Assembly (NCBI GenBank): GCA_021890795.1
Contig: JAKKUO010000003.1
Coordinates: 1-64,000, forward strand
Source: Bacillota bacterium
Lineage (GTDB): Bacteria > Bacillota > Sulfobacillia > Symbiobacteriales > ZC4RG38
Length of the DNA stretch: 64,000 nucleotides
Direction of reading: 5' to 3'
Part shown: positions 1 through 64,000 of the stretch, piece after piece
Layout of the letters: each line of letters starts with the position of its first letter
Position numbering within the stretch: position 1 is the first letter of the stretch
Notes under the pieces: model-generated
What the model saw: the letters and a program-made list of their open reading frames with translations, nothing else
Told to the model about the DNA's origin: nothing
The model's database searches: none
Translations under genes and position numbers: made by a program

Positions 1-25
1 TACTCCCGGGCTGTACAGGTGTCAA
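1..25 (-). promoter_or_regulatory. Leftward sigma-A promoter cut by the window edge
   Basis: On the minus strand a perfect TTGACA -35 box lies at 20-25. After a 17-nt spacer the -10 hexamer would begin at position 2, where TA is visible before the sequence ends. It would drive a gene to the left of the window. The context CTTCGTTGACACC also occurs at the ubiD operon promoter (about 46970-46982), apart from its last base. Confidence 0.5.
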
Positions 26-41
26 CGAAGCCGTCGGAGAG

Positions 42-113
42 TTCTTGCCGAGCCCAGCGTTCCTGCCGGGCCCGGAGTTCTGGCCGGGCCCGGCGTGCTG
101 GCCGGGCCCCGGT
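42..113. repeat. 18-bp tandem repeat, four copies
   Basis: Four consecutive 18-mers start at 42, 60, 78 and 96. The middle two contain the self-complementary core CCGGGCCCGG, so each can form a hairpin. The array lies just after the pxpA stop and may work as a terminator, but there is no T-tract. Confidence 0.75.
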
Positions 114-119
114 CGGGCC

Positions 120-887
120 CTACCGCCACCAGGGGGGCGCCAGGTCCACCCCCGCGGCGATAAGCGCCTCCGCCGCGGCCCGGGCCAGGGCCGGAGCCCC
201 GGGGGTGTCGCTGTGGATGCAGAGGGTCCGGGGGCTCAGCCGCAGAAGGCTGCCGTCCACCGCCGCCACCGTCCCCTCCGTCGCCAGCCGCACCGCCCGC
301 CGGGCCACCTCTCCGGGGTCGGTGATGAGGGCCCCGGGCTCGGACCGGGGCACCAGGGTGCCGTCAGGCCGGTAGGCCCGGTCCAGGAAGGCCTCCGCGG
401 CCACCCGGATCCCCATCTCCTCCGCCACCTGGGCCAGGAGGCTCCCCGGCGGGGCGTAGATGAAGAGGTCCGGGTCGTAGGACCGGGCCGCCCGGACCAG
501 GGCGGTCGCGACCTCCTCGTGGACCAGGGCGTCGTGGTAGAGGGCCCCGTGGGGCTTGAGGTGGGAGAGGCCCATCCCCAGGGCCCGGCAGATCCCCCCC
601 AGGGCGCCGAGCTGGTAGAGGGTGTCGGTATAGATCTCCTCCTCGGTGCACCGGAGGTGCCGGCGGCCAAAGCCCACCCGATCCGGGTAGGAGACGTGCG
701 CGCCGACGGAGACCCGCTCCTGCCGGCAGAGGAGAATGGTCCGGTAAAGGTTCAGGGGGTCGCCGGCGTGAAAGCCACAGGCCACGTTGGCCGAGGTGAC
801 CCAGGGGGCGAGTTCCGCATCCTGCCCCCGCTCCCAGACGCCGTAGCTCTCTCCCATGTCGCAGTTGAGGTCGATAACGATACCCAA
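120..887 (-). CDS. pxpA: 5-oxoprolinase subunit A (LamB/YcsF family)
   Basis: This 255-residue protein is full length for the LamB/YcsF family. It opens with the family signature DLNCDMGESYG, followed by ANVACGFHAGDP; HLKPHGALYH lies near residue 110. PxpA works with PxpB and PxpC in ATP-dependent cleavage of 5-oxoproline to glutamate. No pxpB or pxpC is visible here, so this copy is separated from its partners. The start is TTG at 887 behind AAGGACC. It is the last gene of the leftward sugar run, about 100 bp after the PTS gene across a tandem repeat, and may be co-transcribed with it. Confidence 0.9.
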   Translation of the reverse strand: MGIVIDLNCDMGESYGVWERGQDAELAPWVTSANVACGFHAGDPLNLYRTILLCRQERVSVGAHVSYPDRVGFGRRHLRCTEEEIYTDTLYQLGALGGICRALGMGLSHLKPHGALYHDALVHEEVATALVRAARSYDPDLFIYAPPGSLLAQVAEEMGIRVAAEAFLDRAYRPDGTLVPRSEPGALITDPGEVARRAVRLATEGTVAAVDGSLLRLSPRTLCIHSDTPGAPALARAAAEALIAAGVDLAPPWWR

Positions 888-901
888 GGTCCTTCGGCCT
901 G

Positions 902-991
902 CCTTTCCTGTCGCCGCACCGGTGGCGGCTCGCTCCGGATCAACTCCCTTTCCCGTCGCCGCGCCGGTGGCGACCCCCTACGGTTCAACTC
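902..991. repeat. 45-bp tandem repeat, two copies, overlapping a gene end
   Basis: Two similar 45-bp units (902-946 and 947-991) each contain the dyad GTCGCC...GGTGGC and end in CAACTCC. The second copy covers the stop codon of the PTS gene at 985, so the repeat has invaded or generated the last codons of that gene. Confidence 0.75.
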
Positions 992-3081
992 CGATCCCGG
1001 GCCTCCGGCGCCGCCGGCCGGCCCTGATCGCGGAGGACAACCCGCAGGAGGGGGGTGACCCCTGCGGTCACCGGACCCCAGGCCAGGGGCTCGATCCGCT
1101 CCGCTTGCTCCCGGTTGGTCACCAGCACCGGCGTCACCGCCTCTTTCCCGGCAGCCCGGAGCACCGCCCGGTCGAACCGGACCAGGGGGTCACCTGCCCG
1201 GACCCGGTCCCCTTCCCGGACCAGGGGGGTAAACCCCTGCCCCCGGAGCTGGACGGTGTCGATCCCCACGTGGAGGAGGACCTCCACCCCTTCGGGGCTG
1301 ACCAGCCCCACCCCGTGACCGCCGGGGAAGAGGTGGGCCACGGTGCCGGCGCAGGGGGCCACCACCAGTTCCCCCGCGGGCTGAACCGCCACCCCCTCCC
1401 CCACCAGCCCCTGGGCAAAGACCGGGTCCGGCACCTCCTCCAGGGGGACAACGGTACCGGTGACCGGGGCCACCAACACCACCTCCCGGGCAGTCCCTGG
1501 CCCGGGCTCCCGCGGCCCGGACGCCGGCGGGGTCGCGGACCGGGGCGCCCCGGCCGCTTCCCCGAGCGCCCCGGCGGCCTCCCCCCGGAGGAGGCGTTCC
1601 ATCTCCGCCCGGAGCATCTCCGCCCGGCCCCCCACCACCACCTGGAGGGCGCCGCCCCCGAGCCGGACCACCCCAGCGGCGCCGAGGCGCATGAGGGCCC
1701 GGTCGTCGACCCGGTCCGGGTCCGCAACGGTCACCCGGAGCCGGCTCATGCAGGCTTCGAGGGACCGGAGGTTCTCCCGGCCCCCCAGGGCCTGGAGCAC
1801 CGCCGCGGCCAGGTCCGGGGTCACCGGCCCCCGACCGGGCCGGGCACCGCCCGCCCCGGCCTCCCCGGCGCCTGGAGCCGGGGCGGCGGCTGCCGGGGCC
1901 AACTCCCCTGCCGGAGCCAACCCCGCGGTCGGGATCACCCCCACCGCCGGGGCCAGCCCCCCCGCCGGGGCTGGCCCGTCCTCCCCCGGCTCCTGGCCCA
2001 GGACCGGCAACCGGAACCGCCGGATGGCAAACCGGAACAGGGCGTAATAGAGGAAGAAATAGGGCACGCCGATGGCGACGATCCACCAGGGCCGGGTGGC
2101 CAGGGGGTAGTTGATGAGAAACATCGGCGCCGCATACCCCCAGAGCCGGACCCCCAGGGCGTAGGTGAGGGCCTGGGCCAGGCCGGTGAGGAGGATGTGG
2201 ATCGCCCACAGCCCCGGCGCGGCGAAGATGAAGGCAAACTCCACCGGCTCGGTGATCCCGGTGAGGACCGAGGTGAGAAGCCCCGTCACCATCAGCCCGG
2301 TCACCCGGCGCCGGTGGGCCGGCCGGGCGCTGTGGGCGATAGCCAGGGCAATGGCCGGGATGGCGAAGTTGTTGAAGACGAAGAACCCGGACATCAGCTT
2401 GCCCGCGGTGGGGTCGCCGGCGTAGAACCGGGCGATCTCTCCCATCACCGTGGTGCCGGTGGCCGGGTCGACGTAAGAGCCCAACTGGTACTCCACCACG
2501 TTGTTCAAGATGTGGTGGAGCCCCGTGGGCAGGAGGAGCCGGTCCAGGGCCCCGTAGGCAAAGGCCCCCAGGGGACCGGCGGCCGCGACCCAGTGGCCCA
2601 ACCGGGTGACCGCGCCCACCACCTGGGGCCAGACCGCGCCGTAGGCCAACCCCAGGGGGACCCCGGCCAGGGCCGCCAGGGTGGGGACCAGCCGCTTGCC
2701 GGAGAAGAGGCCGAGGAACTCGGGCAGCTGCACCCGGTGGCACCGGTGGAAGAGCCAGGTGGCCACCCCGCCGGCCAGCAGGCCCCCCAGCACCCCGGGG
2801 TTGAGCTGGGCCTCCCCGGCCACCGCCGCCGCCACCCCGGTCATCACCACGTAGCCCGTCCCCGCGGCGATGGCCGCCATCCCGTCGCCCCCGGCAAAGC
2901 CGACGGGCACCGCCAGGGCGAAGAAGAGGGGCAGGAAGTGGAAGACAACGGCCTGGCCGCCCGCGGTCAGCCACCCGAGCCCGGTCAGGAACCCGACGGC
3001 CTGGAGCACCGCGGCGACGGGCAGGAGCACGATGGGCACCATCAGGGTGGCCGCCAGCTTCTGGAAGAAGGCCCGGGACAC
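985..3081 (-). CDS. nagE: PTS sugar transporter IICBA, N-acetylglucosamine/glucose type
   Basis: A single 698-residue chain carries three phosphotransferase domains. The membrane IIC domain (about 1-365, roughly ten hydrophobic segments) is followed by a Pro/Ala/Gly-rich linker. IIB (about 425-500) has its phosphocysteine in EACMSRLR. IIA (about 533-685) has its active histidine in LLHVGIDTV. It would import and phosphorylate a hexose using HPr-phosphate. The GTG start at 3081 follows GGAGGGGTGA and lies three bases after the deacetylase stop. The neighbouring ChbG-like deacetylase and GH4 glycosidase favour an N-acetylglucosamine-type substrate over plain glucose, but specificity is inferred. 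The linker is unusually long and repetitive. Confidence 0.88.
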   Translation of the reverse strand: MSRAFFQKLAATLMVPIVLLPVAAVLQAVGFLTGLGWLTAGGQAVVFHFLPLFFALAVPVGFAGGDGMAAIAAGTGYVVMTGVAAAVAGEAQLNPGVLGGLLAGGVATWLFHRCHRVQLPEFLGLFSGKRLVPTLAALAGVPLGLAYGAVWPQVVGAVTRLGHWVAAAGPLGAFAYGALDRLLLPTGLHHILNNVVEYQLGSYVDPATGTTVMGEIARFYAGDPTAGKLMSGFFVFNNFAIPAIALAIAHSARPAHRRRVTGLMVTGLLTSVLTGITEPVEFAFIFAAPGLWAIHILLTGLAQALTYALGVRLWGYAAPMFLINYPLATRPWWIVAIGVPYFFLYYALFRFAIRRFRLPVLGQEPGEDGPAPAGGLAPAVGVIPTAGLAPAGELAPAAAAPAPGAGEAGAGGARPGRGPVTPDLAAAVLQALGGRENLRSLEACMSRLRVTVADPDRVDDRALMRLGAAGVVRLGGGALQVVVGGRAEMLRAEMERLLRGEAAGALGEAAGAPRSATPPASGPREPGPGTAREVVLVAPVTGTVVPLEEVPDPVFAQGLVGEGVAVQPAGELVVAPCAGTVAHLFPGGHGVGLVSPEGVEVLLHVGIDTVQLRGQGFTPLVREGDRVRAGDPLVRFDRAVLRAAGKEAVTPVLVTNREQAERIEPLAWGPVTAGVTPLLRVVLRDQGRPAAPEARDRS

Positions 3082-3084
3082 CGG

Positions 3085-3909
3085 TCACCCCTCCTCGGCC
3101 AGGTCCCCGTAGTGGCAGAGCTCCACGCCCGCCTCGGCCACCGCCTGCCGGACCTCCGGCGCGGTCAGGTCGTCCAGTTCCTGCTGCCGGGGGGCGATCC
3201 GGCCCGAGAGCCGGCGCAACGTCGCATCCACGTACCCGGGGTGGCAGACCAGCTCCGTCACCCCCGGCGGGGCCTCCCGGATCCACCCCAGGAGCCGGGA
3301 CCGGTCAAAGTCCGCCAGCCAGAGCCGGTTCGGGGACCGGAGGCCGCTCCGGGCGAGGATCTGGCTCGAGGCCGCCAGGTAACGCCGGTAGAGCCAGTGC
3401 CGGGGCCAATCCAGGACCCCCGGCCGCGGCAGGTCCCCGGGGCGGAGGATCCGGATGGCCGGGATGCCGTACCGGACCGCCAGGTCCGCGACGATGCCGG
3501 CCAGATGCGGCAGCCCGTGGACATGATGGTGGCTGTCCAGGTGGGTGGGGAGCCGGCCCACGTACTCGACAAACCGGCGGATCTGGGCCTCCCACTCCCG
3601 GCGAACCTCTTCCGGGCGAACCCGGTACCGGAGCCGCCACAGGCTCTTGACGAACCGGCCGTCCCGCCCCACCAGGGAGGGCACCGCGGCCGGGGGCAGC
3701 ACCGGCGGCCCGGAGGTAAGGTTGAGGTGGAGCCCCACCCCCAGCCGGGGCGCGCCGGCCAGCAGGGCCGCGCACTCCCGGCTCCAGGGCCAGTTCACCA
3801 TGAAGGTGGTGGAGGTGACGATCCCCTCCCGGTGGGCCTTCAGGATCCCCTCGCTCACCGCGGGGCTGAGCCCGAAGTCGTCGGCGTTGACGATCAGCCG
3901 GCGGCGCAC
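3085..3909 (-). CDS. ChbG/YdjC-family carbohydrate deacetylase
   Basis: This 274-residue protein begins with the family metal motif VNADDFGLSPAVSEGI. The second metal histidines are visible in HLDSHHHVHGLP (about residues 123-134). The family removes the acetyl group from N-acetylated sugars such as diacetylchitobiose-6-phosphate before hydrolysis; related HpnK proteins act on hopanoids. Position between a GH4 phospho-glycosidase and a PTS permease supports the sugar role. The GTG start at 3909 follows a GGGAGGGTGAGG site. It is translationally close to nagE (3-bp gap). Confidence 0.88.
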   Translation of the reverse strand: MRRRLIVNADDFGLSPAVSEGILKAHREGIVTSTTFMVNWPWSRECAALLAGAPRLGVGLHLNLTSGPPVLPPAAVPSLVGRDGRFVKSLWRLRYRVRPEEVRREWEAQIRRFVEYVGRLPTHLDSHHHVHGLPHLAGIVADLAVRYGIPAIRILRPGDLPRPGVLDWPRHWLYRRYLAASSQILARSGLRSPNRLWLADFDRSRLLGWIREAPPGVTELVCHPGYVDATLRRLSGRIAPRQQELDDLTAPEVRQAVAEAGVELCHYGDLAEEG

Positions 3910-3969
3910 CGGCCCTCACCCTCCCCTCTCCCCCGTCGTCCCGCCGGCCACCGCCTGGGCGGGGGGTCT

Positions 3970-4042
3970 GCCGGTCCCGGCCACGGACCCGTCCCGGATG
4001 CGGACCGGTTCGGGGCGCCGGGCCGGTTCCAGGCCACGGACC
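3970..4042. repeat. Imperfect 20-bp direct repeat after the GH4 gene
   Basis: Two copies of a GCCGGTYCC...GGCCACGGACC sequence lie at 3970-3989 and 4022-4042. The second runs up to the GH4 stop codon, echoing the repeat that covers the nagE stop. Confidence 0.5.
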
Positions 4043-5331
4043 TATCGGAAAAAGGTCGGGAGGTACGGCCGGTGGGCCGCCAACAGCTCCTCCACCAGCC
4101 GCTCCGCCAGGGGCCGGGAACCCACCAGGGGGTTCAGGGCCATCGCCTCCACGGCCTTCGCCCGGTCCCCCTCCAGGGTGGCGGTGACGTTCAGGGCCTC
4201 GGCCTCCTGGATCTGCCGGATGAGGGCCGCCTCGGGCTCCGGCAGCGGGGTGACGGGCAGGGGCTCCCAGCCCTCGGGCCCCACCAGGGCCGGGAACTGG
4301 GCGGCCCGGCCCGGGGGCAGCCCGCCCAGGTGGCCGGGGTTGCGCTGCTGGATGATGAACCGCTCCCGGCGGCCTGCCACCATCGCCCGAATCACCGCCG
4401 CGGCCAGGTCGCTGTGGGAGGCGTGCCCCCGGTGGAGCCTCAGCCGGGGCCGCTCCGACCGGGCCTCGGCGGCGAAGTGGTCGTAGAGCCGGCGGACGGT
4501 GGTCATCACCTCGTCTGCCCGGGTCCGGCGCCGGCGGCGGAGCCGGGCGACGATGGCGTCCCGGAAGTAGTAGTAGCGCAGGTAGGGATCGGGAATCCGG
4601 CCGTGCTGCTGGATGAGCCGGAGAGTCCCGGTCACCTCCCCCACCGGCAGCCAGCCCACCGGCAGCCACCGGGCGAGCCGCCGGACCCGGGGCAGGAGGT
4701 CCTCCTTCCCGTCCAGCCGGACGCTCTCGATCCACCCCGCGTGGTTGATCCCCCGGTACTCCAGCTCCAGCCGGTGGGGGTCGACCCGGAGCACCCGGGC
4801 CAGCTCCCACTGCACCCCGGTGGGCATGTCGCAGAGGCCGATGAACCGGGCGTCGGGGTAGACCCGGGTGACCGCCTCGGTCACCATCCCCGCGGGGTTG
4901 GTGTAGGAGATGAGCCACGCCTCCGGGGCCAGCCGGCGCATCTCCGCCACCAGGTCCAGCACCACGGGGATCGACCGCCAGGCGAAGGCAAAGCCCCCGG
5001 CGCCCAGGGTCTCCTGGCCCAGCACCCCGTGGCGCAGGGGGATCTTCTCGTCCAGGGACCGGGCCTGAAGCCCCCCGGGCCGGGGCTGGGCGAGGACGAA
5101 CCGGGCCCCGGCCACCGCCTCGGCCCGGTCGGTGGTGTGCCGCACCCGGATCTCCGCCCCCGCGGCCCGGACCAACGCCCGGCCCAGGGCGGCGACGATC
5201 CTCGCCGCCTCCTGGTTCACGTCGTGGAGCACCCACTCCCATCCGGCAAAGAGCTGGGGCTCCGCCAGCAGGGACTGAAGGATGTCCGGGGTGTAGGCGC
5301 TGCCCCCGCCGACGATGGTCAGTTTGGCCAT
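4042..5331 (-). CDS. Family 4 glycoside hydrolase (6-phospho-glycosidase)
   Basis: The 429-residue protein has the GH4 layout. An N-terminal NAD-binding segment LTIVGGGSAYTPDI comes first. SYTNPAG (about residue 140) and the metal-binding C-H motif LCDMPTG/NHAGW follow. GH4 enzymes cleave phosphorylated disaccharides delivered by PTS systems through an NAD+ and Mn2+ dependent redox mechanism. I place the start at the internal ATG 5331, behind GAGGGGGG, rather than eight codons upstream. It is the first gene of the operon with the deacetylase and PTS. Whether the sugar is chitobiose- or cellobiose-phosphate cannot be told from sequence. Confidence 0.88.
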   Translation of the reverse strand: MAKLTIVGGGSAYTPDILQSLLAEPQLFAGWEWVLHDVNQEAARIVAALGRALVRAAGAEIRVRHTTDRAEAVAGARFVLAQPRPGGLQARSLDEKIPLRHGVLGQETLGAGGFAFAWRSIPVVLDLVAEMRRLAPEAWLISYTNPAGMVTEAVTRVYPDARFIGLCDMPTGVQWELARVLRVDPHRLELEYRGINHAGWIESVRLDGKEDLLPRVRRLARWLPVGWLPVGEVTGTLRLIQQHGRIPDPYLRYYYFRDAIVARLRRRRRTRADEVMTTVRRLYDHFAAEARSERPRLRLHRGHASHSDLAAAVIRAMVAGRRERFIIQQRNPGHLGGLPPGRAAQFPALVGPEGWEPLPVTPLPEPEAALIRQIQEAEALNVTATLEGDRAKAVEAMALNPLVGSRPLAERLVEELLAAHRPYLPTFFR

Positions 5332-5709
5332 GGGACGCCCCCCTCGCCCTGGCACCGGTCCGCGGCCACGGCGGCGGCTGCCGCATCCGCCGGTGGCCGG
5401 GTGGCCGGTGTGAGCAGCCAGCCGGGCGGCCGGCCGGCACCGCGGCGGCCCCCGCCCACCGGCAGGTCGCCGGCGCTCCGGAGTCCAACCAGTCAGGATC
5501 TATTCGGCAATGACCCCGGATTTCCTGGGGTTGGGGCAAGGGCAGGGCCGGGGGCTCCGGCTGCAACCCGGCGGCAGGCCCAGGCCGGAACCAGGGAGTG
5601 GGGCCGGGCAGGAATCCGAAGGTTAGGTTCAGCAGGAACCCGGCGGCCGGGGGCGAATGGAGCGTGAAGTCACGTGTGATTTGCTTCTCTTGTTTGATTT
5701 CGAACACGA
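5332..5709. other. Long gap upstream of the sugar operon
   Basis: About 380 bp without a convincing gene. An imperfect dyad with ACCCC/GGGGT arms lies at 5513-5531 and could be an operator for the leftward operon. Around 5655-5730 the sequence turns AT-rich, which suits divergent promoters. I could not define a leftward -35/-10 pair. Confidence 0.4.
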
Positions 5710-5718
5710 TATAAGGTA
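5710..5718 (+). promoter_or_regulatory. Sigma-K-like -10 element TATAAGGTA
   Basis: This matches the sigma-K -10 pattern CATAnnnTA at all fixed positions but the first. It would start transcription about 25 nt before the small secreted peptide gene. No AC dinucleotide is present at the expected -35 distance, so the assignment is weak alone; it gains weight from the 8682 and 17737 sites. Confidence 0.35.
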
Positions 5719-5750
5719 GACGGTGTTGACCGTGAGGGGAAGTGCACCGG

Positions 5751-5897
5751 ATGCGAGGCCGCAGAGGCCTGTTCGCTCTGGCCGTTCTCGTGCCCGTACT
5801 GACCTCTGGCTATGGCCCGTTGGAACGGTCCGAGGCGCTGCCGCCCGCCAGCCCCCTCGACAAGTTGCAGGAACACCGAGACCGGTTCAGCCCCTGA
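5751..5897 (+). CDS. Small putative secreted peptide (48 aa)
   Basis: An ATG at 5751 opens a 48-residue frame ending in TGA at 5895-5897. The N-terminus has two to three arginines, a hydrophobic stretch FALAVLVPVLTSG and then a polar charged tail, which looks like a signal peptide with a roughly 28-residue mature part. GAGGGGAAG lies about 11 nt upstream and a sigma-K-like -10 about 40 nt upstream. I do not recognise a family. It ends 74 bp before the metallo-hydrolase, on the same strand. It could be a chance frame, but signal, RBS and promoter agree. Confidence 0.4.
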   Translation: MRGRRGLFALAVLVPVLTSGYGPLERSEALPPASPLDKLQEHRDRFSP

Positions 5898-5971
5898 GCG
5901 ACCCGGTTTTCACGGGTAGATTTTGGCCCCGGCCCTCCGCCGGGCCGGCGGCCGGCGGGGAGGTGCGACCC

Positions 5972-6778
5972 ATGCGCTTCGCCTGGCACGGCAGCAGTTC
6001 CCACTCCCTGGAGGCCGGCGGGGTGCGGCTGACCGTGGACCCCTGGTTCTCCCCCGCGGGGACCTACGGGCCCTGGTACCGGCCCAATCCCCGGGCCCCT
6101 GGGATGGACGCGTACCTCCGGGACTTCCGCCCGGACTACGTGATCCTCACCCACGGCCACTTCGACCACTTCGACGTGGAGGCCGTCCGCCGGATCGAGG
6201 CGGGCTGCCGGCCTCGGTACATCGCCAGCCGGGAGGCGGTCGCGGTCCTGGTGGAGACCTGCGGCGCGGCGCCCGAGCGGTGCCTCCCCCTGGCCCCCGG
6301 GGAGCGGCTGGCCCTCCCGGGGGGCTGGACGGTCCAGGGCTACCAGGGGGACCACTGGTTCACCGGGCCGGAGGGGGACGCCGCGGCGAGAAAGCTCGCC
6401 CGGCACTACGGGGCGATGCCCTGCGGCGGGCCCATGCTGCAACTCGTCCTGGAAGGGCCTGAGGGGCGGATCTACATCAGCGGCGACACCACCCCGGGCC
6501 CCATCCCGGCCCTCCCCGGCTGCCGGCTGGCGGTGGTCTACATGGGGACCCGGATGCCCCACCCCACCACCCGGGAGGTGAGCACCCCCCTCCCCACCCT
6601 GGACGACGCCCCCCTGGTCCTGGACCGGCTGCGGCCGGAGGTCCTGGCCCCGGTCCACTGGGACTTCCACGAGTGGCTGGAGCCCTTTGACCTCGGAGCC
6701 CTGGAGCGTCTCGCCGCGGCCCGGACCCCGCCGGTGCGGGTGCTCTTCCCGCCTCCCAACACCTGGGTGGCGGTGTGA
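5972..6778 (+). CDS. Metallo-beta-lactamase-fold hydrolase (UlaG-like)
   Basis: The protein has 268 residues when started at ATG 5972, behind GGGGAGGTG; a longer frame upstream lacks an RBS. The metal-binding motif HGHFDHFD sits near residue 58. A further histidine follows in GDHWF, and an aspartate in YISGDTTPG. The fold and motif order resemble the UlaG/YfiK-type branch, whose members hydrolyse lactones, phosphodiesters or related esters. No signal peptide is seen, so it is probably cytoplasmic. The substrate is unknown. The S41 peptidase follows 70 bp downstream on the same strand. Confidence 0.8.
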   Translation: MRFAWHGSSSHSLEAGGVRLTVDPWFSPAGTYGPWYRPNPRAPGMDAYLRDFRPDYVILTHGHFDHFDVEAVRRIEAGCRPRYIASREAVAVLVETCGAAPERCLPLAPGERLALPGGWTVQGYQGDHWFTGPEGDAAARKLARHYGAMPCGGPMLQLVLEGPEGRIYISGDTTPGPIPALPGCRLAVVYMGTRMPHPTTREVSTPLPTLDDAPLVLDRLRPEVLAPVHWDFHEWLEPFDLGALERLAAARTPPVRVLFPPPNTWVAV

Positions 6779-6848
6779 CCGGGGGCCCGGGGCGGCAGCC
6801 GGACCGCTCCTGCGGGCCCGGCAATCGGCATGACGGAGGTGGCGCTGC

Positions 6849-8189
6849 GTGGACTCCTTCCCGACCAGGGACCTGTCCCCCGAGGTCTCCAGGGCCCTCC
6901 TGGAGGCCTGCGCGGAGGGAAAATCGCCGCGGATTCCCGAGTGGCTCGGGGCGTTTTTCCGGGACGAGCCCACCCCCCGGCCGGAGCGGCCCCTCACTCC
7001 GGAGGAGCGCATCCGGGGGCTGGCCACGGTGTGGAGCGAGGCGAAGTACAACTTTGCCTACTGGGACCGGCTCCCCGGCGAGGAGTGGTGGGATGAGCAG
7101 TTTCAGGCGTACATCCCCCTGGTGCTCAAGGCCGCCTCGGACGAGGAATACTGGCGGCTGATGGTGGCCTTCGGGAATCTCCTCCGGGACGGTCACACCC
7201 TGGTGCTGCCCCCGCCCTGGCTGACCGGACAGAAAAGTGTACCGCCCCTGCGCATTATCGCCGTGGAGGGGCGCCCGGTGGTGCTGGAGGGGGAAGGGCT
7301 GCCCCCCGGCACGGAGATCCTGGCCGTCGACGGCCGGCCGGTGGAGGAGGTCCGCCGGGAACTGGCGGCTTCCCTGCCGATGGTGACCGAGCAGTACCGG
7401 GAATGGGCCACCGCCAGTCAGGTCCTCCGGGGCCCCGCCGGCACGGAGGTGCAGGTCCGGGTGCGGCTGCCCGACGGGTCGGAGCAGGAGATGCGGCTCC
7501 GGCGGACCGGCCCCCTGCCGCCCCGGCCACCCCTCGAGGTCCGGGACCTGGGGGACGGCCTCTTCCACGTGGCCGTCAACACCATGTTCACCGACGAGAC
7601 CTGGCAGGCCTTTGACCGCCGGTTCCCGGACTTTGCCGGGGTCCGGGGACTGATCCTGGACCTCCGGTGGAACAACGGGGGCAACTCCCAGGTGGGGTGG
7701 CAGATCCTGGCCCGGCTGATCGAGCGGCCCACCCGGGCCGCCGCGGAGCGGATGCGCTGCTACCTCCCCACCCACCGGGCCTACGGCTTCTCCCAGCGCT
7801 GGGTGGTGGCGGAGCCCGCCACCATTGAGCCCCGGCGGGACCTGCCCACCTTCACCGGCCCGGTGGCCGTGCTCAGCAGCCCCGCGACCGGGAGCGCGGC
7901 GGAGGACTTCCTGGTGGCTTTCCGGGAGAGCCGGCGGGGGCCCATCGTCGGCGGCCCCTCCTGCGGGTCCACAGGCCAGCCGCTGGCGGTGCCCCTCCCC
8001 GGCGGCGGCGCGTTCCTGGTCTGCACCAAGCGGGATACCTTCCCGGACGGCACGCCCTTCGTGGGGTACGGGATCCAGCCCGACATCCCCGCGGCCCTGA
8101 CCATCGCCGGGCTGGCCGCCGGCCGGGACGAGGTGCTGGAGCGGGCGGTGGAGGCCATCCGGGCCCGGCTGGAGCCGGTCCGGCCCTGA
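6849..8189 (+). CDS. S41-family (C-terminal-processing-like) peptidase
   Basis: A 446-residue protein starts with GTG at 6849, eight bases after GGAGGT. The N-terminal half is a helical and PDZ-like region (GTEILAVDGRPV, about 155-170). The C-terminal half is the S41 core: DLRWNNGGNS near residue 275, then TGSAAEDFLVAFR (about 350), where the serine is the likely nucleophile, and the conserved GPSCGSTGQP. There is no signal peptide, so it resembles cytoplasmic tricorn-type S41 enzymes more than the secreted CtpA type. It ends at a tandem repeat and strong terminator. Confidence 0.82.
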   Translation: MDSFPTRDLSPEVSRALLEACAEGKSPRIPEWLGAFFRDEPTPRPERPLTPEERIRGLATVWSEAKYNFAYWDRLPGEEWWDEQFQAYIPLVLKAASDEEYWRLMVAFGNLLRDGHTLVLPPPWLTGQKSVPPLRIIAVEGRPVVLEGEGLPPGTEILAVDGRPVEEVRRELAASLPMVTEQYREWATASQVLRGPAGTEVQVRVRLPDGSEQEMRLRRTGPLPPRPPLEVRDLGDGLFHVAVNTMFTDETWQAFDRRFPDFAGVRGLILDLRWNNGGNSQVGWQILARLIERPTRAAAERMRCYLPTHRAYGFSQRWVVAEPATIEPRRDLPTFTGPVAVLSSPATGSAAEDFLVAFRESRRGPIVGGPSCGSTGQPLAVPLPGGGAFLVCTKRDTFPDGTPFVGYGIQPDIPAALTIAGLAAGRDEVLERAVEAIRARLEPVRP

Positions 8190-8213
8190 AGCGGAAGGGC
8201 CACGGATGGATGG

Positions 8214-8263
8214 AGGCGGCCCAGCGACGAATCGATGCAGGCGGCCCGGCCACGAATCGATCG
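8214..8263. repeat. 25-bp tandem repeat, two full copies plus a fragment
   Basis: Units at 8214-8238 and 8239-8263 share AGGCGGCCC and ACGAATCGAT. A third AGGCGGCC at 8264 leads directly into the terminator stem. The repeat appears to have grown from the terminator's own left arm. Confidence 0.8.
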
Positions 8264-8264
8264 A

Positions 8265-8296
8265 GGCGGCCGGCTCCCTGGCGGGAGCCGGCCGCC
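8265..8296 (+). terminator. Terminator of the S41 peptidase gene
   Basis: A perfect 14-bp stem (8265-8278 with 8283-8296) closes a TGGC loop and is followed by TTGCCTT. The T-tract is short, as usual in this window. Confidence 0.7.
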
Positions 8297-8398
8297 TTGC
8301 CTTCGGACAGGGGATGTTCCGGAGCCGGGAGCCCGGGCGTGGGCCGGCGGCCCGGTCGCTCAGCCGGCCGCCCGGTGGATCGCCCGGGGCACCGGAGG

Positions 8399-8665
8399 TC
8401 AGATGCCGAAGCCGAAGCCCCCGGGATAGGCCCCGATGCCCGGGATACCGGCGGTGGTGGGGTAAGCGCTGGGTACGGTGGCCACCGTGGTCACCGGCAC
8501 CGCGAACTCGTAGACCCGGTAGATGGTCGCATTCGCCGCCGGGTACGAGGCGCCGCCGCCGAAGATGAAGTTGTCGTCCGCGCCGGCCTGGGCGCCGATG
8601 AACGGGGATACAGCAGGGGTGAAGCCCCCGGTAGTCCCGAAGGGGCCGAAACCTCCGAAGAACAT
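8399..8665 (-). CDS. Small Gly/Phe-rich coat-like protein (88 aa)
   Basis: An 88-residue protein very rich in Gly, Phe, Ala and Pro, with both termini built from GGFGPFG and GGFGFG runs. GGGGGTG lies about seven bases before the ATG. A sigma-K-like promoter (AC, 17 nt, CATAAGGTA) sits just upstream. Composition and promoter suggest a spore coat or exosporium protein made late in the mother cell; no named family is recognised. Its C-terminus resembles the tail of the Cys-rich protein at 17805 (GGFGPFGFG). It faces away from the ger operon, sharing a 180-bp divergent gap. Confidence 0.6.
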   Translation of the reverse strand: MFFGGFGPFGTTGGFTPAVSPFIGAQAGADDNFIFGGGASYPAANATIYRVYEFAVPVTTVATVPSAYPTTAGIPGIGAYPGGFGFGI

Positions 8666-8681
8666 GGTAACACCCCCGCCT

Positions 8682-8709
8682 TACCTTATGTGAACCGGGC
8701 GCCGGCGGT
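8682..8709 (-). promoter_or_regulatory. Sigma-K-like promoter of the 88-aa gene
   Basis: On the minus strand AC (8708-8709) is followed by 17 nt and CATAAGGTA (8682-8690), a full match to the sigma-K consensus AC-N16/17-CATAnnnTA. The predicted start lies about 10 nt before the RBS. Confidence 0.5.
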
Positions 8710-8849
8710 GCACGCCGGGCTACCCGTGGGCGCCTGGGTCTGCGCCCCCGGGGCGGCGGGGGCCGGACCACCCCCGGCCCAGGGTCGACACCCCCCGGAC
8801 CGCATACCGCAGGCGGTCGCCGGGCAGGTTAGCCGCCGGAGGGATGGCC

Positions 8850-10778
8850 GTGACGTGGTGGGAACGGCTGGCAGCCCTGCTGGACCCGGCGGCGACGGAA
8901 CCGCCCGCCGCCTTCACCCTGGGGGACCGGGGCGTACAGCCCCCGGAGGAACTGGAGGAGACCCGCCGCCGGCTGCGGGAGGTGCAGCAGACCGCCGAGG
9001 CCCTCCGCACCCGGGTGGATCGCTACCTCGCAGCCCTGGAGCAGTCCGGGGGCGGCCCGGGAGAGAAGGGGGCGGAAGCCTACCAGGGGATCGGGGACCT
9101 CTCCCCGTCCCTGGCGGAGAACCTGGAGCGGCTGCGGCAGCGGTTCCGGGCGCCGGACAACGCCGACCTGATCATCCGGGAGATCCAGGTAGCCACCCGG
9201 CCGCCGGTGCGGGCCGCGGTGGTCTTCCTGGAGGGGATGGCGGAGAAGGCGGTCATCAACAGCCACATCCTCCAGCCCCTGATGCTGCTGGCCCACCTGG
9301 ACCACCACCTGCAAGGGCCCGGGGACCCGCCCGCGGACTCCTTCCCGGCCAAAGGCGCCGCCCGGGGGCGGGAGGGCGGGGCCGGCAGGAGCCCCAGGGC
9401 CCCCGGGCCGGGGGCCGAGGCCGGGGCAGGGGACAGCGGCGGGGGGACCGACTGCCCCCTGCAGGCGATCCTGCAGCGGCTGCTGCCTGGGAACCAGGCC
9501 GAGGTGAAACCCGCCCTGGACAGCGTGATCGACGGCCTCCTGTACGGGGACACGGCCATCTTCGTCGACGGGTGCGACCGGGCGATCACCGTGGAGACCA
9601 AGGGGTTCCCGGTCCGCAGCGTCTCCACCCCCCAGCAGGAGATGGTCACCCGGGGCCCCCTGGACGCCTTCACCGAGGCCTTCCGGGTCAACATCGGCCT
9701 GATCCGGCGGCGGATCAAGGACCCCCGGCTGGTGACGGAGATCCTGCAGGTGGGAAGCCTCAGCCGGACCTACGTTGCGATCCTGTACGTGGACGGGGTG
9801 GTCAACCCCAAACTGGTAAGAGAGGTCAAGCGCCGGGTCAGCAGCCTGAAGGTGGACTACGTCGGGAGCAGCGGCGTCCTGGAGCAACTGGTGGAGGACC
9901 GGCCCCTCTCCCTCTTTCCCCAGACCCTCTCCACCGAGCGGCCGGACCGGGCCGCGGCCTACCTGGCCGAGGGGCACGTGGTGGCGCTGGCGGACAACAG
10001 CCCCTTCGCCCTGGTGCTGCCGGCCACCTTCTGGTCGCAGCTGCAGACCTCCGAGGACTACTACATCCGCTGGCCCTTCGGCTCCGTGCTGCGGTGGCTC
10101 CGGTTTGGGGCTCTGGTCACCGCAGTCCTGACCGGCGGCCTGTACATCGCCGCGGCCAACTACCACCACGACATGATCCCGACGGAACTGCTGCTCTTCA
10201 TCGCCGCCCGGCGGGAACAGGTGCCCCTGCCGGCCGGTCTGGAGCTGCTGTTCATGGAGGTCGCCTTCGAACTGATCCGGGAGGCGGGGACCCGGATCCC
10301 CAGCGTCATCGGCCCCACCATCGGCATCGTCGGCGCCCTGATCATGGGCCAGGCCCTGGTCGAGGCCCAGCTGGCCAGCCCGGTGGTGATCATCATCACC
10401 GCGCTCTCCGGACTGGCCAGCTTTGCCATCCCCAACTACAGCACCGCCTTCGGCCTGCGGACCCTGCGGTTCGCCTTCATCATTCTGGCCCTGGTACTGG
10501 GGATCTACGGCATCGCGGTGGGGCTCTTCGGGGTGGTTCTGCACCTGGCGGGCCTCCGGTCCTTCGGGGTGCCGTACCTCTCCCCCCTGGCCCCCCGGGT
10601 CCGGCACGCCCCGGATGTCACCCAGCGGGGTCCCCTCTTCGACATGGAGTTCCGCCCCCGGAGCATCCGCCCGGTGGACAGCCGGCGCCAGGCCCCGGTG
10701 GCCCGCCCCTGGGACCCGACGGTCCCCCGGCGGCTGCGCCGGCGGCAGAAGGGCGACGGCTCCGGCGAGCCCCGGTAG
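8850..10778 (+). CDS. Spore germination protein, GerA family (A subunit)
   Basis: A GerA-type receptor subunit of about 642 residues. It has a large N-terminal cytoplasmic part, the family stretch with GSLSRTYVAILYVDGVVNP near residue 310, then hydrophobic segments (about 420-580) including GPTIGIVGALIMGQA. GerA subunits sit in the inner spore membrane with B and C partners and respond to germinants. I prefer GTG 8850, six bases after GGAGGG, to the ATG at 8844 that touches it. A Gly/Pro/Ala-rich insert of about 60 residues near 155-215 is unusual. gerB follows after a 141-bp gap containing a tandem repeat. Confidence 0.93.
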   Translation: MTWWERLAALLDPAATEPPAAFTLGDRGVQPPEELEETRRRLREVQQTAEALRTRVDRYLAALEQSGGGPGEKGAEAYQGIGDLSPSLAENLERLRQRFRAPDNADLIIREIQVATRPPVRAAVVFLEGMAEKAVINSHILQPLMLLAHLDHHLQGPGDPPADSFPAKGAARGREGGAGRSPRAPGPGAEAGAGDSGGGTDCPLQAILQRLLPGNQAEVKPALDSVIDGLLYGDTAIFVDGCDRAITVETKGFPVRSVSTPQQEMVTRGPLDAFTEAFRVNIGLIRRRIKDPRLVTEILQVGSLSRTYVAILYVDGVVNPKLVREVKRRVSSLKVDYVGSSGVLEQLVEDRPLSLFPQTLSTERPDRAAAYLAEGHVVALADNSPFALVLPATFWSQLQTSEDYYIRWPFGSVLRWLRFGALVTAVLTGGLYIAAANYHHDMIPTELLLFIAARREQVPLPAGLELLFMEVAFELIREAGTRIPSVIGPTIGIVGALIMGQALVEAQLASPVVIIITALSGLASFAIPNYSTAFGLRTLRFAFIILALVLGIYGIAVGLFGVVLHLAGLRSFGVPYLSPLAPRVRHAPDVTQRGPLFDMEFRPRSIRPVDSRRQAPVARPWDPTVPRRLRRRQKGDGSGEPR

Positions 10779-10796
10779 GTCCGGGGCAGGGGAAGA

Positions 10797-10865
10797 GCCG
10801 GTGCGGTCTGACGGCGGCAGCCGGCGCGGTCTGACGGCAGCGGCCGGCGGGTCCGGCGGCGGGGG
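10797..10865. repeat. 23-bp tandem repeat inside the ger operon
   Basis: Two 23-mers starting at 10797 and 10820 share GCCGGYGCGGTCTGACGGC; a degenerate third starts at 10843. The array separates gerA from gerB, where most ger operons have almost no gap. Confidence 0.75.
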
Positions 10866-10919
10866 CCCGTGGCACTGGCGGCGGGGACCGGCAGGTTTGG
10901 CAGAGAAAGGATGGGGTCG

Positions 10920-12014
10920 ATGGAACAGGGCCACATCGGGGGCGGGCAGGCAGCCCTCCTGATCTTCACAATCCTGGCGACCAAGGTGCTGCTGGTCTAT
11001 CCCACCGCCATGATCCAGAATGGCCAGGGGGCCGGCTGGCTGCTGGTGCTGCTGAACGCTGCCTGGGGAGCGGCCGCGGTCTGGGTCCTGGCCGCCCTGG
11101 CCCGGCGGTTCCCGGGCCGGGGGCTGGCGGAGGTCGCCCAGGAGGTGGCGGGCCCGGTCCTGGGCACCGCCTTCGGCCTGACGGTGGCCGGTGGGCTGCT
11201 CTTCCTCGCCGCCCTGGTCCTCCGCCTGCTCTCCGAGTCCTTCATCATCGCCATCCTGCCCCAGACCCCGCCCAGCGTGCTAATCGGCACCGCGGTGGGG
11301 CTGGCGGTCTACGCCGGCTACCTGGGGCTGGAGCCCCTCGCCCGGGCGCACCAGGTGGTGATCCCCCCAGTGGCGGCCGCGATGGTGGTGGTGCTGCTCC
11401 TGGTCCTCCGGGAGGCCCAGGCCGGGTGGCTCTACCCGGTCCTGGGGCCCGGCCTGCCCACCCTGGCCCAGGCCAGCCTCTGGCACGCCGGCGCCTGGGT
11501 GGAAGTGGTCCTGCTGGGGATCTACGGCCACGCCTTCCGGCGACCGGGGGAACTGGGGCGGGCGGGGCTGTGGGGGGTGGTCGCCGCCGCTCTCGCCCTG
11601 GCAGCCACCACCGCGACCTTCACCGCGGTCTTCGGCCCGGAGGGGGCGGCCCGGGAGCCCTTCCCCCTCTACCACCTGGCCCGGATGGTCTACCTCGGCC
11701 GGTTCTTCCAGCGGGCCGAGTCCCTTTTCGTCCTGTTCTGGATTTCCGGAGGCCTGACCTACACCGCGTTGCTCCTCCACGGCGCCGCGGTCACCACCGC
11801 CCAGGCCCTGGGGGTGCCCTTCTACCGGCCCCTGCTCCTCCCCCTGGGGCTGCTGCTCTTCGGCCTGGCCCTCCTGCCCGGCAGCTACACCGAGACCCAG
11901 GCCTGGGATGCCCTGCTGCGCCAGTGGGCGGCCCTGCCCCTGTTCGGCATCCCGGTTCTGCTGCTGGCGGTGGGCCGATTGCGCCGGCGGGGAGGGCTTG
12001 CCCATGTCCGGTAG
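10920..12014 (+). CDS. Spore germination permease, GerB family (B subunit)
   Basis: A protein of about 364 residues with around ten hydrophobic segments throughout, typical of GerB, the amino-acid-permease-like B subunit that binds germinants. The N-terminus HIGGGQAALLIFTILATKVL matches the usual GerB opening. Starts at 10911 and 10920 are both possible; 10920 sits nine bases after AAAGG and fits the family better. It overlaps gerC by 11 bp, so the two are translationally coupled. Confidence 0.9.
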   Translation: MEQGHIGGGQAALLIFTILATKVLLVYPTAMIQNGQGAGWLLVLLNAAWGAAAVWVLAALARRFPGRGLAEVAQEVAGPVLGTAFGLTVAGGLLFLAALVLRLLSESFIIAILPQTPPSVLIGTAVGLAVYAGYLGLEPLARAHQVVIPPVAAAMVVVLLLVLREAQAGWLYPVLGPGLPTLAQASLWHAGAWVEVVLLGIYGHAFRRPGELGRAGLWGVVAAALALAATTATFTAVFGPEGAAREPFPLYHLARMVYLGRFFQRAESLFVLFWISGGLTYTALLLHGAAVTTAQALGVPFYRPLLLPLGLLLFGLALLPGSYTETQAWDALLRQWAALPLFGIPVLLLAVGRLRRRGGLAHVR

Positions 12015-13422
12015 ACGGGGGCAGGGAAGGGCCGGGAGCGGCGCCGGCCGGGGCCGTTGGCGGAGGGCCGCCCGGGTGCTGCTCCTTCTCCTGGCCCTTA
12101 GCCAGGGGGGATGCTGGGACCGGCGGGAACTGGAGGAGATGGCCTTCGTCCTGGCCCTGGGACTGGACCAGGACCCGGAGGGCGGCGGGCTGCGGATGAC
12201 CGCGATGGTCGCCATCCCCAACAAGATGGCCGGCGGCGGCCAGGACGGCGGCGGGGAGGAGGACACGGTGCTGGTCACCACCGCCCGGGCCGCCACGGTG
12301 CCGGAAGGGCTCAACCTGATGGACACCTACCTGGACCGGCGGATCTCCCTGGAGCACACGAAGGTGATGGTCCTCGGCCGGTCCCTGGCGGAGGAGGAGG
12401 GGCTCTGGCCCCTGATGGACTTCCTCGGCCGGTTCCGGTCGGTGCGGCGCACGGTGCCGGTAATGGTCGCGGAGACCACCGGCGAGGAGGTCCTGGCCGA
12501 GATCCAGCCGGTGCTGGAACGGGACCCCCATCGCTACCTGGAGTTCCTCCCCTTTACCACCCGGGACACCGGGCTCTCCCCCCAGGGGGCCCACCTGCAC
12601 GAGCTCCTCACCTTTACGGAGAACCCGGGGATCGAGCCGGTGTCCCACTGGGTCGCCCTCCGGAAACAGCCCGGGGGGATGAACACCGAAGGGGCCGGCA
12701 AGGAGGGCGCCCGGCCGGACGGCGGCGGGAAGCAGGGCGGGGGAGAGGGAAACGAAGGCAGCGAAGATGGAGGCAGCGCCGGCGGGGGCCCGGGGCAGGG
12801 GTCGCCGCCCCTGCCCGGCCCCGCCGAACCCCGGGGGTGGGAACCCGGGGCCCTGCCCCGCCGGGGCGGCCCCAACCTGGAGATGGTCGGCGCCGCGGTC
12901 TTCCGGGACGGCCGGATGGTAGGCACCATGTCCGGCGAGGAGGTCCGGAGCCTGAACCTCCTCCGGGGCCGGTTCCGCCGGGCCTTCCTGTCGGTTCCGG
13001 ACCCCCTGGCCCCGGGCCAGCAGGTGGCCCTGGAGATCCGCGCCGGGCAGGCCCCCCGGTACCGGGTCTCCCTCGCCGGCGGCCGTCCGGCCATCTCCGG
13101 CCGGGTCCCGGTGGAGGTGGAGGTCCAGGGGATCCCCAGCGGGGTGGACTACAGCCGGCCCGAGCATCAGGGAGCCCTGGCCAGGGCGGTGCAGGCGGAG
13201 CTGGAGGCGGGGATCCGGAAGCTCATCCGCCGGGCCCAGGAGGAGTGGCAGAGCGATGTCATCGGCCTGGGGCTCCGGGTCGCCCCCCTCTTCCCAACCT
13301 ATGACCGTTGGGGCGCCTACGGGTGGGACCAGCGCTTTCCCGAGGCCGCGATCGACATCCGGGTGGACGTCAATCTCCGACGGTTCGGAATGCAGCTGCA
13401 GCCGCCGAACCCAGGGAGGTGA
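12004..13422 (+). CDS. Spore germination lipoprotein, Ger(x)C family (C subunit)
   Basis: A 472-residue protein from ATG 12004, behind GGGGAGGG. A basic N-terminus precedes a hydrophobic stretch and lipobox ending in GGCWDRRELEE, the hallmark Ger(x)C start, so the chain is lipid-anchored at about Cys38. Domain 1 covers about 40-225; the C-terminal Ger(x)C domain covers about 290-465. Between them lies a Gly/Glu/Pro-rich stretch (about 228-285) absent from ordinary GerC proteins. It overlaps gerB by 11 bp and is followed by a small two-helix gene. Confidence 0.92.
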   Translation: MSGRRGQGRAGSGAGRGRWRRAARVLLLLLALSQGGCWDRRELEEMAFVLALGLDQDPEGGGLRMTAMVAIPNKMAGGGQDGGGEEDTVLVTTARAATVPEGLNLMDTYLDRRISLEHTKVMVLGRSLAEEEGLWPLMDFLGRFRSVRRTVPVMVAETTGEEVLAEIQPVLERDPHRYLEFLPFTTRDTGLSPQGAHLHELLTFTENPGIEPVSHWVALRKQPGGMNTEGAGKEGARPDGGGKQGGGEGNEGSEDGGSAGGGPGQGSPPLPGPAEPRGWEPGALPRRGGPNLEMVGAAVFRDGRMVGTMSGEEVRSLNLLRGRFRRAFLSVPDPLAPGQQVALEIRAGQAPRYRVSLAGGRPAISGRVPVEVEVQGIPSGVDYSRPEHQGALARAVQAELEAGIRKLIRRAQEEWQSDVIGLGLRVAPLFPTYDRWGAYGWDQRFPEAAIDIRVDVNLRRFGMQLQPPNPGR

Positions 13423-13428
13423 GGCAAC

Positions 13429-13605
13429 GTGTTCACCCTGTTCAACGTCGCCGCCCTGGCCGTCATCCTGGCGGTCGCCATCTACACCCTGGCTTACGCC
13501 TGGTGGGCGGCCCGGTGGGGACTGCGGCGGGGAGCTGTGGGCCTGACGCTCTTGGGGCTGCTGGCCGCCGGCCTCCCTACGTGGCTACTCCTGGGCCGGC
13601 GGTAA
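13429..13605 (+). CDS. Two-helix small membrane protein, probable Ger D-type subunit
   Basis: A GTG at 13429, eight bases after GGAGGT, opens a 58-residue protein with two hydrophobic helices (about 5-26 and 36-55) joined by a basic turn (ARWGLRR). It lies six bases after gerC. Bacillus GerKD/GerVD-type proteins are small two-helix D subunits encoded with ger operons that modulate germination. Position, size and topology match, but sequence similarity was not tested. It ends three bases before the convergent aldolase gene. Confidence 0.65.
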   Translation: MFTLFNVAALAVILAVAIYTLAYAWWAARWGLRRGAVGLTLLGLLAAGLPTWLLLGRR

Positions 13606-13608
13606 GGG

Positions 13609-14496
13609 TCACGGCAGCAGCCCCGCCTGGGCCAGAATCTCCCGGAGTTCTTCCCGGGCCGCAGGGGTCAGGGGCAGGAGCGGCCGGCGGGGCGGCCCGC
13701 CGTACAGGCCCCGGAGGTCCATGGCCGCCTTTACCCCCGGGATCCCGAACCGGGCGGTCACCGCCTCGTTTACCGGTGTGAGGACCGCCTGCAGCCTTCG
13801 GGCCGCTTCCCACTCCCCGGACCGGAAGAGCCGGTAGAGCCGGACGGTCTCCGCCGGGGCCACGTTGGCCAGGGCCAGGACCCCGCCTGAGGCGCCGACG
13901 GCCAGGGCCGGGTAGAGGGCGCTCCCGTGGCCGACGAGAACCGACCATCCCGGCGGGCACCGGTCCACATAGCCCTGGAGGCGGACCACGTCACCGGAGC
14001 TGTCCTTCAAGCCGCAGATATTCGGGTGCTGGGCCAGCTCCACCACCAGGTCCGGCGGCAGGTCATAGCCGGTGAACTTGGGCACGGAGTAGAGGAGCAC
14101 CGGCACCGGCGAGGCCTCCGCCACCTCCAGGTAGAACCGCCGGAGGACCTCCCGGGTCATCAGGGGTTTGTAGTACGAGGGGCTGACCACCAGGACCGCT
14201 GCGGCCCCGTGCCGGGCGGCAAACTCCGCCAGCCGGATCACCGCCCGGGTGGACTCCGCTCCCACCCCCACCAGCCCCGGCCGCCCGGGAGGCAGGGCCT
14301 GGAGGCCGGCGGCGATGACCGCCCGCTTCTCCTCCTCATCCAGCAGGGGGTACTCCCCGTTGGAGCCCAGCAGCACCACCCCGTCCACCCCGGCGGCAAC
14401 CAGAGCCTCGATGTTAGACTGGAGCGCGTCCAGCTTCAGGTCCCCCCGCTCGTCAAAGGGCGTTGGCACCGGCGGAAAGATCCCGGTGAGCCGCAC
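13609..14496 (-). CDS. DapA/HOGA-family aldolase
   Basis: A 295-residue class I aldolase of the dihydrodipicolinate synthase superfamily. The Schiff-base lysine is in CGLKDSSGDV, and the catalytic tyrosine in LLYSVPKFTGYDLPP. The nearby LAQHPNICGLKD and the tail with VTARFGIPGVKAAMD resemble 4-hydroxy-2-oxoglutarate aldolase (HOGA1) more than lysine-pathway DapA. The start is GTG 14496, eight bases after GGAGGAGGG. No lysine or proline genes adjoin it. A HOGA-like activity (hydroxyproline breakdown) is plausible; DapA itself cannot be excluded. Confidence 0.75.
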   Translation of the reverse strand: MRLTGIFPPVPTPFDERGDLKLDALQSNIEALVAAGVDGVVLLGSNGEYPLLDEEEKRAVIAAGLQALPPGRPGLVGVGAESTRAVIRLAEFAARHGAAAVLVVSPSYYKPLMTREVLRRFYLEVAEASPVPVLLYSVPKFTGYDLPPDLVVELAQHPNICGLKDSSGDVVRLQGYVDRCPPGWSVLVGHGSALYPALAVGASGGVLALANVAPAETVRLYRLFRSGEWEAARRLQAVLTPVNEAVTARFGIPGVKAAMDLRGLYGGPPRRPLLPLTPAAREELREILAQAGLLP

Positions 14497-14551
14497 CGCA
14501 CCATCCCTCCTCCGGTTGTGCCCGCACGGGCTTGTGCCATCACGCACAAAG

Positions 14552-14577
14552 GCCCCCGGCCGCCGCCGGGGACCTTC
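14552..14577 (-). terminator. Terminator after tatA
   Basis: A hairpin with AAGG.CCCCGGC and GCCGGGG.CCTT arms begins directly after the tatA stop codon; minus-strand sequence then reads CCTTTGTG. Confidence 0.55.
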
Positions 14578-14811
14578 TTACGACTCCTTCTTGTCCGCCT
14601 TCGTGTCCGGCCCTTTCGGGTCAGACTCCTTCCTGTCCGACTCCCGCGGCTCCGGGCCGGCGCCGGTTCCTTCGCCCCTCAGGGCGCCCTTGAACTCCCG
14701 TATGCCCTGGCCTAGCCCCCTGGCCAACTGGGGCAGCTTGGAGCCGCCGAAGAGCAGAAGGATGACGAAGAGGATGAGCAGGATCTCGACGGGTCCCAGC
14801 CGCTGAAACAT
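14578..14811 (-). CDS. tatA: Sec-independent translocase protein TatA
   Basis: A 77-residue protein with one N-terminal transmembrane helix ([15 protein letters not shown]), the conserved hinge and amphipathic helix [18 protein letters not shown], and a charged Asp/Lys/Ser tail, the TatA/E layout. It would form the pore-like component of the twin-arginine export system; no tatC is nearby. I start at ATG 14811 behind GAGGGGAG, discarding a long upstream extension. Confidence 0.9.
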
Positions 14812-15017
14812 CGGGCACTCCCCTCTCGGCATGTGCAATCGGGCCGGGCCTTTTTTCGCTTTCCACCTGACAATTTCCTGCCCGTGCCGGGCCAGAACCC
14901 ATCGGCCCCGCTGGGGGGTGCCCTGCCCCGCAGGGGGTGGCCCGGCCCCGAGGGGCCGGGGACCGGTACCGGAGGTCCGTGGCCGCCGGACGATCCCGGA
15001 CGGAAGCCAGAAGGACA

Positions 15018-15045
15018 GCAGGCCCACCCGCACGGGTGGGCCTGC
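15018..15045 (-). terminator. Terminator after the SLH-domain gene
   Basis: A perfect 13-bp stem (15018-15030 with 15033-15045) and two-base loop lies 30 bp after the stop. A second perfect dyad follows at 14941-14960. Confidence 0.65.
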
Positions 15046-15075
15046 AAGGCTCTCCGGAAAGGCTCTCCCGATGGC

Positions 15076-16857
15076 TTACTCGTCAGCCTCCACGGTCAGG
15101 GCGACGACCTCGCCGGAACGCCAGGTGACGGTCACCGTCTCCCCGGCCGCCAGCTCGACAAAGCGGATGGCCTTGCCGTCCTCCGTCACCGCCACCCGGG
15201 GCGAGACCGGCAGCTCGGCCCGGCGGTTGCCGACCCGGACGACCACCGACTCGGGCCGGCCATCCTTCAGCGCCCGGGAGAGGAGTTCAGCGGTGAAGAC
15301 GACCTCGCTCTCCTCCGGATCCAGGGCCAGCGACTCGGCCCGGAGCAGGTCGCCGTCCCAGGTGCCGGCCACCAGCACCCGCTGCCCCCGGGCCAGCACC
15401 GTGAGGTCCAGCTTCAGGTCCTTGAAGACCACGCCATCCACCCGGTCCACCCGGACCTCCACCTGCTGGGGCCGCTGGCCGTCGTCCCCGTAGAGCCAGA
15501 AGGCGCCCTCGTCGAGATCGACCCGCTGCACCCGGCCGCTCCGCTCCACCAGGGTGCGGGCAGCCTCCAGCCGGTCGATCCGCACCACGGTGTCGCCCTG
15601 CAGGGTCAGCCGGACCTCATCCCCGGGCTGCAGGTCCTCGTAGGCGATGGCCTTCCCGTTCTCGTAGACCCGCAGGTCCGAGGCCAGCCGGTAGGCCCGG
15701 AAGACGCCGTCCACCTCGAGGAGGATCCGGGTCTCGCCCAGGCCCGCCACCTCGCCCTGGACCTGGGTCCGTCCGACCTCCACCTTCCCGGTGCCGACCA
15801 GGAAGATCACCCGGCCCTGCTCGTCGAGCTGGGCGATCACCTGGTCGCCCACCTTCAGGTCGCGCAGGTCCGCCTCCTTACCGGCGATGAAGATCAGCAC
15901 ATCCGGTGCGACAGTATAGGTGACCCCGTCCGGGTGGGACCGGGTGATCAGGGTGATCCGGGGCTGGGCGCCGGTCTTCACCTCGGCCACGGTCCCCCGG
16001 ACCTGCCGGACGTCGGCGGGCTCTTCAGCCCGGCGGTCGAACCGGTCCAGGAGGGCGGCCCACTCCGCCCGGGTCACCGGCTGGTAGGGCCGGAAATCCC
16101 CCTCGGGATAGCCGCTGACCAGACCGTTCTCCACCGCCAGGGCCACGTAGCCCCTCAGCTCGGGGGGAATCTGCCCGGCGTCGGTGAAGGGCAGCGACGC
16201 TCCGGCCCGAGCCTTGGCCTCCTCCTCAAGCCCCGCGGCCCGGACCAGCATCACCGCCGCGTCCAGCCGGTTCAGCGGGCTGAGGATGTTCAGGAAGCCG
16301 CCGGTGGGAACCAGGAAGCCCTGTGCCAGGGCCACCTGCACGTACCCCCGGCCCCAGTCGGGCACGAGGTGCCCGTCCCGGATCTCCCACACCAGCTTCT
16401 GCCCGGGGGCCTTGCTCTCCACCTTCAGCCCATGCTGGTCCCACTTGAACACGAAGTGCTCGCCCCGGTACTGGACCTTGTACTCGACCTTCTTGCCGCC
16501 GACCTTGAACTCCCACTTGCCGCCCTGCAGGTGGCCGGACCACTTGCCGTCCTTGACGACAGGCTCCAGCCCCAGGGCCCGGACCAGCATCACCGCCGCC
16601 TCCAGCTTGGTCACCAGCCGCTGCGGGGCGATGTAGCCGCTGGGATCCCCGAGGATGACGCCTCGGAAGATCATCCGGGCCAGGGCCTCGTTGGCCCAGT
16701 AGCCGTGCTGCCAATCCTTGAAGGCAAGCCGCATGTGGACCGGAGCTTTCCCGGGCTTGGGATCCTTATCCGGTCCCTTGGCCAGGACCGGAGCAGCCGT
16801 CCCCAGCATCAGGCTGCCGACGACCAGGCCAGCCAGGATCTTTCGGCGCATCGACAC
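15076..16857 (-). CDS. S-layer homology domain protein
   Basis: A 593-residue exported protein with a Lys/Arg-led signal peptide ending in PVLAKG. Three SLH segments lie near residues 40-95, 150-205 and 220-280; the clearest is FTDAGQIPPELRGYVALAVE with GYPEGDFRPYQPVTRAE. These would anchor it to secondary cell-wall polymer. An insert rich in Lys, Trp and Tyr (about 100-150) separates the first two. The rest (about 285-590) is a series of small beta-rich repeats (VRGTVAEV, LKVGDQVIAQLDEQG) like OB-fold or DUF5666 modules. The start is GTG 16857, seven bases after GGAGGCGG, or ATG 16851. The GDPD gene precedes it on the same strand. Confidence 0.88.
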   Translation of the reverse strand: MSMRRKILAGLVVGSLMLGTAAPVLAKGPDKDPKPGKAPVHMRLAFKDWQHGYWANEALARMIFRGVILGDPSGYIAPQRLVTKLEAAVMLVRALGLEPVVKDGKWSGHLQGGKWEFKVGGKKVEYKVQYRGEHFVFKWDQHGLKVESKAPGQKLVWEIRDGHLVPDWGRGYVQVALAQGFLVPTGGFLNILSPLNRLDAAVMLVRAAGLEEEAKARAGASLPFTDAGQIPPELRGYVALAVENGLVSGYPEGDFRPYQPVTRAEWAALLDRFDRRAEEPADVRQVRGTVAEVKTGAQPRITLITRSHPDGVTYTVAPDVLIFIAGKEADLRDLKVGDQVIAQLDEQGRVIFLVGTGKVEVGRTQVQGEVAGLGETRILLEVDGVFRAYRLASDLRVYENGKAIAYEDLQPGDEVRLTLQGDTVVRIDRLEAARTLVERSGRVQRVDLDEGAFWLYGDDGQRPQQVEVRVDRVDGVVFKDLKLDLTVLARGQRVLVAGTWDGDLLRAESLALDPEESEVVFTAELLSRALKDGRPESVVVRVGNRRAELPVSPRVAVTEDGKAIRFVELAAGETVTVTWRSGEVVALTVEADE

Positions 16858-16934
16858 GGTGGTTCCGCCTCCCCCTTGCGAGTCTTCCACCACACCATTC
16901 GCCGGGGGGAGAGCGGCTGTGGGGGTGGGCGGAC

Positions 16935-17639
16935 CTAGATCCGGTCCGGGTGGTCCGCGATGATCCCGTCGACCCCCGCCATCCGCATCAGGGCCGCGGC
17001 CTCGGGCCGGTCCACGTCCCAGACGTAGACCTCCAGGCCGGCGGCATGGGCCGCCTGCACCACCTCCGGGGTGGCGAAATACCAGGCGGGGTGCAGGGCG
17101 TTCGCCCCGATGGCCCTGGCCATGCCCACGGGGTCGAGGGGATGGCAGAGGTAGAGGACGCCCAGGGAGAGCTCCGGCGCCAGCTCCCGGAGCCGGCGGA
17201 GGCCGTGGTGGTCGAAGGAGGAGACCTGAACCCGGTCCTGGCAGCGGTGGCGGCGGATCACGTCCACCAGGGCGGCCTCGATCCCGGGGTAGTGGAGGGA
17301 GCCGGCCTTCATTTCGATGAACAGCCGGATACCCGCGGGGGCGGTCAGTTCGATGACCTCCTCCAGGGTGGGCACCCGTTCCCCCCGGAACTCCGGCCCC
17401 CACCACCCGCCCGCGTCCGCCGCCCGAACCTCCGCCAGGGTCAGGGCCCGGATGAGCCCCTTCCGGTCTGTGGTCCGGTCGAGGAACGGGTCGTGGATCA
17501 CGACCAGGTGGCCGTCCCCGGTCATGTGGACGTCCAGCTCCACGCCGTCGCACCCGAGTTCCAGGGCCTTCCGGAACGAAGCCAGGGTGTTCTCCGGGGC
17601 GTACCCCGCCGCCCCCCGGTGGCCAATCCGCATCGGCAT
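16935..17639 (-). CDS. Glycerophosphodiester phosphodiesterase
   Basis: A 234-residue GDPD domain protein starting MPMRIGHRGAAGYAPENT, where HRG and EN are catalytic. DGVELDVHMTGDGHLVVIHDP supplies the metal-binding E-D-H set. It hydrolyses glycerophosphodiesters to glycerol-3-phosphate and an alcohol. There is no signal peptide, so it is cytoplasmic and UgpQ-like. It lies 77 bp upstream of the SLH gene on the same strand and may be co-transcribed. Confidence 0.92.
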   Translation of the reverse strand: MPMRIGHRGAAGYAPENTLASFRKALELGCDGVELDVHMTGDGHLVVIHDPFLDRTTDRKGLIRALTLAEVRAADAGGWWGPEFRGERVPTLEEVIELTAPAGIRLFIEMKAGSLHYPGIEAALVDVIRRHRCQDRVQVSSFDHHGLRRLRELAPELSLGVLYLCHPLDPVGMARAIGANALHPAWYFATPEVVQAAHAAGLEVYVWDVDRPEAAALMRMAGVDGIIADHPDRI

Positions 17640-17668
17640 CGGTCATCCCCACCCTTTCCGGTCAGCCG

Positions 17669-17728
17669 GCCAGCGGTCACAGGACACCGCCGACGGTCAG
17701 AAAACGCTGCCAGCGGTCACCCGTGGAA
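17669..17728. repeat. 20-bp tandem repeat, three copies
   Basis: Units start at 17669, 17689 and 17709. The first and third share GCCAGCGGTCAC; the second is degenerate (GCCGACGGTCAG). The last copy contains the AC of the adjacent sigma-K-like promoter. Confidence 0.7.
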
Positions 17729-17745
17729 CCAGTCAACATAAGATG
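17719..17745 (+). promoter_or_regulatory. Sigma-K-like promoter of the Cys-rich gene
   Basis: AC at 17719-17720, a 16-nt spacer and CATAAGATG at 17737-17745 match sigma-K (AC-N16-CATAnnnTA) except the last base. A perfect hairpin (17763-17769 with 17775-17781) lies in the leader just before the RBS. Confidence 0.45.
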
Positions 17746-17804
17746 CATCAGAACCTATCTTGCCGGCAGCCAGCCTGCCGGACGGTCTGTGCAGGAGGTG
17801 CCCC

Positions 17805-18218
17805 ATGAGCGAAAGAGGCGTCGTTTCGGTAAAGGTGAAGCCTGTACCCAAGTCCCACCATCACGGGGCCTCCGTCACACCCATCGGGTGCAGCTGCTCC
17901 ACCTGCGGATCCGGCCACGGCGGCCATCACGTCGGCCACGACGTGTTTCACGACCGGTGTGACCGCTGCGGCCAGCACCGGTCCTTCTGCCGGTGCGGTT
18001 TCGGCCATCACCCGGTCCAGGGGGTACACGCGGTGGACCCGTGCTTCTGCTTCCCGGCGCTGCCAGCGGTCGACCCCTGCTTCTGCTTCCCGGCACTGCC
18101 GGCCGTCGACCCGTGCTTCTGCTTCACCCCGTTCCCGGGCGGCTTCGGACCCTTCGGCTTCGGGACCCCGTTCTTGAACGCCGGCTTCTCGGGGTTCCCC
18201 TTCGGCCCCTTCATCTGA
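17805..18218 (+). CDS. Cys/His-rich repeat protein, probable spore coat protein
   Basis: A 137-residue protein from ATG 17805 behind GCAGGAGGTG. Residues 25-70 carry clustered Cys and His (CSCSTC, GHGGHHVGHDVFHDRC, CGQHRSFCRC). Then comes a near-perfect 12-residue repeat VDPCFCFPALPA (two full copies and a partial third), then a Gly/Phe/Pro tail. The content suggests disulphide cross-linking or metal binding, as in coat crust proteins such as CotY/CotZ, but no family is recognised. The sigma-K-like promoter supports late mother-cell expression. A strong terminator follows. Confidence 0.65.
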   Translation: MSERGVVSVKVKPVPKSHHHGASVTPIGCSCSTCGSGHGGHHVGHDVFHDRCDRCGQHRSFCRCGFGHHPVQGVHAVDPCFCFPALPAVDPCFCFPALPAVDPCFCFTPFPGGFGPFGFGTPFLNAGFSGFPFGPFI

Positions 18219-18276
18219 GCCTGCTCCTTCATCTGAGGCCGCCGGAGACCGAAGATGCAGCCAACCGAGCGCGAGG

Positions 18277-18305
18277 GCGGACCCGGGCCTCAGGCCCGGG
18301 TCCGC
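18277..18305. terminator. Bidirectional terminator
   Basis: A perfect 13-bp stem (18277-18289 with 18293-18305) and a TCA loop lie between the converging Cys-rich and acyl-CoA dehydrogenase genes. Confidence 0.7.
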
Positions 18306-18317
18306 TGCTGCCTGCCC

Positions 18318-19484
18318 TCAGCCCCGGGCGGCCTGGAGCTCTTTCAGCAGGTGCCGGCTGATGACCAGCCGCTGGATCTCCGAGGTACCCTCGTAGATCT
18401 GGGTGATCTTCGCCTCCCGCATCAGCCGTTCCACCCGGTACTCCTCCATATACCCGTACCCGCCCAGGATCTGCACCGCCTCCACGGTCTGGCGCATGGC
18501 CACCTCCGAGGCGAAGAGCTTGGCCATGGCCACCTCCTTGGTGCAGGGCACCCCCTGATCCATGAGGAACGCCGCCCGGTAGGTCAGCAGCCGGGCCGCC
18601 TCCAGCTCAGTGGCCATATCCGCCAGCTTGAAGGCGATGGCCTGGTGTTCGATAATCGGCTTCCCAAAAGTGTGCCGTTCGGTGGCGTACTTCATCGCCT
18701 CGTCGAAGGCGGCCTGGGTGATCCCCACTGCCTGGGCCGCGATGCCGATCCGGCCCCGGTCCAGGATCGCCATGGCGATCTTGAACCCTTCGCCCTCCGG
18801 GCCGAGGCGGTTCTCCACCGGCACCCGGACGTTCTCCAGGTAGACCGCGGTGGTGTGGGAGGCGTGGAGGCCCATCTTCCGCTCTGGCGGACCGAAGCTC
18901 AGCCCCGGGGTGCCCTTCTCCACGATGAAGGCGGTGATCCCCTTGTGCCGGAGGGACGGGTCAGGGTGGGTGCGGGCAAAAACGATGTAGACATCCGCCA
19001 CCCCGCCGTTGGTAATGAAGATCTTCTGGCCGTTGAGGACGTACTCGTCCCCCACCCGCTCCGCCCGGGTCTGGATCGCCGCGGCGTCGGAGCCGGCCTG
19101 GGGCTCGGTGAGGGCGTAGGCGCCCAGAAGTTCCCCCCGGGAGAGCCGGGGCAGGTACCGCCGCCGCTGCTCTTCGGTGCCGAAGAGGTAGATCGCCTCG
19201 GAGTGGAGGGAGCAGTGGACCTCGTAGATCACCGCGGTGACGGCACAGGCCCGGGCCAGCTCCTCGATGACGATGGCATAGCTCACCCAGTCGAGCCCCT
19301 GCCCGCCGTACTCCTCCGGCAGGTGCATGTTCAGGTAGCCCAGCTCCGCCAGGCGCCGGAAGTTCTCCCAGGGAAACTCGTGCCGGCGGTTGTACTCCGC
19401 CGACCGGGGGGCGATCTCCTCCCGGGCAAACTCCCGCACCGCCTGCTGCAAAACCTGTTGCTCCTCGGTCAGAAAGAAGTTCAT
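18318..19484 (-). CDS. Acyl-CoA dehydrogenase
   Basis: A 388-residue flavoenzyme of normal length. The acyl-CoA dehydrogenase signatures are AYALTEPQAGSDAAA (about 120-135) and QILGGYGYMEEYRVERLMREAK, leading to IYEGTSEIQRLVISR, whose glutamate is the catalytic base. It oxidises acyl-CoA to enoyl-CoA, passing electrons to ETF; by context the substrate may be a short or branched chain. It is the last gene of the methylmalonyl-CoA mutase operon, 27 bp after meaB. Confidence 0.93.
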   Translation of the reverse strand: MNFFLTEEQQVLQQAVREFAREEIAPRSAEYNRRHEFPWENFRRLAELGYLNMHLPEEYGGQGLDWVSYAIVIEELARACAVTAVIYEVHCSLHSEAIYLFGTEEQRRRYLPRLSRGELLGAYALTEPQAGSDAAAIQTRAERVGDEYVLNGQKIFITNGGVADVYIVFARTHPDPSLRHKGITAFIVEKGTPGLSFGPPERKMGLHASHTTAVYLENVRVPVENRLGPEGEGFKIAMAILDRGRIGIAAQAVGITQAAFDEAMKYATERHTFGKPIIEHQAIAFKLADMATELEAARLLTYRAAFLMDQGVPCTKEVAMAKLFASEVAMRQTVEAVQILGGYGYMEEYRVERLMREAKITQIYEGTSEIQRLVISRHLLKELQAARG

Positions 19485-19511
19485 CTGCTCTCCCGCCCCT
19501 CGGCATCATGG

Positions 19512-20723
19512 TCAGGAAATCGGCTCCTCCGGGCGGCCGGGGGGTTCGGCGAAGTGCCGCCGGAGGATCGCCTCCGCGGCGGTGTAGGGGTCGACCTCCC
19601 GCCGGGCCACCGCCTCGGTCAGCCGGGGGAGGTCCCCGGCCGCGGCCGCCCGGTCCAGCACCCGCCGGGCGACGAGGCGGGCCACCAGGTCCTGGACCCG
19701 GGCCTGGGCGTCCTCCCGCTGCCGGGCCTCCCACCGGCCGGACTCCCGGAGGAACTGGAGGTGCTCGAGGCACCGGTCCAGGAGCTGTTCCACCCCCTGG
19801 CCGTCCTTGGCCACGGTCTTGACCACCGGCGGCCGCCAGGAGATGCCCCCGGGGGCCACCGAACCGTGCCGCCCCCCGGGGCCCTGGGGAGCGGTGGGAG
19901 CGCCGCCGGGCCCCTCCCCGCCGGCGCCAGCCCCTCCGCCCGGCCGGGCCGGCGCCGTCACCCCCGGGGGCAGTTCGTCAACGTCTTTGTGGTGGCCGGT
20001 CGGGTCCAACCGCTCCAGCCCCTGGTAGCCCGCCGGCCCCCCGGGCAGGGGCCCCTCTGCCGGCCACCGGTTGAGCCCCGGCTCCCCCATGTGGCCCAGG
20101 TCCAGCATCATCTCGATCTCGGCGACGGTGCGCTCGGCGCCCTCCCGGTCGGCCTTGTTCACCGCGAAGATGTCGCCGATCTCCAGGATCCCGGCCTTGA
20201 TCGCCTGGATGTCATCCCCGAGCCCCGGCACCGCGACCACCACGATGGTGTGGGCGAGGCCCACGATCTCCACCTCGGACTGGCCAGCCCCCACGGTCTC
20301 CACCAGGACGGTGTCAAAGCCGAAGGCATCCAGGACCGCCACCACGTCGCCGGTCGCCTGGGAGATGCCCCCCACGTGCCCCCGGGAAGAGAGGCTGCGC
20401 ATGTAGATCCCGGGGTCGCTGAGGCTCCGCTGCATCCGGATCCGGTCGCCGAGGATCGCCCCGCCGGAGAAGGGGCTGGAGGGGTCCACCGCGACGATGG
20501 CCACCCGTTGCCCCCGCTGCCTCAGCCCCAGGGCCATCCGATCCACCAGGGTGGACTTCCCCGCGCCGGGGGGCCCGGTGACGCCGATGACGTGGGCCTT
20601 GCCCCCCAGGGGGTAGAGGGCTTTCAGCAGCTCGGCGGCCTCGGGCCGGCCGTTCTCCACCCAGGTGATGGCCCGGGCCAGGGCCCGGCGGTCGCCGGCT
20701 CGGAAACGGTCAATCAGCTCCAT
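19512..20723 (-). CDS. meaB: Methylmalonyl-CoA mutase-associated GTPase MeaB
   Basis: A 403-residue G3E-type P-loop GTPase. Walker A is [12 protein letters not shown], followed by [19 protein letters not shown]. The switch region has ETVGAGQSE and the base-recognition motif is VNKAD. MeaB protects and reloads the B12 cofactor of the mutase. A Gly/Pro-rich stretch of about 85 residues (about 212-298) interrupts the GTPase domain after [10 protein letters not shown]; normal MeaB proteins have about 320-340 residues. Its start overlaps the B12-subunit gene by 10 bp. Confidence 0.92.
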
Positions 20724-21121
20724 GCCCGTCGCCTCACGTTCTCTCGGGTGAACGCGATGATCTCGTCCAGGTCCGACCCGGGCCCGAAGACCCGGGCGAC
20801 CCCGTGGGCCAGCAGGGCCGGTACGTCCTCCTCCGGAATCACCCCGCCGGCCAGGATCAGCACATCATCGACACCCCGGTCCCGGAGCTGCTGGATCAGC
20901 TCCGGGATCAGGGTGAGGTGGGCCCCGGCCAGGCTGGAGACCGCCACCACGTCCACGTCCTCCTGGACCGCGGCCTCCGCGACGGCCTCCGGCCGCTGGA
21001 AGAGACCGGTGTAGATCACCTCGAACCCCGCGTCCCGGTACGCCCGGGCGATCACCTTGGCCCCCCGGTCGTGGGCGTCGAGGCCGAGTTTGGCCACCAG
21101 GACCCGAATCTTCTCCTCCAT
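20714..21121 (-). CDS. Methylmalonyl-CoA mutase, B12-binding subunit
   Basis: A 135-residue stand-alone cobalamin domain. It has the base-off B12 motif LDAHDRG (DxHxxG), SSLAG in the middle and [10 protein letters not shown] near the end. It would pair with the catalytic subunit encoded just upstream (51-bp gap). The two-polypeptide arrangement is known in archaea and some Firmicutes. It overlaps meaB by 10 bp. Confidence 0.93.
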
Positions 21122-21172
21122 CGCCTCTCACCGCACCTCATCTCATGCGCTCCTGCCGCCTGCCCCGGCGCC

Positions 21173-22777
21173 TCAGTAGACCGCCTCTTCCCGCCACTCG
21201 CCCCAAAGCTCCCGCCAGACCCCGCAGATCTCCCCCTCGCTGCAGTAAGCCTTTACCGCCTCGAGGATATAGGGCATCAGGTTCTCGTTGCTCCCGGACG
21301 CCTTCCGCAGCTGCTCGAGCGCCCGGGCGGCCCGGGCCGGGTCGCGCCGTTGCCGGACCTCCCGGAGCCTTTCGACCTGCCGCCGCTGCACCTCCGGGTC
21401 GACCCGGAGGATCCGGGGCCGGACCTTCTCTTCGGGGTCGACGTACTTGTTGACCCCCACCACGCAGTAGTCGCCGGTTTTCAGCCGCCGCTGGAACCGG
21501 TAGGCGCTCTCCGCGATCTCCCGCTGGAAAAACCCCGTCTCGATGCCCCGGACCACGCCGCCGATAGCTTCAATCTTCTTGAAATACCTCTCCGCTTCCT
21601 CCTCGAGCTGGTTGGTGAGGGATTCGACGTAGTAGGAGCCCGCCAGGGGGTCGATCACATTGGCCACCCCGGTCTCCTCGGCGATGATCTGCTGGGTGCG
21701 GAGGGCGATGCGCACCGACTCCTCGGTGGGCAGGGCCAGGGCCTCGTCGTAGGAGTTGGTGTGGAGGCTCTGGGTGCCCCCCAGCACCGCGGCCAGGGCC
21801 TGGATCGCCACCCGGACGATGTTGTTCTGCGGCTGCTGGGCGGTCAGGGAGACCCCTGCGGTCTGGGCATGGGTCCGGAGCATCCAGGACCGGGGGTTCT
21901 TGGCGCCGTACTTCTCCCGCATCTTCCGGGCCCAGATCCGCCGGGCGGCCCGGAACTTGGCAATCTCCTCGAAGAAGTCGTTGTGGACGTCAAAGAAGAA
22001 AGAGAGCCGGGGGGCGAAGGCGTCGATGTCCAGCCCCCGGGCGAGGCACGCCTCCACGTAGTACATCCCGTTGGCCAGGGTGAAGGCCAGCTCCTGGGCC
22101 GCGGTGGCCCCGGCCTCCCGGATGTGGTAGCCGGAGATGGAGATGGTGTTCCACTTGGGCACGTACCGGGTGCAGAATTCGATGGTGTCAACGATGAGCC
22201 GAATGGAAGGCTCAGGCGGATAGATATACGTCTTCTGGGCAATATAGTCCTTAAGGATGTCGTTCTGAATGGTCCCGCTCACCCGGTCCCAGGGCACCCC
22301 TTGCTGCTCCGCCACCGCCAGGTACATGGCCAGCATGATGCTCGCGGGCGGGTTGATGGTCATGGAGGTGCTGACCCGGTCCAGGGGGATGCCGTCGAAG
22401 AGGATCTCGAAGTCCCGGAGGGTGTCCACCGCCACCCCGAGCTTGCCCACCTCCCCGTCGGCGAAGGGGTGGTCGGAGTCGTAGCCCAGGAGGGTAGGCA
22501 TGTCAAAGGCGACGGAGAGGCCGGTCTGCCCCTGCTCCAGCAGGTACTTGAACCGGGCGTTGGTCTCCTCCGCGGTGCCGTAGCCGGCGAACTGGCGCAT
22601 GGTCCAGAGCCGGCCCCGGTACATGGTGGGGTAGACCCCCCGGGTGAAGGGGTAGGTTCCGGGGTCCCCCAGGTCCCGGTCGTAATCCAGGCCGGCGATG
22701 TCCTCCGGGCGATAGAAGCGCTTGACCTCCCGGTCGGAGACGCCGGCGAACCGCTCCTTCCGCTCCTTCGCCTCCAT
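21173..22777 (-). CDS. Methylmalonyl-CoA mutase, catalytic subunit
   Basis: A 534-residue TIM-barrel mutase subunit without a B12 domain. Typical segments are [44 protein letters not shown], the substrate loop around [12 protein letters not shown] and [13 protein letters not shown]. It interconverts (R)-methylmalonyl-CoA and succinyl-CoA. The start is ATG 22777, five bases after GGAGGAGGG. It heads the operon with the B12 subunit, MeaB and acyl-CoA dehydrogenase, suggesting propionyl-CoA or branched-chain amino acid use. Confidence 0.94.
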
Positions 22778-22831
22778 GCGAACCCTCCTCCTGACCCTCA
22801 TCCGACGGGGTGGGACGGGCAAGGGTTTCCT

Positions 22832-22845
22832 ACCAACCGTTTGGT
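22832..22845. promoter_or_regulatory. Possible TetR-type operator upstream of the mutase operon
   Basis: A dyad with ACCAA and TTGGT arms around CCGT lies 55 bp before the mutase start. It resembles operators of TetR-family fatty-acid regulators (ACCNACCGNTNGGT-like). No such regulator is encoded nearby. Confidence 0.35.
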
Positions 22846-22942
22846 CGAGACACTTGTCGCCAATCCTCAGTCATCCGAGACAAATCGTAGATTCGCCGCG
22901 GCGGGAGCAACTCCTGCCGCAGAACCCCTGCCGGAGAAGGGT

Positions 22943-22973
22943 GCGGCGCCGGCCCGGGAAGGGCCGGCGCCGC
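22943..22973 (-). terminator. Hairpin terminator after uppP
   Basis: A perfect 13-bp stem (22943-22955 with 22961-22973) and a five-base loop lie about 100 bp after the uppP stop, between uppP and the mutase operon. Confidence 0.55.
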
Positions 22974-23076
22974 CACTCTGCCGCCGCAGCAGCGCCTGGT
23001 TCAGCTTATGTCCGTTGCGGGGGCCTTGCCTGCCCGGTTCTCCGCCGGCGGCCGCTGGCCAGCCATGGAGCGCCGG

Positions 23077-23868
23077 TCACCGCCCGCCCAGCAGGTACAC
23101 GGCCAGCACCACCCCGGCCAGGGCCACCCGGTAGAGGGCAAAGACCGCATAGGAGCCCCGGCGCAGGTAGTCGAGGAAGAACCGGATCACCAGGTACCCG
23201 ACCAGCCCGGCGGTGCCCACCCCCGCCCAGAAGGCCAGGTCCATCTGGGCCGGGTCTAGATCGGCCACCTTCAGAACCCCGGCGCCAAGGATGGTAGGGA
23301 AGGAGAGCAGGAAGGAGATCCGGGCGGCGGTCTCCCGGTTTAGCCCCAGGAGCAGCCCCGCGGTCATGGTGATGCCCGAACGGGAGACGCCGGGGACCAG
23401 GGCGATGGCCTGGGCCGCTCCGACCAGCAGCACGTCGCCGAAGCTCACCTGGTCCAGCCCCTTGCCCTTGGGCGCCATCCGATCGGCCCACCAGAGGACG
23501 ATGCCCAGGACCGCCAGGGTAAAGACCATCACCAGGGGGGAGCGGAGCACGGTCTCCACGATGTCCTCGAGGAGCAGCCCGGCGACCGCCGCCGGCACCG
23601 TCCCCGCGACGATGGCCCACCCGAGCCGCCCTTCCTGGGTGCTGAGGCCGTCCCGGAGTCCCCGGACCGCCAGCCCCACCAGGTCCCGCCAGAAAGCTGC
23701 GATCACCGCGACCAGGGTGCCAAGGTGTAGGGCCACGTCGAAGGCTAGGGAATGGGAAGGCCACCGGAGGAGCCAGGGCACCAGGTAGAGGTGGGCGGAA
23801 CTGGAGATGGGCAAGAACTCCGAAGCGCCCTGGACAAGGCCCAGGACAACGGCCTGGAAGAGGGTCAT
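23077..23868 (-). CDS. uppP: Undecaprenyl-diphosphatase UppP
   Basis: A 263-residue membrane protein with about eight helices. The N-terminal active-site motif is LGLVQGASEFLPISSSAHL and the second is GVSRSGITMTAGLLLG. It recycles undecaprenyl diphosphate for cell-wall synthesis and confers bacitracin tolerance. The start is ATG 23868 behind GGGAGG; the 31 codons upstream in the same frame include the promoter and are rejected. Confidence 0.95.
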   Translation of the reverse strand: MTLFQAVVLGLVQGASEFLPISSSAHLYLVPWLLRWPSHSLAFDVALHLGTLVAVIAAFWRDLVGLAVRGLRDGLSTQEGRLGWAIVAGTVPAAVAGLLLEDIVETVLRSPLVMVFTLAVLGIVLWWADRMAPKGKGLDQVSFGDVLLVGAAQAIALVPGVSRSGITMTAGLLLGLNRETAARISFLLSFPTILGAGVLKVADLDPAQMDLAFWAGVGTAGLVGYLVIRFFLDYLRRGSYAVFALYRVALAGVVLAVYLLGGR

Positions 23869-23906
23869 GGCGCCTGCCTCCCGTGGTGACTTCTCGAAAC
23901 AGCCCC

Positions 23907-23936
23907 AGTCTAAGCCAGCGGGCCCGGGACTGTCAA
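23907..23936 (-). promoter_or_regulatory. Sigma-A promoter of uppP
   Basis: TTGACA (23931-23936), an 18-nt spacer and TAGACT (23907-23912) on the minus strand, with a leader of about 35 nt to the ATG. Confidence 0.7.
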
Positions 23937-24074
23937 CGGCCCACCCGCCTCTCCGGGGCAACCCGTGCGATGGGGCTCGGGGGAGTAGCGGCGGGCACTA
24001 CTTTACATAAGCTGAGGTAGCCGGTCGCCAAGACCGGACCGCGCCGGAGACGGCGTCAAGGGCCGCCCCAACGG

Positions 24075-24122
24075 AAAAAAAGACCGGCCGGCACCGGGGC
24101 TCCGCAGGGAGCCCGGGCCGGC
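24075..24122 (-). terminator. Minus-strand terminator in the leader of the UDP-glucose dehydrogenase gene
   Basis: A near-perfect hairpin (24087-24122) is followed, on the minus strand only, by seven T residues (24075-24081). No leftward gene directly feeds it. It may stop antisense transcription, while the plus-strand hairpin lies just before the RBS at about 24131. Confidence 0.55.
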
Positions 24123-24137
24123 ATTGGCGAGGGTGGG

Positions 24138-25547
24138 GTGAAAATCGTGCGCGCGGTGGTCATGGGCGCAGGGTACGTCGGCCTCGTCACCGCGGCCGGA
24201 CTTGCGGAGCTGGGGCACCAGGTGATGGCCGTGGAGCCCAACACGGCCCGCCGGGAGGCGCTGGCCGCCAGCCAGGTCCCTTTCCACGAACCGGGCCTTC
24301 AGGAACTGGTGGCCCGGAACCGCGCCGCCGGCCGGCTGATCCCCGCACCGGCCTGGCATCCGGGCTTTCCCGCGGAGGTGTTTCTCATCGCCGTCGGCAC
24401 CCCGGCCCGGCCCGACGGCAGCCTGGATCTCACCCAGCTGCACGCCGCGGCCAAGGCGATTCGGGCGGGGCTTGAAGCCTCCCCGCCGGGGGAGGGGGCC
24501 GGGAGGCCCCTGGTGGTCCTCCGCTCCACCATCCCCCCGGGGACGACCCGGGAGGTGGCCCGGCGGCTGGCGGGGCTGGCACCGGTGGCCCACAATCCGG
24601 AGTTCCTGGCCGAGGGCACCGCGGTGCGGAACTTCTTCCACCCGGACCGGGTGGTGATCGGGGTCCGGGACCCCGGGGACGCGGCCCCCCTCCTCGCCCT
24701 CTACCGGCCGGTGGTGGAGCAGCGGTTCCGGGTGGTGCTGCCGGAGGGGGAACTGGTGGGGCGGGGGGCGCCCGTGCCCGTCCGGGTCACCAGCCCCGAA
24801 GAGGCGGAACTGATCAAGCTGGGGGCCAACGCCATGCTGGCCACCCGGGTGAGCTTCATTAACGAACTGGCCCGGCTCTGCGACCGCTGCGGCGCCCGGG
24901 TGAGCGAGGTCACCGCCGGAATTGGCCTCGACCCCCGGATCGGCCCGGCCTTCCTCCGGGCGGGGGTGGGCTGGGGCGGCTCCTGCTTTGGCAAGGACGT
25001 CCAGGCGCTTCTGGCCGCTGGCACCGCCCGGGGGATCGACCTCACCATCCCCGCCGCCGCCCTCGGGGCGAACCGCAGCCAGCGCCGGTGGTTTGCGAAC
25101 CGGATCGCCCACGCCCTGGGCGGTCTCCAGGGGAAGGCCCTCGGAGTGCTGGGGCTGGCCTTCAAGCCCGGCACCGACGACCTCCGGGACGCCCCGGCCC
25201 TCGAGCTTATCCGGCTCTTCCTCGCCGGCGGCGCCCGGGTGAAGGCCCACGACCCCGTGGCCATGGCCCGGTGCCGGGCGGAGTACCCGGACCTGCCCAT
25301 CGGGTACGCAGAGTCCCCGGCAGCAGCGGCCCGGGGGGCCCACGGCCTGGTCCTGGTGACCGACTGGCCCGCGTACGCCGCCCTGGACCTCCGGGCCCTC
25401 CGGCAGGAGATGGCCGCCGCGGCCGGAAGCCGCCCGCTTCTCGCCGACGGCCGAAACCTCTTTGACCCCGCCGCCGCCGAGGCGGCCGGCTTTGCCTACC
25501 TGGGGGTCGGCGTGCCCGGATCGGGGGAGCCGGGAACTGAGCCGTAA
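24138..25547 (+). CDS. UDP-glucose 6-dehydrogenase family protein
   Basis: A protein of about 469 residues. It has an NAD-binding N-terminus VVMGAGYVGLVTAAGLAELG, the middle dimerisation helix with LIKLGANAMLATRVSFINEL, and the catalytic cysteine in GWGGSCFGKDVQ. The C-terminal domain starts near LGLAFKPGTDDLRDAPA. It oxidises UDP-glucose (or a related nucleotide sugar) twice to the uronic acid, for surface polysaccharide. The GTG at 24138 is used; GTG 24147 is also possible. It stands alone, with rsmD converging on it. Confidence 0.9.
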   Translation: MKIVRAVVMGAGYVGLVTAAGLAELGHQVMAVEPNTARREALAASQVPFHEPGLQELVARNRAAGRLIPAPAWHPGFPAEVFLIAVGTPARPDGSLDLTQLHAAAKAIRAGLEASPPGEGAGRPLVVLRSTIPPGTTREVARRLAGLAPVAHNPEFLAEGTAVRNFFHPDRVVIGVRDPGDAAPLLALYRPVVEQRFRVVLPEGELVGRGAPVPVRVTSPEEAELIKLGANAMLATRVSFINELARLCDRCGARVSEVTAGIGLDPRIGPAFLRAGVGWGGSCFGKDVQALLAAGTARGIDLTIPAAALGANRSQRRWFANRIAHALGGLQGKALGVLGLAFKPGTDDLRDAPALELIRLFLAGGARVKAHDPVAMARCRAEYPDLPIGYAESPAAAARGAHGLVLVTDWPAYAALDLRALRQEMAAAAGSRPLLADGRNLFDPAAAEAAGFAYLGVGVPGSGEPGTEP

Positions 25548-25648
25548 GCCGGGTCCGGCTGAGCCGTGAGCCGTGCCCTGCCGGGCCCTGTGCGGCGGGA
25601 AACCCCTCGCCGCGGCGAGAGCGTCCAACGGTTGCAGCGCCCGGGACG

Positions 25649-26242
25649 TTACTCCCTGCCGGTCTCCGGCGCCCCCGCCCGCGCCGGCTCCCGGCGGTAG
25701 AGGGAGATCCCGATCTCCCCGAACCGGAGCTGCCGGAACCGGGCGAGGTCCCCCGCCCGGTCCGGCGCCGGGTCCTTGTGGTGGTGATGGGCCACCACCA
25801 CCCCGTCGGGGGCCACCAGGCCGGCCTCCGCCAGGGCCGCCAGCACCGGCGGCACCAGGTCCCGGCCGTAGGGGGGGTCGACGAAGACCAGGTCGTAGAC
25901 CTCCCCCCGGGCGGCCAGCTCCGGGATGGCCCGGAGCACGTCCCGGCGCAAAACCTCCACCTCGGCCCCTTCCCCCAGGCCGGTGGCCGCCAGGTTCTCC
26001 TGGAGGACCCGGATGTGGGCCGGCTCCAGCTCCACGAAGGTGCAGCGGGCGGCCCCCCGGGAGAGGGCCTCGAGGCCGATGCTGCCGGACCCGGCGAAGA
26101 GGTCGAGAACCGCCGCACCGGGAAGCCGGGGCTGCAGGATATTGAACAGGGACTCCTTTACCCGGTCGAGCATCGGGCGGATGCCCCGCCCCTTGACGGT
26201 CTTCAGCCGGTGGCCCCGGGCGCGGCCGGCGATGATCCGCAT
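25649..26242 (-). CDS. rsmD: 16S rRNA (guanine-966-N2)-methyltransferase RsmD
   Basis: A 197-residue class I methyltransferase. The start MRIIAGRARG with KTVKGRGIRPMLDRVKESLFNIL is diagnostic for RsmD. The SAM motif is VLDLFAGSGSIGLEALSRGA and the catalytic motif is FVDPPYG. It methylates G966 of 16S rRNA during 30S assembly. I use ATG 26242; an ATG four codons earlier touches AAGGAGG directly and is less likely. The longer open frame upstream is not used. The membrane-protein gene at 26374 diverges from it. Confidence 0.93.
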   Translation of the reverse strand: MRIIAGRARGHRLKTVKGRGIRPMLDRVKESLFNILQPRLPGAAVLDLFAGSGSIGLEALSRGAARCTFVELEPAHIRVLQENLAATGLGEGAEVEVLRRDVLRAIPELAARGEVYDLVFVDPPYGRDLVPPVLAALAEAGLVAPDGVVVAHHHHKDPAPDRAGDLARFRQLRFGEIGISLYRREPARAGAPETGRE

Positions 26243-26308
26243 CCCCTGTCCCATCCTCCTTGAAGGGTCTTCGGTCCCGCCCACACATGGACGGGCCTTC
26301 CCTTTCCC

Positions 26309-26336
26309 GCATTCTCGCACACGCATTCTCGCACAG
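26309..26336. repeat. 14-bp perfect tandem repeat in the rsmD divergent gap
   Basis: GCATTCTCGCACAC (26309-26322) is repeated immediately. On the minus strand each copy contains GAGAAT, so they might be -10-like or operator elements for rsmD. Confidence 0.6.
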
Positions 26337-26373
26337 GGGCGGCGAGCCCGCAAGGACCGGAGGTGATCCACCT

Positions 26374-26931
26374 GTGCGATGGCTGGGCGTGGCCGGTGGC
26401 CTCGCCGGAGCGGCGGGGGCCGCGTACCTCTTCCTCACGGCCCTGGCACTGTCACCCGGCGAGCCCAACCGGGAGAACGGACTGTTCTGGGGAGCCCTCT
26501 GGCTGGTGGCCTTCCTGGCCGGAGGGTGGCTGGCCTGGACCGGCCGGCGGACGGCCCTCACCGCCCTGGGCTGCGCGGCCACCGGGATGGCCTTTCTCGG
26601 CCAGATGACCATCGGCCCCCTCTTCCTCCCTGGGGCGGTGCTGACCAGCACCGCGGCGGCCATCGGCGACCCCCGGGACGCCGGGCACCGGTCCGGCCGG
26701 CGGGCCGCCCGGTGGGGCGCCCTGGCCGGGGCCCTGGCCCTGGCCGGGACGCTGGTGGCGGGCTGGGCCTACTCCTCGCCCCTCGCGCTGGAGATCCCGG
26801 GCCTTCTCGTGGCCCTTACGGTCCTGGTTGCCTTTGCCCGCCCCGGCGCCGGAGTTCCCTTCGCCGCCGGGGCAGCCGCGGGCTTCGGCTGGCCCTTCCT
26901 GGCTCTCCTCCTCTGGTTCATCTGGTACTGA
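26374..26931 (+). CDS. Membrane protein of unknown function (185 aa)
   Basis: The start is GTG 26374 behind GGAGGTGATC, an almost full anti-16S match. The 185-residue product has about six hydrophobic segments rich in Ala, Gly and Leu and ends in LALLLWFIWY. I recognise no family. A hairpin follows and then the fabH promoter. Confidence 0.7.
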   Translation: MRWLGVAGGLAGAAGAAYLFLTALALSPGEPNRENGLFWGALWLVAFLAGGWLAWTGRRTALTALGCAATGMAFLGQMTIGPLFLPGAVLTSTAAAIGDPRDAGHRSGRRAARWGALAGALALAGTLVAGWAYSSPLALEIPGLLVALTVLVAFARPGAGVPFAAGAAAGFGWPFLALLLWFIWY

Positions 26932-26943
26932 ACCCAGGCACCT

Positions 26944-26972
26944 GGTCGCCGGGCCCGGATCCCCCGGCGACC
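26944..26972 (+). terminator. Hairpin after the membrane-protein gene
   Basis: A perfect 10-bp stem (26944-26953 with 26963-26972) lies 13 bp after the stop, without a T-tract. Confidence 0.5.
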
Positions 26973-26977
26973 GCCGG

Positions 26978-27021
26978 ATTGATAGCTGGTATTGATAGCA
27001 ACTACCAACCTGTGCTAGCAT
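26978..27021 (+). promoter_or_regulatory. fabH promoter with direct repeat and possible operator
   Basis: TTGATA (26992-26997), an 18-nt spacer and an extended -10 TGCTAGCAT (TAGCAT at 27016-27021). ATTGATAGC occurs twice (26978, 26991). A TGGTA...TACCA dyad straddles the -35 box, a plausible site for a fatty-acid regulator. Confidence 0.6.
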
Positions 27022-27043
27022 CGGGGACAAGGGAGGAGTCCCC

Positions 27044-28030
27044 GTGAAGTACGGAGCCACCATCACGGGCATCGGCGCGTACGTGCCCGAAAACCGGCTG
27101 ACCAACGCCGACCTCACCCGCATGGTCGATACCAGCGACGAGTGGATCGTCACCCGTACGGGCATCCGGGAGCGGCGGATCGCCCCCCGGGAGGAAGGCA
27201 CCAGCCACCTGGCGGTCCGGGCCGCCCGGGAGGCCCTTCAGGCCGCGGGCCTCCGGCCAGAAGACCTGGACCTGATCCTGGTGGCGACCAGCACCCCGGA
27301 CCTCACCTTCCCCCCGGTGGCCTGCCTGGTCCAGGGAGAGCTGGGGGCCGGCCGGGCGCCGGCCTTCGACGTGAACGGCGTCTGCGCGGGCTTTCTCACC
27401 GCCCTGGTCACCGGCGCCCAGTTCATCGGCACCGGCACCTGCCGGCACGTCCTGGTCATTGGGGCGGATACCTACTCCCGGATCGTGGACTACACCGACC
27501 GGAGCACCTGCATCCTCTTCGGCGACGGCGCCGGGGCGGTGGTCCTCTCCCGGACCGAGCCCGGCCGGGGCCTCCTGGACTTCACCCTGGCCGCGGACGG
27601 CCGGGAAGCGGGCCTCCTCTACTGCCCCCACCCCAGGAGCCCCGCCGCCACCCTGGCGGCCCTGGGGGCGGAGCCCGCGCCTTACATCCGGCAGCACGGG
27701 CAGGCGGTCTTCAAAGCGGCGGTGAGCGCCATGGCCGAGGCCATCACCACCCTGCTGGAGCGCCAGGGGCTGGTGGCCGGCGACCTGGCGGTCTTGGTCC
27801 CCCACCAGGCCAACCTCCGGCTGCTGAGCGCCCTGGCGGAGCGGATCGGCCTGCCGGAAGACCGGGTGGCGGTCTCGATCGAAGAGCACGGGAACACCTC
27901 GGCCGCCAGCATCCCTCTGGCTCTCCACCGCTGGGTCCATACCCGGGGGCTGCACCCGGGGGACCTGGTGATGTTCACCGCAGTGGGCGGCGGCCTCCTC
28001 TGGGGGGCCGCCCTGATGCGCTGGGGGTAA
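27044..28030 (+). CDS. fabH: 3-oxoacyl-ACP synthase III (FabH)
   Basis: A 328-residue condensing enzyme. MVDTSDEWIVTRTGIRERRI is the standard FabH opening. The active cysteine is in DVNGVCAGFLTAL, the histidine in LVPHQANLR and the asparagine in EEHGNTSAASIP. It primes fatty-acid synthesis from acyl-CoA and malonyl-ACP. The GTG start at 27044 follows GGGAGGAG. No other fab genes are adjacent; the strong promoter suggests a single-gene unit. Confidence 0.94.
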   Translation: MKYGATITGIGAYVPENRLTNADLTRMVDTSDEWIVTRTGIRERRIAPREEGTSHLAVRAAREALQAAGLRPEDLDLILVATSTPDLTFPPVACLVQGELGAGRAPAFDVNGVCAGFLTALVTGAQFIGTGTCRHVLVIGADTYSRIVDYTDRSTCILFGDGAGAVVLSRTEPGRGLLDFTLAADGREAGLLYCPHPRSPAATLAALGAEPAPYIRQHGQAVFKAAVSAMAEAITTLLERQGLVAGDLAVLVPHQANLRLLSALAERIGLPEDRVAVSIEEHGNTSAASIPLALHRWVHTRGLHPGDLVMFTAVGGGLLWGAALMRWG

Positions 28031-28072
28031 GGGCCTCCTCCGGGACGGGTGCCCCGGAAGCGCCAGGGGCGC

Positions 28073-28174
28073 GGGGGTTGCCCGCAGTGCCGGGAACCGT
28101 GGCCGGGGCCAGGGAGCGCGCACAGTGCCGGGCGCCGTGGCGGGGGCCGGGGGTTGCCCGCGGCGCCAGGATCC
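28073..28174. repeat. 38-bp tandem repeat, about 2.7 copies
   Basis: Units start at 28073, 28111 and 28149. They share CAGTGCCGGG and CCGTGGC...GGGGCC, with the first and third starting GGGGGTTGCCCGC. It lies between fabH and the SCO gene. Confidence 0.7.
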
Positions 28175-28189
28175 GTTACTGTTGTTGTT

Positions 28190-28205
28190 GGTATGCGACA
28201 ATACC
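28190..28205. promoter_or_regulatory. Dyad upstream of the SCO gene
   Basis: GGTAT and ATACC arms flank GCGACA 33 bp before the SCO start, in the only AT-richer stretch of this gap. It may be an operator, possibly for a metal or redox regulator. Confidence 0.35.
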
Positions 28206-28237
28206 GACCGGGACCGAACCGGGAGGAGGTTCAACCC

Positions 28238-28954
28238 ATGGGCGCCACCACGGCCCCCCTCGCCCACCGGCGCACCCGCCGGTTCCGGCGGGGGACCTGG
28301 CTGCTCCTGGCGCTTCTGGCCATGGCCCTTGTCCTGGCCGGGTGCGGCGGCCGCCGGGAGACCCCAGAGCCCACTCAACCTGCTGAATCCGCCCAGTCCG
28401 AAGACCTGCCCAGGTACCGCCCCGCTCCGGTCTTTACCCTCACGGACCAGATGGGCCGGAGGATCTCCACCGAGAGCGACCTGAAGGGCAAGGTGCTGCT
28501 GGTCAACTTCATCTTCACCCACTGCACCGACACCTGTCCGCTCCAGACCGCACAGATGGCCCACCTCCAGCGGCAGCTGGTAGAGGCGGGGATCACTCCG
28601 GACCAGGTGCGACTGGTCTCCATCTCCGTGGACCCGGTCCGGGACACCCCGGAGGTGCTGCGGCGGTACGCCGAATCCTACCACGCGGACCCGGCGTACT
28701 GGCACTTCCTCACCGGTCCGGTGGAGGAGGTCCGCCAGGTCGTCGTGGAGGGCTTCAAGGTCCCGGCCCAGATCCCGGACCACCACCAGCACGGGGACCA
28801 CGGAGGCGGGGACCACGGGGAGAGCCTGATCGCCCACAGCGACCTGACGGTGTTGGTGGACCGGCAGGGGCAGGTCCGGGCCTACTACCCCATCGAGGTC
28901 TGGGATTGGGAGAAGGTCCTGGCGGACGTCCGCCGGGTGCTGGCGGAGCCGTAA
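28238..28954 (+). CDS. SCO1/SenC-family copper chaperone lipoprotein
   Basis: A 238-residue protein with a basic N-terminus and lipobox ending LAGC. The thioredoxin-like SCO domain has the copper ligands CTDTCP (about residue 95) and the distal histidine in ESLIAHSDLTVLVDR. SCO proteins deliver copper to the CuA site of cytochrome c oxidase. A His-rich insert (HHQHGDHGGGDHG) before the distal histidine may hold extra metal. The ATG at 28238 follows GGGAGGAGG. Confidence 0.92.
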   Translation: MGATTAPLAHRRTRRFRRGTWLLLALLAMALVLAGCGGRRETPEPTQPAESAQSEDLPRYRPAPVFTLTDQMGRRISTESDLKGKVLLVNFIFTHCTDTCPLQTAQMAHLQRQLVEAGITPDQVRLVSISVDPVRDTPEVLRRYAESYHADPAYWHFLTGPVEEVRQVVVEGFKVPAQIPDHHQHGDHGGGDHGESLIAHSDLTVLVDRQGQVRAYYPIEVWDWEKVLADVRRVLAEP

Positions 28955-28959
28955 ACAAG

Positions 28960-28986
28960 CCGCGGGGCTGCAGCGCAGCCCCGCGG
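28960..28986 (+). terminator. Terminator of the SCO gene
   Basis: A perfect 12-bp stem (28960-28971 with 28975-28986) with an AGC loop, followed by TCTTCTTG. Confidence 0.75.
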
Positions 28987-28996
28987 TCTTCTTGTG

Positions 28997-29080
28997 CGCA
29001 GCGCCGGACCAGATGGAGCGGCAGACCGGGCGCAGCGCCGGACCAGATGGAGCGGCGGACCGGTCGCAGCGGCGGACCGG
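28997..29080. repeat. 34-bp tandem repeat, about 2.5 copies
   Basis: Units at 28997-29030 and 29031-29064 differ at two positions, and a partial third continues to about 29080. They start directly after the SCO terminator and end at the stop of the convergent YwiC-like gene. Confidence 0.85.
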
Positions 29081-29081
29081 G

Positions 29082-29861
29082 TCAGGGTCCGCCGCGGCCC
29101 GAAAGCCCCAGGAGCGCCACCAACATGACAAACCCCACCCCGTGGCCGATCTCCCGGAGGCCGACCCGGAGCGTCGGCTCCGGCCCGGGCGGCCGGGCGG
29201 CGATCCAGGCCGCGTGAAGGACCGAGGGCACCAGGGCCCACCCATAGGGAGCGGCCCAGCCGGCGGCCACCCCGAGGCAGGCCAGGTGAACCGCCAGGGA
29301 GAGCTGGTGGAACCTCCGGTTGGCCCGCTCCCGGATCTGGCTGCGGACCCGCATGACGCTGCCGGCCCAGAAGAGCACGGTCATCAGGGTGAGGGCCCGG
29401 GCGGCCGGCCCCACCTCCCCGGACAGGGCCAGGGCGTAGGCTGGGACCAGCAGCGCGGAGGCCACGGTGCCGAGGAGGTCGCCCAGCAGGGACCGCCACG
29501 GGCTCCGGCGCCCGAGGAGCGAAACCAGCCCCTCCGCGGCCACCCCGGCGGCGCCGATGGCCAGGAGGTGCAGTCCCCGGTCACTGATGAGAAGGGGCCA
29601 GGCCAGGGCCCCCGCCAGCAGGACCCAGGCGGCCAGCCACAGGCGGGCCCAGGCGCGCCGCTGGGGGTAGTGCTGCTGCCCCCAGGCCGCCCGGGCCATG
29701 AAGAGGGCCGCGGCCGCCCCGGCGAGGCGCAGAGCCGCCAGACTCGTCCCCAGGACGGCGCCGGCGGCCAAAAGGGGTATCAGGAGGGCGGCCCAGCTCC
29801 CGTGCTCCCGGGGCAATGGGGGAGGGAGAAGAGGACGGAGGCGGGACAGAGGAACGGCCAT
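29082..29861 (-). CDS. YwiC-like integral membrane protein
   Basis: A 259-residue protein with about eight helices. The N-terminal PREHGSWAALLIPLLAAG matches the conserved opening of the YwiC family (function unknown, often near respiratory genes). RRFHQLSLAVHLACLG lies near residue 195. The start is ATG 29861 behind GGGGAGG; the 84 codons upstream are leader sequence. Confidence 0.75.
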   Translation of the reverse strand: MAVPLSRLRPLLPPPLPREHGSWAALLIPLLAAGAVLGTSLAALRLAGAAAALFMARAAWGQQHYPQRRAWARLWLAAWVLLAGALAWPLLISDRGLHLLAIGAAGVAAEGLVSLLGRRSPWRSLLGDLLGTVASALLVPAYALALSGEVGPAARALTLMTVLFWAGSVMRVRSQIRERANRRFHQLSLAVHLACLGVAAGWAAPYGWALVPSVLHAAWIAARPPGPEPTLRVGLREIGHGVGFVMLVALLGLSGRGGP

Positions 29862-29986
29862 CGCTGCGTACCTCCCCTGACCGGAGCAGCCCGGAGACCG
29901 CCGGCACCCCGGCCACGGGGCCGAGGCTCCGGCGGGCCCGGGAGGCCCCTGGGTGGTTACCTCAGGAGCCAGCCTGGAAGGTGTGG

Positions 29987-30020
29987 GGGAACCTGGAAAG
30001 CGCGGGAACCTTGAAGGCGC
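29987..30020. repeat. 17-bp tandem repeat, two copies
   Basis: GGGAACCTGGAAAGCGC (29987) is followed by a copy differing at two bases, inside the roughly 230-nt leader of the YwiC-like gene. Confidence 0.65.
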
Positions 30021-30096
30021 GAGAAAAGAAAGGCGACCCCGTGGCGGCCGGTAACGCCCGCCCGGGACCACCCTCCGCCCTGTCCGTCCGGCACCG

Positions 30097-30126
30097 ATTT
30101 TACCACAGCCCATTCAGTTCCGACAA
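30097..30126 (-). promoter_or_regulatory. Promoter of the YwiC-like gene
   Basis: TTGTCG (30121-30126), 18 nt and TAAAAT with TG extension (30097-30102) on the minus strand. The -35 overlaps the dyad CCGACAATCGG (30120-30130). It lies in the 300-bp gap between the YwiC-like and SCP2 genes. Confidence 0.55.
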
Positions 30127-30162
30127 TCGGCTCCGGAGCCAGGCCAGACCCTATGGAGCGAG

Positions 30163-30483
30163 CTACAGCAGCGACTGGAGCTTCATGGCCAGGTTCAGAT
30201 CCCCCCGGACCTTGAGCTTCCCGGTCATGAAAGCGGTCATGGGGTTGAGCCGGCCGGCCACCAGGGCCTGAAAGTCCGCCGCCTCCATCTGGACGGTGCA
30301 GCCGGCGTCCGGGGCAGGCCCCTCCGCGACGGCGGTCTGGCCGTCGGCGATCCGGACATGGTAGGTACCGCCACCTTCCCCGGTCAGTTCAAACTGGTAG
30401 ACAGCGCTCAGCCCCTGCAGCCGCTCCGGGTGAACGTTGGCCCGGCGCTGAAGTTCAGCAAAGATCTCCCCCAGGGCAGACAT
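30163..30483 (-). CDS. SCP2 sterol-binding domain protein
   Basis: A 106-residue single-domain protein. The SCP2 fold is indicated by VYQFELTGEGGGTYHVRIADGQ and by the C-terminal LVAGRLNPMTAFMTGKLKVRGD, which is very typical. Such proteins bind lipids or fatty acyl groups; the exact ligand is unknown. The start is ATG 30483 behind AAGGGAG. Confidence 0.88.
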   Translation of the reverse strand: MSALGEIFAELQRRANVHPERLQGLSAVYQFELTGEGGGTYHVRIADGQTAVAEGPAPDAGCTVQMEAADFQALVAGRLNPMTAFMTGKLKVRGDLNLAMKLQSLL

Positions 30484-30560
30484 CCCCGCCACTCCCTTCT
30501 TCCCCCGGCCGTGGTTCCGGGGCGGCGCGGCGCCCCACTTCCCACAGCCGCTTGTTTTCA

Positions 30561-30589
30561 ATTGTACGGAAACGGCGGCGGGGTGTCCA
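30561..30589 (-). promoter_or_regulatory. Sigma-A promoter of the SCP2 gene
   Basis: TGGACA (30584-30589), a 17-nt spacer and TACAAT (30561-30566) on the minus strand, with a leader of about 70 nt. Confidence 0.7.
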
Positions 30590-30640
30590 GGGGCCGGTCG
30601 CCTCCGTCGCCCCCGGCGGCCGCCCCGGGAGCGGCTCCCC

Positions 30641-31846
30641 CTACCCCGCGGCCCGTACCGCCCGGGCCAGGGCGGCCACCCCCCGCTCCAGTTCCGCGGG
30701 CGGCAGGTAGCTGAAGGAGAGCCGGAGGTGCCGGGCGCCCTGGGCCGCGGCCGGGCCAAAGTAGAAGTGCCGGCCCGGGACGTAGGCCACCCCCGCTGCC
30801 AGGGCCGCCGGCAGGAGCTTTTCGCTGTCCAGCCCCGGCGGCAGGCTGACCCAGACAAAGTACCCCCCGGCGGGCTCGGTCCAGGTCACCCCGGCGGGCA
30901 TCTCCCGGGCCAGGGCCCCGAGGAGGACGTTCCGGCGCTCCCGGTACCGCTGCCGGAGCCAGGCGAGCCGGGCCGGCAGATCCGTCCCCTGGAGGTACCG
31001 GGCGGTGAGGGCCCAGGCCAGGGGGTGGTCCAGGTCCTTCTTGAAGACCGCCATCGCCCGGATGACCGGCTCCGGCCCGGCGGCCCAGCCGATCCGAAGC
31101 CCCGGGGCCACCACCTTGGAGAGGGAACCCAGGTAGACCACCCGCCCCCGGGTGTCCAGGGCCTTGAGGGGCGGCGGCGCGGCCTGGGGATCGAAGGCCA
31201 GCTCCCCGTAGGCGTCGTCCTCCAGGATCAGGAAGTCGTACTCCTCCGCCAGGGCGAGGAGCCGCCGGCGGCGCTCGAGGGAGAGGGTGGCGCCGGTGGG
31301 GTTCTGAAAGCTCGGGATGGTGTAAAGGAGCCGGGGCAGGGCCTTGCCGGCGGTCCGGCGGCGCCGGAGGTCCTCAGCCAGGGCTTCCACCACCAGCCCC
31401 TCCCGGTCCACGGGGTAGCCGAGGATGGCGTCGGTGTAGTTCCGGAAGATCTCCAGGGCCTCCATGTAGGTCGGGGCCTCCACCGCCACCGGCGCCCCCG
31501 GGGCGATGAGGGCCCGGGCGGCCAGGTCGATGGCCTGGCAGGCCCCGCTAGTGACCAACAGCTCCCCCTCCCCCACCGGGATCCCCCGCTGGGCGAGGCG
31601 CTGGCGGATGAGGCCGGGGAGGGCGGCCATCGCCCGGCTGCCCAGGTAGTGAAGGGGGGCATCGGCCTCCTCGGCCAAGAGGGCCTCCAGGGCGGCCGCC
31701 AGGTCGGCCACCGGCACCGACTCGGGGAAGGGGTAGCCGGCGCTCAGCCGGACCACCCCCGGCGGCAGGGGCGGCATCCAGGCCCCGGGGGGCGGGTAGG
31801 CGAGGGCCAGCCGGGCCGCGGGGGAGAGGAATCGCTGCGGGTGCAT
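30641..31846 (-). CDS. PLP-dependent class I/II aminotransferase
   Basis: A 401-residue fold-type I aminotransferase of the LysN/MocR-catalytic type. PSFQNPTGATLS and LEDDAYGELAFD precede the PLP lysine in GSLSKVVAPGLRIGW (about residue 240), and HLRLSFSYL lies near the end. It lacks the GntR-type DNA-binding domain. The start is ATG 31846 behind GGAGGGAG. It follows the ABC ATPase gene by 38 bp as the last gene of the ARG-box operon, so it may act on the imported amino acid or its catabolite. The substrate is unknown. Confidence 0.88.
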   Translation of the reverse strand: MHPQRFLSPAARLALAYPPPGAWMPPLPPGVVRLSAGYPFPESVPVADLAAALEALLAEEADAPLHYLGSRAMAALPGLIRQRLAQRGIPVGEGELLVTSGACQAIDLAARALIAPGAPVAVEAPTYMEALEIFRNYTDAILGYPVDREGLVVEALAEDLRRRRTAGKALPRLLYTIPSFQNPTGATLSLERRRRLLALAEEYDFLILEDDAYGELAFDPQAAPPPLKALDTRGRVVYLGSLSKVVAPGLRIGWAAGPEPVIRAMAVFKKDLDHPLAWALTARYLQGTDLPARLAWLRQRYRERRNVLLGALAREMPAGVTWTEPAGGYFVWVSLPPGLDSEKLLPAALAAGVAYVPGRHFYFGPAAAQGARHLRLSFSYLPPAELERGVAALARAVRAAG

Positions 31847-31884
31847 CGGGACTCCCTCCGGCTCAGGGTCGCAGTGCCTGGCGC

Positions 31885-32613
31885 TCACACATGTAGGACC
31901 TTGCTCAGGAACGCCCGGGTCCGTTCCTCCCGGGGGCTGGTGAAGATCACCTCCGGCGGTCCCTCCTCCACAATGACGCCGCCGTCCATGAAGATCACCC
32001 GGTCCGCGACCTCCCGGGCAAAGCCCATCTCGTGGGTGACCACCACCATGGTCATCCCCTCCCGGGCCAGGTCCTTCATCACTGCCAGCACCTCGCCCAC
32101 CAGCTCCGGGTCCAGGGCGGAGGTGGGCTCGTCAAACAGCATCGCCTTCGGCTCCATGGCCAGGGCCCGGGCGATGGCCACCCGCTGCTGCTGCCCGCCG
32201 GAGAGCTGGGAGGGGTAGGCGTCGGCCTTCTCTGCGAGCCCCACCTTGGCGAGAAGCTCCAGGGCGAGCCTGCGGGCCGCGGCCCGGTCCATCTTCTTGA
32301 CGATGACGGGCCCGCTCATCACGTTCTCCAGGGCGGTCATGTGGGGGAAGAGGTGAAACCGCTGGAAGACCATCCCCAACTTTGCCCGGACCTGGTCCAG
32401 CTCCGGGCCGCCCGGGGGCAGGGGCCGGCCGTCGATGTAGATGCGGCCTTCGGTGGGCTCCTCCAGCCGGTTGATGCACCGGAGGAGGGTGGACTTGCCG
32501 GACCCGCTGGGGCCGATGACGCAGACCACCTCCCCGGGCCGGACGTGCAGGTCGATCCCCTTGAGGACGTGAAGCTTACCGAAGCGCTTGTGCAGTCCCT
32601 CGATCCGGATCAT
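31885..32613 (-). CDS. Polar amino-acid ABC transporter ATPase
   Basis: A 242-residue ATPase with Walker [11 protein letters not shown]-loop [10 protein letters not shown], signature LSGGQQQR and Walker [13 protein letters not shown]. It is close to GlnQ/ArtP/HisP, whose family members energise polar amino-acid uptake. It overlaps the permease gene by four bases. Confidence 0.94.
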
Positions 32614-33260
32614 TCGACCCGCAGCCTCCTTTCCACCAGGGCCGCCAGCCGGGAGAAGGTGAAGGTCATGGCAAAGTAGATGGCCGCCGCGGCCAGATAC
32701 GCCGGGAAGGGCCGGTAGGTGCGGGAGGCGACGAGCTGGGCCGACCGGGTGAGGTCGGTGAGGGCGATCATCGCCACCACCGAGGTCTCCTTGAGCAGGG
32801 TGACCCCCTCGTTCACCAGGGGCGGGATCACCCGGCGCAAGGCCTGGGGCAGGACCACCCAGCGCATCGCCTGGGCGTAGGACATGCCCAGGGACCGGGC
32901 CGCTTCCATCTGCCCCCGGTCCAGGGACTGGATTCCCGCCCGGACGATCTCTCCGACGTACGCGCTGGAGTTGATCCCGAAGGCCACCACCGCGGCCCGG
33001 AACTCGTCCACCTGGAGCCCCAGGGCCTGGGGGATACCGAAGACGATGAGAAGGAGCTGCACCATCAGCGGCGTCCCCCGGAGGACTTCCACATAAGCGG
33101 TGGTGAGGAGGGCCAGCGGCCGCCAGGGGGAGAGCCGGGCCAGGCCCACGAAGGTGCCGAGGACGAGGCCGATGACAAAGGCCAGGAAAGCCAGCCGCAG
33201 GGTCATGCCGGCGCCTTTGAGGAGCAGGGGCAGGTTCTGGGCGAGAAAGTCAGGTGGCAC
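32610..33260 (-). CDS. Polar amino-acid ABC transporter permease
   Basis: A 216-residue inner-membrane permease with about five helices. The His/Glu/Gln/Arg-type signature is [17 protein letters not shown], and the EAA loop is [20 protein letters not shown]. The GTG 33260 start follows GGGAGGAAGG. Only one permease gene is present, so it probably works as a homodimer. Confidence 0.93.
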
Positions 33261-33413
33261 GGTTCCTTCCTCCCAACGGCGGCAGAGTGGGGAGCAGCGT
33301 GGGCAACGTGCCGGCGAGCGGCGGCAGGGTGGGCAGCAGGGCGGGTGCAGGGCAGCCGGCAGCGGCGCCGGGCCGGCAGGCATCGGACAGGGGGCGGGGC
33401 GGCGACAGGCGAC

Positions 33414-33438
33414 AAGGGGGCGGCGGCGCCGCCCCCTT
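33414..33438 (-). terminator. Intercistronic hairpin between binding protein and permease genes
   Basis: A perfect 11-bp stem (33414-33424 with 33428-33438) and three-base loop lies 40 bp after the binding-protein stop. It is probably an attenuator or mRNA-stabilising stem giving excess binding protein over permease. The rest of this 219-bp gap holds imperfect GCGGCAGGGTGGG-like repeats. Confidence 0.55.
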
Positions 33439-33479
33439 GGGGGATGGGTTCCACAGCCGGCCGGGCGCGGGGTCGGTCT

Positions 33480-34316
33480 TTACTGCGGCATGAACCACTT
33501 CTCGGTCAGCCGGTCGAAGCGGCCGTCCTGCTTCATCTTGGCCAGGACCTGGTTGACAAACTGGGTCAGGTCCGGGGTGTCCTTGCGCAGGGCAAAGGCG
33601 GTCTCCAGGGCCGGAAGCTCCGCCGCGATCTTCAGGTTCGGATTGGCCTTGATAAAGGCCTCGGCCACCACCTTGTGCAGGTACGTCGCGTCGGCCTGCC
33701 CCGAAGCCACCGCGGTGGCCGCCTCGGTGAAGAGGTTGTACTCCTTTACCTCCACTCCCTCGATCTGGCGCACCGCCTCCCCATGGACGGTGCCGATCTG
33801 GACGGCAACCCGATGCCCCTTCAGGTCCTCCAGGCTCTTGACGGGCTTGTCCCAGTCCTTGCGGACCACGATCGCGTCGGTCCCCGCCAGGTAGGGATCC
33901 GTGAAGTCCACCGCCTGCTTGCGCTCCTCGGTGACGGTGACGCCGGCGGCCATGATGTCGAACTTGCCCGCCTGCAGGGCAGGGATCAGGCCGTCGAAGC
34001 CCATCTGGACGATCTCCAGTTGCACCCCGAGTTCCTTGGCCACTTCCTGCATGATGTCGATGTCGAAGCCGACCACCTGGTTGTTCTCATCGAGGAACTC
34101 GAAGGGCGGGTAGTCCGGCGAGGTGCCGATCTTCAGCACGCCCTCCCGCTTGATCCGGTCCAGGGTGGGGGTTGCCGATGCCGCCGATCCCCCGGCGCCG
34201 CCGGACCCGCTGCTGCCGGCCTGGGCGCCGGAGCCGGCGGGCGCCTGGCCGCAGCCGGCCACCAGGGCGGACAGGGCAAGGAGAGCCGCAAAAAGAAGAG
34301 ACAGCCGACGTTGCAC
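33480..34316 (-). CDS. Amino-acid ABC transporter substrate-binding lipoprotein
   Basis: A 278-residue family-3 solute-binding protein with lipobox LVAGC and a Gly/Ser/Ala linker. The binding domain starts VLKIGTSPDYPPFEFLDENN and contains GFDIDIMQEVAKELG and VDFTDPYL. The GTG start at 34316 follows GGGGAGG. The ARG box in its promoter suggests arginine or another basic amino acid as ligand; the sequence does not prove it. Confidence 0.92.
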   Translation of the reverse strand: MQRRLSLLFAALLALSALVAGCGQAPAGSGAQAGSSGSGGAGGSAASATPTLDRIKREGVLKIGTSPDYPPFEFLDENNQVVGFDIDIMQEVAKELGVQLEIVQMGFDGLIPALQAGKFDIMAAGVTVTEERKQAVDFTDPYLAGTDAIVVRKDWDKPVKSLEDLKGHRVAVQIGTVHGEAVRQIEGVEVKEYNLFTEAATAVASGQADATYLHKVVAEAFIKANPNLKIAAELPALETAFALRKDTPDLTQFVNQVLAKMKQDGRFDRLTEKWFMPQ

Positions 34317-34338
34317 GGTGCGTAGCGCCTCCCCGGGT

Positions 34339-34354
34339 GTGAATACCTATTCAC
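34339..34354. promoter_or_regulatory. ARG box (predicted ArgR operator)
   Basis: GTGAATA and TATTCAC arms around CC make a perfect dyad. With flanks it fits the ArgR consensus wnTGAATwwwwATTCAnw except in the centre and one outer base. It lies just downstream of the predicted transcription start, a repressing position. Confidence 0.7.
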
Positions 34355-34371
34355 CAAACGCGCATGAGTAT

Positions 34372-34400
34372 ACTATACAAGAACCGTGAATCCCTGTCCA
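34372..34400 (-). promoter_or_regulatory. Sigma-A promoter of the amino-acid transporter operon
   Basis: TGGACA (34395-34400), a 17-nt spacer and TATAGT (34372-34377) on the minus strand, each one base from consensus. Transcription would start near 34364, immediately before the ARG box. Confidence 0.75.
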
Positions 34401-34552
34401 GACCAAAATGTGCCCGACCCAAAAAGTGTGACCGCCCGATAATCGGACCGCCAGAGGCCAATCGGCTGCCCGCCAGCCGCCAACCGGCTCCCCCAAGGGC
34501 CGAACCGCTAGGGAGAGAACCGCAGCGGGGATGGGAGGAGCCAGGGACGGCC

Positions 34553-34591
34553 CCTGTCGAAGGTTCCTGTCAAAGGTGCCTGTCAACTGTG
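34553..34591. repeat. 13-bp tandem repeat, three copies
   Basis: CCTGTCGAAGGTT, CCTGTCAAAGGTG and CCTGTCAACTGTG follow one another directly upstream of the RBS of the 73-aa gene. Together with the dyad CCGATAATCGG (34436-34446) this is the content of the 290-bp divergent gap. Confidence 0.7.
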
Positions 34592-34609
34592 GGATCAGGA
34601 GGCTTGGCA

Positions 34610-34831
34610 ATGGCAAAGTTCCGCAAGGTAAGGGTGGTCCGCCGGGTCCGGGACGCCCTGCCCGGCGACGGGTACAAGACCTGGGCGGAGCGGGAGCTCG
34701 AGGCGGCCAAGGAAGCCAAGTTCGAAGAGGACCCGTACCTGAACAAGGGCTGCCTCGGCTGTACCGGCGCCACCACGCTCTTCTTCGGCGTGCTGTTCCT
34801 GGCCCTCTTCCTGCAGAGGTGCAACCCCTGA
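34610..34831 (+). CDS. Small single-helix membrane protein (73 aa)
   Basis: A 73-residue protein from ATG 34610 behind CAGGAGG. The N-terminal half is basic then charged (KFRKVRVVRRVRDAL); a hydrophobic helix ATTLFFGVLFLALFLQ is near the C-terminus, preceded by GCLGC. It is probably tail-anchored with the N-terminus in the cytoplasm. No family is recognised. Confidence 0.55.
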   Translation: MAKFRKVRVVRRVRDALPGDGYKTWAERELEAAKEAKFEEDPYLNKGCLGCTGATTLFFGVLFLALFLQRCNP

Positions 34832-34948
34832 GCCGGCAGGCCCGCAGCCGCCCGGGAGCTCTCCCGCCCCGGGGCTCTCCCCGGCGGGGCCTCCCCGGTG
34901 CGGCGGGCGGCCCCTTGCCAAGCAGGTACCAAGGGAGCACAAAGCAAG

Positions 34949-34976
34949 GCGCCACACCCTCGGGGGTGTGGCGCCG
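34949..34976. terminator. Bidirectional terminator
   Basis: A perfect 12-bp stem (34949-34960 with 34965-34976) with a TCGG loop, extended by AA and TT, lies between the converging 73-aa gene and hemB. Confidence 0.75.
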
Positions 34977-35009
34977 TTGCGTTCGGCCCGCTCTCTTCCC
35001 GCACCCCGG

Positions 35010-35990
35010 TCAGGCTTCTTCCCGCAGCCACCGGGCGGCCTCCACCGCGTGGTAGGTGAGGATCAGGTCCGCGCCGGCCCGCTTGAAGCCCGTCAGGGTC
35101 TCCAGCACCACCCGGCGCTCGTCGATCCAGCCCCGGGCTGCGGCGGCCTTCACCATCGCGTACTCACCGGAGACGTTGTAGCAGGCCACCGGCACGTTCA
35201 CCTGCTGCCGGACCCGCCACAGGATGTCCATGTAGGCCAGGGCGGGCTTGACCATCACCACGTCGGCCCCTTCGGCCAGGTCCAGCTCCACCTCCCGCAG
35301 GGCCTCCCGGCCATTGGCCGGGTCCATCTGGTAGGAGCGCCGGTCACCGAACTGGGGGGCGGACTGGGCTGCCACCCGGAAGGGACCGTAGTAGGCGGAG
35401 GCGTACTTGGCCGAGTACGCCATGATCGCCACGTCCTGGAAGCCGGCCTCATCCAGGGCCCGGCGGATCACCGCCACCCGGCCGTCCATCATGTCCGAGG
35501 GGGCCACCATGTCGGCCCCGGCCTCCGCGTGGCTGAGGGCCTCCCGGGCCAGAAGCTCCAGGGTGGGGTCGTTCAAGATCTTGCCGTCCTGGACCACCCC
35601 GCAGTGGCCGTGGTCGGTGTACTCGCAAAGGCAGACGTCGGTGATGACGTAGACCTCCGGGAACCGGGCCTTGATGTTCCGCACCGCTTGCTGCACCGGG
35701 CCCCGGGGGTCCCAGGCGGAGCTGCCCTGAGGGTCCTTGTACTCCGGGATACCGAAGAGGATCACCGCCCGCACCCCGTGGCGCAGGGCGTTCTCCACCT
35801 CCTGGAGCACGGTGTCCGGGGACCAGTGGCAGATCCCGGGCAGGGCCTCAATCTCCTGCCGGACCCCGGTGCCCGGCACCACGAAGAGGGGATAGATAAA
35901 GTCGTCGGGGGTCAGGACCGTCTCCCGGACCAGCCGGCGGATGGTCTCAGACTGCCGCAGCCGCCGGGGGCGGTGGATGGGGAAGGACAT
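35010..35990 (-). CDS. hemB: Porphobilinogen synthase (delta-aminolevulinate dehydratase)
   Basis: A 326-residue enzyme that condenses two aminolevulinates to porphobilinogen. The two active lysines are in [15 protein letters not shown] and [11 protein letters not shown]. The Cys cluster [14 protein letters not shown] indicates the zinc-binding class. The start is ATG 35990 behind AGGAAGGTG. It is the last gene of the haem operon, 59 bp after hemD, and ends 30 bp before a bidirectional terminator. hemL is not in the window. Confidence 0.95.
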
Positions 35991-36049
35991 GGGCATCACC
36001 TTCCTGCTTCGCAACCTGGGGCGCCCGGCGGGGCGCCAGGGGTATGGCT

Positions 36050-36895
36050 TTATCCAGGGCTCTGGCCGTTTGCGGAGTTGGGTGAGGAGACTCGCCGCTG
36101 CCCGTCCCCCTGGGCGGCGTGGGCCGCCAGGGCGGCAGCCAGGCCTTCGGCGGTGGCCTCCGGGGGCACCAGATCCACCCGCACCCCCGCTTCCCGGGCC
36201 GCTGCAGCGGTAGAAGGCCCGATGCAGGCCACCGTCACCGGGGCAAGGAGCCGGACGCCGTCGGGCAGGGCCAGGAGGAAGTTCCGCACCGTCGAGGGGG
36301 ACGTGAAGGTGGCGTAGTCGATCCGCCCCGCGGCCAGGGCGGCCCTGAGCGGCTCCGGATCCCCCGCGGCGGGCACCGTCCGGTAGACCGCCACCTGGGT
36401 CACCTCAGCCCCGAGCCGCCGGAGGTCGCCGGCCACGTCCCCGGCCGGGTCCCGGGCCTGGGCCAGCAGGACCCGGTCCCCGGGGCGGAGGTGGGGCGCC
36501 AGGGCCGGGGCCAGTTCGCTCCCCCGGTACTCCCGGGGCACCACCGCCGGCTCCAGGCCGTACCGGGCCAAGGCCGCCGCGGTGGCCCGGCCCACGGCAG
36601 CGATCCGCAGGTGGGGCGGCAGGACCGCCCCCGGCCCCCGCAGGTGGTCGAGCCGCTTGAAGAACTGGTGGACGCCGTTCTGGCTGGTGAAGACCAGCCA
36701 GGCGAAGGACTCCAGCCGGGCGAGGGCCGCATCCACCGGCCCCCAGTCTTCGGGATCGGCGATGGCGATGGTAGGAAAGTCCCAGACCTCCCCGCCCAGC
36801 CGGCGGATGGCCTCAGCCAGCCCGGACTGCTGCTCCCGGGCCCGGGTGACCAGGACCGTCCGCCCCGCCAGGGGCCTCAGGGACGCTCCGGGCAC
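36050..36895 (-). CDS. hemD: Uroporphyrinogen-III synthase
   Basis: A 281-residue, poorly conserved but recognisable HemD. It starts [27 protein letters not shown] and has [19 protein letters not shown] and [14 protein letters not shown] in family order. It closes hydroxymethylbilane to uroporphyrinogen III with inversion of ring D. The GTG 36895 start follows GGGGAGGTGG. It sits between hemC and hemB. Confidence 0.92.
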
Positions 36896-36999
36896 GGTTC
36901 TCCACCTCCCCTTCCCGGGGTGTCTCCCCTTCTCGCGGTCTGTGTGCCCTTCGTCTCCGGGCTATCGACCCTCCCCGGGGCTCCCCGCTCCTCCCCGGG

Positions 37000-38076
37000 C
37001 TATCCGCCCCGGTGGATCTGCTCCAGCACCTCCCGGCCGCCCAGGGCCAGGACCTGCTCTGCCACCCGGGTCCCCAGGCCCTCGGGGTCCTCCGGGGCCC
37101 CCTCCGCCTCCCAGGCGGCGATCCGGCTGCCGTCGGGCAGGGCCACCAGGCCCCGGAGGTGGAGCCGGTCCCCCGCCAACCGGGCGTGGGCGGCCACCGG
37201 GGTCTGGCAGGAGCCGGCCAGGGCGGGCGCCCGGCCCGGCGCCCCGGGGCCCGCGCTGCCGGCCACCGCGGCGGCCCCTGGGGCAAGGGGCCGGGCCTCC
37301 TCCGGGCCCGCCAGGGGCTGGGCCCCTGCCAGGCCCGCCACCGCCTGGGCCTCCCGGGTGATCCGGGCCATGAAGGCCCGCTCCGCCCGGACCGCCAGGG
37401 CGGTCGGCAGGTGATGGAGCGGCGCCAGCAGCCTGGCCATCTCCTCATCCCCGGCCCGGATCTCCAGGGCCAAAGCCCCCTGCCCCACCGCGGGGAGGAG
37501 GACCCTCGGGTCCAGGTACTCGGTGATCCGCCCGGCGAAGCCCGCCCGGTGCAGCCCCGCGGCGGCCATCACCAGCGCGTCGAACTGCCCCTCCTCGAGT
37601 TTCCGCAGCCGGGTGTCCACGTTCCCCCGGACCGGCCGGTACTCCAGGTCCGGCCGGAGGCGCCGGAGTTGGGCCAGCCGCCGGAGGCTGGAGGTGCCCA
37701 CCACCGCCCCTGGCGGCAGCTCCGCCAGCGGGGTGCCGTCCCGGGCGATCACCACGTCCCGGGGATCCTCCCGCTCCGGGATACAGCCCAGGGTGAGGCC
37801 CGGCGGCAGTTCCGTCGGCATGTCCTTCAGGCTGTGGACCGCCAGGTCCGCCCGGCCGTCCAGGAGGGCCTCCTCCAGTTCCTTGGTGAAGAGCCCCTTG
37901 CCCCCCACCTGGCTGAGGGGAATCCCCGCGGCCTGGGTGCGGTCCCCCTGGGTCCGGTAGATCTCGATGGCAAAGCGAACCCCCGGGTGCAGGGCCTCCA
38001 GCCGGGCCACGACCCACCGGGTCTGGCTGAGGGCCAGGAGGCTCCCCCGGGTGGCCACCCGCACGGTCTTTCCCAC
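37000..38076 (-). CDS. hemC: Hydroxymethylbilane synthase (porphobilinogen deaminase) with an insertion
   Basis: About 358 residues; typical HemC has about 310. Conserved parts are VRVATRGSLLALSQT, VGGKGLFTKELE, AVHSLKDMPT, GTSSLRRLAQL and AVGQGALALE. The cofactor-carrying cysteine is in GSCQTPVAAHA. About 45 Ala/Gly/Pro-rich residues are inserted between RAFMARI and this cysteine loop, at the entry to domain 3. The start is placed at GTG 38076, nine bases after AAGGG; GTG 38085 touches it. It follows hemX by 15 bp. Confidence 0.93.
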   Translation of the reverse strand: MGKTVRVATRGSLLALSQTRWVVARLEALHPGVRFAIEIYRTQGDRTQAAGIPLSQVGGKGLFTKELEEALLDGRADLAVHSLKDMPTELPPGLTLGCIPEREDPRDVVIARDGTPLAELPPGAVVGTSSLRRLAQLRRLRPDLEYRPVRGNVDTRLRKLEEGQFDALVMAAAGLHRAGFAGRITEYLDPRVLLPAVGQGALALEIRAGDEEMARLLAPLHHLPTALAVRAERAFMARITREAQAVAGLAGAQPLAGPEEARPLAPGAAAVAGSAGPGAPGRAPALAGSCQTPVAAHARLAGDRLHLRGLVALPDGSRIAAWEAEGAPEDPEGLGTRVAEQVLALGGREVLEQIHRGG

Positions 38077-38091
38077 AGGCGACACCCCTTG

Positions 38092-38925
38092 TCACAGGTC
38101 GAACCGGTGCCAGTCCGAGGCAAAGCGGTTGATCACCAGGTAGTTGGCCGCCGCGCTCAGGAAGCCCAGGATGCTCCACCAGGCCGCCTGCCGGCCGCCC
38201 CATCCCCGGTACCGCCGCACCGCGAGGTACCCCGCGTACAGACCCCAGGTGAGAAGGGTCCACAGGAGCTTGGCATCCAGAGCCCAGCCAGCGTGCCCCC
38301 ACAGACGGCCGGCGAAGAGGCTGCCGGAGACCATCGCCAGGGTGAGGAGGGTGAACCCCGCGGCCACGCACCGGTGCCCCCACAGGTCCAGCCCTTCCAG
38401 GGAGGGGAGCCGGTAGCTGAGGGGCCCCATCGCCTTCCGGCGGAGCTGCCACTCCAAGAGCAGGTACATCGCTCCGGCGACAAAGGCGCCCACCGAGCAC
38501 CCCAGGGCGAAAAGGGCCACCAGGGCGTGGCCCGCGACGATCGCGACGGGCACCGGCGGCGCCGGCCCCGGTGCGGACGCCGGGACAGCCCGGGGCAACC
38601 CGGCCCCCGCCACCAGCAGGAGAAAGATCACCGGGAGCAGGAAGACCCCGGCCCCGAGGTTCCGGGATCGCCAGTCGTACACCAGGTAGAGGCCGACCAG
38701 GAGCCACGTGAGAAAGACGGCGGCCTCCGGGATGGTGTAGGCCGGAAAGCGGCCGGTCCGGAGGACCAGTAAAGCCAGGGCCCCGGTGTGCAGGATCCAG
38801 GCGCACCGGGTAAGCTCCCGGGTCAACCGGTCCCACCGCCGGTAGAAAAGCATCAGGTGGGCCACCGCGGCCAGGGTGTAGGCCAGGGTGGTCCCGACGT
38901 AGAACACCGCCAGCCCGCTGCCCAC
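38092..38925 (-). CDS. hemX: HemX/CcsA-family membrane protein
   Basis: A 277-residue protein with about eight helices. The C-terminal half carries the CcsA/CcmC-like segment WGHAGWALDAKLLWTLLTW and WGHRCVAAGF. In Bacillus, HemX is encoded in this place and lowers HemA abundance. The GTG 38925 start follows GGGGGAGG. It lies between hemA (15-bp gap) and hemC. Confidence 0.9.
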   Translation of the reverse strand: MGSGLAVFYVGTTLAYTLAAVAHLMLFYRRWDRLTRELTRCAWILHTGALALLVLRTGRFPAYTIPEAAVFLTWLLVGLYLVYDWRSRNLGAGVFLLPVIFLLLVAGAGLPRAVPASAPGPAPPVPVAIVAGHALVALFALGCSVGAFVAGAMYLLLEWQLRRKAMGPLSYRLPSLEGLDLWGHRCVAAGFTLLTLAMVSGSLFAGRLWGHAGWALDAKLLWTLLTWGLYAGYLAVRRYRGWGGRQAAWWSILGFLSAAANYLVINRFASDWHRFDL

Positions 38926-38940
38926 GCCGCCTCCCCCGCC

Positions 38941-40359
38941 TTACCCGTCCCCGGGGGCCGGCAGGGCCTCGGGCTCCGCCGCGGCGCCGGTCCGCCGCCG
39001 GCCAGCCACCGGGCAGTCTTCCGGCCGGCCCCAGGAGGCCCGGAGGGCCCGGTCGGCCGCGGCCACCGCCGGGTCGTCGGCCCGAGCCGGTTCGAGGCGG
39101 AACAGCCGGGCCACGAGGGCTGCCGCCGCCCGGGCCTCCCCCCGGCCGCCATCCTCGGCCAGGCGCTTGAGCTCCTGGGTCGGGTCGTTGAGGATCTTGT
39201 TGACGATGGCCACGGTCAAGGCCTCGATCACTTTCCGCTCCCGGTCGCTCAGGTTCGGCAGCCGGCCCAGAGCCCGCTGCAGCTCCGCCTGCCGGATCCG
39301 ATCCGCCTTCTCCCGCAGCTGCCGGATGGTAGGCACCACCGCCTGGGTGTTGAGCCAGGCCTGGAACCGCTCCACCTCCTCCGCCACGATGGCTTCCGCC
39401 CGGACGGCCTCCCGGGCCCGCTCCTGGAGGTTCTGGGCCACCACCTGCTCCAGGTCGTCGATGTTGTACAGGAAAGCCCCCTCCAGCTCGCCGACGGCGG
39501 GGTCCACATCCCGGGGGACCGCGATGTCAAAGAGGAAGATGGGCCGGCCCCGCCGGGCCCTGAGCGCCCGCTCCACCATCTCCCGGGTGAGCAGATACCC
39601 TTCGGCCCCGGTGGAGGAGATGACCACGTCCACCTCCTGGAGCGCCCCCGGGACGGCCTCCAGGGGAATGGCCCGGCCGCCGAAGGCGCCGGCCAGCTTC
39701 TCCGCCCGCTCCAGGGTCCGGTTGGCCACCAGGATCTGCCCCACCCCGGCTGCGACCAGGTGCCGGACCGTCAGTTCGGCCATCTCTCCGGCGCCGATGC
39801 AGAGCACCGTCCGGCCCTGGAGGGACTGGAAGAGCTTCTTGGCCAGTTCCACCGCCGCGTAGGGGACCGAGACCGGCATCTCGCTGATGGCCGTCTCGGT
39901 GTGGGCCCGCTTGGCTGCCGCCAGGGCCTGGTGCATCAGGTGGTGCATGTACTTGCCCACCACGCCGGTCTCCGCCGCCTGCCGGTACGCATCCCGCACC
40001 TGGCCAAGGATCTGGGTCTCGCCGAGAACCATGGAATCCAGGCCGGCGGCCACCCGGAAGAGGTGGCGCACCGCCTCCAGCTCTTCATGCCGATACAGGA
40101 AGGGCGTGATCGCCTCTGCCGGAAGCCCCCGGAGCTCGGCCAGGGTCGCCGCCAGCCGCGCCGCGGCCTGGGCCGGAGCGGTCACCGTGGCGTAGACCTC
40201 GGTCCGGTTGCAGGTCGAGAGCAGCACCACCTCGGCCACCTCATCCAGGGCGGCCAGACGGGTCAGGGCAGCGGGGAGTTCCGGCGCCGAAAAGGCCAGC
40301 CGCTCCCGCAGTTCGACCGGTGCCGTCCGATGGTTCATGCCGAGGGCGATCAGGTGCAT
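38941..40359 (-). CDS. hemA: Glutamyl-tRNA reductase
   Basis: A 472-residue enzyme for the first step of C5 haem synthesis. It has GMNHRTAPVELRERL, the catalytic cysteine in STCNRTEVYA, the HLFRVAAGLDSMVLGETQILGQV core and the NADPH site GAGEMAELTVRHL. The Pro/Ala/Arg-rich C-terminal tail (about 425-472) extends past the normal end. The start is ATG 40359 behind AGGTGGG, discarding 19 codons upstream. It is the first gene of the operon. Confidence 0.95.
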   Translation of the reverse strand: MHLIALGMNHRTAPVELRERLAFSAPELPAALTRLAALDEVAEVVLLSTCNRTEVYATVTAPAQAAARLAATLAELRGLPAEAITPFLYRHEELEAVRHLFRVAAGLDSMVLGETQILGQVRDAYRQAAETGVVGKYMHHLMHQALAAAKRAHTETAISEMPVSVPYAAVELAKKLFQSLQGRTVLCIGAGEMAELTVRHLVAAGVGQILVANRTLERAEKLAGAFGGRAIPLEAVPGALQEVDVVISSTGAEGYLLTREMVERALRARRGRPIFLFDIAVPRDVDPAVGELEGAFLYNIDDLEQVVAQNLQERAREAVRAEAIVAEEVERFQAWLNTQAVVPTIRQLREKADRIRQAELQRALGRLPNLSDRERKVIEALTVAIVNKILNDPTQELKRLAEDGGRGEARAAAALVARLFRLEPARADDPAVAAADRALRASWGRPEDCPVAGRRRTGAAAEPEALPAPGDG

Positions 40360-40461
40360 CTTGCTTCCCACCTGCTCCCGCAAGATTCGGATTTGCGGAC
40401 GGGCTCCGGGGAGCACCCGATCCTACAGCCCGATCCGTACAGGTTGTCATTATTCTTGAGC

Positions 40462-40490
40462 ATTCTAGCACCGGGGGCAGAAAGGGTCAA
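40462..40490 (-). promoter_or_regulatory. Sigma-A promoter of the hem operon
   Basis: TTGACC (40485-40490), a 17-nt spacer and TAGAAT (40462-40467) on the minus strand. A leader of about 95 nt containing a GCTCC/GGAGC stem precedes hemA. Confidence 0.75.
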
Positions 40491-40501
40491 GAAAGGACGC
40501 C

Positions 40502-40960
40502 TCACCGCAAGGGCTTCTCCATCTGGTACCGGGTGACGGTGTAGCCCAGGGAGCGGTAGAGGCCCACGGCCCGCTCGTTGCTGGCGGTGACCATCAGGTG
40601 GACGGTGTGGCAGCCCCAGGAACGGAAGTACTCCTCCCCTTCCGCCATCAGCTTGCGGGCCACCCCCTTGCCCCGCCAGGCCGGATGGACATAAAGGGCC
40701 GCCACTTCCCCTCGCCGGCGCCCCCGGCTGTCCAGCTCCAGCACCAACCAGATGAATCCCACCGGGCCCCGGCTCCCGTCGGCCACCAGCACCAGCTGGG
40801 CCGGATCCCGGGCAGCCTCCCGGAGCCGCTGTCGCTGCCGGCTGAGGAACTCCGGCGTGGCGACAAAGCCGGGGAAGTTGGTCTCGTACAGCTCCGGCAT
40901 GAAGGAGATCAGGGTCTCCACATCCCGGGGGTAGTCAAAGCGGCGGACAACCACGGTCAC
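40502..40960 (-). CDS. GNAT-family N-acetyltransferase
   Basis: A 152-residue GNAT protein. The acetyl-CoA motif is LYVHPAWRGKGVARKLM, and the C-terminal strand-helix is LMVTASNERAVGLYRSLGYTV. The acceptor is unknown. The GTG 40960 start follows GGAGGAGG, 31 bp after menG, so it may be the last gene of the menaquinone operon; the hem promoter follows its stop. Confidence 0.88.
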   Translation of the reverse strand: MTVVVRRFDYPRDVETLISFMPELYETNFPGFVATPEFLSRQRQRLREAARDPAQLVLVADGSRGPVGFIWLVLELDSRGRRRGEVAALYVHPAWRGKGVARKLMAEGEEYFRSWGCHTVHLMVTASNERAVGLYRSLGYTVTRYQMEKPLR

Positions 40961-40991
40961 GGGTGTGACCTCCTCCGCGGGCCGGCGCCGG

Positions 40992-41738
40992 TTACGCCGC
41001 CGGCTTGGTGCCGTAGTGGATACAGACGCTCCCCAGCATCAGCGGCACGTAACCCACATCCCGGAAACCCACGCCTTCCATGATTCCGGCCAGCCGCTCC
41101 GGCGAAGGGTAGCCCCGCAGGGAGTTGGAGAGGTAGGTGTAGGGACGGATCCGGGCCTGGGGCCCGGCCCGGACCACCAGCCAGTCGATCAGGGGCAGGA
41201 GGGTCTTCCACCAGGCGTGGAGCAGGGCCCGGCTCCAAAGGCTCTGGGGGTTGGCGGCCTCCAGGTTTACGTACCGGCCGCCGGGCTTCAAGACCCGGTA
41301 AGCCTCCTGCAGGGTCCGGCGGATATCCCGGACGTTCCGCATCGCCCAGCCCATGGTGACGCAGTCGAAGGTGTTGTCCGGGAAGGGAAGGTCGAGGGCG
41401 TTCCCCTCCCGGAGCTCGACGATCTCCCGGTAGGGCGAGGCCTCCACCCGGCGCCGGCCCACCGCGAGCATCCCCGGGGAAATGTCCACCCCCACCACCC
41501 GGCCGGTGGGGGCCACCTGGGCCGCGGTGAGCAGGGTCAGATCCCCGGTGCCGCAGGCCACATCCAGGGAGCACATACCGGGCCGGAGACCGGTGTACCG
41601 GGCAAAGATCCGGTGCCACCGCCCCCACTGGCCCAGGGACATGATCTGGTTCATCCGGTCGTAGTACGGGGCGATCTGATCGAAGAGTTCCCGGACGTAA
41701 GCCTCTTTCTCCGCTCCCGTGGGGTGCCGATACGCCAA
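40992..41738 (-). CDS. menG: Demethylmenaquinone methyltransferase (UbiE/MenG)
   Basis: A 248-residue SAM methyltransferase. The UbiE signatures are FDQIAPYYDRMNQIMSLGQ, SLDVACGTGDLTLL and MGWAMRNVRDIRRTLQEAYR. It performs the final C-methylation of menaquinone. The TTG 41738 start follows AAGGAGG. It is 18 bp after an ABC permease gene and on the same strand as ubiA and ubiD, consistent with one menaquinone operon. Confidence 0.93.
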   Translation of the reverse strand: MAYRHPTGAEKEAYVRELFDQIAPYYDRMNQIMSLGQWGRWHRIFARYTGLRPGMCSLDVACGTGDLTLLTAAQVAPTGRVVGVDISPGMLAVGRRRVEASPYREIVELREGNALDLPFPDNTFDCVTMGWAMRNVRDIRRTLQEAYRVLKPGGRYVNLEAANPQSLWSRALLHAWWKTLLPLIDWLVVRAGPQARIRPYTYLSNSLRGYPSPERLAGIMEGVGFRDVGYVPLMLGSVCIHYGTKPAA

Positions 41739-41756
41739 AGGGGGAAGCCTCCTTCG

Positions 41757-42512
41757 TCACGATTGCCGCACCTGTGCCCGCACCCAGGGGCAGCAGACCC
41801 GCTCCAGAAGATCCGCCGCCGTGTGGAAGCCAAAGCCCAGGACCGCCATGGCGATCACCCCGGCGAACATGTCGTCGTAGTCCCGGGCGGACCACGCGTC
41901 CCAGACGTAGGCCCCCAGGCCGTGGGTGGTGGCGTAGGTCTCCGCAAAGAAGAGCACCGCCACCGCGGTGGCCGTCGAGAGCCGGAGGGCGGTGAAGACC
42001 CGGGGCAGGGTGGCCGGGATCACCACGTGCCGGTAGACCTGCCATCCCCGGGCGCCGAGGGCCGTGACCGCGATCAGGTGCCCGGGTTCCACCGCCGCCG
42101 CGCCGTCCCGGACCGTCACAAGAATCTGGAAGAAAAGGATCAGAAAGATCATGAAGACCTTGGACAGGTCCCCGATCCCCAGGACGACCATGATCACCGG
42201 CAGGAAGACCACCTTGGGGATGGGATGGGTCAGGTAGATCAGCACCGACCCGATGGGCCCCCCGGACCGGCCGAGGTAGAGGCCCAGGGGAACCCCCAGG
42301 ACCAGGGCCAGGGCGGTGGCGTAGGCCACCCGGCAGAGGCTGACCCAGGTGTGGAGCAACAGCTCCCCCTCCGCCACCCCCTGCCACAGGGCGACGAGGG
42401 CGGGACCCAGCCGGGGAAAGGCCGGCACCGCCAGGGCGATGGCCAGGGCCTCCCACCCCGCGGCCAGGATCCCGATGGCAACCAGATAGTGCCAGGGCCG
42501 CCGCTCAGCCAT
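41757..42512 (-). CDS. ABC transporter permease, SsuC/TauC type
   Basis: A 251-residue permease with about six helices. The EAA-like loop is ALGARGWQVYRHVVIPATLPRVFTA, shared with the nitrate/sulfonate/taurine and thiamine-precursor permeases. It overlaps the ATPase gene by eight bases and is followed 18 bp later by menG. Confidence 0.9.
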   Translation of the reverse strand: MAERRPWHYLVAIGILAAGWEALAIALAVPAFPRLGPALVALWQGVAEGELLLHTWVSLCRVAYATALALVLGVPLGLYLGRSGGPIGSVLIYLTHPIPKVVFLPVIMVVLGIGDLSKVFMIFLILFFQILVTVRDGAAAVEPGHLIAVTALGARGWQVYRHVVIPATLPRVFTALRLSTATAVAVLFFAETYATTHGLGAYVWDAWSARDYDDMFAGVIAMAVLGFGFHTAADLLERVCCPWVRAQVRQS

Positions 42513-43248
42513 GGACCCACCCCCGGGCAAGGACTTCCCGCACCTGGTTGACCATCTGGTGGAAGGCGGGCTCCCGGCGATACTCCGGCCGGCCGGCCCC
42601 CGGGTTGGAGATCTCCGCCAGCACCCGCCCGGGCCGGGAGGAGAGGACCAGGATCCGCCGGCCGAGGTAGACCGCCTCGGCGATGTCGTGGGTGACCAGC
42701 ACCAGGGTGGTCCGGCGCTGCCGCCAGACGGACAGGACCAGATCTTGGAGCTCCTCCCGGGTGAGGGCGTCCAGGGCGGAGAAGGGCTCGTCCATGAGGA
42801 GCAGGTCCGGGTCCAGGGCCAGGGCCCGGGCGATCCCCACCCGCTGCCGCTGGCCCCCGGAGAGCTGGGCCGGGTACCGGTTGCGGAGGTCCCACAGGCC
42901 CAGATCCCGGAGGACCCGGTCCGCGGCCTCGGGGCTCCGGCCCCGGATCCGCAGCCCGAGGGCGGCGTTCTCCCGGACCGTCTTCCAGGGCAGAAGGCCG
43001 TAATCCTGGAGAATCAGGGCCGTCCCCTCCCGGCCCCGGACCACCGGGGCGCCGGCCACCGCGACCCGGCCCGCGGTGGGGGTGAGAAGGCCGGCCAGCA
43101 CATAGAGGAGGCTGGTCTTGCCGCACCCCGAGGGGCCGATGAGGGCCAGGCTCTCCCCGGCCGGCAGGGAGAAGCTCACCCCGTCCAGGACCAGGGTCTC
43201 CTCCCGCCCGTGGCGGAAGACCAGCCGGAGGTCTTCGACCTCGACCAT
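42505..43248 (-). CDS. ABC transporter ATPase, SsuB/TauB type
   Basis: About 247 residues. Walker A is GPSGCGKTS, Q-loop LILQDYGLLPW, signature LSGGQRQRVG, Walker B LLLMDEPFSALDA and H-loop VTHDIAEA. It groups by motif with nitrate/sulfonate/taurine ATPases. The start ATG 43248 has GGGGGTA close upstream; a longer frame to 43305 overlaps the binding-protein gene and is less likely. Confidence 0.9.
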   Translation of the reverse strand: MVEVEDLRLVFRHGREETLVLDGVSFSLPAGESLALIGPSGCGKTSLLYVLAGLLTPTAGRVAVAGAPVVRGREGTALILQDYGLLPWKTVRENAALGLRIRGRSPEAADRVLRDLGLWDLRNRYPAQLSGGQRQRVGIARALALDPDLLLMDEPFSALDALTREELQDLVLSVWRQRRTTLVLVTHDIAEAVYLGRRILVLSSRPGRVLAEISNPGAGRPEYRREPAFHQMVNQVREVLARGWVHG

Positions 43249-43270
43249 TACCCCCGCCCCCGGGCCCCGG

Positions 43271-44296
43271 TCAGGGGAGGAAGCGGCCATCGACCAGGTC
43301 CTCATAGGCCACGGGGGCCTCGATGACCCCCTTCGCGACCAGCCAGGCCGAGACCGGCTCCAGCTGCTCCCGGGTCGGGAGCTGGGCGGGGGAGAACCGG
43401 TCGACCGGGTAGGTGTCCCGGATGGGCTCGGGGAGCCGGGCCTTCTCCACCAGCAGGGACCGGAACCGGTTGGGGTCCGCGGCGATCTCCGCCACCGCCC
43501 GGTTGTAGGCCGCCAGCATCTTCCGCACCGCGTCCCCCTTCTCCGCCAGGGCCTTTTCCGAGAAGAGGATGACGCTCTGGCTGAGGTTTCTGCCCATCTT
43601 GCTGTCGTCGGCCAGCACCTTCGCCCCCTGGACCTCCGCCAGGTAGGCCAGGGGGTCTGGCAGGCAGGCGGCCTCCACCTGGCCGCTCATCAGCATCTCA
43701 AACCGGGTCGGGATCTGGGGGATGGAGGTGGTCTTGATCTCCTCGGGCCGGAAGCCAACCTCCTCCAGCAGCTTCTCCGTCACGTAGTGGATGATGGAGT
43801 TGTTGGAGATCGCGATGGGCACTCCCTTCAGATCCTCCAGGGCCCGGGCCTGGGACCGGGGCGAGGCGAGGATGAGGAACCGGCCCTCCTGGGGGGTGGC
43901 CCCGAGGCTGAGGGAGATGATCTTCACCCTGGCGCCGCTGGCCACCAGGGTGGTGGCGGCCACGGTGTCCGCGATGGCCCCGTCGATCTGGCCGGCGGTG
44001 AGGGCCACGTCCCGCTCGTCGGCGCTGCGGAAGTTGACCAGCTCCACCTCCACGCCGGCCTCCCGGAAGTAGCCCTGGGCCTCGGCCACCCAGAAGGGCA
44101 GCCCGTCCACGATGGGCAGCATGCCCACCCGGAGCTTCGCGCCCGGCTGGCCCTCCCCGGCGCCGGCACCGGTCGCGCCCGCCGGGGGGGCCTCCTTGGC
44201 GTCCGCACCGTCCTGCCCCGTCGCCCCCCGGCCGCACCCGGCCAGAAGGGTCGTGAGGGCCAGCAGCGCCGCCATCGCCATCCGCAGGTGCTTCAT
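43271..44296 (-). CDS. ABC transporter binding lipoprotein, SsuA/NMT1-like
   Basis: A 341-residue solute-binding protein with lipobox LLAGC and an Ala/Gly linker. The domain opens LRVGMLPIVDGLPFWVAEAQGYFREAG and contains ALEDLKGVPIAISNNS. The family binds sulfonates, nitrate, aromatic acids or pyrimidine-type thiamine precursors. The ATG 44296 follows GGAGGCACC. Placement between ubiA and menG is unusual and hints at a ligand linked to quinone metabolism, but that is inference. Confidence 0.88.
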   Translation of the reverse strand: MKHLRMAMAALLALTTLLAGCGRGATGQDGADAKEAPPAGATGAGAGEGQPGAKLRVGMLPIVDGLPFWVAEAQGYFREAGVEVELVNFRSADERDVALTAGQIDGAIADTVAATTLVASGARVKIISLSLGATPQEGRFLILASPRSQARALEDLKGVPIAISNNSIIHYVTEKLLEEVGFRPEEIKTTSIPQIPTRFEMLMSGQVEAACLPDPLAYLAEVQGAKVLADDSKMGRNLSQSVILFSEKALAEKGDAVRKMLAAYNRAVAEIAADPNRFRSLLVEKARLPEPIRDTYPVDRFSPAQLPTREQLEPVSAWLVAKGVIEAPVAYEDLVDGRFLP

Positions 44297-44468
44297 CGTC
44301 TGGTGCCTCCTGTGCAGGTCGCTGGGCGGGGTCTGGGGCCGGCGCCCGGGTCCCGGGGCCGTGCCGGCCGCGCCCGTAGCCGGCGCGGCCCTTCGGGCGC
44401 CAGGCGGGCCAGGGGCCCGGGACACGTCCAGGGCCGCCGGCAGCCCGCCGGCGGCCTGGGAGACCGGG

Positions 44469-45398
44469 TCAGGCGGCCACAAGGACCGCCGCCGCGGTGA
44501 AGAGGAAGTACCCGACCGCGATGTAGCCGTTGACGTTGAAGAAGGCGGTGTTGACCCGGGAGAGGTCCGTCGGGGAGATGATCGCGTGCTCGTAGTGCAG
44601 CAGTCCGGCCAGGATCAGCCAGCCCCCCAGGTAGAGCCAGCCAGGCAGCTCCCAGGCCAGAGGGTACCACGCGGGCCAGAACCCTGCCAGGCGCCCGACC
44701 CAGAGGGCCAGCACCGCCACCAGGCCGTGGGCGACCCGGGAGATGAGAAGGGCCCGGGGGATGCCGAACCGGACCGGGATGGAGTGAAGGCCCTCCTGCC
44801 GGTCGAAGTCGTAGTCCTGGGTGGCGTAGATGATGTCAAAGGCCCCGACCCAGAGGGCGACGATGACCCCGAGGAGAAGGGCCAGGCCGTCGATCCGGCC
44901 GGTGACCGCGATGTACCCGCCGAAGGGGGCCCAGCCGTCCGCCAGCCCCAGGATCAGGTGGCAGAGCCAGGTCCACCGCTTGGTGTACGAGTAGATCACC
45001 AGGTTGAAGACCGCCAGGGGGAAGAGGGCGAGGCAGAGGGGGTTGAGCTGCCAGGCCGCCAGCCCCAGCACCCCGATGGAGACCAGGGCCAGGGCCAGCA
45101 CCTCCCCCCGGCTCACCTTGCCCGCGGGCAGGTGGCGGCCCGCAGTCCGGGGGTTCCGGGCATCGATGGCCGCGTCGATGAGCCGGTTGAGGGCCATGGC
45201 CGCGGTCCGGGCGCCGACCATCGCCACCGTCACCCAGAAGAAGACCCGCGGGCTGGGCCACCCCCGGGAGGCAAGGAAGGTCCCCAGGTACGCAAAGGGC
45301 AGGGCGAAGATGGAGTGCTCGAACTTGACCAGCTCCGCATAGGTGCGGATCCTGGCCACCGGGCTGACCCGAGGCCGGGCTTCACCCATCGATGCCAT
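44469..45398 (-). CDS. UbiA-family prenyltransferase, probable MqnP
   Basis: A 309-residue membrane protein with about eight helices. The two aspartate motifs are ALNRLIDAAIDARNPRTAGR and ATQDYDFDRQEG. UbiA enzymes attach an isoprenoid chain to an aromatic ring. Next to UbiD, UbiX and MenG homologues and without other men genes, the best fit is the futalosine-pathway prenyltransferase (MqnP). The start is ATG 45398 behind GGTGGG, overlapping ubiD by 17 bp; ATG 45389 is the alternative. Confidence 0.9.
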   Translation of the reverse strand: MASMGEARPRVSPVARIRTYAELVKFEHSIFALPFAYLGTFLASRGWPSPRVFFWVTVAMVGARTAAMALNRLIDAAIDARNPRTAGRHLPAGKVSRGEVLALALVSIGVLGLAAWQLNPLCLALFPLAVFNLVIYSYTKRWTWLCHLILGLADGWAPFGGYIAVTGRIDGLALLLGVIVALWVGAFDIIYATQDYDFDRQEGLHSIPVRFGIPRALLISRVAHGLVAVLALWVGRLAGFWPAWYPLAWELPGWLYLGGWLILAGLLHYEHAIISPTDLSRVNTAFFNVNGYIAVGYFLFTAAAVLVAA

Positions 45399-46842
45399 AC
45401 TCTGCCCACCGCCTGTCCACGAGGGCCCGGATCGCCTCGTCCATGGTGATCTTCTTCGGCCAGGGCCGGGTGTGGCCTTCCTCCGGCCACTTGGCCGTGG
45501 CATCCACCCCCATCTTGGAGCCGTAGCGCCAGAAGGGGGCGGCGTGGTCGAGGTCGTCCACCGGGCCGTCGCTGAAGAAGATGTCCCGCCGGGGGTCGAC
45601 GTTGTTGAAGACCGTCCAGGCCGTCTCCGAGAGGTTCTGGACGTCGGTGTCCTCGTCCACCACGACGATGAGCTTGGCCAACATCATCAGCCCCAGCCCC
45701 CAGAGGGCGTGGACCACCTTCCGGGCGTGGCCGGGGTACCGCTTCTTAATCCGGACCAGGACGCAGTTGTGGAAGACCCCTTCCGCCGGCATGTTGATGT
45801 CGAGAATCTCCGGCAGCACCATCTGCAGGAGCGGCAGGAAGATCCGCTCCGTCGCCTTGCCCAGGTAGTAGTCTTCCATGGGCGGCCGGCCGACGATGGT
45901 GGCGGGGTAGATGGGGTTCTTCTTCCGGGTGATGGCGGTGACGTGAAAGACGGGATAGGGTTCCGCGGGGCTGTAAAAGCCCGTGTGATCGCCAAAGGGC
46001 CCCTCCATCCGGGTCTCGTCCAGGTCCACATACCCCTCGAGGACGAACTCCGCGTGGGCCGGGACCTCCAGGTCGACGGTCTTGCACCTCACCAGTTCCA
46101 CCGGCTGCTTGCGGAGGAAACCGGCGAACATCAGCTCCGGCACCATGGGGGGGAGGGGCGCGGTCGCGGCGTAGATGGTCGCCGGGTCTGCCCCGAGGGC
46201 CACCGCCACCTCCATCCGGCGGGCCCCCTGCTCCCGGGCCCGGTCCATGTGCCGCTGGCCGTCCTTGTGCTTGTGCCAGTGCATGCCGGTGGTGCGGGCG
46301 TCGTAAACGTGCATCCGGTACATGCCGACGTTCCGCTGGCCGGTCACCGGGTCCCGGGTGAAGACCAGGGGCAGGGTGATGAACCGGCCGCCGTCCTCAG
46401 GCCAGCACTGGAGGATGGGCAGCTTGGTCAGATCCGGCTCGGTCTCCACCACCTCCTGGCAGGGGGCGCGGCTCACCAGCCGGGGTGCGGTGTTCTTGAG
46501 CGCCTCCAGGAGCTTCATGCCGGCGCCCAGCTTGTCCAGGAGGCCACCCCCCGGGGTGGGGAGCTGGAGAAGCTCCCGGATCTCCTGCCCGATCTGGTCG
46601 AGATTCTCCACCCCCAGTGCGAGGCAGATCCGCTCCATGGACCCGAAGGCGTTGATCAGGACCGGGAACTCGGACCCTTCCACGTTCTCGAAGAGCAGGG
46701 CAGGCCCGCCGCCGGGCCGCTTCATCACCCGGTCGGCGATCTCGGTGATCTCCAGGATCGGGCTAACCCGGGCCTTCACCCGGCGCAGCCACCCGCGCTT
46801 TTCCAGCGCGTGGACAAACTCCTGGATGTCGCGAAAGGCCAT
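45382..46842 (-). CDS. UbiD-family decarboxylase, probable MqnL
   Basis: A 486-residue prenylated-FMN-dependent decarboxylase. It has FITLPLVFTRDPVTGQRNVGMYRMHV, EGPFGDHTGFYSP, IVGRPPMEDYYLGKATERIF and VDEDTDVQNLSE, in family order. It would remove the carboxyl group from the prenylated naphthoate in the futalosine route (MqnL). It needs the cofactor made by UbiX, encoded about 1.3 kb away. The start is ATG 46842 behind GAGGTG. Confidence 0.92.
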   Translation of the reverse strand: MAFRDIQEFVHALEKRGWLRRVKARVSPILEITEIADRVMKRPGGGPALLFENVEGSEFPVLINAFGSMERICLALGVENLDQIGQEIRELLQLPTPGGGLLDKLGAGMKLLEALKNTAPRLVSRAPCQEVVETEPDLTKLPILQCWPEDGGRFITLPLVFTRDPVTGQRNVGMYRMHVYDARTTGMHWHKHKDGQRHMDRAREQGARRMEVAVALGADPATIYAATAPLPPMVPELMFAGFLRKQPVELVRCKTVDLEVPAHAEFVLEGYVDLDETRMEGPFGDHTGFYSPAEPYPVFHVTAITRKKNPIYPATIVGRPPMEDYYLGKATERIFLPLLQMVLPEILDINMPAEGVFHNCVLVRIKKRYPGHARKVVHALWGLGLMMLAKLIVVVDEDTDVQNLSETAWTVFNNVDPRRDIFFSDGPVDDLDHAAPFWRYGSKMGVDATAKWPEEGHTRPWPKKITMDEAIRALVDRRWAEYGIDG

Positions 46843-46948
46843 CGGGGCAGCACCTCTAGTTCTCAGGTTCACTTATCCGAACCCGCGCCGGGCCGGAGCC
46901 GGGTGAACACGAAAAATCGGCGCTCGGCGGCCCGATCGCGCCACATTC

Positions 46949-46977
46949 AGTCTAACAACTTCGACAGGCGGTGTCAA
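46949..46977 (-). promoter_or_regulatory. Sigma-A promoter of the ubiD-ubiA-ABC-menG run
   Basis: TTGACA (46972-46977), a 17-nt spacer and TAGACT (46949-46954) on the minus strand, with a leader of about 100 nt before ubiD. It has the same spacing and -35 context as the promoter at the left window edge. Confidence 0.75.
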
Positions 46978-47038
46978 CGAAGGCCGGAGGGCGTCAGCCG
47001 GTGCCAACGGAAACCGGGGCGCCCCCGAGGGCCGCCCG

Positions 47039-48016
47039 TCAGCCACCGGGTTCGCCACCGCCGCCCGCGAGCACCTGCACCAGCACTTCCACCCCAAGCC
47101 CCCGGCGGGGGGACCCCTCCGGGGCCCGGGCCGCCCGGGCCAGACCGAGGACCCGGTCCCGGTGCTTCGCCAGGGCCGCGGCTAGCTCCCCCAGGGTCCG
47201 GATGCCGACCCCCCGGAGCTGGTCCGCCAGAGCCTCCGGGGTCCCGGCGGCCATCTCCCCCAGCCCCGCCCCCAGGACCCCGGCCACCGCCTCGTCCAGC
47301 TGGCGGCACGCCGGGTCTGTGCGGATGAAGGCGGCCAGGGAGACCGGGTCGATGGCCACCGCCTCCGGCCGGGAGCGCACCGCTTCGCTGAGCTGCTGGG
47401 AGTAGGCGGCCAGCTCGTTCCGGAGCCGGATGAACTCGTCGTCCGCCAACTCCAGCAGACTGGCCAGGATGGAGAACCGGCGGCGGATGGGCGCGGGGAT
47501 GGTGTGGGCCGCCTTGTACCCCAGGTCGTGCTCGATCTCAGCCCACGCGTGCTGGAGGATCGACCGGATCTGGATTTCAAAGCTGAGGCCGGCGAGCCGC
47601 CGGACCGCTGCCGGCTCCCCGGGATCCGCCGCCAGCCGGCAGATCTTGTGGACCGAGGCGTAGCCGAACCGGTCCGGCTCCTGGGCCCGGCGCTTGTCCA
47701 CGGACCGCTCCGGGTCGACGGCGAAGGCCCCGTCCACCAGGGCCACCACCCGGTCCACATCGTCGGCAAAGTACGTGATGACCCGGAGCCCCAGGAGGTC
47801 GGTGACGTCGCTGAGGCTCCGGTACTCCTTGCCCTGGCGCCGGAGCTTTTCGGCCAGGCTGTCCGGGTGCTTCACCCGGTAGGTGACGGAGTGGACCCGG
47901 ATCCGCTGGCTTTCCAGCATCTGGAGGAGCCGCGGGTAGACCAGGGCCCCAAGCTCTTCGTAGAGGGGCTGCAGGGAGCGGAACTCCGCCACCATCGCCC
48001 CGATCCTGTCCTCCAT
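47039..48016 (-). CDS. Stand-alone (p)ppGpp synthetase (RelA/SpoT domain) with C-terminal extension
   Basis: A 325-residue protein whose first about 215 residues are a RelA/SpoT synthetase domain. Motifs are VTYRVKHPDSLAEKLRRQ, DLLGLRVITYFADDVDRV, FGYASVHKICRL and EIQIRSILQHAWAEIEHDLGYK. There is no HD hydrolase, TGS or ACT domain, so it resembles small alarmone synthetases but carries about 110 extra residues with Leu/Ala-rich helices of unknown role. The start is ATG 48016 behind GGGGGG. It is divergent from ubiX. Confidence 0.88.
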   Translation of the reverse strand: MEDRIGAMVAEFRSLQPLYEELGALVYPRLLQMLESQRIRVHSVTYRVKHPDSLAEKLRRQGKEYRSLSDVTDLLGLRVITYFADDVDRVVALVDGAFAVDPERSVDKRRAQEPDRFGYASVHKICRLAADPGEPAAVRRLAGLSFEIQIRSILQHAWAEIEHDLGYKAAHTIPAPIRRRFSILASLLELADDEFIRLRNELAAYSQQLSEAVRSRPEAVAIDPVSLAAFIRTDPACRQLDEAVAGVLGAGLGEMAAGTPEALADQLRGVGIRTLGELAAALAKHRDRVLGLARAARAPEGSPRRGLGVEVLVQVLAGGGGEPGG

Positions 48017-48078
48017 CCTGTTCCCCCCGGCTTGCTCTCCTGGGCCCCGGCCGGGGGCCTGGTGGAGCGCCCCGGCCA

Positions 48079-48087
48079 TGGTATACT
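48079..48087 (+). promoter_or_regulatory. Extended -10 promoter of ubiX
   Basis: TGGTATACT forms an extended -10 about 36 nt before the ubiX start. No good -35 is present, as expected for this promoter type. Confidence 0.55.
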
Positions 48088-48122
48088 GGTTCCAAGTAAA
48101 GGACCGGGTGAGGAGGCAACCC

Positions 48123-48692
48123 ATGCGGATCATCGTCGGCGTCAGCGGCGCTAGCGGGGTGATCTATGCGGTCCGGCTGCTGGAGGTGCTCCGGGAGCTG
48201 GGGGTCGAGACCCATCTGGTCATGACCGGCTGGGCCCGGCGCACCCTGGAGCAGGAACTGGGCCGGAGCCCCGGGGAGGTCATGGCCCTCGCCAGCCGCA
48301 CCTACAGCATCGCCGATCTCTCGGCCCCCATCGCCAGCGGCTCCTTCCGGACCGCCGGCATGGTGGTGGTCCCCTGCAGCATGAAGAGCCTGGCCGCCAT
48401 TGCCAGCGGCCTGTCCGGGGACCTCCTGAGCCGGGCGGCAGACGTCTGCCTCAAGGAGCGCCGCACCTTGGTGCTCTGCCCTCGGGAGACGCCGCTCAAT
48501 GCCATCCACCTGGAGAATATGCTCCGGCTCAGCCGGGCCGGCGCCATCATCATGCCGCCGGTGCCCGCCTTCTACCACCGGCCCCGGACCCTCGACGAGG
48601 TTGTGGACCATTTCGTCGGCCGGATCCTGGACCACTTCGGGCTGGAGCACGGGCTCTACCGGGAGTGGCAGGGAATCGAGGGCGAGGAATAG
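48123..48692 (+). CDS. ubiX: Flavin prenyltransferase UbiX
   Basis: A 189-residue protein starting MRIIVGVSGASGVIYAVRLLE, with VVVPCSMKSLAAIASGLS and LCPRETPLNAIHLENMLRLS, all diagnostic for UbiX/Pad1. It makes the prenylated FMN used by UbiD decarboxylases. The start is ATG 48123 behind GGAGG, not the upstream ATG that overlaps the -10 box. It ends one base before the convergent methyltransferase gene. Confidence 0.95.
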   Translation: MRIIVGVSGASGVIYAVRLLEVLRELGVETHLVMTGWARRTLEQELGRSPGEVMALASRTYSIADLSAPIASGSFRTAGMVVVPCSMKSLAAIASGLSGDLLSRAADVCLKERRTLVLCPRETPLNAIHLENMLRLSRAGAIIMPPVPAFYHRPRTLDEVVDHFVGRILDHFGLEHGLYREWQGIEGEE

Positions 48693-48693
48693 G

Positions 48694-49701
48694 TCACGGG
48701 GCGGCACCGTCCGCCCCCGCTGCCCCGGGGTCCTGACGGCGGCCATCCCGGCCCGAGGCCGCCCGGGCCATGGCCGCCTCCGCCGCGGCGATCCGCCGCC
48801 GGGCCAGTTCCACGTACTCGGGTTTGATGTCGTACCCCACGTACCGCCGGCCGGCCAGAAGGGCGGCCACACAGGTGGTGCCCGAGCCGCAGAAGGGGTC
48901 CAGCACCACGTCCCCGGCAAAGCTGTAGAGCTGGATCAGTCTGGCCGGCAGCTCCAGGGGGAAGGGGGCCGGGTGGCCGACCCGCCGGGCGGACTCGGTG
49001 GGGAAGGTCCAGACGCTCTGGGTGTACTCCAGGAACTGCTCCCGGGTGATGGTGTCCTGCCGGCCGGCCCGGGCCCGGCGGTAGACCTCCTTGCAGAAGA
49101 CCAGGATGTACTCGTGCCGGTCCCGCAGGGAGGGGTTGCTGGCGGACTGCCAGGAGCCCCAGGCGCAGGAGCCGCCGGCGCTGGCCCCCTTGTCCCAGAT
49201 GATCTCCCCCCGCATCAGGTAGCCGAGTTCGAGCATGTCCAGGGTGATGTACGAGGCGAGGGGGATGTAGGGCTTCCGGCCCACGTTGGCCACGTTGATG
49301 CAGACCCGGCCCCCCGGGGCCAGGACCCGGTAGACCTCCCGGAAGACGTCCCGGAGGAGCTGCCGGTACTCGTCCAGGGTCATGTCCTCGTCGTAGTCCT
49401 TGCCCACCCCGTAGGGGGGCGAGGTGATCACCAGGTGGACCGAGTGGTCGGGAAGCTCGGGCATGGAGCGGGCGTCCCGGCAGTAGATGCGGTTGGCCAC
49501 CCCTGGGGGCAGCTCAGCGCCGATGCCCACCGCATCCCCGGTGCCAGGGAGGTTCAGGCCCGCGTAGAGCCGTCGGGCGTAGAAGGGGCTGGAGTCGTGG
49601 CTGACCCGCTCGGAGACGCCGAAGGAGCTGGTCCGGCTGCGGATCCGCCGGGGCTGGGGCCGGGGGTCGGTCCGGTCGGGCTGGGGATTGGCGTTGCCCA
49701 T
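48694..49701 (-). CDS. Orphan DNA methyltransferase (beta class, probably N4-cytosine)
   Basis: A 335-residue DNA methyltransferase. The catalytic motif TSPPYGVGKDYD is near residue 92 and the SAM motif DPFCGSGTTCVAALLAGR is near residue 285, the beta-class order. The SPPY form is typical of N4-cytosine enzymes, although some N6-adenine enzymes share it. No restriction endonuclease is adjacent. The start is ATG 49701 behind AGGAGG. It might protect DNA or mark it for regulation; the recognition site cannot be read from sequence. Confidence 0.88.
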   Translation of the reverse strand: MGNANPQPDRTDPRPQPRRIRSRTSSFGVSERVSHDSSPFYARRLYAGLNLPGTGDAVGIGAELPPGVANRIYCRDARSMPELPDHSVHLVITSPPYGVGKDYDEDMTLDEYRQLLRDVFREVYRVLAPGGRVCINVANVGRKPYIPLASYITLDMLELGYLMRGEIIWDKGASAGGSCAWGSWQSASNPSLRDRHEYILVFCKEVYRRARAGRQDTITREQFLEYTQSVWTFPTESARRVGHPAPFPLELPARLIQLYSFAGDVVLDPFCGSGTTCVAALLAGRRYVGYDIKPEYVELARRRIAAAEAAMARAASGRDGRRQDPGAAGADGAAP

Positions 49702-49995
49702 GGTGGCCTCAACCTCCTGTAGGGCGCGCGCCGTGGCCGGGGCCGGACCCGGCCGGCCCCGGCCACGATCTGGCCGGTTCTCTCCCGTTCCCTCGGGAAA
49801 GAGGGTTCGCGGCCGGGGGCCCCTTTTCCTTCTCCGGAAATTCTCTTTCCGGGAAGAGGGTTCGCGGCCTCGCCCCCTTTTCCTGCTGCCGGGGGCGCAG
49901 CACCCCCTGCCGGCGCGACCCACCTCCGGCACCCGGGTCCTCCGGAGGTTTGACGCGCCTCAGCCCCCGGCCGTTCCCCCGGCCGGGGCAGAGCA
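49702..49995. repeat. Gap with an imperfect 45-bp direct repeat
   Basis: The gap before the sucD terminator holds no gene I can support. Copies at 49793-49837 and 49849-49892 share GAGGGTTCGCGGCC and CCCCTTTTCCT. Promoter elements for the methyltransferase were not clear. Confidence 0.6.
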
Positions 49996-50028
49996 AGGGG
50001 CGCCGGGCCTGTCGGGCCCGGCGCCCCT
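49996..50028 (-). terminator. Terminator of the sucCD operon
   Basis: A perfect 14-bp stem (49996-50009 with 50015-50028) and five-base loop lie 30 bp after the sucD stop. Confidence 0.7.
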
Positions 50029-50057
50029 CTGGATCCGCCGCCGTCACCCCGATACCG

Positions 50058-50927
50058 TTACCCCAGCTTCTGCCGGACCAGGTCCGCAACCTCCCAGGGC
50101 AGGGAGGCCACCGCGACCCCCGCGGCCTCCAGGGCCTGGACCTTGGACTGGTAGGTACCCCGGTTGCCCTCGATGATCGCCCCGGCGTGGCCCATCCGCT
50201 TGCCGGGCGGGGCGGACCGCCCGGCCAGGAAGGCCACCACCGGCTTGGTCACGTGGGCCTTGATGTACTCGGCCGCCAGCTCTTCCTGGATCCCGCCGAT
50301 CTCGCCGACCATGACGATCACCTTGGTCTCCGGGTCCTGCTCGAAGAGCTCCAGAGCCTCGATGAAGTTGACGCCGATCACCCGGTCGCCGCCCATGCCG
50401 ATGACCGTGCTCTGGCCAAAGCCGGCCCGGGTCAGGGTGTAGGCGATCTCATAGGAGAGGGTGCCGGAACGGGCCACCACCCCCACCGGCCCCGGGGTGT
50501 AGATGTGGTTGGGCATGATGCCCATCTTGCACTTGCCGGGGGAGATGATGCCGAAGGTGTTGGGGCCGATCACCCGCACCCCCGCCTTGCGGGCGGCGGC
50601 GTGGATCTCCATCGCGTCCTGGGTTGGGATGTGCTCCGGGATCAGCACCAGCACCTCGACCCCGGCGTCGATGGCCTCCAGGGCCGCGTCCTTGGCAAAC
50701 CGGGCCGGCACAAAGACGATGGAGGCGTTGGCACCGTACCGCTCCACGGCCTCGTGCACCGTGGCCACCACCGGCACCCCGTGGACCTGCTGCCCGGCCT
50801 TGTCGAAGTTGACCCCGGCCACCACCTGGGTACCGTAGGCCAGCATCTGGGCCGTGTGGAAGGAGCCCTGGTTGCCGGTGATGCCCTGCACCACGACCCG
50901 GGTGTCCTTGTCGATAATGACCGCCAT
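50058..50927 (-). CDS. sucD: Succinyl-CoA synthetase alpha subunit
   Basis: A 289-residue protein of normal length. The CoA-binding N-terminus is [15 protein letters not shown], the phosphohistidine is in [10 protein letters not shown], and [19 protein letters not shown] lies at the ligase centre (most homologues have Cys-Pro in place of the Thr-Phe). With SucC it interconverts succinyl-CoA and succinate with nucleotide phosphorylation. It lies three bases after sucC. Confidence 0.95.
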
Positions 50928-50930
50928 CGT

Positions 50931-52046
50931 TCAGCGCCCCTCCCCGTAGGCCGCCGCCACCACAGCCTTCGCGGCCTCGCCCATGTCGGTGTAGGCGTGG
51001 ATGCCAGCCTCCGCCAGAATCCGCCGGCCTTCCTCGTCGTTGGTGCCGACCAGGCGCACCACCAGGGGGACGGGGATGCCCTCGGTCTCCTTCACCGTCA
51101 CGATCGCCCGGGCTACATCGTCGCAGCGGGTGATGCCACCGAAGATGTTGATTAGGATCGCCTTCGGCTTGGTCTCCAGGAGGAACCGGATCGCCTGGGC
51201 CATGGGCTCGACGCTGGCCCCGCCGCCGGCGTCCAGGAAGTTGGCCGGCCGGCCGCCGTAGAGGGAGAGCACATCGAGGGTGCCCATGGCCATGCCGGCG
51301 CCGTTGGCCATAACCGCGATGTCCCCGTCCAGCTGGACGAAGGCGAGGCCCGTGGCCCGGACCTTCCGCTCCAGCTCGGTACCCTCCTCCACCCGGGGGA
51401 GCTCGGGGTGACGGAAGAGGGCGTCGTCCTCCACGTTCAGCCGGCTGTCCGCAGCGATGAGCCGGTCGCCCACCACCGCCAAGGGGTTGATCTCTACCAG
51501 TTCCGCGTCGTACTTGCGGAAGGCGGTGTACATCTTCGCCAGGATGTCGGCGAACTGCTTGGCCAGGTCGCCGGAAAGGCCGAGCCGCCGGGCGATCTCC
51601 CGGCCGTGGAAGGGCAGAAGCCCGGTGGTGATGTCGATGTTCTTCTTGACGATGTACTCTTCGGGCACTTCCTCGATGTTCACACCGCCGTGGGCGGAGG
51701 CGATGACCAGGGGCTGCCGGGCCTGACCGTCGACGGTGATGGAGACGTAGAGTTCCCGGTCGATCTTGAGCTGCTGCTCGACCCACACCTTTTCGACGAT
51801 GTAGCCCTTGAGGTTCATCCCGAGGATCTCCGCCGCCCGCTGCCGGGCCTCCTCCGGGGTGTTGGCCAGCTTGATGCCGCCGGCCTTGCCCCGGCCGCCC
51901 ACCAGCACCTGGGCCTTGACGGCGCAGGGGCCAATCTCCCGGGCCGCCGCCTCAGCCTCCTCCGGCGTGGTGGCCAGCCGGCCCTGGGGAGTCGGGATGC
52001 CTACCTCGGCCAGCAAGGACTTGGCGAGGTACTCGTAGAGCTTCAT
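50931..52046 (-). CDS. sucC: Succinyl-CoA synthetase beta subunit
   Basis: A 371-residue ATP-grasp subunit. It starts MKLYEYLAKSLLAEVGIPTP and contains VKAQVLVGGRGKAGGIKLA, EINPLAVV, NGAGMAMGTLDVL and NIFGGITRCDDVA. The start is ATG 52046 behind GGAGGTGG; the 41 codons upstream in frame are leader and promoter. Together with aconitase and the dehydrogenase at 55.6-56.7 kb it supplies TCA-cycle steps in this region. Confidence 0.95.
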   Translation of the reverse strand: MKLYEYLAKSLLAEVGIPTPQGRLATTPEEAEAAAREIGPCAVKAQVLVGGRGKAGGIKLANTPEEARQRAAEILGMNLKGYIVEKVWVEQQLKIDRELYVSITVDGQARQPLVIASAHGGVNIEEVPEEYIVKKNIDITTGLLPFHGREIARRLGLSGDLAKQFADILAKMYTAFRKYDAELVEINPLAVVGDRLIAADSRLNVEDDALFRHPELPRVEEGTELERKVRATGLAFVQLDGDIAVMANGAGMAMGTLDVLSLYGGRPANFLDAGGGASVEPMAQAIRFLLETKPKAILINIFGGITRCDDVARAIVTVKETEGIPVPLVVRLVGTNDEEGRRILAEAGIHAYTDMGEAAKAVVAAAYGEGR

Positions 52047-52149
52047 CAGCCCACCTCCAGCGTCTCGGAGCCGTCCCCCCGGCGCCGTGGCACCGGTGCT
52101 GCTCCGGGTGCCGCCGGCGCCGCCGCCCCGGGGGTGCGCATCCTCTCCG

Positions 52150-52179
52150 ATTGTACCAAAGTTAAACAAGCTAGTTCAA
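52150..52179 (-). promoter_or_regulatory. Sigma-A promoter of sucCD
   Basis: TTGAAC (52174-52179), an 18-nt spacer and TACAAT (52150-52155) on the minus strand. The -35 lies in a GTTC-AAC-GAAC dyad (52174-52184). Confidence 0.7.
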
Positions 52180-52283
52180 CGAACTTCAAGATTCCAGAAT
52201 CAAAAGCGGCAGAGCCGGCACCCTTCCCCGGGGCCGGCCCTGTTGTTGTTGCCGCCGCCCGCGCCCGCCGCCAGGCGCCGCGC

Positions 52284-53429
52284 CTAGCTCATGGGCACCT
52301 GCCGGAGGATCCGCCCCTCGATCCGTTCAAAGATGTCGTCGAGGCTGCGGCCGCAGATGGTGAGGCCGTGGTTTCGGAGCCCCACCACCGCCCGGCTGGG
52401 ATCCGGCGCCCGGCGCACCTCCGCCGCCACCGCCCGGGCCAGCTCCAGGGTGCCGCAAGGGTAGTTGATGCGGGTGGAGGGCACTCCCTCCATCCAGGCG
52501 TGGATGTGGACGATGGCCCCTACCTCCGGGTGCTCCCGGTAGATCATCCAGTGCTCGATCGCGTCCACCGAGACCCGCCGGGGCCGGCTGACCCCGGGGG
52601 GGACGCTCAGCACCATGGCGTTGCGCGCCGGGTCGTAGTCCGTCACCATCAGCAGGTGCTCCCCGACCTTCCGGAGGTCCGCCTTGTTCACCCCGCTGGC
52701 GCTCATCCAGAACCGGCGGGCGTCCTTCCGGGCGCTGAGGTTGCCGTAGCTCAGCCCTCCGAGGCCATACAGCCGCTGGAGGTGCCGGAAGTCCCGCTCG
52801 GGGAGCAGCTCCTGAATGGGAAAGGGGGCCGGCAGGAGGTCCAGGGCATCGAGCTTCCGCCCGGCCTCGTAGAGCGCCGCGGTCAGCTCATCCCCGTCCC
52901 ACAGCTCCGGCTCCAGGTCCGGCCGGAAGATGTTCTCCACCACCAGGGTGGAGGAGGCCAGGGGGGCGATCCGGCGGTAGACCCCGTCGAAGTACTCCGG
53001 GTCGTCGGGGGCCAGGTCCAGGGCGTAGCTCCCCTGCTCGAGGGTGACGAAATGGGTGCGGAGACCCCCGTCCGGCGGCCGGACCAGGTAGACCAAGAGG
53101 TTGGAAAGGGACCGGATCAAGATGGGATAGCCGGCCTTGAGCACATCCGGCGGGGGAGCGGGCACCTCCACCACCGAGACCACGAAAGTCGCCTGGGACC
53201 GGCGGCGGTAGGGCCGGGGCCGCTTCGGGTCCGTCAGGTTGATCACCAGCCGGGGCGGGCCGCCCCCGGCCGGGCTGGGTACGTGGCCGTGGCGCTCCAG
53301 GGCCTCCGAGAGGCCCCGGGCGAACCAGCGCAGCCCCTCCGCCGCCGGCTCCCCGTGGCACAGGAAGGTCAGGGGAGCCCCGGTCGGCTCCGCCGGCCAT
53401 CTGGAGAGGTCGGGTTCCTGCAGCGCCAT
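52284..53429 (-). CDS. Class II aldolase/adducin domain protein with N-terminal extension
   Basis: A 381-residue protein in two parts. The C-terminal about 190 residues form a class II aldolase/adducin domain: GGLSYGNLSARKD, MSASGVNKADL, the metal histidines in VHIHAWMEGVP and GLRNHGLTICG. The N-terminal about 190 residues are not a family I recognise; they contain NLTDPKRPRPYRRRSQATFVV and LVYLVRPPDGG. Class II aldolases cleave or isomerise sugar phosphates. The two-domain form may act on an unusual substrate or be regulatory. It stands alone behind sucCD, transcribed leftward. Confidence 0.8.
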   Translation of the reverse strand: MALQEPDLSRWPAEPTGAPLTFLCHGEPAAEGLRWFARGLSEALERHGHVPSPAGGGPPRLVINLTDPKRPRPYRRRSQATFVVSVVEVPAPPPDVLKAGYPILIRSLSNLLVYLVRPPDGGLRTHFVTLEQGSYALDLAPDDPEYFDGVYRRIAPLASSTLVVENIFRPDLEPELWDGDELTAALYEAGRKLDALDLLPAPFPIQELLPERDFRHLQRLYGLGGLSYGNLSARKDARRFWMSASGVNKADLRKVGEHLLMVTDYDPARNAMVLSVPPGVSRPRRVSVDAIEHWMIYREHPEVGAIVHIHAWMEGVPSTRINYPCGTLELARAVAAEVRRAPDPSRAVVGLRNHGLTICGRSLDDIFERIEGRILRQVPMS

Positions 53430-53994
53430 CTTTCATCCCCCTCGGGTCAGTCTCCCGGTGGGACCGGCCGCCCGGAGCCGGCGGCCGCCGGCCCTGGCAA
53501 CGGGACCCACCCTATTTGGTATGCCCGGCCGGGGCCTGTCCTATGACCACCCGAGGGGGTGATGTTCCACCGCAGGAAACGTTCTCTTTTGACGCACGAT
53601 CCAGTTGCCTTTGACGACTTCCGGGTGTACGATGGAATCGGGGATTGTGAATGAGAGAACATTCCCATGCCCCGCCGGCGGCCCGAGCCGGCGGTGATAG
53701 GGCAGCGCCCGGGCATCGCCCGGTGCGGCCGCAACCGGGTAGCGCCCGGTGTGGCCGCGACAAAGCAGCGCCCTGGGCGACAGAGCCAGGTCAGCCACAG
53801 GCCGCCTGACGGGACTCCGCTCCCCGTTCCCGGGGATGCTAGCATCACCCGGACAGAAGGCCCGTCTCTGGCCGGCTCTCGTGCCCGGTTGTTCGTCTGC
53901 CCCGCGCCCGGTTGTTCGTCTGCCCAGTTCCCATGGCCGGTTCTAGACCCGCCTGATTCGCAGCCTACCCGGTTCGCAATAGGAGGTGCCCGAC
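53430..53994. repeat. 565-bp gap with two tandem repeats
   Basis: No gene is convincing here. A possible rightward promoter is TTGCCT, 17 nt, TACGAT near 53611-53639. A 26-bp tandem repeat starts at 53715 (copies at 53715 and 53741 plus a fragment at 53767) with core CGCCCGGTGYGGCCGC. A second array has two copies (53883, 53906) of a perfect 20-mer beginning GCCCGGTTGTTCG with a 23-bp period. Similar CCGGTT motifs recur up to the NDH-2 RBS. Confidence 0.65.
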
Positions 53995-55392
53995 ATGCCC
54001 GCCCGCGTTGTGGTCCTTGGCGGCGGCTACGCCGGCGTCGCCTGCGTGCGGCGGCTGCAGTCCCGGGCCGGCCGGGACCTGCAGGTCACCCTGGTGGACC
54101 GCAACCCCTTCCACACCTTGCTGACCGAAACCCACACGGTGGCCGCCGGGACCCGGCCGGTCTCCACCGTCGCCCTGCCCTTCGATTTCGGTCCCCAAGT
54201 CCGGCGGCTGGAGGCCGAGGTGACGGCGATCCACCCCGAGGGACGGTGGGTAGAGACCACCGCCGGCAGTCTGGAGTACGACTACCTGGTCTTCGCCCTG
54301 GGGGGCGCCGACCAGGATTACGGTATCCCCGGCGTGCGGGAGCACGCCCTCTTCCTCCGGGGGATCGACGACGCCCGGCGGATCCGGGCGGCCCTGGCCG
54401 CCCTGCCCCGGCAGGCCCCGGTGGTGATCGTCGGCGGAGGGCTGACCGGGGTGGAGCTGGCGGCGGAGATCGCCCTCAGCCGCCCCGGCGGCAGCCTGAC
54501 GGTGGTGGAAGGGGCCCCCACCCTCTTGCCGAGCCTGCACCCGGGCCTGGCCCTCAGGGCCCGGCGCCGGCTGGGCTGGCTCGGGGTAAACGTCCGCACC
54601 GGCAGCCCGGTCCGGGCGGTGGGGCCGGATCGGGTGGAACTGGCCGACGGCACGGTCCTCCCCCACCGGCTGCTGATCTGGGTCGCCGGGGTGAAGGGCC
54701 ACCCCCTCACCGCCCAGCTCAAGGTCCGCCGGGACCGGGCGGGCCGGGTGGAGGTAGACGCCTACCTGCGGTCGAGCCGGCCGGAGATCTACGTCATCGG
54801 CGACAGCGCCGCCTTCCGGCCGGCCCCGGACGCCCGGCCCCTCGCCCCCAGCGGTCAGCTGAGCGAGCAGATGGGCTTTGCCGCCGCCGACGACCTCCTC
54901 AGCCGGCTGGAAGGAGGCCCCGGGGTCCCCTTCCGCCCCCATTTCCGAGGCGTGCTCCTGGACCTCGGGGGGCTGGCCGCGGCGGGGCTGATCTACCGGC
55001 TCCAGGTGGCAGGGCCTGTCGCCCACCTGGCCAAGCGGGCCGCGGTGGCCGGGCACGTGGCCCGGACCCTGGGCCTGCGGTCTCTCTTCCGGCTCCTTAC
55101 CGGCCGGGGGCTGCCGGTCGGTTCCACCCCCGGCCCGCAACCGGCAGCGCCGGCCGGGCCCCGGGTGCATGGGGAGACCGGCAGCCGGGAAAACACCAGG
55201 GTGGAAGAAGCAGCTCCGGATACGGCAGGAGGAAAGGCGCGGTGGACAGCGCAAGGCACGGACGCGTCCCAAACGGCCCCCAACACCGCCGCCATGGCCG
55301 GCGGGCCGGCGGCAGGGGCCGAGCTGCCCGGGGAGGCCGGCTTTCCCGGGAGCCCGGCGGATCCTGGCTCGGCTGGGTTCCCGCCGCCCTGA
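53995..55392 (+). CDS. Type II NADH dehydrogenase-like FAD oxidoreductase
   Basis: A 465-residue protein with FAD motif VVVLGGGYAGVACVRRLQ, NAD motif VVIVGGGLTGVELAAEI and the C-terminal FAD aspartate in EIYVIGDSAAF. LIYRLQVAGPVAHLAKRA near the end resembles the membrane-attaching part of NDH-2. It would pass electrons from NADH to menaquinone without pumping protons. The last about 80 residues are Pro/Gly/Ala/Thr-rich and overlap another reading frame. The start is ATG 53995 behind AGGAGGTG. Confidence 0.88.
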   Translation: MPARVVVLGGGYAGVACVRRLQSRAGRDLQVTLVDRNPFHTLLTETHTVAAGTRPVSTVALPFDFGPQVRRLEAEVTAIHPEGRWVETTAGSLEYDYLVFALGGADQDYGIPGVREHALFLRGIDDARRIRAALAALPRQAPVVIVGGGLTGVELAAEIALSRPGGSLTVVEGAPTLLPSLHPGLALRARRRLGWLGVNVRTGSPVRAVGPDRVELADGTVLPHRLLIWVAGVKGHPLTAQLKVRRDRAGRVEVDAYLRSSRPEIYVIGDSAAFRPAPDARPLAPSGQLSEQMGFAAADDLLSRLEGGPGVPFRPHFRGVLLDLGGLAAAGLIYRLQVAGPVAHLAKRAAVAGHVARTLGLRSLFRLLTGRGLPVGSTPGPQPAAPAGPRVHGETGSRENTRVEEAAPDTAGGKARWTAQGTDASQTAPNTAAMAGGPAAGAELPGEAGFPGSPADPGSAGFPPP

Positions 55393-55628
55393 TCTGGGCG
55401 GCGGTCCTCGCCGCCCTGGTCAGCCTCAACCGGGAGAGCCTCCGGCGGTGCGAAGAGGGGACCCTGCTCTTCCCGGACCGCAGCCCCACCAGCCCCGGTC
55501 CCGTAGGCCGGTGGCTGATCCGCCGGCTCGACCCGGAGGAGTACCGCCGGGTTCTGGCCCAGGACGCCCGCTGGCGGCAGGAGTTCGCCGGGCGACCGGT
55601 GGGCATGGGCTGCCGGGCGGGGGAGTAG
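55242..55628 (+). CDS. Small membrane protein overlapping the NDH-2 gene end (128 aa)
   Basis: GTG 55242, eight bases after GGAGGAAAG, opens a 128-residue frame overlapping the NDH-2 gene by about 150 bp in another frame. After a basic Arg/Gly-rich stretch comes one helix (LGWVPAALIWAAVLAALVSL) and then a charged domain (LDPEEYRRVLAQDARWRQEF). The C-terminal part looks like real protein. It could be a separate gene, or the displaced end of NDH-2 after a frameshift. Confidence 0.5.
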   Translation: MDSARHGRVPNGPQHRRHGRRAGGRGRAARGGRLSREPGGSWLGWVPAALIWAAVLAALVSLNRESLRRCEEGTLLFPDRSPTSPGPVGRWLIRRLDPEEYRRVLAQDARWRQEFAGRPVGMGCRAGE

Positions 55629-55637
55629 GGCCCGGGG

Positions 55638-56720
55638 CTACGCGCCCACCCCGATGGCCGCCCAGACCTCCAGCTTGGTCTGCACCCGGCGGATGACCTC
55701 GTCGGTGAACTCCGTCGTGCTGGCATGGCCCCCCAGGTCCATGGTCTTGATCCCGGCCTTGATCGCTTCCAGAGCCGCCTCGTAGATGGCCCGGGAGGCC
55801 CGCTGGGCGCTGGGGTCGGGCATATGGCTCAGGAGCGCCGCCCCGGCCAGGATCATCGCCAGGGGATTGGCCACGTTCTTGCCGTACAGCTTCGGAGCGG
55901 TGCCGTGGGGCGCCTCGGCCATCACGGTCTTGATCCGCAGGTCGTCGTCCATGGCCAGCAGGAGCGACTCCGACCCGGCGATGCTGCCGAACATCTGGAG
56001 CACCAGGTCGCTGAGGCAGTCACCGTCCCGGTTGAGGGCGGGAATGACCAGGGCCTCGCCGGTGTGGGAGAGCAGGAGGGCGTAGGTGGCGTCGATGAGC
56101 TGCGGGTCGTAGGGGACGTCGGGGTGCCGCTGGGCGGCGGCGTCCATCTCTTCCTTGAGCATCCCCTCGTAGATGGGGCTCACGGTGTACTTGGGCCCGC
56201 CGAAGACCTTGCCCCCCAGCCGCTTGGCCTGAAGGAAGGCAAACTCCGCCACCGCCCGGCAGACCCGGCGGGAGATCCGCTCGACCCGGTAGGCCACCTC
56301 GTCCAGGCCGCTGCCCTCCCGGCCCTCCTCGGCCCCGTACGCATCCCCCACCGCCATCCGGATCACGCTGATGGGGGCGCTGACCCCGGCGATGGGCCGG
56401 ACACCGGGAAGCAGCCGGCCGGTCCGGACGATGACCGTCCCGTCGATGGCCTCCCGGAGGATCGCGTTGGGGCTGCCCACGTCCCCCTTCCCCTCCGGAG
56501 TGATGGTGGCGGCCTTCAGGCCGTACCCCGCCGCGACCATTGCCTCGGCCGCCTCGAGGACCACCTTGTTCCGGGTCCGGCGGCGGTTCTCCAGGCTCAG
56601 GTCGTAGTATTCGAATTCCAGGTCCACCCCGATGACTCCGGGGTCAAGAACCCGCAAGGCCTGTTCCAGGAGTTCCTGTCCCGTCTGATCGCCTTTGAGG
56701 ACCACGATCCGCGTCGCCAA
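55638..56720 (-). CDS. Isocitrate/isopropylmalate dehydrogenase family enzyme
   Basis: About 360 residues of the beta-decarboxylating dehydrogenase family. It has VVLKGDQTGQELLEQALRVL at the N-terminus, VIVRTGRLLPGVRPI, and APHGTAPKLYGKNVANPLAMILAGAALL, the coenzyme-binding loop. YGKNVANP and the aconitase and SucCD neighbours favour an isocitrate dehydrogenase-like role, but isopropylmalate-type substrates cannot be excluded. I choose TTG 56720 behind GAGAGGGGA; the ATG 36 bp upstream lacks an RBS. Confidence 0.85.
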   Translation of the reverse strand: MATRIVVLKGDQTGQELLEQALRVLDPGVIGVDLEFEYYDLSLENRRRTRNKVVLEAAEAMVAAGYGLKAATITPEGKGDVGSPNAILREAIDGTVIVRTGRLLPGVRPIAGVSAPISVIRMAVGDAYGAEEGREGSGLDEVAYRVERISRRVCRAVAEFAFLQAKRLGGKVFGGPKYTVSPIYEGMLKEEMDAAAQRHPDVPYDPQLIDATYALLLSHTGEALVIPALNRDGDCLSDLVLQMFGSIAGSESLLLAMDDDLRIKTVMAEAPHGTAPKLYGKNVANPLAMILAGAALLSHMPDPSAQRASRAIYEAALEAIKAGIKTMDLGGHASTTEFTDEVIRRVQTKLEVWAAIGVGA

Positions 56721-56940
56721 TCCAGATCCCCTCTCGTTTTTGGAACGGCGTTTCATTGTTGGTCGCCAGGCCAACCGCCTTCTACTCTAGCAGAGAACGG
56801 GCCGGGAGAATACCCCCGGCTCCCTTCTTTCTCCGAATCACAGCGATTCCGGTCTTCGATGGCCCCCGGAAGCGGCCCTGTTATTCCCCCCGGGAAAGGG
56901 GCACCCTCTACCCAGAAACCAACGGGAGGGGGATGCGCCT

Positions 56941-57159
56941 GTGAAGATGGAAGAGGTCCAGCACGCCCTCCGGCACTGGGGGGAGATCCTGGCCACCACC
57001 AGCGCCGGCGAGACCTACGAACTCCACCTGGGGGACACCAGCTTCGACTTTGACCGGCGGATCATCCGGCTGAAGACCCCGGAGGCTGAGTACCTGATCG
57101 GCGGCGACGAGGTGGCCTCCGTCACCATGCACTACGGCCGCCGGATGGAGGCCCGCTGA
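56941..57159 (+). CDS. Small conserved-looking acidic protein (72 aa)
   Basis: GTG 56941 behind GGGAGGGGG opens a 72-residue protein with alternating beta-like and polar segments (ETYELHLGDTSFDFDRRIIRLKTPEAEYLIGG). It has no signal or membrane helix. No family is recognised; the balanced composition supports a real gene. A long perfect palindrome follows its stop. Confidence 0.6.
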   Translation: MKMEEVQHALRHWGEILATTSAGETYELHLGDTSFDFDRRIIRLKTPEAEYLIGGDEVASVTMHYGRRMEAR

Positions 57160-57172
57160 GCCGGCCCCGACT

Positions 57173-57200
57173 GGCCCGGGTCCCCGCGGGGACCCGGGCC
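57173..57200. terminator. 28-bp perfect palindrome, probable terminator
   Basis: The sequence from 57173 to 57200 equals its own reverse complement, centred on CCCGCGGG. It lies between the converging 72-aa and DCC genes and would fold into a near-loopless hairpin. Confidence 0.65.
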
Positions 57201-57258
57201 CCAGGCCTGGGACGGGGCCACCGAGGGGCCGGCTCGACTCCGGAACCGGGGAGCCGGC

Positions 57259-57693
57259 TCACTGCCGGGTGCAGGCCCCTTGCCGGCAGCGGCCGGGGTC
57301 GGGGAGGATCCACCGGTGCCGGGCGACCCACCGATAGGCCCGCTCACCCCACCCCAGGCGCTCCAGGAGCCAGGCCACCGGCCAGAGGGGCCAGAGCAGG
57401 GGCAGGTGCCGGAGGAGCAGCAGGACCGCCGGAAAGCCGCTGGTCACCCGGAAGGTTCCAGGGGCGAGGACCACCACGTGCATCGCCTCTTCCAGGGCCA
57501 CCGGGGAGATCCCGAACCGGCGGTAGCTGTCGTCGTCCCGGAAGGAGCGGACCGCCACCCGCTGCCCCCAGTCCAGGGCCCGGATGAGCCGGCCTGCTTG
57601 CCGGCAGTAGACGCACAGCCCATCGACGTAGACCACGAGACGGTTCCGGGGCCCAGGCCCTCCGGGCCCCGGAGGTTCCACCGCTCGCCGCAC
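57259..57693 (-). CDS. DCC-family thiol-disulfide oxidoreductase-like protein (DUF393)
   Basis: A 144-residue protein with the DCC motif VYVDGLCVYCRQ near residue 22 and a hydrophobic C-terminal half (LLLLRHLPLLWPLWPVAWLLERL). It ends with a Cys-containing tail (CRQGAC). DCC proteins are thioredoxin-like and often membrane-associated; function is unproven. The GTG 57693 touches its RBS, so GTG a few codons later is possible. It lies 144 bp after aconitase on the same strand, beyond a terminator. Confidence 0.8.
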   Translation of the reverse strand: MRRAVEPPGPGGPGPRNRLVVYVDGLCVYCRQAGRLIRALDWGQRVAVRSFRDDDSYRRFGISPVALEEAMHVVVLAPGTFRVTSGFPAVLLLLRHLPLLWPLWPVAWLLERLGWGERAYRWVARHRWILPDPGRCRQGACTRQ

Positions 57694-57759
57694 CCTTCCG
57701 CCCCCCTGGTCGGGCCTTGCCCCCGACTCCTGGCCACCCCCGCCCTGGCCCCACGCAGC

Positions 57760-57786
57760 AGGGGCGCAGGCCGCGCCTGCGCCCCT
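57760..57786 (-). terminator. Terminator after aconitase
   Basis: A perfect 12-bp stem (57760-57771 with 57775-57786) with a CGC loop lies about 50 bp after the acnA stop. A second short stem (CCCCC/GGGGG at 57802-57814) precedes it. Confidence 0.65.
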
Positions 57787-57837
57787 ACCCCGTGCTCCGG
57801 TCCCCCGGAGGGGGCTGTGGCCGCGCCAGGGGGCGGC

Positions 57838-60537
<2,700 letters not shown>

Positions 60538-60668
60538 GGCAGCCTCTCCCTCGCATTCCTCGGATAACTGATGAAATACAGGGGTCGATGCACCCGTACC
60601 CGGGGCCTCCGCCCCCGGGGTCCGAAGGGCATCCCCGAGGGCGTGGCCCTGCTCTGGCATCCCAGAGC

Positions 60669-60686
60669 GCGCCGCTGCTGCGGCGC
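60669..60686 (-). terminator. Short hairpin after the IclR gene
   Basis: A 7-bp stem (60669-60675 with 60680-60686) with a TGCT loop lies 18 bp after the regulator stop and upstream of aconitase. Confidence 0.45.
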
Positions 60687-60704
60687 ACCCCGGGGAGCCC
60701 GGCC

Positions 60705-61469
60705 CTAGAGCCGCATCCCGATGGTATGGGCGGCGGCCACTACCGCCCGGCTGTACCGTTCGATGGCCGCATCGTCGAACCGCTGGACCGGTCCGGAGAT
60801 GGCCAAGGCCGCCACCACCTCGCCGGCCCGGTTCCGGATGGGCGCCGCCACCGAGGCGACTCCCTCGGCCCGCTCCTCCGCGGAGGTGGCCCAGCCCCGC
60901 TCCCGGACCTCGGCCAATTCCTGCTTCAGGGCCTCCACGTCAAAGGGGGTCTGCTGCCAGATCCGGTGCAGGATCTGGTCGAGCTGCGCCGGGGGCAGCC
61001 AGGCCAGCAGGACCTTCCCCGAGGCGCCCCGGTGCAGGGGCAGCCGCTCCCCCAGGTTCGCCACCCGGCGGACCACCTGGCGGCCCTCGGCCTTCTGCAC
61101 CCGAACCCGCTCGATGCCGTCCCGGACGTACAGGCTGACGGTCTCCTCCACCTCGTCCCGGAGCCGGACCATCTCCGGGTAGGCGACCGCGCCCAGGTCG
61201 TCCTGGGCGAGGTACGCGCCCGCCAGCTCCAGGGCCTTCAGCCCGAGCTGGTACCGGCCGGTCACCGGGTCCTGCCGGACAAACCCCCGGCTCTCCAGGG
61301 TGGCCAGGATCCGGTGGACCGTGGACTTGGCCAGGCCCAGCCGCTCGGCGATCTGGGTGACCCCGAAGCCGGGGAGTTCCTCCCCGCTGCCCGGAGGCCG
61401 CTCGGCAAAGAGCAGCAGTACATCCAGGGCCCGTTCCACGGCCTGAATCGTCAACTTTTCCTCGGCCAG
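60705..61469 (-). CDS. IclR-family transcriptional regulator
   Basis: About 255 residues. The N-terminal winged helix includes [13 protein letters not shown] and [23 protein letters not shown]. The C-terminal effector domain has [16 protein letters not shown] and [23 protein letters not shown]. It probably responds to a small carbon compound. The start is uncertain. A TATAAT box at 61525-61530 excludes the upstream ATG. AGGAGGGA with seven-base spacing points to CTG 61469; TTG 61454 is the alternative. GTTCC/GGAAC half-sites upstream suggest autoregulation. Neighbouring acnA is a possible target. Confidence 0.85.
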
Positions 61470-61524
61470 TGCGAGATCCCTCCTGTGTCCGTGAACCGGC
61501 CCTGCCCGGGCCTCGGTTACCCTC

Positions 61525-61562
61525 ATTATACCACGACGTTCCGCTGGAGGGAACATCGTTCC
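61525..61562 (-). promoter_or_regulatory. IclR gene promoter with likely operator
   Basis: An extended -10 TGGTATAAT (TATAAT at 61525-61530, minus strand) is preceded by the perfect dyad GGAAC-ATC-GTTCC (61550-61562) and another GTTCC at 61538, spaced 20 bp from the GTTCC of the dyad. A regulator bound here would block RNA polymerase. Confidence 0.6.
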
Positions 61563-61573
61563 ATCATTCTGCG

Positions 61574-61592
61574 GGGCCCTTGCTGAGGGCCC
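61574..61592. terminator. Hairpin between the IclR promoter and proA
   Basis: A perfect 7-bp stem (61574-61580 with 61586-61592) and five-base loop lies about 80 bp beyond the proA stop. Confidence 0.4.
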
Positions 61593-61623
61593 TTCCGAAG
61601 TGGGAAGGCCGGCGCCTCACCCC

Positions 61624-61645
61624 GGGTGCGGCGGGCGCCGCACCC
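61624..61645 (-). terminator. Terminator after proA
   Basis: A perfect 9-bp stem (61624-61632 with 61637-61645) with a GGGC loop lies 27 bp after the proA stop. GGCCGGCGCCTCACCCC is present on both sides of it, another short repeat. Confidence 0.6.
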
Positions 61646-61671
61646 CCGGATGTGGCCGGCGCCTCACCCCC

Positions 61672-62943
61672 TCATCCCCGGACGTGGCCTGCGCCCCGAA
61701 TCCGGTACTTGTAGGTGGTGATCTCCCGGAGGCCCATCGGTCCCCGGGCGTGGAGCTTCTGGGTACTGATCCCGATCTCCGCCCCGAAGCCAAACTCCCC
61801 GCCGTCGGTAAACCGGGTGGAGGCGTTCCAGTAGACCGCCGCCGCGTCCACCTCCTGGAGGAACCGTTCCGCCCGCTCCGGGTCTCGGGTGACGATGGCC
61901 TCCGAGTGCCGGGTGCCGTACCGGGCGATGTGGTCGAGGGCTGCCTCCAGGCCGTCCACCACCCGGACCGCGAGGATGAGGTCCAGGTACTCCGCCGCCC
62001 AGTCCTCCTCGGTGGCCGGCTCCGCCCAGGGCAGGATCTCCCGGACCCGGGGGCAACCCCGGACCGCCACCCCGGCCTCCCGGAGCGCCGGTCCCAGCTG
62101 CCGGAGGAAGGGCTCGGCCACCGGGGCGTCCACCAGCAGGGTCTCCAGGGCGTTGCAGACCGCCGGGTTGGAGCACTTGGCGTTCAGGGCAATCCGCACC
62201 GCCATCTCCAGGTCCGCGGCCCGGTCCACAAAGAGGTGGCAGACCCCGGCTCCGGTCTCAATCACCGGCACCCGGGCCTGGGCCAGGACGCTCCGGATGA
62301 GACCCGCCCCGCCCCGGGGGATGAGGCAGTCCACCAGCCCCGTGGCCTGCATCAGGGCCTGGGCCGCCTCCCGGCCCCCCTGGAGGTAGCCCACCGCCCC
62401 CGGGGGGAGGCCCGCGGCGGCAAGCCCCCGGCGGAGGGCCGCCACCAAGGCGAGGTTGGTCCGCTCCGCCTCCCGGCCCCCCTTAAGGAGGACGCTGCTG
62501 CCGGCCTTCAGGCACAGGACCGCGGCGTCCACCGTCACGTTGGGCCGGGACTCGTAGATCAGGCCGATGACCCCCAGGGGCACCCGCACCTTCTCGATCC
62601 GGAGGCCGTCGGGCCGCTCCCAGGCCTCCACCACCTCCCCCACCGGGTCCGGCAGGGCCGCCACCGCCAGGACCCCCCGGACCATCGCCCCGTACCGGTC
62701 CGGGGTGAGGGTGAGCCGGGCGATGAGGGGCGCCGGCAGCCCCGCGGCCCGGGCCGCAGCCAGGTCCTCGGCGTTGGCCGCCAGCACCTCCGGCTCGGCG
62801 GCCTGAAGGGCCCGGGCGATGGCCCGGAGGGCCTCGTCCTTCACCGCGCTTGGGGCCCGGGCGAGCTCGGCTGCCGCGGCTCGGGCTGCCCCGGCCAGGA
62901 CCCGCACCTCTTCTTGAGGGCTGAGGCTTTCCCGCTCCACCAT
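61672..62943 (-). CDS. proA: Gamma-glutamyl phosphate reductase
   Basis: A 423-residue aldehyde-dehydrogenase-fold enzyme. It has VPLGVIGLIYESRPNVTVDAA, LKGGREAERTN, the catalytic cysteine in NAKCSNPAVCNALETLLV and STRFTDGGEFGFGAEIGIST. It makes glutamate semialdehyde for proline synthesis, using the product of ProB encoded 51 bp upstream. The start is ATG 62943 with AAGGGAGG upstream. Confidence 0.95.
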   Translation of the reverse strand: MVERESLSPQEEVRVLAGAARAAAAELARAPSAVKDEALRAIARALQAAEPEVLAANAEDLAAARAAGLPAPLIARLTLTPDRYGAMVRGVLAVAALPDPVGEVVEAWERPDGLRIEKVRVPLGVIGLIYESRPNVTVDAAVLCLKAGSSVLLKGGREAERTNLALVAALRRGLAAAGLPPGAVGYLQGGREAAQALMQATGLVDCLIPRGGAGLIRSVLAQARVPVIETGAGVCHLFVDRAADLEMAVRIALNAKCSNPAVCNALETLLVDAPVAEPFLRQLGPALREAGVAVRGCPRVREILPWAEPATEEDWAAEYLDLILAVRVVDGLEAALDHIARYGTRHSEAIVTRDPERAERFLQEVDAAAVYWNASTRFTDGGEFGFGAEIGISTQKLHARGPMGLREITTYKYRIRGAGHVRG

Positions 62944-62994
62944 CCGCGACCGTCCTCCCTTTCCCACCAGAGTCACCCTGTGCGCCGGCGATCC

Positions 62995-63828
62995 CTACCG
63001 GGCCGGAACCGCCCGGGGCCGGGGGAGGAAGAGGGTCCCCGGCACCTCCCCCCGGCCGATGGCCGCCAGCACCCCGGGCCGGTGGCCCGAGGTCAGCACC
63101 ATCGGGATCCCCGCGGCCATGCAGATCGCCGCGGCCTGGAGTTTGGTCCGCATCCCGCCGGTGCCCACGGGGGTACCGGCCCCGCCGGCCCCCCGCCAGA
63201 GGTCCGGCCCCAGTTCCGTCACCACCGGCACCGGCTCCTGCCCGGGGCAGGTCCGGGGGTCCCGGGGGTAGAGGCCGTCCACATCGCTGAGGATCACCAG
63301 GAGGTCCGCCCCCACCAGGGCCGCCACCCGGGCGGAGAGGGTGTCGTTGTCTCCCACCCGGATCTCCTCCGCCGTGACGGTGTCATTCTCGTTGACGATG
63401 GGCACCGTCCGCCACCCCAGGAGCACCGCCAGGGTCTCCCGGGCACTCTCCCGGCGCCGGGGGTCCTCCAGGTCCTCCCGGGTGAGGAGCACCTGGGCCA
63501 CCACCAGGCCGTACTCGGCAAAGAGCTTCTCGTAGTGCTGCATAAGGAGCCCCTGTCCCACCGCGGCCAGGGCCTGCTTCTCCACCAGGGTCCGGGGCCG
63601 GCTTGTGAGCCCCATCCGGCCCATGCCGGCGCCCACCGCCCCGGAGGTGACCAGAATCACCTCCCGGCCCTCCCCGTGCAGGTCGGCCAGCTGCCGGACC
63701 AGGGCCTCCATCCGGCCGAAGTGCAGCCGGCCGCCGGGGTGGGTGAGGATCGAGGTACCCACCTTCACCACCACCCGCCGGAGCCGCCCCGGATCCAGGC
63801 GGCCCGCTCCGGTCCACGCCTCCGCCAT
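62995..63828 (-). CDS. proB: Glutamate 5-kinase without PUA domain
   Basis: A 277-residue amino-acid-kinase-fold protein. It has VVVKVGTSILTHPGGRL, VTSGAVGAGMGRMGL, NENDTVTAEEIRVGDNDTLSARVA, LSDVDGLYPRDP and GTGGMRTKLQAA. It phosphorylates glutamate, the committed step of proline synthesis. It ends soon after the kinase domain and lacks the about 90-residue C-terminal PUA domain of E. coli ProB; PUA-less forms are known. The start is ATG 63828 behind GGAGGGAG. It heads the proBA operon. Confidence 0.93.
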   Translation of the reverse strand: MAEAWTGAGRLDPGRLRRVVVKVGTSILTHPGGRLHFGRMEALVRQLADLHGEGREVILVTSGAVGAGMGRMGLTSRPRTLVEKQALAAVGQGLLMQHYEKLFAEYGLVVAQVLLTREDLEDPRRRESARETLAVLLGWRTVPIVNENDTVTAEEIRVGDNDTLSARVAALVGADLLVILSDVDGLYPRDPRTCPGQEPVPVVTELGPDLWRGAGGAGTPVGTGGMRTKLQAAAICMAAGIPMVLTSGHRPGVLAAIGRGEVPGTLFLPRPRAVPAR

Positions 63829-64000
63829 TGCCGCTCCCTCCTTCCTTGCTCCCTCCGGGCAAGAGCGGCGTCAACCCCCGTTCCGCCCCGGCCGCCACCG
63901 CCCGCTCCCCCGCCGTCCCGGGGCCAGGGGCTCCCCACCCCGGTGGCCGCCGCCGGCCAGGAGCCCAAAGCCCCCGGCCAAAAGCCCAAAGCCCCCCGCC

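Follow-up and report, generated by a model that had tools for sequence, protein, structure and literature searches.

The gene at 17805–18218 of the window (the whole 64,000-nt stretch of DNA analysed here) probably codes for a structural protein, specific to its lineage, of the outer spore layers (coat, crust or exosporium), produced late in sporulation by the mother cell under sigma-K. The original prediction of a spore surface protein gained indirect support from a sigma-K-type promoter that is conserved in a same-genus relative (G001) and from the occurrence of the same motif before sporulation genes and Cys-rich orphans, the location and assembly of the protein being what we infer from sequence and by analogy. 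General features of the locus are presented in Table 1.

Architecture of the protein

The ORF lies at the stated coordinates and is a real coding gene, as judged by its high GC3 (0.87), its good Shine-Dalgarno sequence and the in-frame indels relative to G001. Its 137-aa product contains 13 Cys, 12 His, 18 Phe and 20 Gly residues. All 13 Cys (positions 29, 31, 34, 52, 55, 62, 64, 80, 82, 92, 94, 104 and 106) occur in C-x-C or C-x2-C pairs, and the His residues lie mostly between the paired Cys in the same region. A high Cys content with repeated Cys motifs is a feature shared with the Cys-rich self-assembling proteins of spore layers. Among the open stretches of all six frames, this ORF held the maximum Cys+His density in the window (15 per 45 residues), the runner-up reaching 13 in a stretch with a single Cys. 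TRF identified a 36-bp repeat in 2.7 copies (18030–18125, 90% match, score 157), corresponding to two complete VDPCFCFPALPA units followed by one that diverges beyond CFCF, with three CFCF motifs in total. The His/Cys cluster, the tandem CFCF-containing repeat and the Gly/Phe tail proposed from the initial reading of the DNA were therefore all confirmed, the tail being Gly/Phe/Pro in composition. AlphaFold2 run on the single sequence was uninformative (mean pLDDT 40.5).

This composition would also suit a metallothionein-like buffer or store of the mother cell, with a non-structural role and with Zn or Cu bound by the paired Cys and the His residues interleaved among them. However, a soluble store has no need of hydrophobic CFCF repeats or a Gly/Phe tail, no metallothionein family was matched in Pfam or NCBIfam and no metal gene adjoins the locus, and we consider such a function unlikely. 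Metal binding is possible as an addition to the role of a structural protein of the spore surface.

Table 1 Features of the Cys/His-rich locus and of a second locus with the same promoter type (window coordinates).
Feature	Position	Strand	Basis
88-aa Gly/Phe protein (MFFGGFGPFG...AYPGGFGFGI), putatively in the same regulon and oriented divergently to gerA	8399..8665	-	motif upstream
Another sigma-K-type promoter, CACC-N16-CATAAGGTA	8682..8710	-	motif match
Sigma-K-type promoter: -35 CACC (17718-17721), 15-nt spacer, -10 CATAAGATG (17737-17745)	17718..17745	+	motif match
Leader inverted repeat CCGGCAG-ccagc-CTGCCGG (7-bp stem, 5-nt loop)	17763..17781	+	read directly
Shine-Dalgarno AGGAGGT	17793..17799	+	read directly
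Cys/His-rich orphan of 137 aa, predicted to belong to the spore coat or exosporium	17805..18218	+	ATG 17805, TGA 18218
Cys/His-rich region, residues 18-75 (HHH, CSCSTC, CDRC, CRC)	17856..18029	+	translation
VDPCFCFPALPA repeats (copies 18033-18068 and 18069-18104; partial VDPCFCF 18105-18125)	18033..18125	+	TRF
Gly/Phe/Pro tail, residues 108-137	18126..18215	+	translation

Distribution and genomic context

The protein was initially described as being of an unrecognised type, and this held: profile searches of Pfam and NCBIfam matched no family at E values up to 10, and matches in the PDB were chance matches, none of them significant. No match was found by tblastn against phages and plasmids. 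Matches across 398 genomes of the phylum were low-complexity (E above 7e-4) and were judged spurious. Among 61 related genomes, the protein was matched only in G001, and a scan of ~85,000 genomes, reaching close relatives only, added no relative beyond this one. At the DNA level, the DPCFCF pattern occurred once in one other genome of the class. By these searches, the protein is an orphan restricted to one genus.

The G001 relative is located on contig QGUP01000180.1 (Bacillota bacterium ZC4RG38), which ends after 51 codons of the gene. It retains MSERGVVSVxVKPVPKSHH and CSCSTCG and differs by two in-frame indels of 9 and 12 nt, deletions that together remove 7 residues. The CDRC pair is absent, but its place falls within the last 30 bases of a contig with 6x coverage. 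In a second G001 contig, which breaks in another gene of the motif set, ATA replaces the ATG start of the studied genome (G000) near the contig end. Sequence errors at G001 contig ends are therefore possible, and the relative may not truly lack the second Cys pair. The missing end of the gene was not recovered: the VDPCFCFPALPA repeat was found on no G001 contig, and the best G001 match to the downstream acyl-CoA dehydrogenase was a 68% paralogue.

Upstream of the gene are a GDPD gene and genes encoding an S-layer-homology protein, TatA and a DHDPS-family protein, and downstream are acyl-CoA dehydrogenase and MeaB; a germination operon, gerA-gerB-gerC, is also found in the window (8844–13422). 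The GDPD gene is present in the order-level relatives G003–G006, close to acyl-CoA dehydrogenase in the case of G003 and G004. No comparable Cys-rich ORF was found between or beside these two genes in G003–G006, so these loci hold no hidden orthologue. In G002, where acyl-CoA dehydrogenase is present and GDPD was unmatched, no such ORF adjoined the dehydrogenase. As order-level relatives keep the GDPD gene without its Cys/His-rich neighbour, the latter appears to be an insertion or novelty of the genus. The stretch between the GDPD and acyl-CoA dehydrogenase genes of G003 (L045, ~2850–3950) showed recurring KCTFV/KVHIRAN-like peptides in six frames and is apparently a DNA repeat array.

A sigma-K-type promoter and its conservation

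The promoter, CACC-N15-CATAAGATG, ends 59 nt upstream of the ATG. In C. difficile, sigma-K promoters carry AC at -35 where those of sigma-E carry ATA, and the CATA-type -10 is common to both (PMC3789822). Spacing between the two elements is 14–16 nt in B. subtilis sigma-K promoters (PMC517825). Both the -35 AC and the -10 CATANNNTA were present here with the right spacing, the last -10 base being G, not A. The site looks like the known sigma-K promoter form, from which sequence match we infer sigma-K control. The window holds no other match to MACM-N15-CATANNNTR, where 0.09 would be expected by chance, and the 2.79-Mb genome contained five matches compared to one for the reversed control. The promoter is identical in G001 and the DNA from promoter to start codon is nearly so, whereas the 50 nt above the promoter have diverged. 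Just above the promoter lies a degenerate tandem repeat (17669–17720, 20 bp x 2.6) with CGGTCA(C), which is not retained in the relative.

A small, Cys-rich orphan downstream of an S-layer-homology gene and tatA could be a secreted or surface protein expressed outside sporulation, e.g. a peptide precursor, but the conserved sigma-K-type promoter speaks against this, no signal peptide was apparent by eye and no maturation genes were seen among the annotated neighbours, making this reading quite improbable. Despite the abundance of long spurious ORFs in this genome, a chance ORF over repetitive GC-rich DNA is scarcely credible given the good Shine-Dalgarno sequence, the high GC3, the in-frame indels and the start and N-terminus conserved in the relative.

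The original prediction had also pointed to a perfect hairpin by the ribosome-binding site. The inverted repeat is real and perfect over its 7 bp and lies ~11 nt before the Shine-Dalgarno sequence, and its stem is kept in G001, with the loop alone changed (CCAGC to CGAGT). Nevertheless, it is ordinary for this GC-rich genome: comparable inverted repeats occur at ~2.7 per kb in the window, and the leader folding energy was no better than that of shuffles (z 0.26 and 0.05). A regulatory RNA was rejected, since the folding energy equals that of shuffles; the hairpin may stabilise the mRNA.

Comparison with known Cys-rich spore proteins

CotD of Bacillus is a small His/Cys-rich protein of the inner coat that is expressed in the mother cell. 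The 137-aa protein is likewise small and rich in His and Cys, with mother-cell expression predicted from its promoter, but it has no Pfam match at E values up to 10. The exosporium morphogenetic protein CdeC of C. difficile has three consecutive His residues, Cys motifs with NPC and CCRQGKGK repeats, and terminal Cys residues; it assembles into lamellae that respond to redox conditions (PMC7677010). Both proteins are Cys-rich, with three His in a row near the N-terminus and short central Cys repeats. In contrast, the repeat here is VDPCFCFPALPA rather than NPC or CCRQGKGK and the C-terminus is Gly/Phe; no Pfam or NCBIfam family profile detected a relationship. CdeC self-assembles, and for the protein described here self-assembly is proposed. 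In CotY, Cys accounts for 15 of 161 residues; the protein forms sheets held together by disulphides, and both heat and reductant are needed to dissociate them (PMC4950064). Relative to CotY, CotZ and ExsY of the crust and exosporium, the protein is similarly Cys-rich (13 in 137 residues) and would presumably form a disulphide-linked layer, but homology is undetectable and its Cys are arranged in regular pairs and repeats. By analogy, it would resemble CdeC and CotY in function, although no family profile places it with either.

As its ingredients, an HHH close to the N-terminus, Cys pairs, short Cys repeats and an aromatic Gly/Phe tail, parallel those of CdeC and CotY, the protein is predicted to be a disordered, self-cross-linking brick of the coat or exosporium. 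In the mother cell, sigma-K RNA polymerase would transcribe the gene at a late stage of sporulation, and the resulting chain would be mostly disordered. Its C-x-C and C-x2-C cysteines, together with nearby His, could form intermolecular disulphides and/or bind metal, and the VDPCFCF and Gly/Phe segments could stick to like segments. The predicted outcome is an insoluble, cross-linked film, as with CdeC and CotY. The spore location, the cross-links and the bound metal are all predicted features. A self-cross-linking protein of 137 aa would, if this is true, be a convenient small building block for materials.

The promoter motif and a candidate regulon

The motif was searched for genome-wide without regard to genes, using the reversed motif as a control. 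CACC-N15-17-CATANNNTR sites versus control numbered 14/6 in G000, 12/6 in G001, 19/6 in G003 and 10/7 in G002. The motif is thus mildly enriched overall (barely so in G002), and some sites are due to chance. Gene starts behind the G000 sites were picked with a simple scripted score and visual judgement, and a plausible start lay behind 12/14 sites (by inspection). These included a SleB/CwlJ-like Hydrolase_2 cell-wall hydrolase, a SipL/SPOCS protein, an Amidase_2 protein, a JAB protein and a small protein weakly like DUF6897. Orphans of coat-like composition were also found behind the motif. Two of them, L105 and L107, are Cys-rich and have orthologues behind the same motif in G001; the others are the 88-aa Gly/Phe protein and a Pro/Gly protein. 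In G003, the motif precedes SigK (TIGR02846), Hydrolase_2, SPOCS and two Gly/Phe proteins (L135 and L136), and the 88-aa protein is 70% identical to the one of these two that was compared.

In B. subtilis sigK is autoregulated by sigma-K, and a sigma-K consensus precedes C. difficile sigK (PMC3789822). Given this reported autoregulation, a motif before sigK is a good independent check. SigK is encoded in G000 (TIGR02846, 372.9 bits compared to a cut-off of 298.65), with a near-match, CACA-N16-CATAGACTT, upstream of the gene.

Lineage-specific coat proteins are common. The novelty is therefore modest: the gene probably encodes a coat protein of an ordinary type that had not been filed before, and the regulon to which it points is useful. 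A bolder reading, which we hold tentatively and on balance doubt, is of a new genus-specific architecture that combines a Cys/His metal clasp, CFCF repeats and a sticky Gly/Phe tail, as one of several unrelated Cys-rich proteins that share a sigma-K promoter and take the place of scaffolds of the CotY/CdeC type in a deep-branching lineage of spore-formers.

Outside Bacillus and Clostridioides, spore coats have hardly been charted, as homology searches cannot keep pace with the evolution of coat proteins. The promoter motif found candidate coat proteins beyond the reach of sequence search, comprising three unrelated Cys-rich orphans and an order-wide Gly/Phe family. Should sigma-K control be confirmed, coat components could be catalogued in this way throughout the deep-branching class.

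Several of the motif-linked loci displayed further features. The Cys/His-rich orphan at L105:1565–1978 and L104:990–1466 has a variable His-rich N-terminus and a conserved CVILFQFIQPPPPGS... core; it has weaker relatives in G002, G006, G007 and G019 and belongs to no Pfam family. The 115-aa Cys-rich orphan at L107:1130–1474 and L108:429–770 ends in a CGGRPCGCCGGGPCC tail, and the number and positions of its Cys differ between the two species. A protein of tandem GGMPFGK repeats behind the same motif (L116, G003:C1:538360 region) represents another coat-like candidate. Finally, three G001 contigs (C67, C148 and C231; L093, L095 and L097) end within ~70–210 nt downstream of motif promoters. With 630 contigs, fewer such cases would be expected, and the excess could stem from differences between strains or from coat-gene repeats that hinder assembly.

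Follow-up and report, generated by a model that had tools for sequence, protein, structure and literature searches.

A tandem ARG-box operator probably controls an amino-acid transporter-aminotransferase operon in a Bacillota genome

What controls an amino-acid transporter operon whose promoter is closely followed by a perfect inverted repeat? The window analyzed here, a stretch of 64,000 nt comprising positions 1 to 64,000 (forward strand) of contig JAKKUO010000003.1 in assembly GCA_021890795.1, carries on its minus strand an operon that begins at a GTG codon at 34316 and encodes in succession a substrate-binding protein (SBP), a permease, an ATPase, and an aminotransferase. The first-pass annotation had read the repeat as an operator of the arginine repressor ArgR. 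Judging from sequence, we assign a probability of about 0.88 to a fuller form of that reading, in which arginine-loaded ArgR would sit on two ARG boxes arranged in tandem and repress the transporter-aminotransferase operon. The features concerned are as follows.

34372 to 34400, minus strand: SigA-type promoter, TGGACA (34400-34395), a 17-bp spacer and TATAGT (34377-34372)
34359 to 34376, no strand: candidate ARG box B (18 bp, the weaker), overlapping the -10 and predicted start, about -11 to +7; matrix score 8.2 bits
34338 to 34355, no strand: candidate ARG box A (18 bp), about +11 to +28, enclosing the perfect dyad GTGAATACCTATTCAC
34328 to 34334, minus strand: Shine-Dalgarno-like GGGGAGG, 11 nt ahead of the GTG start
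33480 to 34316, minus strand: family-3 substrate-binding protein (PF00497), by family match
32610 to 33383, minus strand: polar amino-acid ABC permease, by family match
31885 to 32613, minus strand: polar amino-acid ABC ATPase, with a 4-nt overlap with the permease stop
30641 to 31888, minus strand: PLP aminotransferase, class I/II, by family match

The promoter, which had been correctly recognized as a sigma-A type site and lies on the minus strand, agrees with 10 of the 12 consensus bases, and a scan of 30200-35100 returned two promoter-like sites compared with a shuffle average of 0.2. Transcription is predicted to start at 34365, 7 nt past the -10, and all start-relative positions given here depend on that prediction. 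A perfect 16-bp dyad does precede the transporter operon, as annotated: at 34339-34354 the arms GTGAATA and TATTCAC flank CC, or GG when read on the minus strand (34354-34339). Its placement downstream of the start, previously put at about +10, becomes +12 to +27, and the second box at 34359-34376 had been overlooked. The E. coli ArgR consensus is given as TNTGAATWWWWATTCANW in an excerpt of PMC4865122, and box A fits all 10 of its informative core positions, as had been claimed for the dyad, its core TGAAT-N4-ATTCA agreeing with the published form. One outermost base is off the E. coli consensus on either strand, and the GC-containing centre, ACCT, departs from the E. coli WWWW at two positions, which we count against the ArgR reading. 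Box B is 3 bp from box A and 21 bp from it centre to centre, equal to the E. coli spacing of 18 + 3 bp, and the two would form a tandem operator spanning about -11 to +28 rather than a single box. A further stretch resembling a box, at the -35 (8/10), was set aside, being out of phase, reduced to 7/10 in the same-genus genome G001, and absent from the 12 top-scoring matrix sites in the window.

The genome encodes a single ArgR, a check that the first-pass annotation had proposed. The gene lies on C43 (one match to the PF01316 profile, E 5.8e-24), and its product aligns over residues 9-150 of 153 with solved arginine repressors, the best solved relatives being so named. Exact matches to TGMATNNNNATKCA number four in the 2.79-Mb assembly, compared with none in the backward control, and are found in the promoters of argC, argH, and the transporter operon and inside the pyrG frame (argH and pyrG were identified by reading the protein starts). 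The argC and argH promoters carry TGCATACATATGCA; the argF promoter carries two 9/10 boxes, TGAATACCTATGCT and TGCATAAATATGCG, 21 bp apart (pair spacing is 20 bp at both argH and argC); and a weaker box, TGATTGTATATGCA (9.1 bits), lies upstream of argR. The genes argC, argJ, and argG occur together on C17, where the intervening frames read as argB and argD. No box was found at a second, weaker argF-like gene (C89, L063), and a search of G001 for argC gave 0 matches at 1e-30.

Most of the arg-promoter boxes have the form TGCATA..TATGCA, and a whole-assembly search found the identical GTGAATA/TATTCAC dyad absent from the argC, argF, argH, and argR promoters. The first-pass annotation had named such an absence as grounds for giving up the ArgR reading, and in its exact letters the expectation fails; what argC, argF, and argH have in common is the ArgR consensus, and these ARG boxes together with the presence of argR support the reading of the dyad as an ArgR operator. 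The dyad is unique in the assembly, which contains no other match at up to one mismatch, one at two mismatches, and 10 at three. The three-mismatch matches are largely background, because the backward control gives 6 per strand compared with 12. The two-mismatch match and nine of the 10 three-mismatch matches were fetched with wider flanks, and inspection by eye of the frames near four of the weak matches (L003, L005, L009, and L011) revealed no arginine genes. A search pattern of 7-bp arms with a 4-nt gap was discarded, as it matched the site only at three mismatches, the real gap being 2 bp.

A scoring matrix was trained on 10 arg-promoter boxes, namely those of argC in seven genomes of the order, the argH box of this genome, and its two argF boxes, with the transporter boxes excluded. 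Box A scores 16.7 bits, the best site in the 64-kb window, and box B is second best at 8.2, a test against which we count that the consensus guiding the choice of training sites was drawn up with the dyad already known. None of 30 whole-window shuffles produced a site as good as box A (top score 13.8), and when the 270-bp upstream region was shuffled 2000 times, a fraction of 0.0005 reached the box A score. In 179,810 own-genome bases, which are chosen stretches rather than random ones, four sites lacking any known connection to arginine score 11.8 to 14.5 bits (L036, L034, L035, and L038), two of these high-scoring stretches having been fetched for a loose dyad match. Because these sites outscore both the argR box and box B, the credibility of box B comes from position and conservation, not from score alone. 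At argC, the best neighbouring box within 18-23 bp lies at 20 or 21 bp in seven of seven genomes, with scores, taken without a shuffled control, of 22.5, 12.4, 10.4, 7.1, 7.1, 5.4, and 2.1 bits. Separately, the ArgR-like site at L036:1357-1374 (C43, about 21357), TTTGCATAGCTGTGCATG, with 14.5 bits, is located ~140 bp upstream of a spo0A-like frame, and a weak site 24 bp off is outside the usual spacing.

Conservation was assessed at seven distinct transporter loci including that of the window, G003 and L025 being the same contig and counted once, and G005 and G006 being left out as they had no SBP match at 1e-50; SBP starts in G003, G004, and L024 were placed by eye for the matrix test. Five of the seven have a significant box (the window, G001, G004, G007, and L024; P at most 0.0015 in 2000 shuffles per locus), and the box in G003 is weak (P 0.072). 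The G007 SBP is only 36% identical and its locus may not be orthologous. Compared with G001, the DNA between the -35 and the start codon is nearly intact, with the promoter, both boxes, and the Shine-Dalgarno sequence kept; the two 7-bp arms of box A, the -10 together with the box B core, and the Shine-Dalgarno sequence are identical, most differences being located in the spacers and the box A centre. The two boxes rank top at that locus (L018), scoring 20.7 and 10.3 with the same 21-bp spacing and a third site at -0.6. Both boxes are kept in G001 only, a single box being present in G004, L024, G007, and G003. For the two SBP paralogues in the window's own genome, a 420-bp scan turned up no box (best scores 1.2 and -3.4), in favour of the ArgR reading. 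Counting against it, no box was found upstream of the SBP in G002, which belongs to the same family (best -5.2, P 0.27). In G002 a GntR-like frame (L048:2370-3062) overlaps the SBP start, and the regulator of that operon may have been exchanged.

The uniqueness of the perfect GTGAATA arms in the genome, and the GntR-like frame directly ahead of the SBP in G002, would both suit a dyad that serves another, transporter-specific regulator, for example of the GntR or TetR type. We nevertheless consider this quite unlikely: the box core fits both the ArgR consensus (PMC4865122, in excerpt) and the matrix built from the arg promoters, the second box is in phase, and the boxes of L024, G004, and G007 differ in letters yet still score as ArgR sites. 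No regulator gene is apparent beside the operon among the frames in 31000-41000, which were judged by eye except for the four operon proteins covered by the family scan. Less probable still is translational control by a hairpin that the leader RNA would form just ahead of the Shine-Dalgarno sequence. The repeat does lie in the predicted leader, where it could form a stem of 6-7 bp with a 4-nt loop, but in L024 and G004 the box overlies a TATAAT and is not in the leader, and RNA leader structure was rejected on the grounds that the fold is no better than that of shuffles (z +1.37 for the window, +0.52 for G001) and that Rfam returned zero matches up to E 5 in 34200-34700. A chance palindrome without function, for which the largely background three-mismatch matches might speak (control 6 per strand compared with 12), is very improbable given the exact match, the two in-phase boxes, their retention in G001, and the failure of all 30 window shuffles to score as high.

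The extent of the putative ArgR-controlled unit can be judged from its layout. A consensus scan found no promoter-like sites inside the operon, and each of the three terminator-like patterns there, one of which is on the plus strand, lies within a gene; 30200-35100 as a whole has six such patterns compared with 2.2 in shuffles. Measured to the first ATG of the permease, the gap after the SBP gene is 96 bp; homology begins near 33260-33290, where the true permease start probably lies, and a start there would widen the gap to about 190-220 bp. This layout makes co-transcription of the permease and aminotransferase with the SBP plausible, and the gene order suggests that the aminotransferase comes under the same ArgR control. 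The aminotransferase frame extends back into the ATPase stop, with homology beginning 15-19 residues in. L023, a same-genus contig, and L024 show the same four-gene succession; an aminotransferase relative lies nearby on the opposite strand in G002, none was found in G007 within its 10-kb stretch, and the G003 and G004 contigs are too short past the transporter to judge.

On the other side of the promoter, a 73-residue divergent frame (MAKFRKVRVVRRVRD...; 34610-34831, plus strand) points away from the operon, in a stretch that is kept in G001 (88% over 73 codons, compared one base out of frame). The adjoining run at 35010-40416 on the minus strand reads as haem-synthesis genes, comprising hemB, hemD, hemC, a cytochrome-assembly-like protein, and hemA.

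The importer is predicted to take up basic amino acids, and arginine is our best guess as the substrate, based on regulation and nearest relative. The closest solved structures to the SBP are 6svf (E 1e-63) and 4prs (E 5.9e-61), both of which we take to be the T. maritima arginine-binding protein (TmArgBP), the chain count agreeing with the published F38/F76 numbering. In TmArgBP these two residues are the aromatics facing the guanidinium (PMC7589609, in excerpt). The SBP has Tyr and Phe in the corresponding columns and scores 174.3 bits against TIGR01096 (Lys/Arg/Orn binding), below the cut-off of 256.35. In this protein family the alpha-amino group of the ligand is bound by an Asp (D161-like in LAO). 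The equivalent column is His in five of seven related SBPs (the window, G001, L024, G004, and G002) and Asp in G003, G007, both own-genome paralogues, 6svf, and 4zv1; the His may mark a different substrate. The nearest solved relatives of the aminotransferase are archaeal aminotransferases and 2-aminoadipate and kynurenine/aminoadipate aminotransferases. Given this replacement of the Asp and the aminotransferase gene at the end of the operon, a further reading, which we regard as unlikely, is that the importer carries an arginine-related compound with its alpha-amino group changed or missing, that the aminotransferase interconverts it, and that ArgR controls its salvage into the arginine pool. 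The aminotransferase could in that case turn the imported compound into, or form it from, the amino acid.

Returning to repression by ArgR at the tandem operator, we predict that, with abundant arginine, a hexamer of ArgR loaded with arginine would occupy boxes A and B side by side, masking the -10 and start point and blocking initiation by RNA polymerase, and that a drop in arginine would free the operon together with argCJBDG, argF, and argH. ArgR binding, the sign of control, and the start site are all predictions from sequence, and repression of the operon by arginine is likely. The location of the strong box A downstream of the predicted start counts against ArgR repression. In E. coli, ArgR is described as a poor roadblock and a box downstream of the start as unusual for strongly repressed promoters (PMC6640053, in excerpt), so that a downstream box alone would be a poor site for strong repression; the presence of box B over the -10 eases this weakness.

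Together these observations offer a supported first sketch of an ArgR regulon in a Bacillota genome, in which the operator logic of E. coli, including the 21-bp spacing, appears to recur in a distant lineage. They also draw attention to an SBP and an aminotransferase whose position in the arginine regulon could guide identification of their substrate. In a literature search on Symbiobacterium, ArgR, and arginine, the papers returned did not, by title and opening of the abstract, concern such control.

Control of arginine transporters by the ArgR family is itself already known in E. coli and in Gram-positive bacteria, as excerpts of two sources describe (PMC6640053; PMC12713382). The present operon resembles E. 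coli artJ/artPIQM and hisJ as an ABC amino-acid importer under ArgR control with tandem 18-bp boxes and a 3-bp spacer, but differs from artJ and artP in that the boxes there overlap the -35, whereas here the weak box covers the -10 and the strong box lies past the start (PMC6640053, in excerpt). It also contains a terminal aminotransferase gene, unlike artJ/artPIQM and hisJ. The E. coli lrp promoter shares ARG boxes downstream of the start, but there both boxes are downstream, an arrangement called unusual in the same excerpt (PMC6640053), whereas in the present operon box B overlies the -10. In Gram-positives, ArgR/AhrC likewise controls transport genes, for example in S. pneumoniae, but with other transporters and regulator sets, and the control of rocE in B. 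subtilis is activation (PMC12713382, in excerpt).
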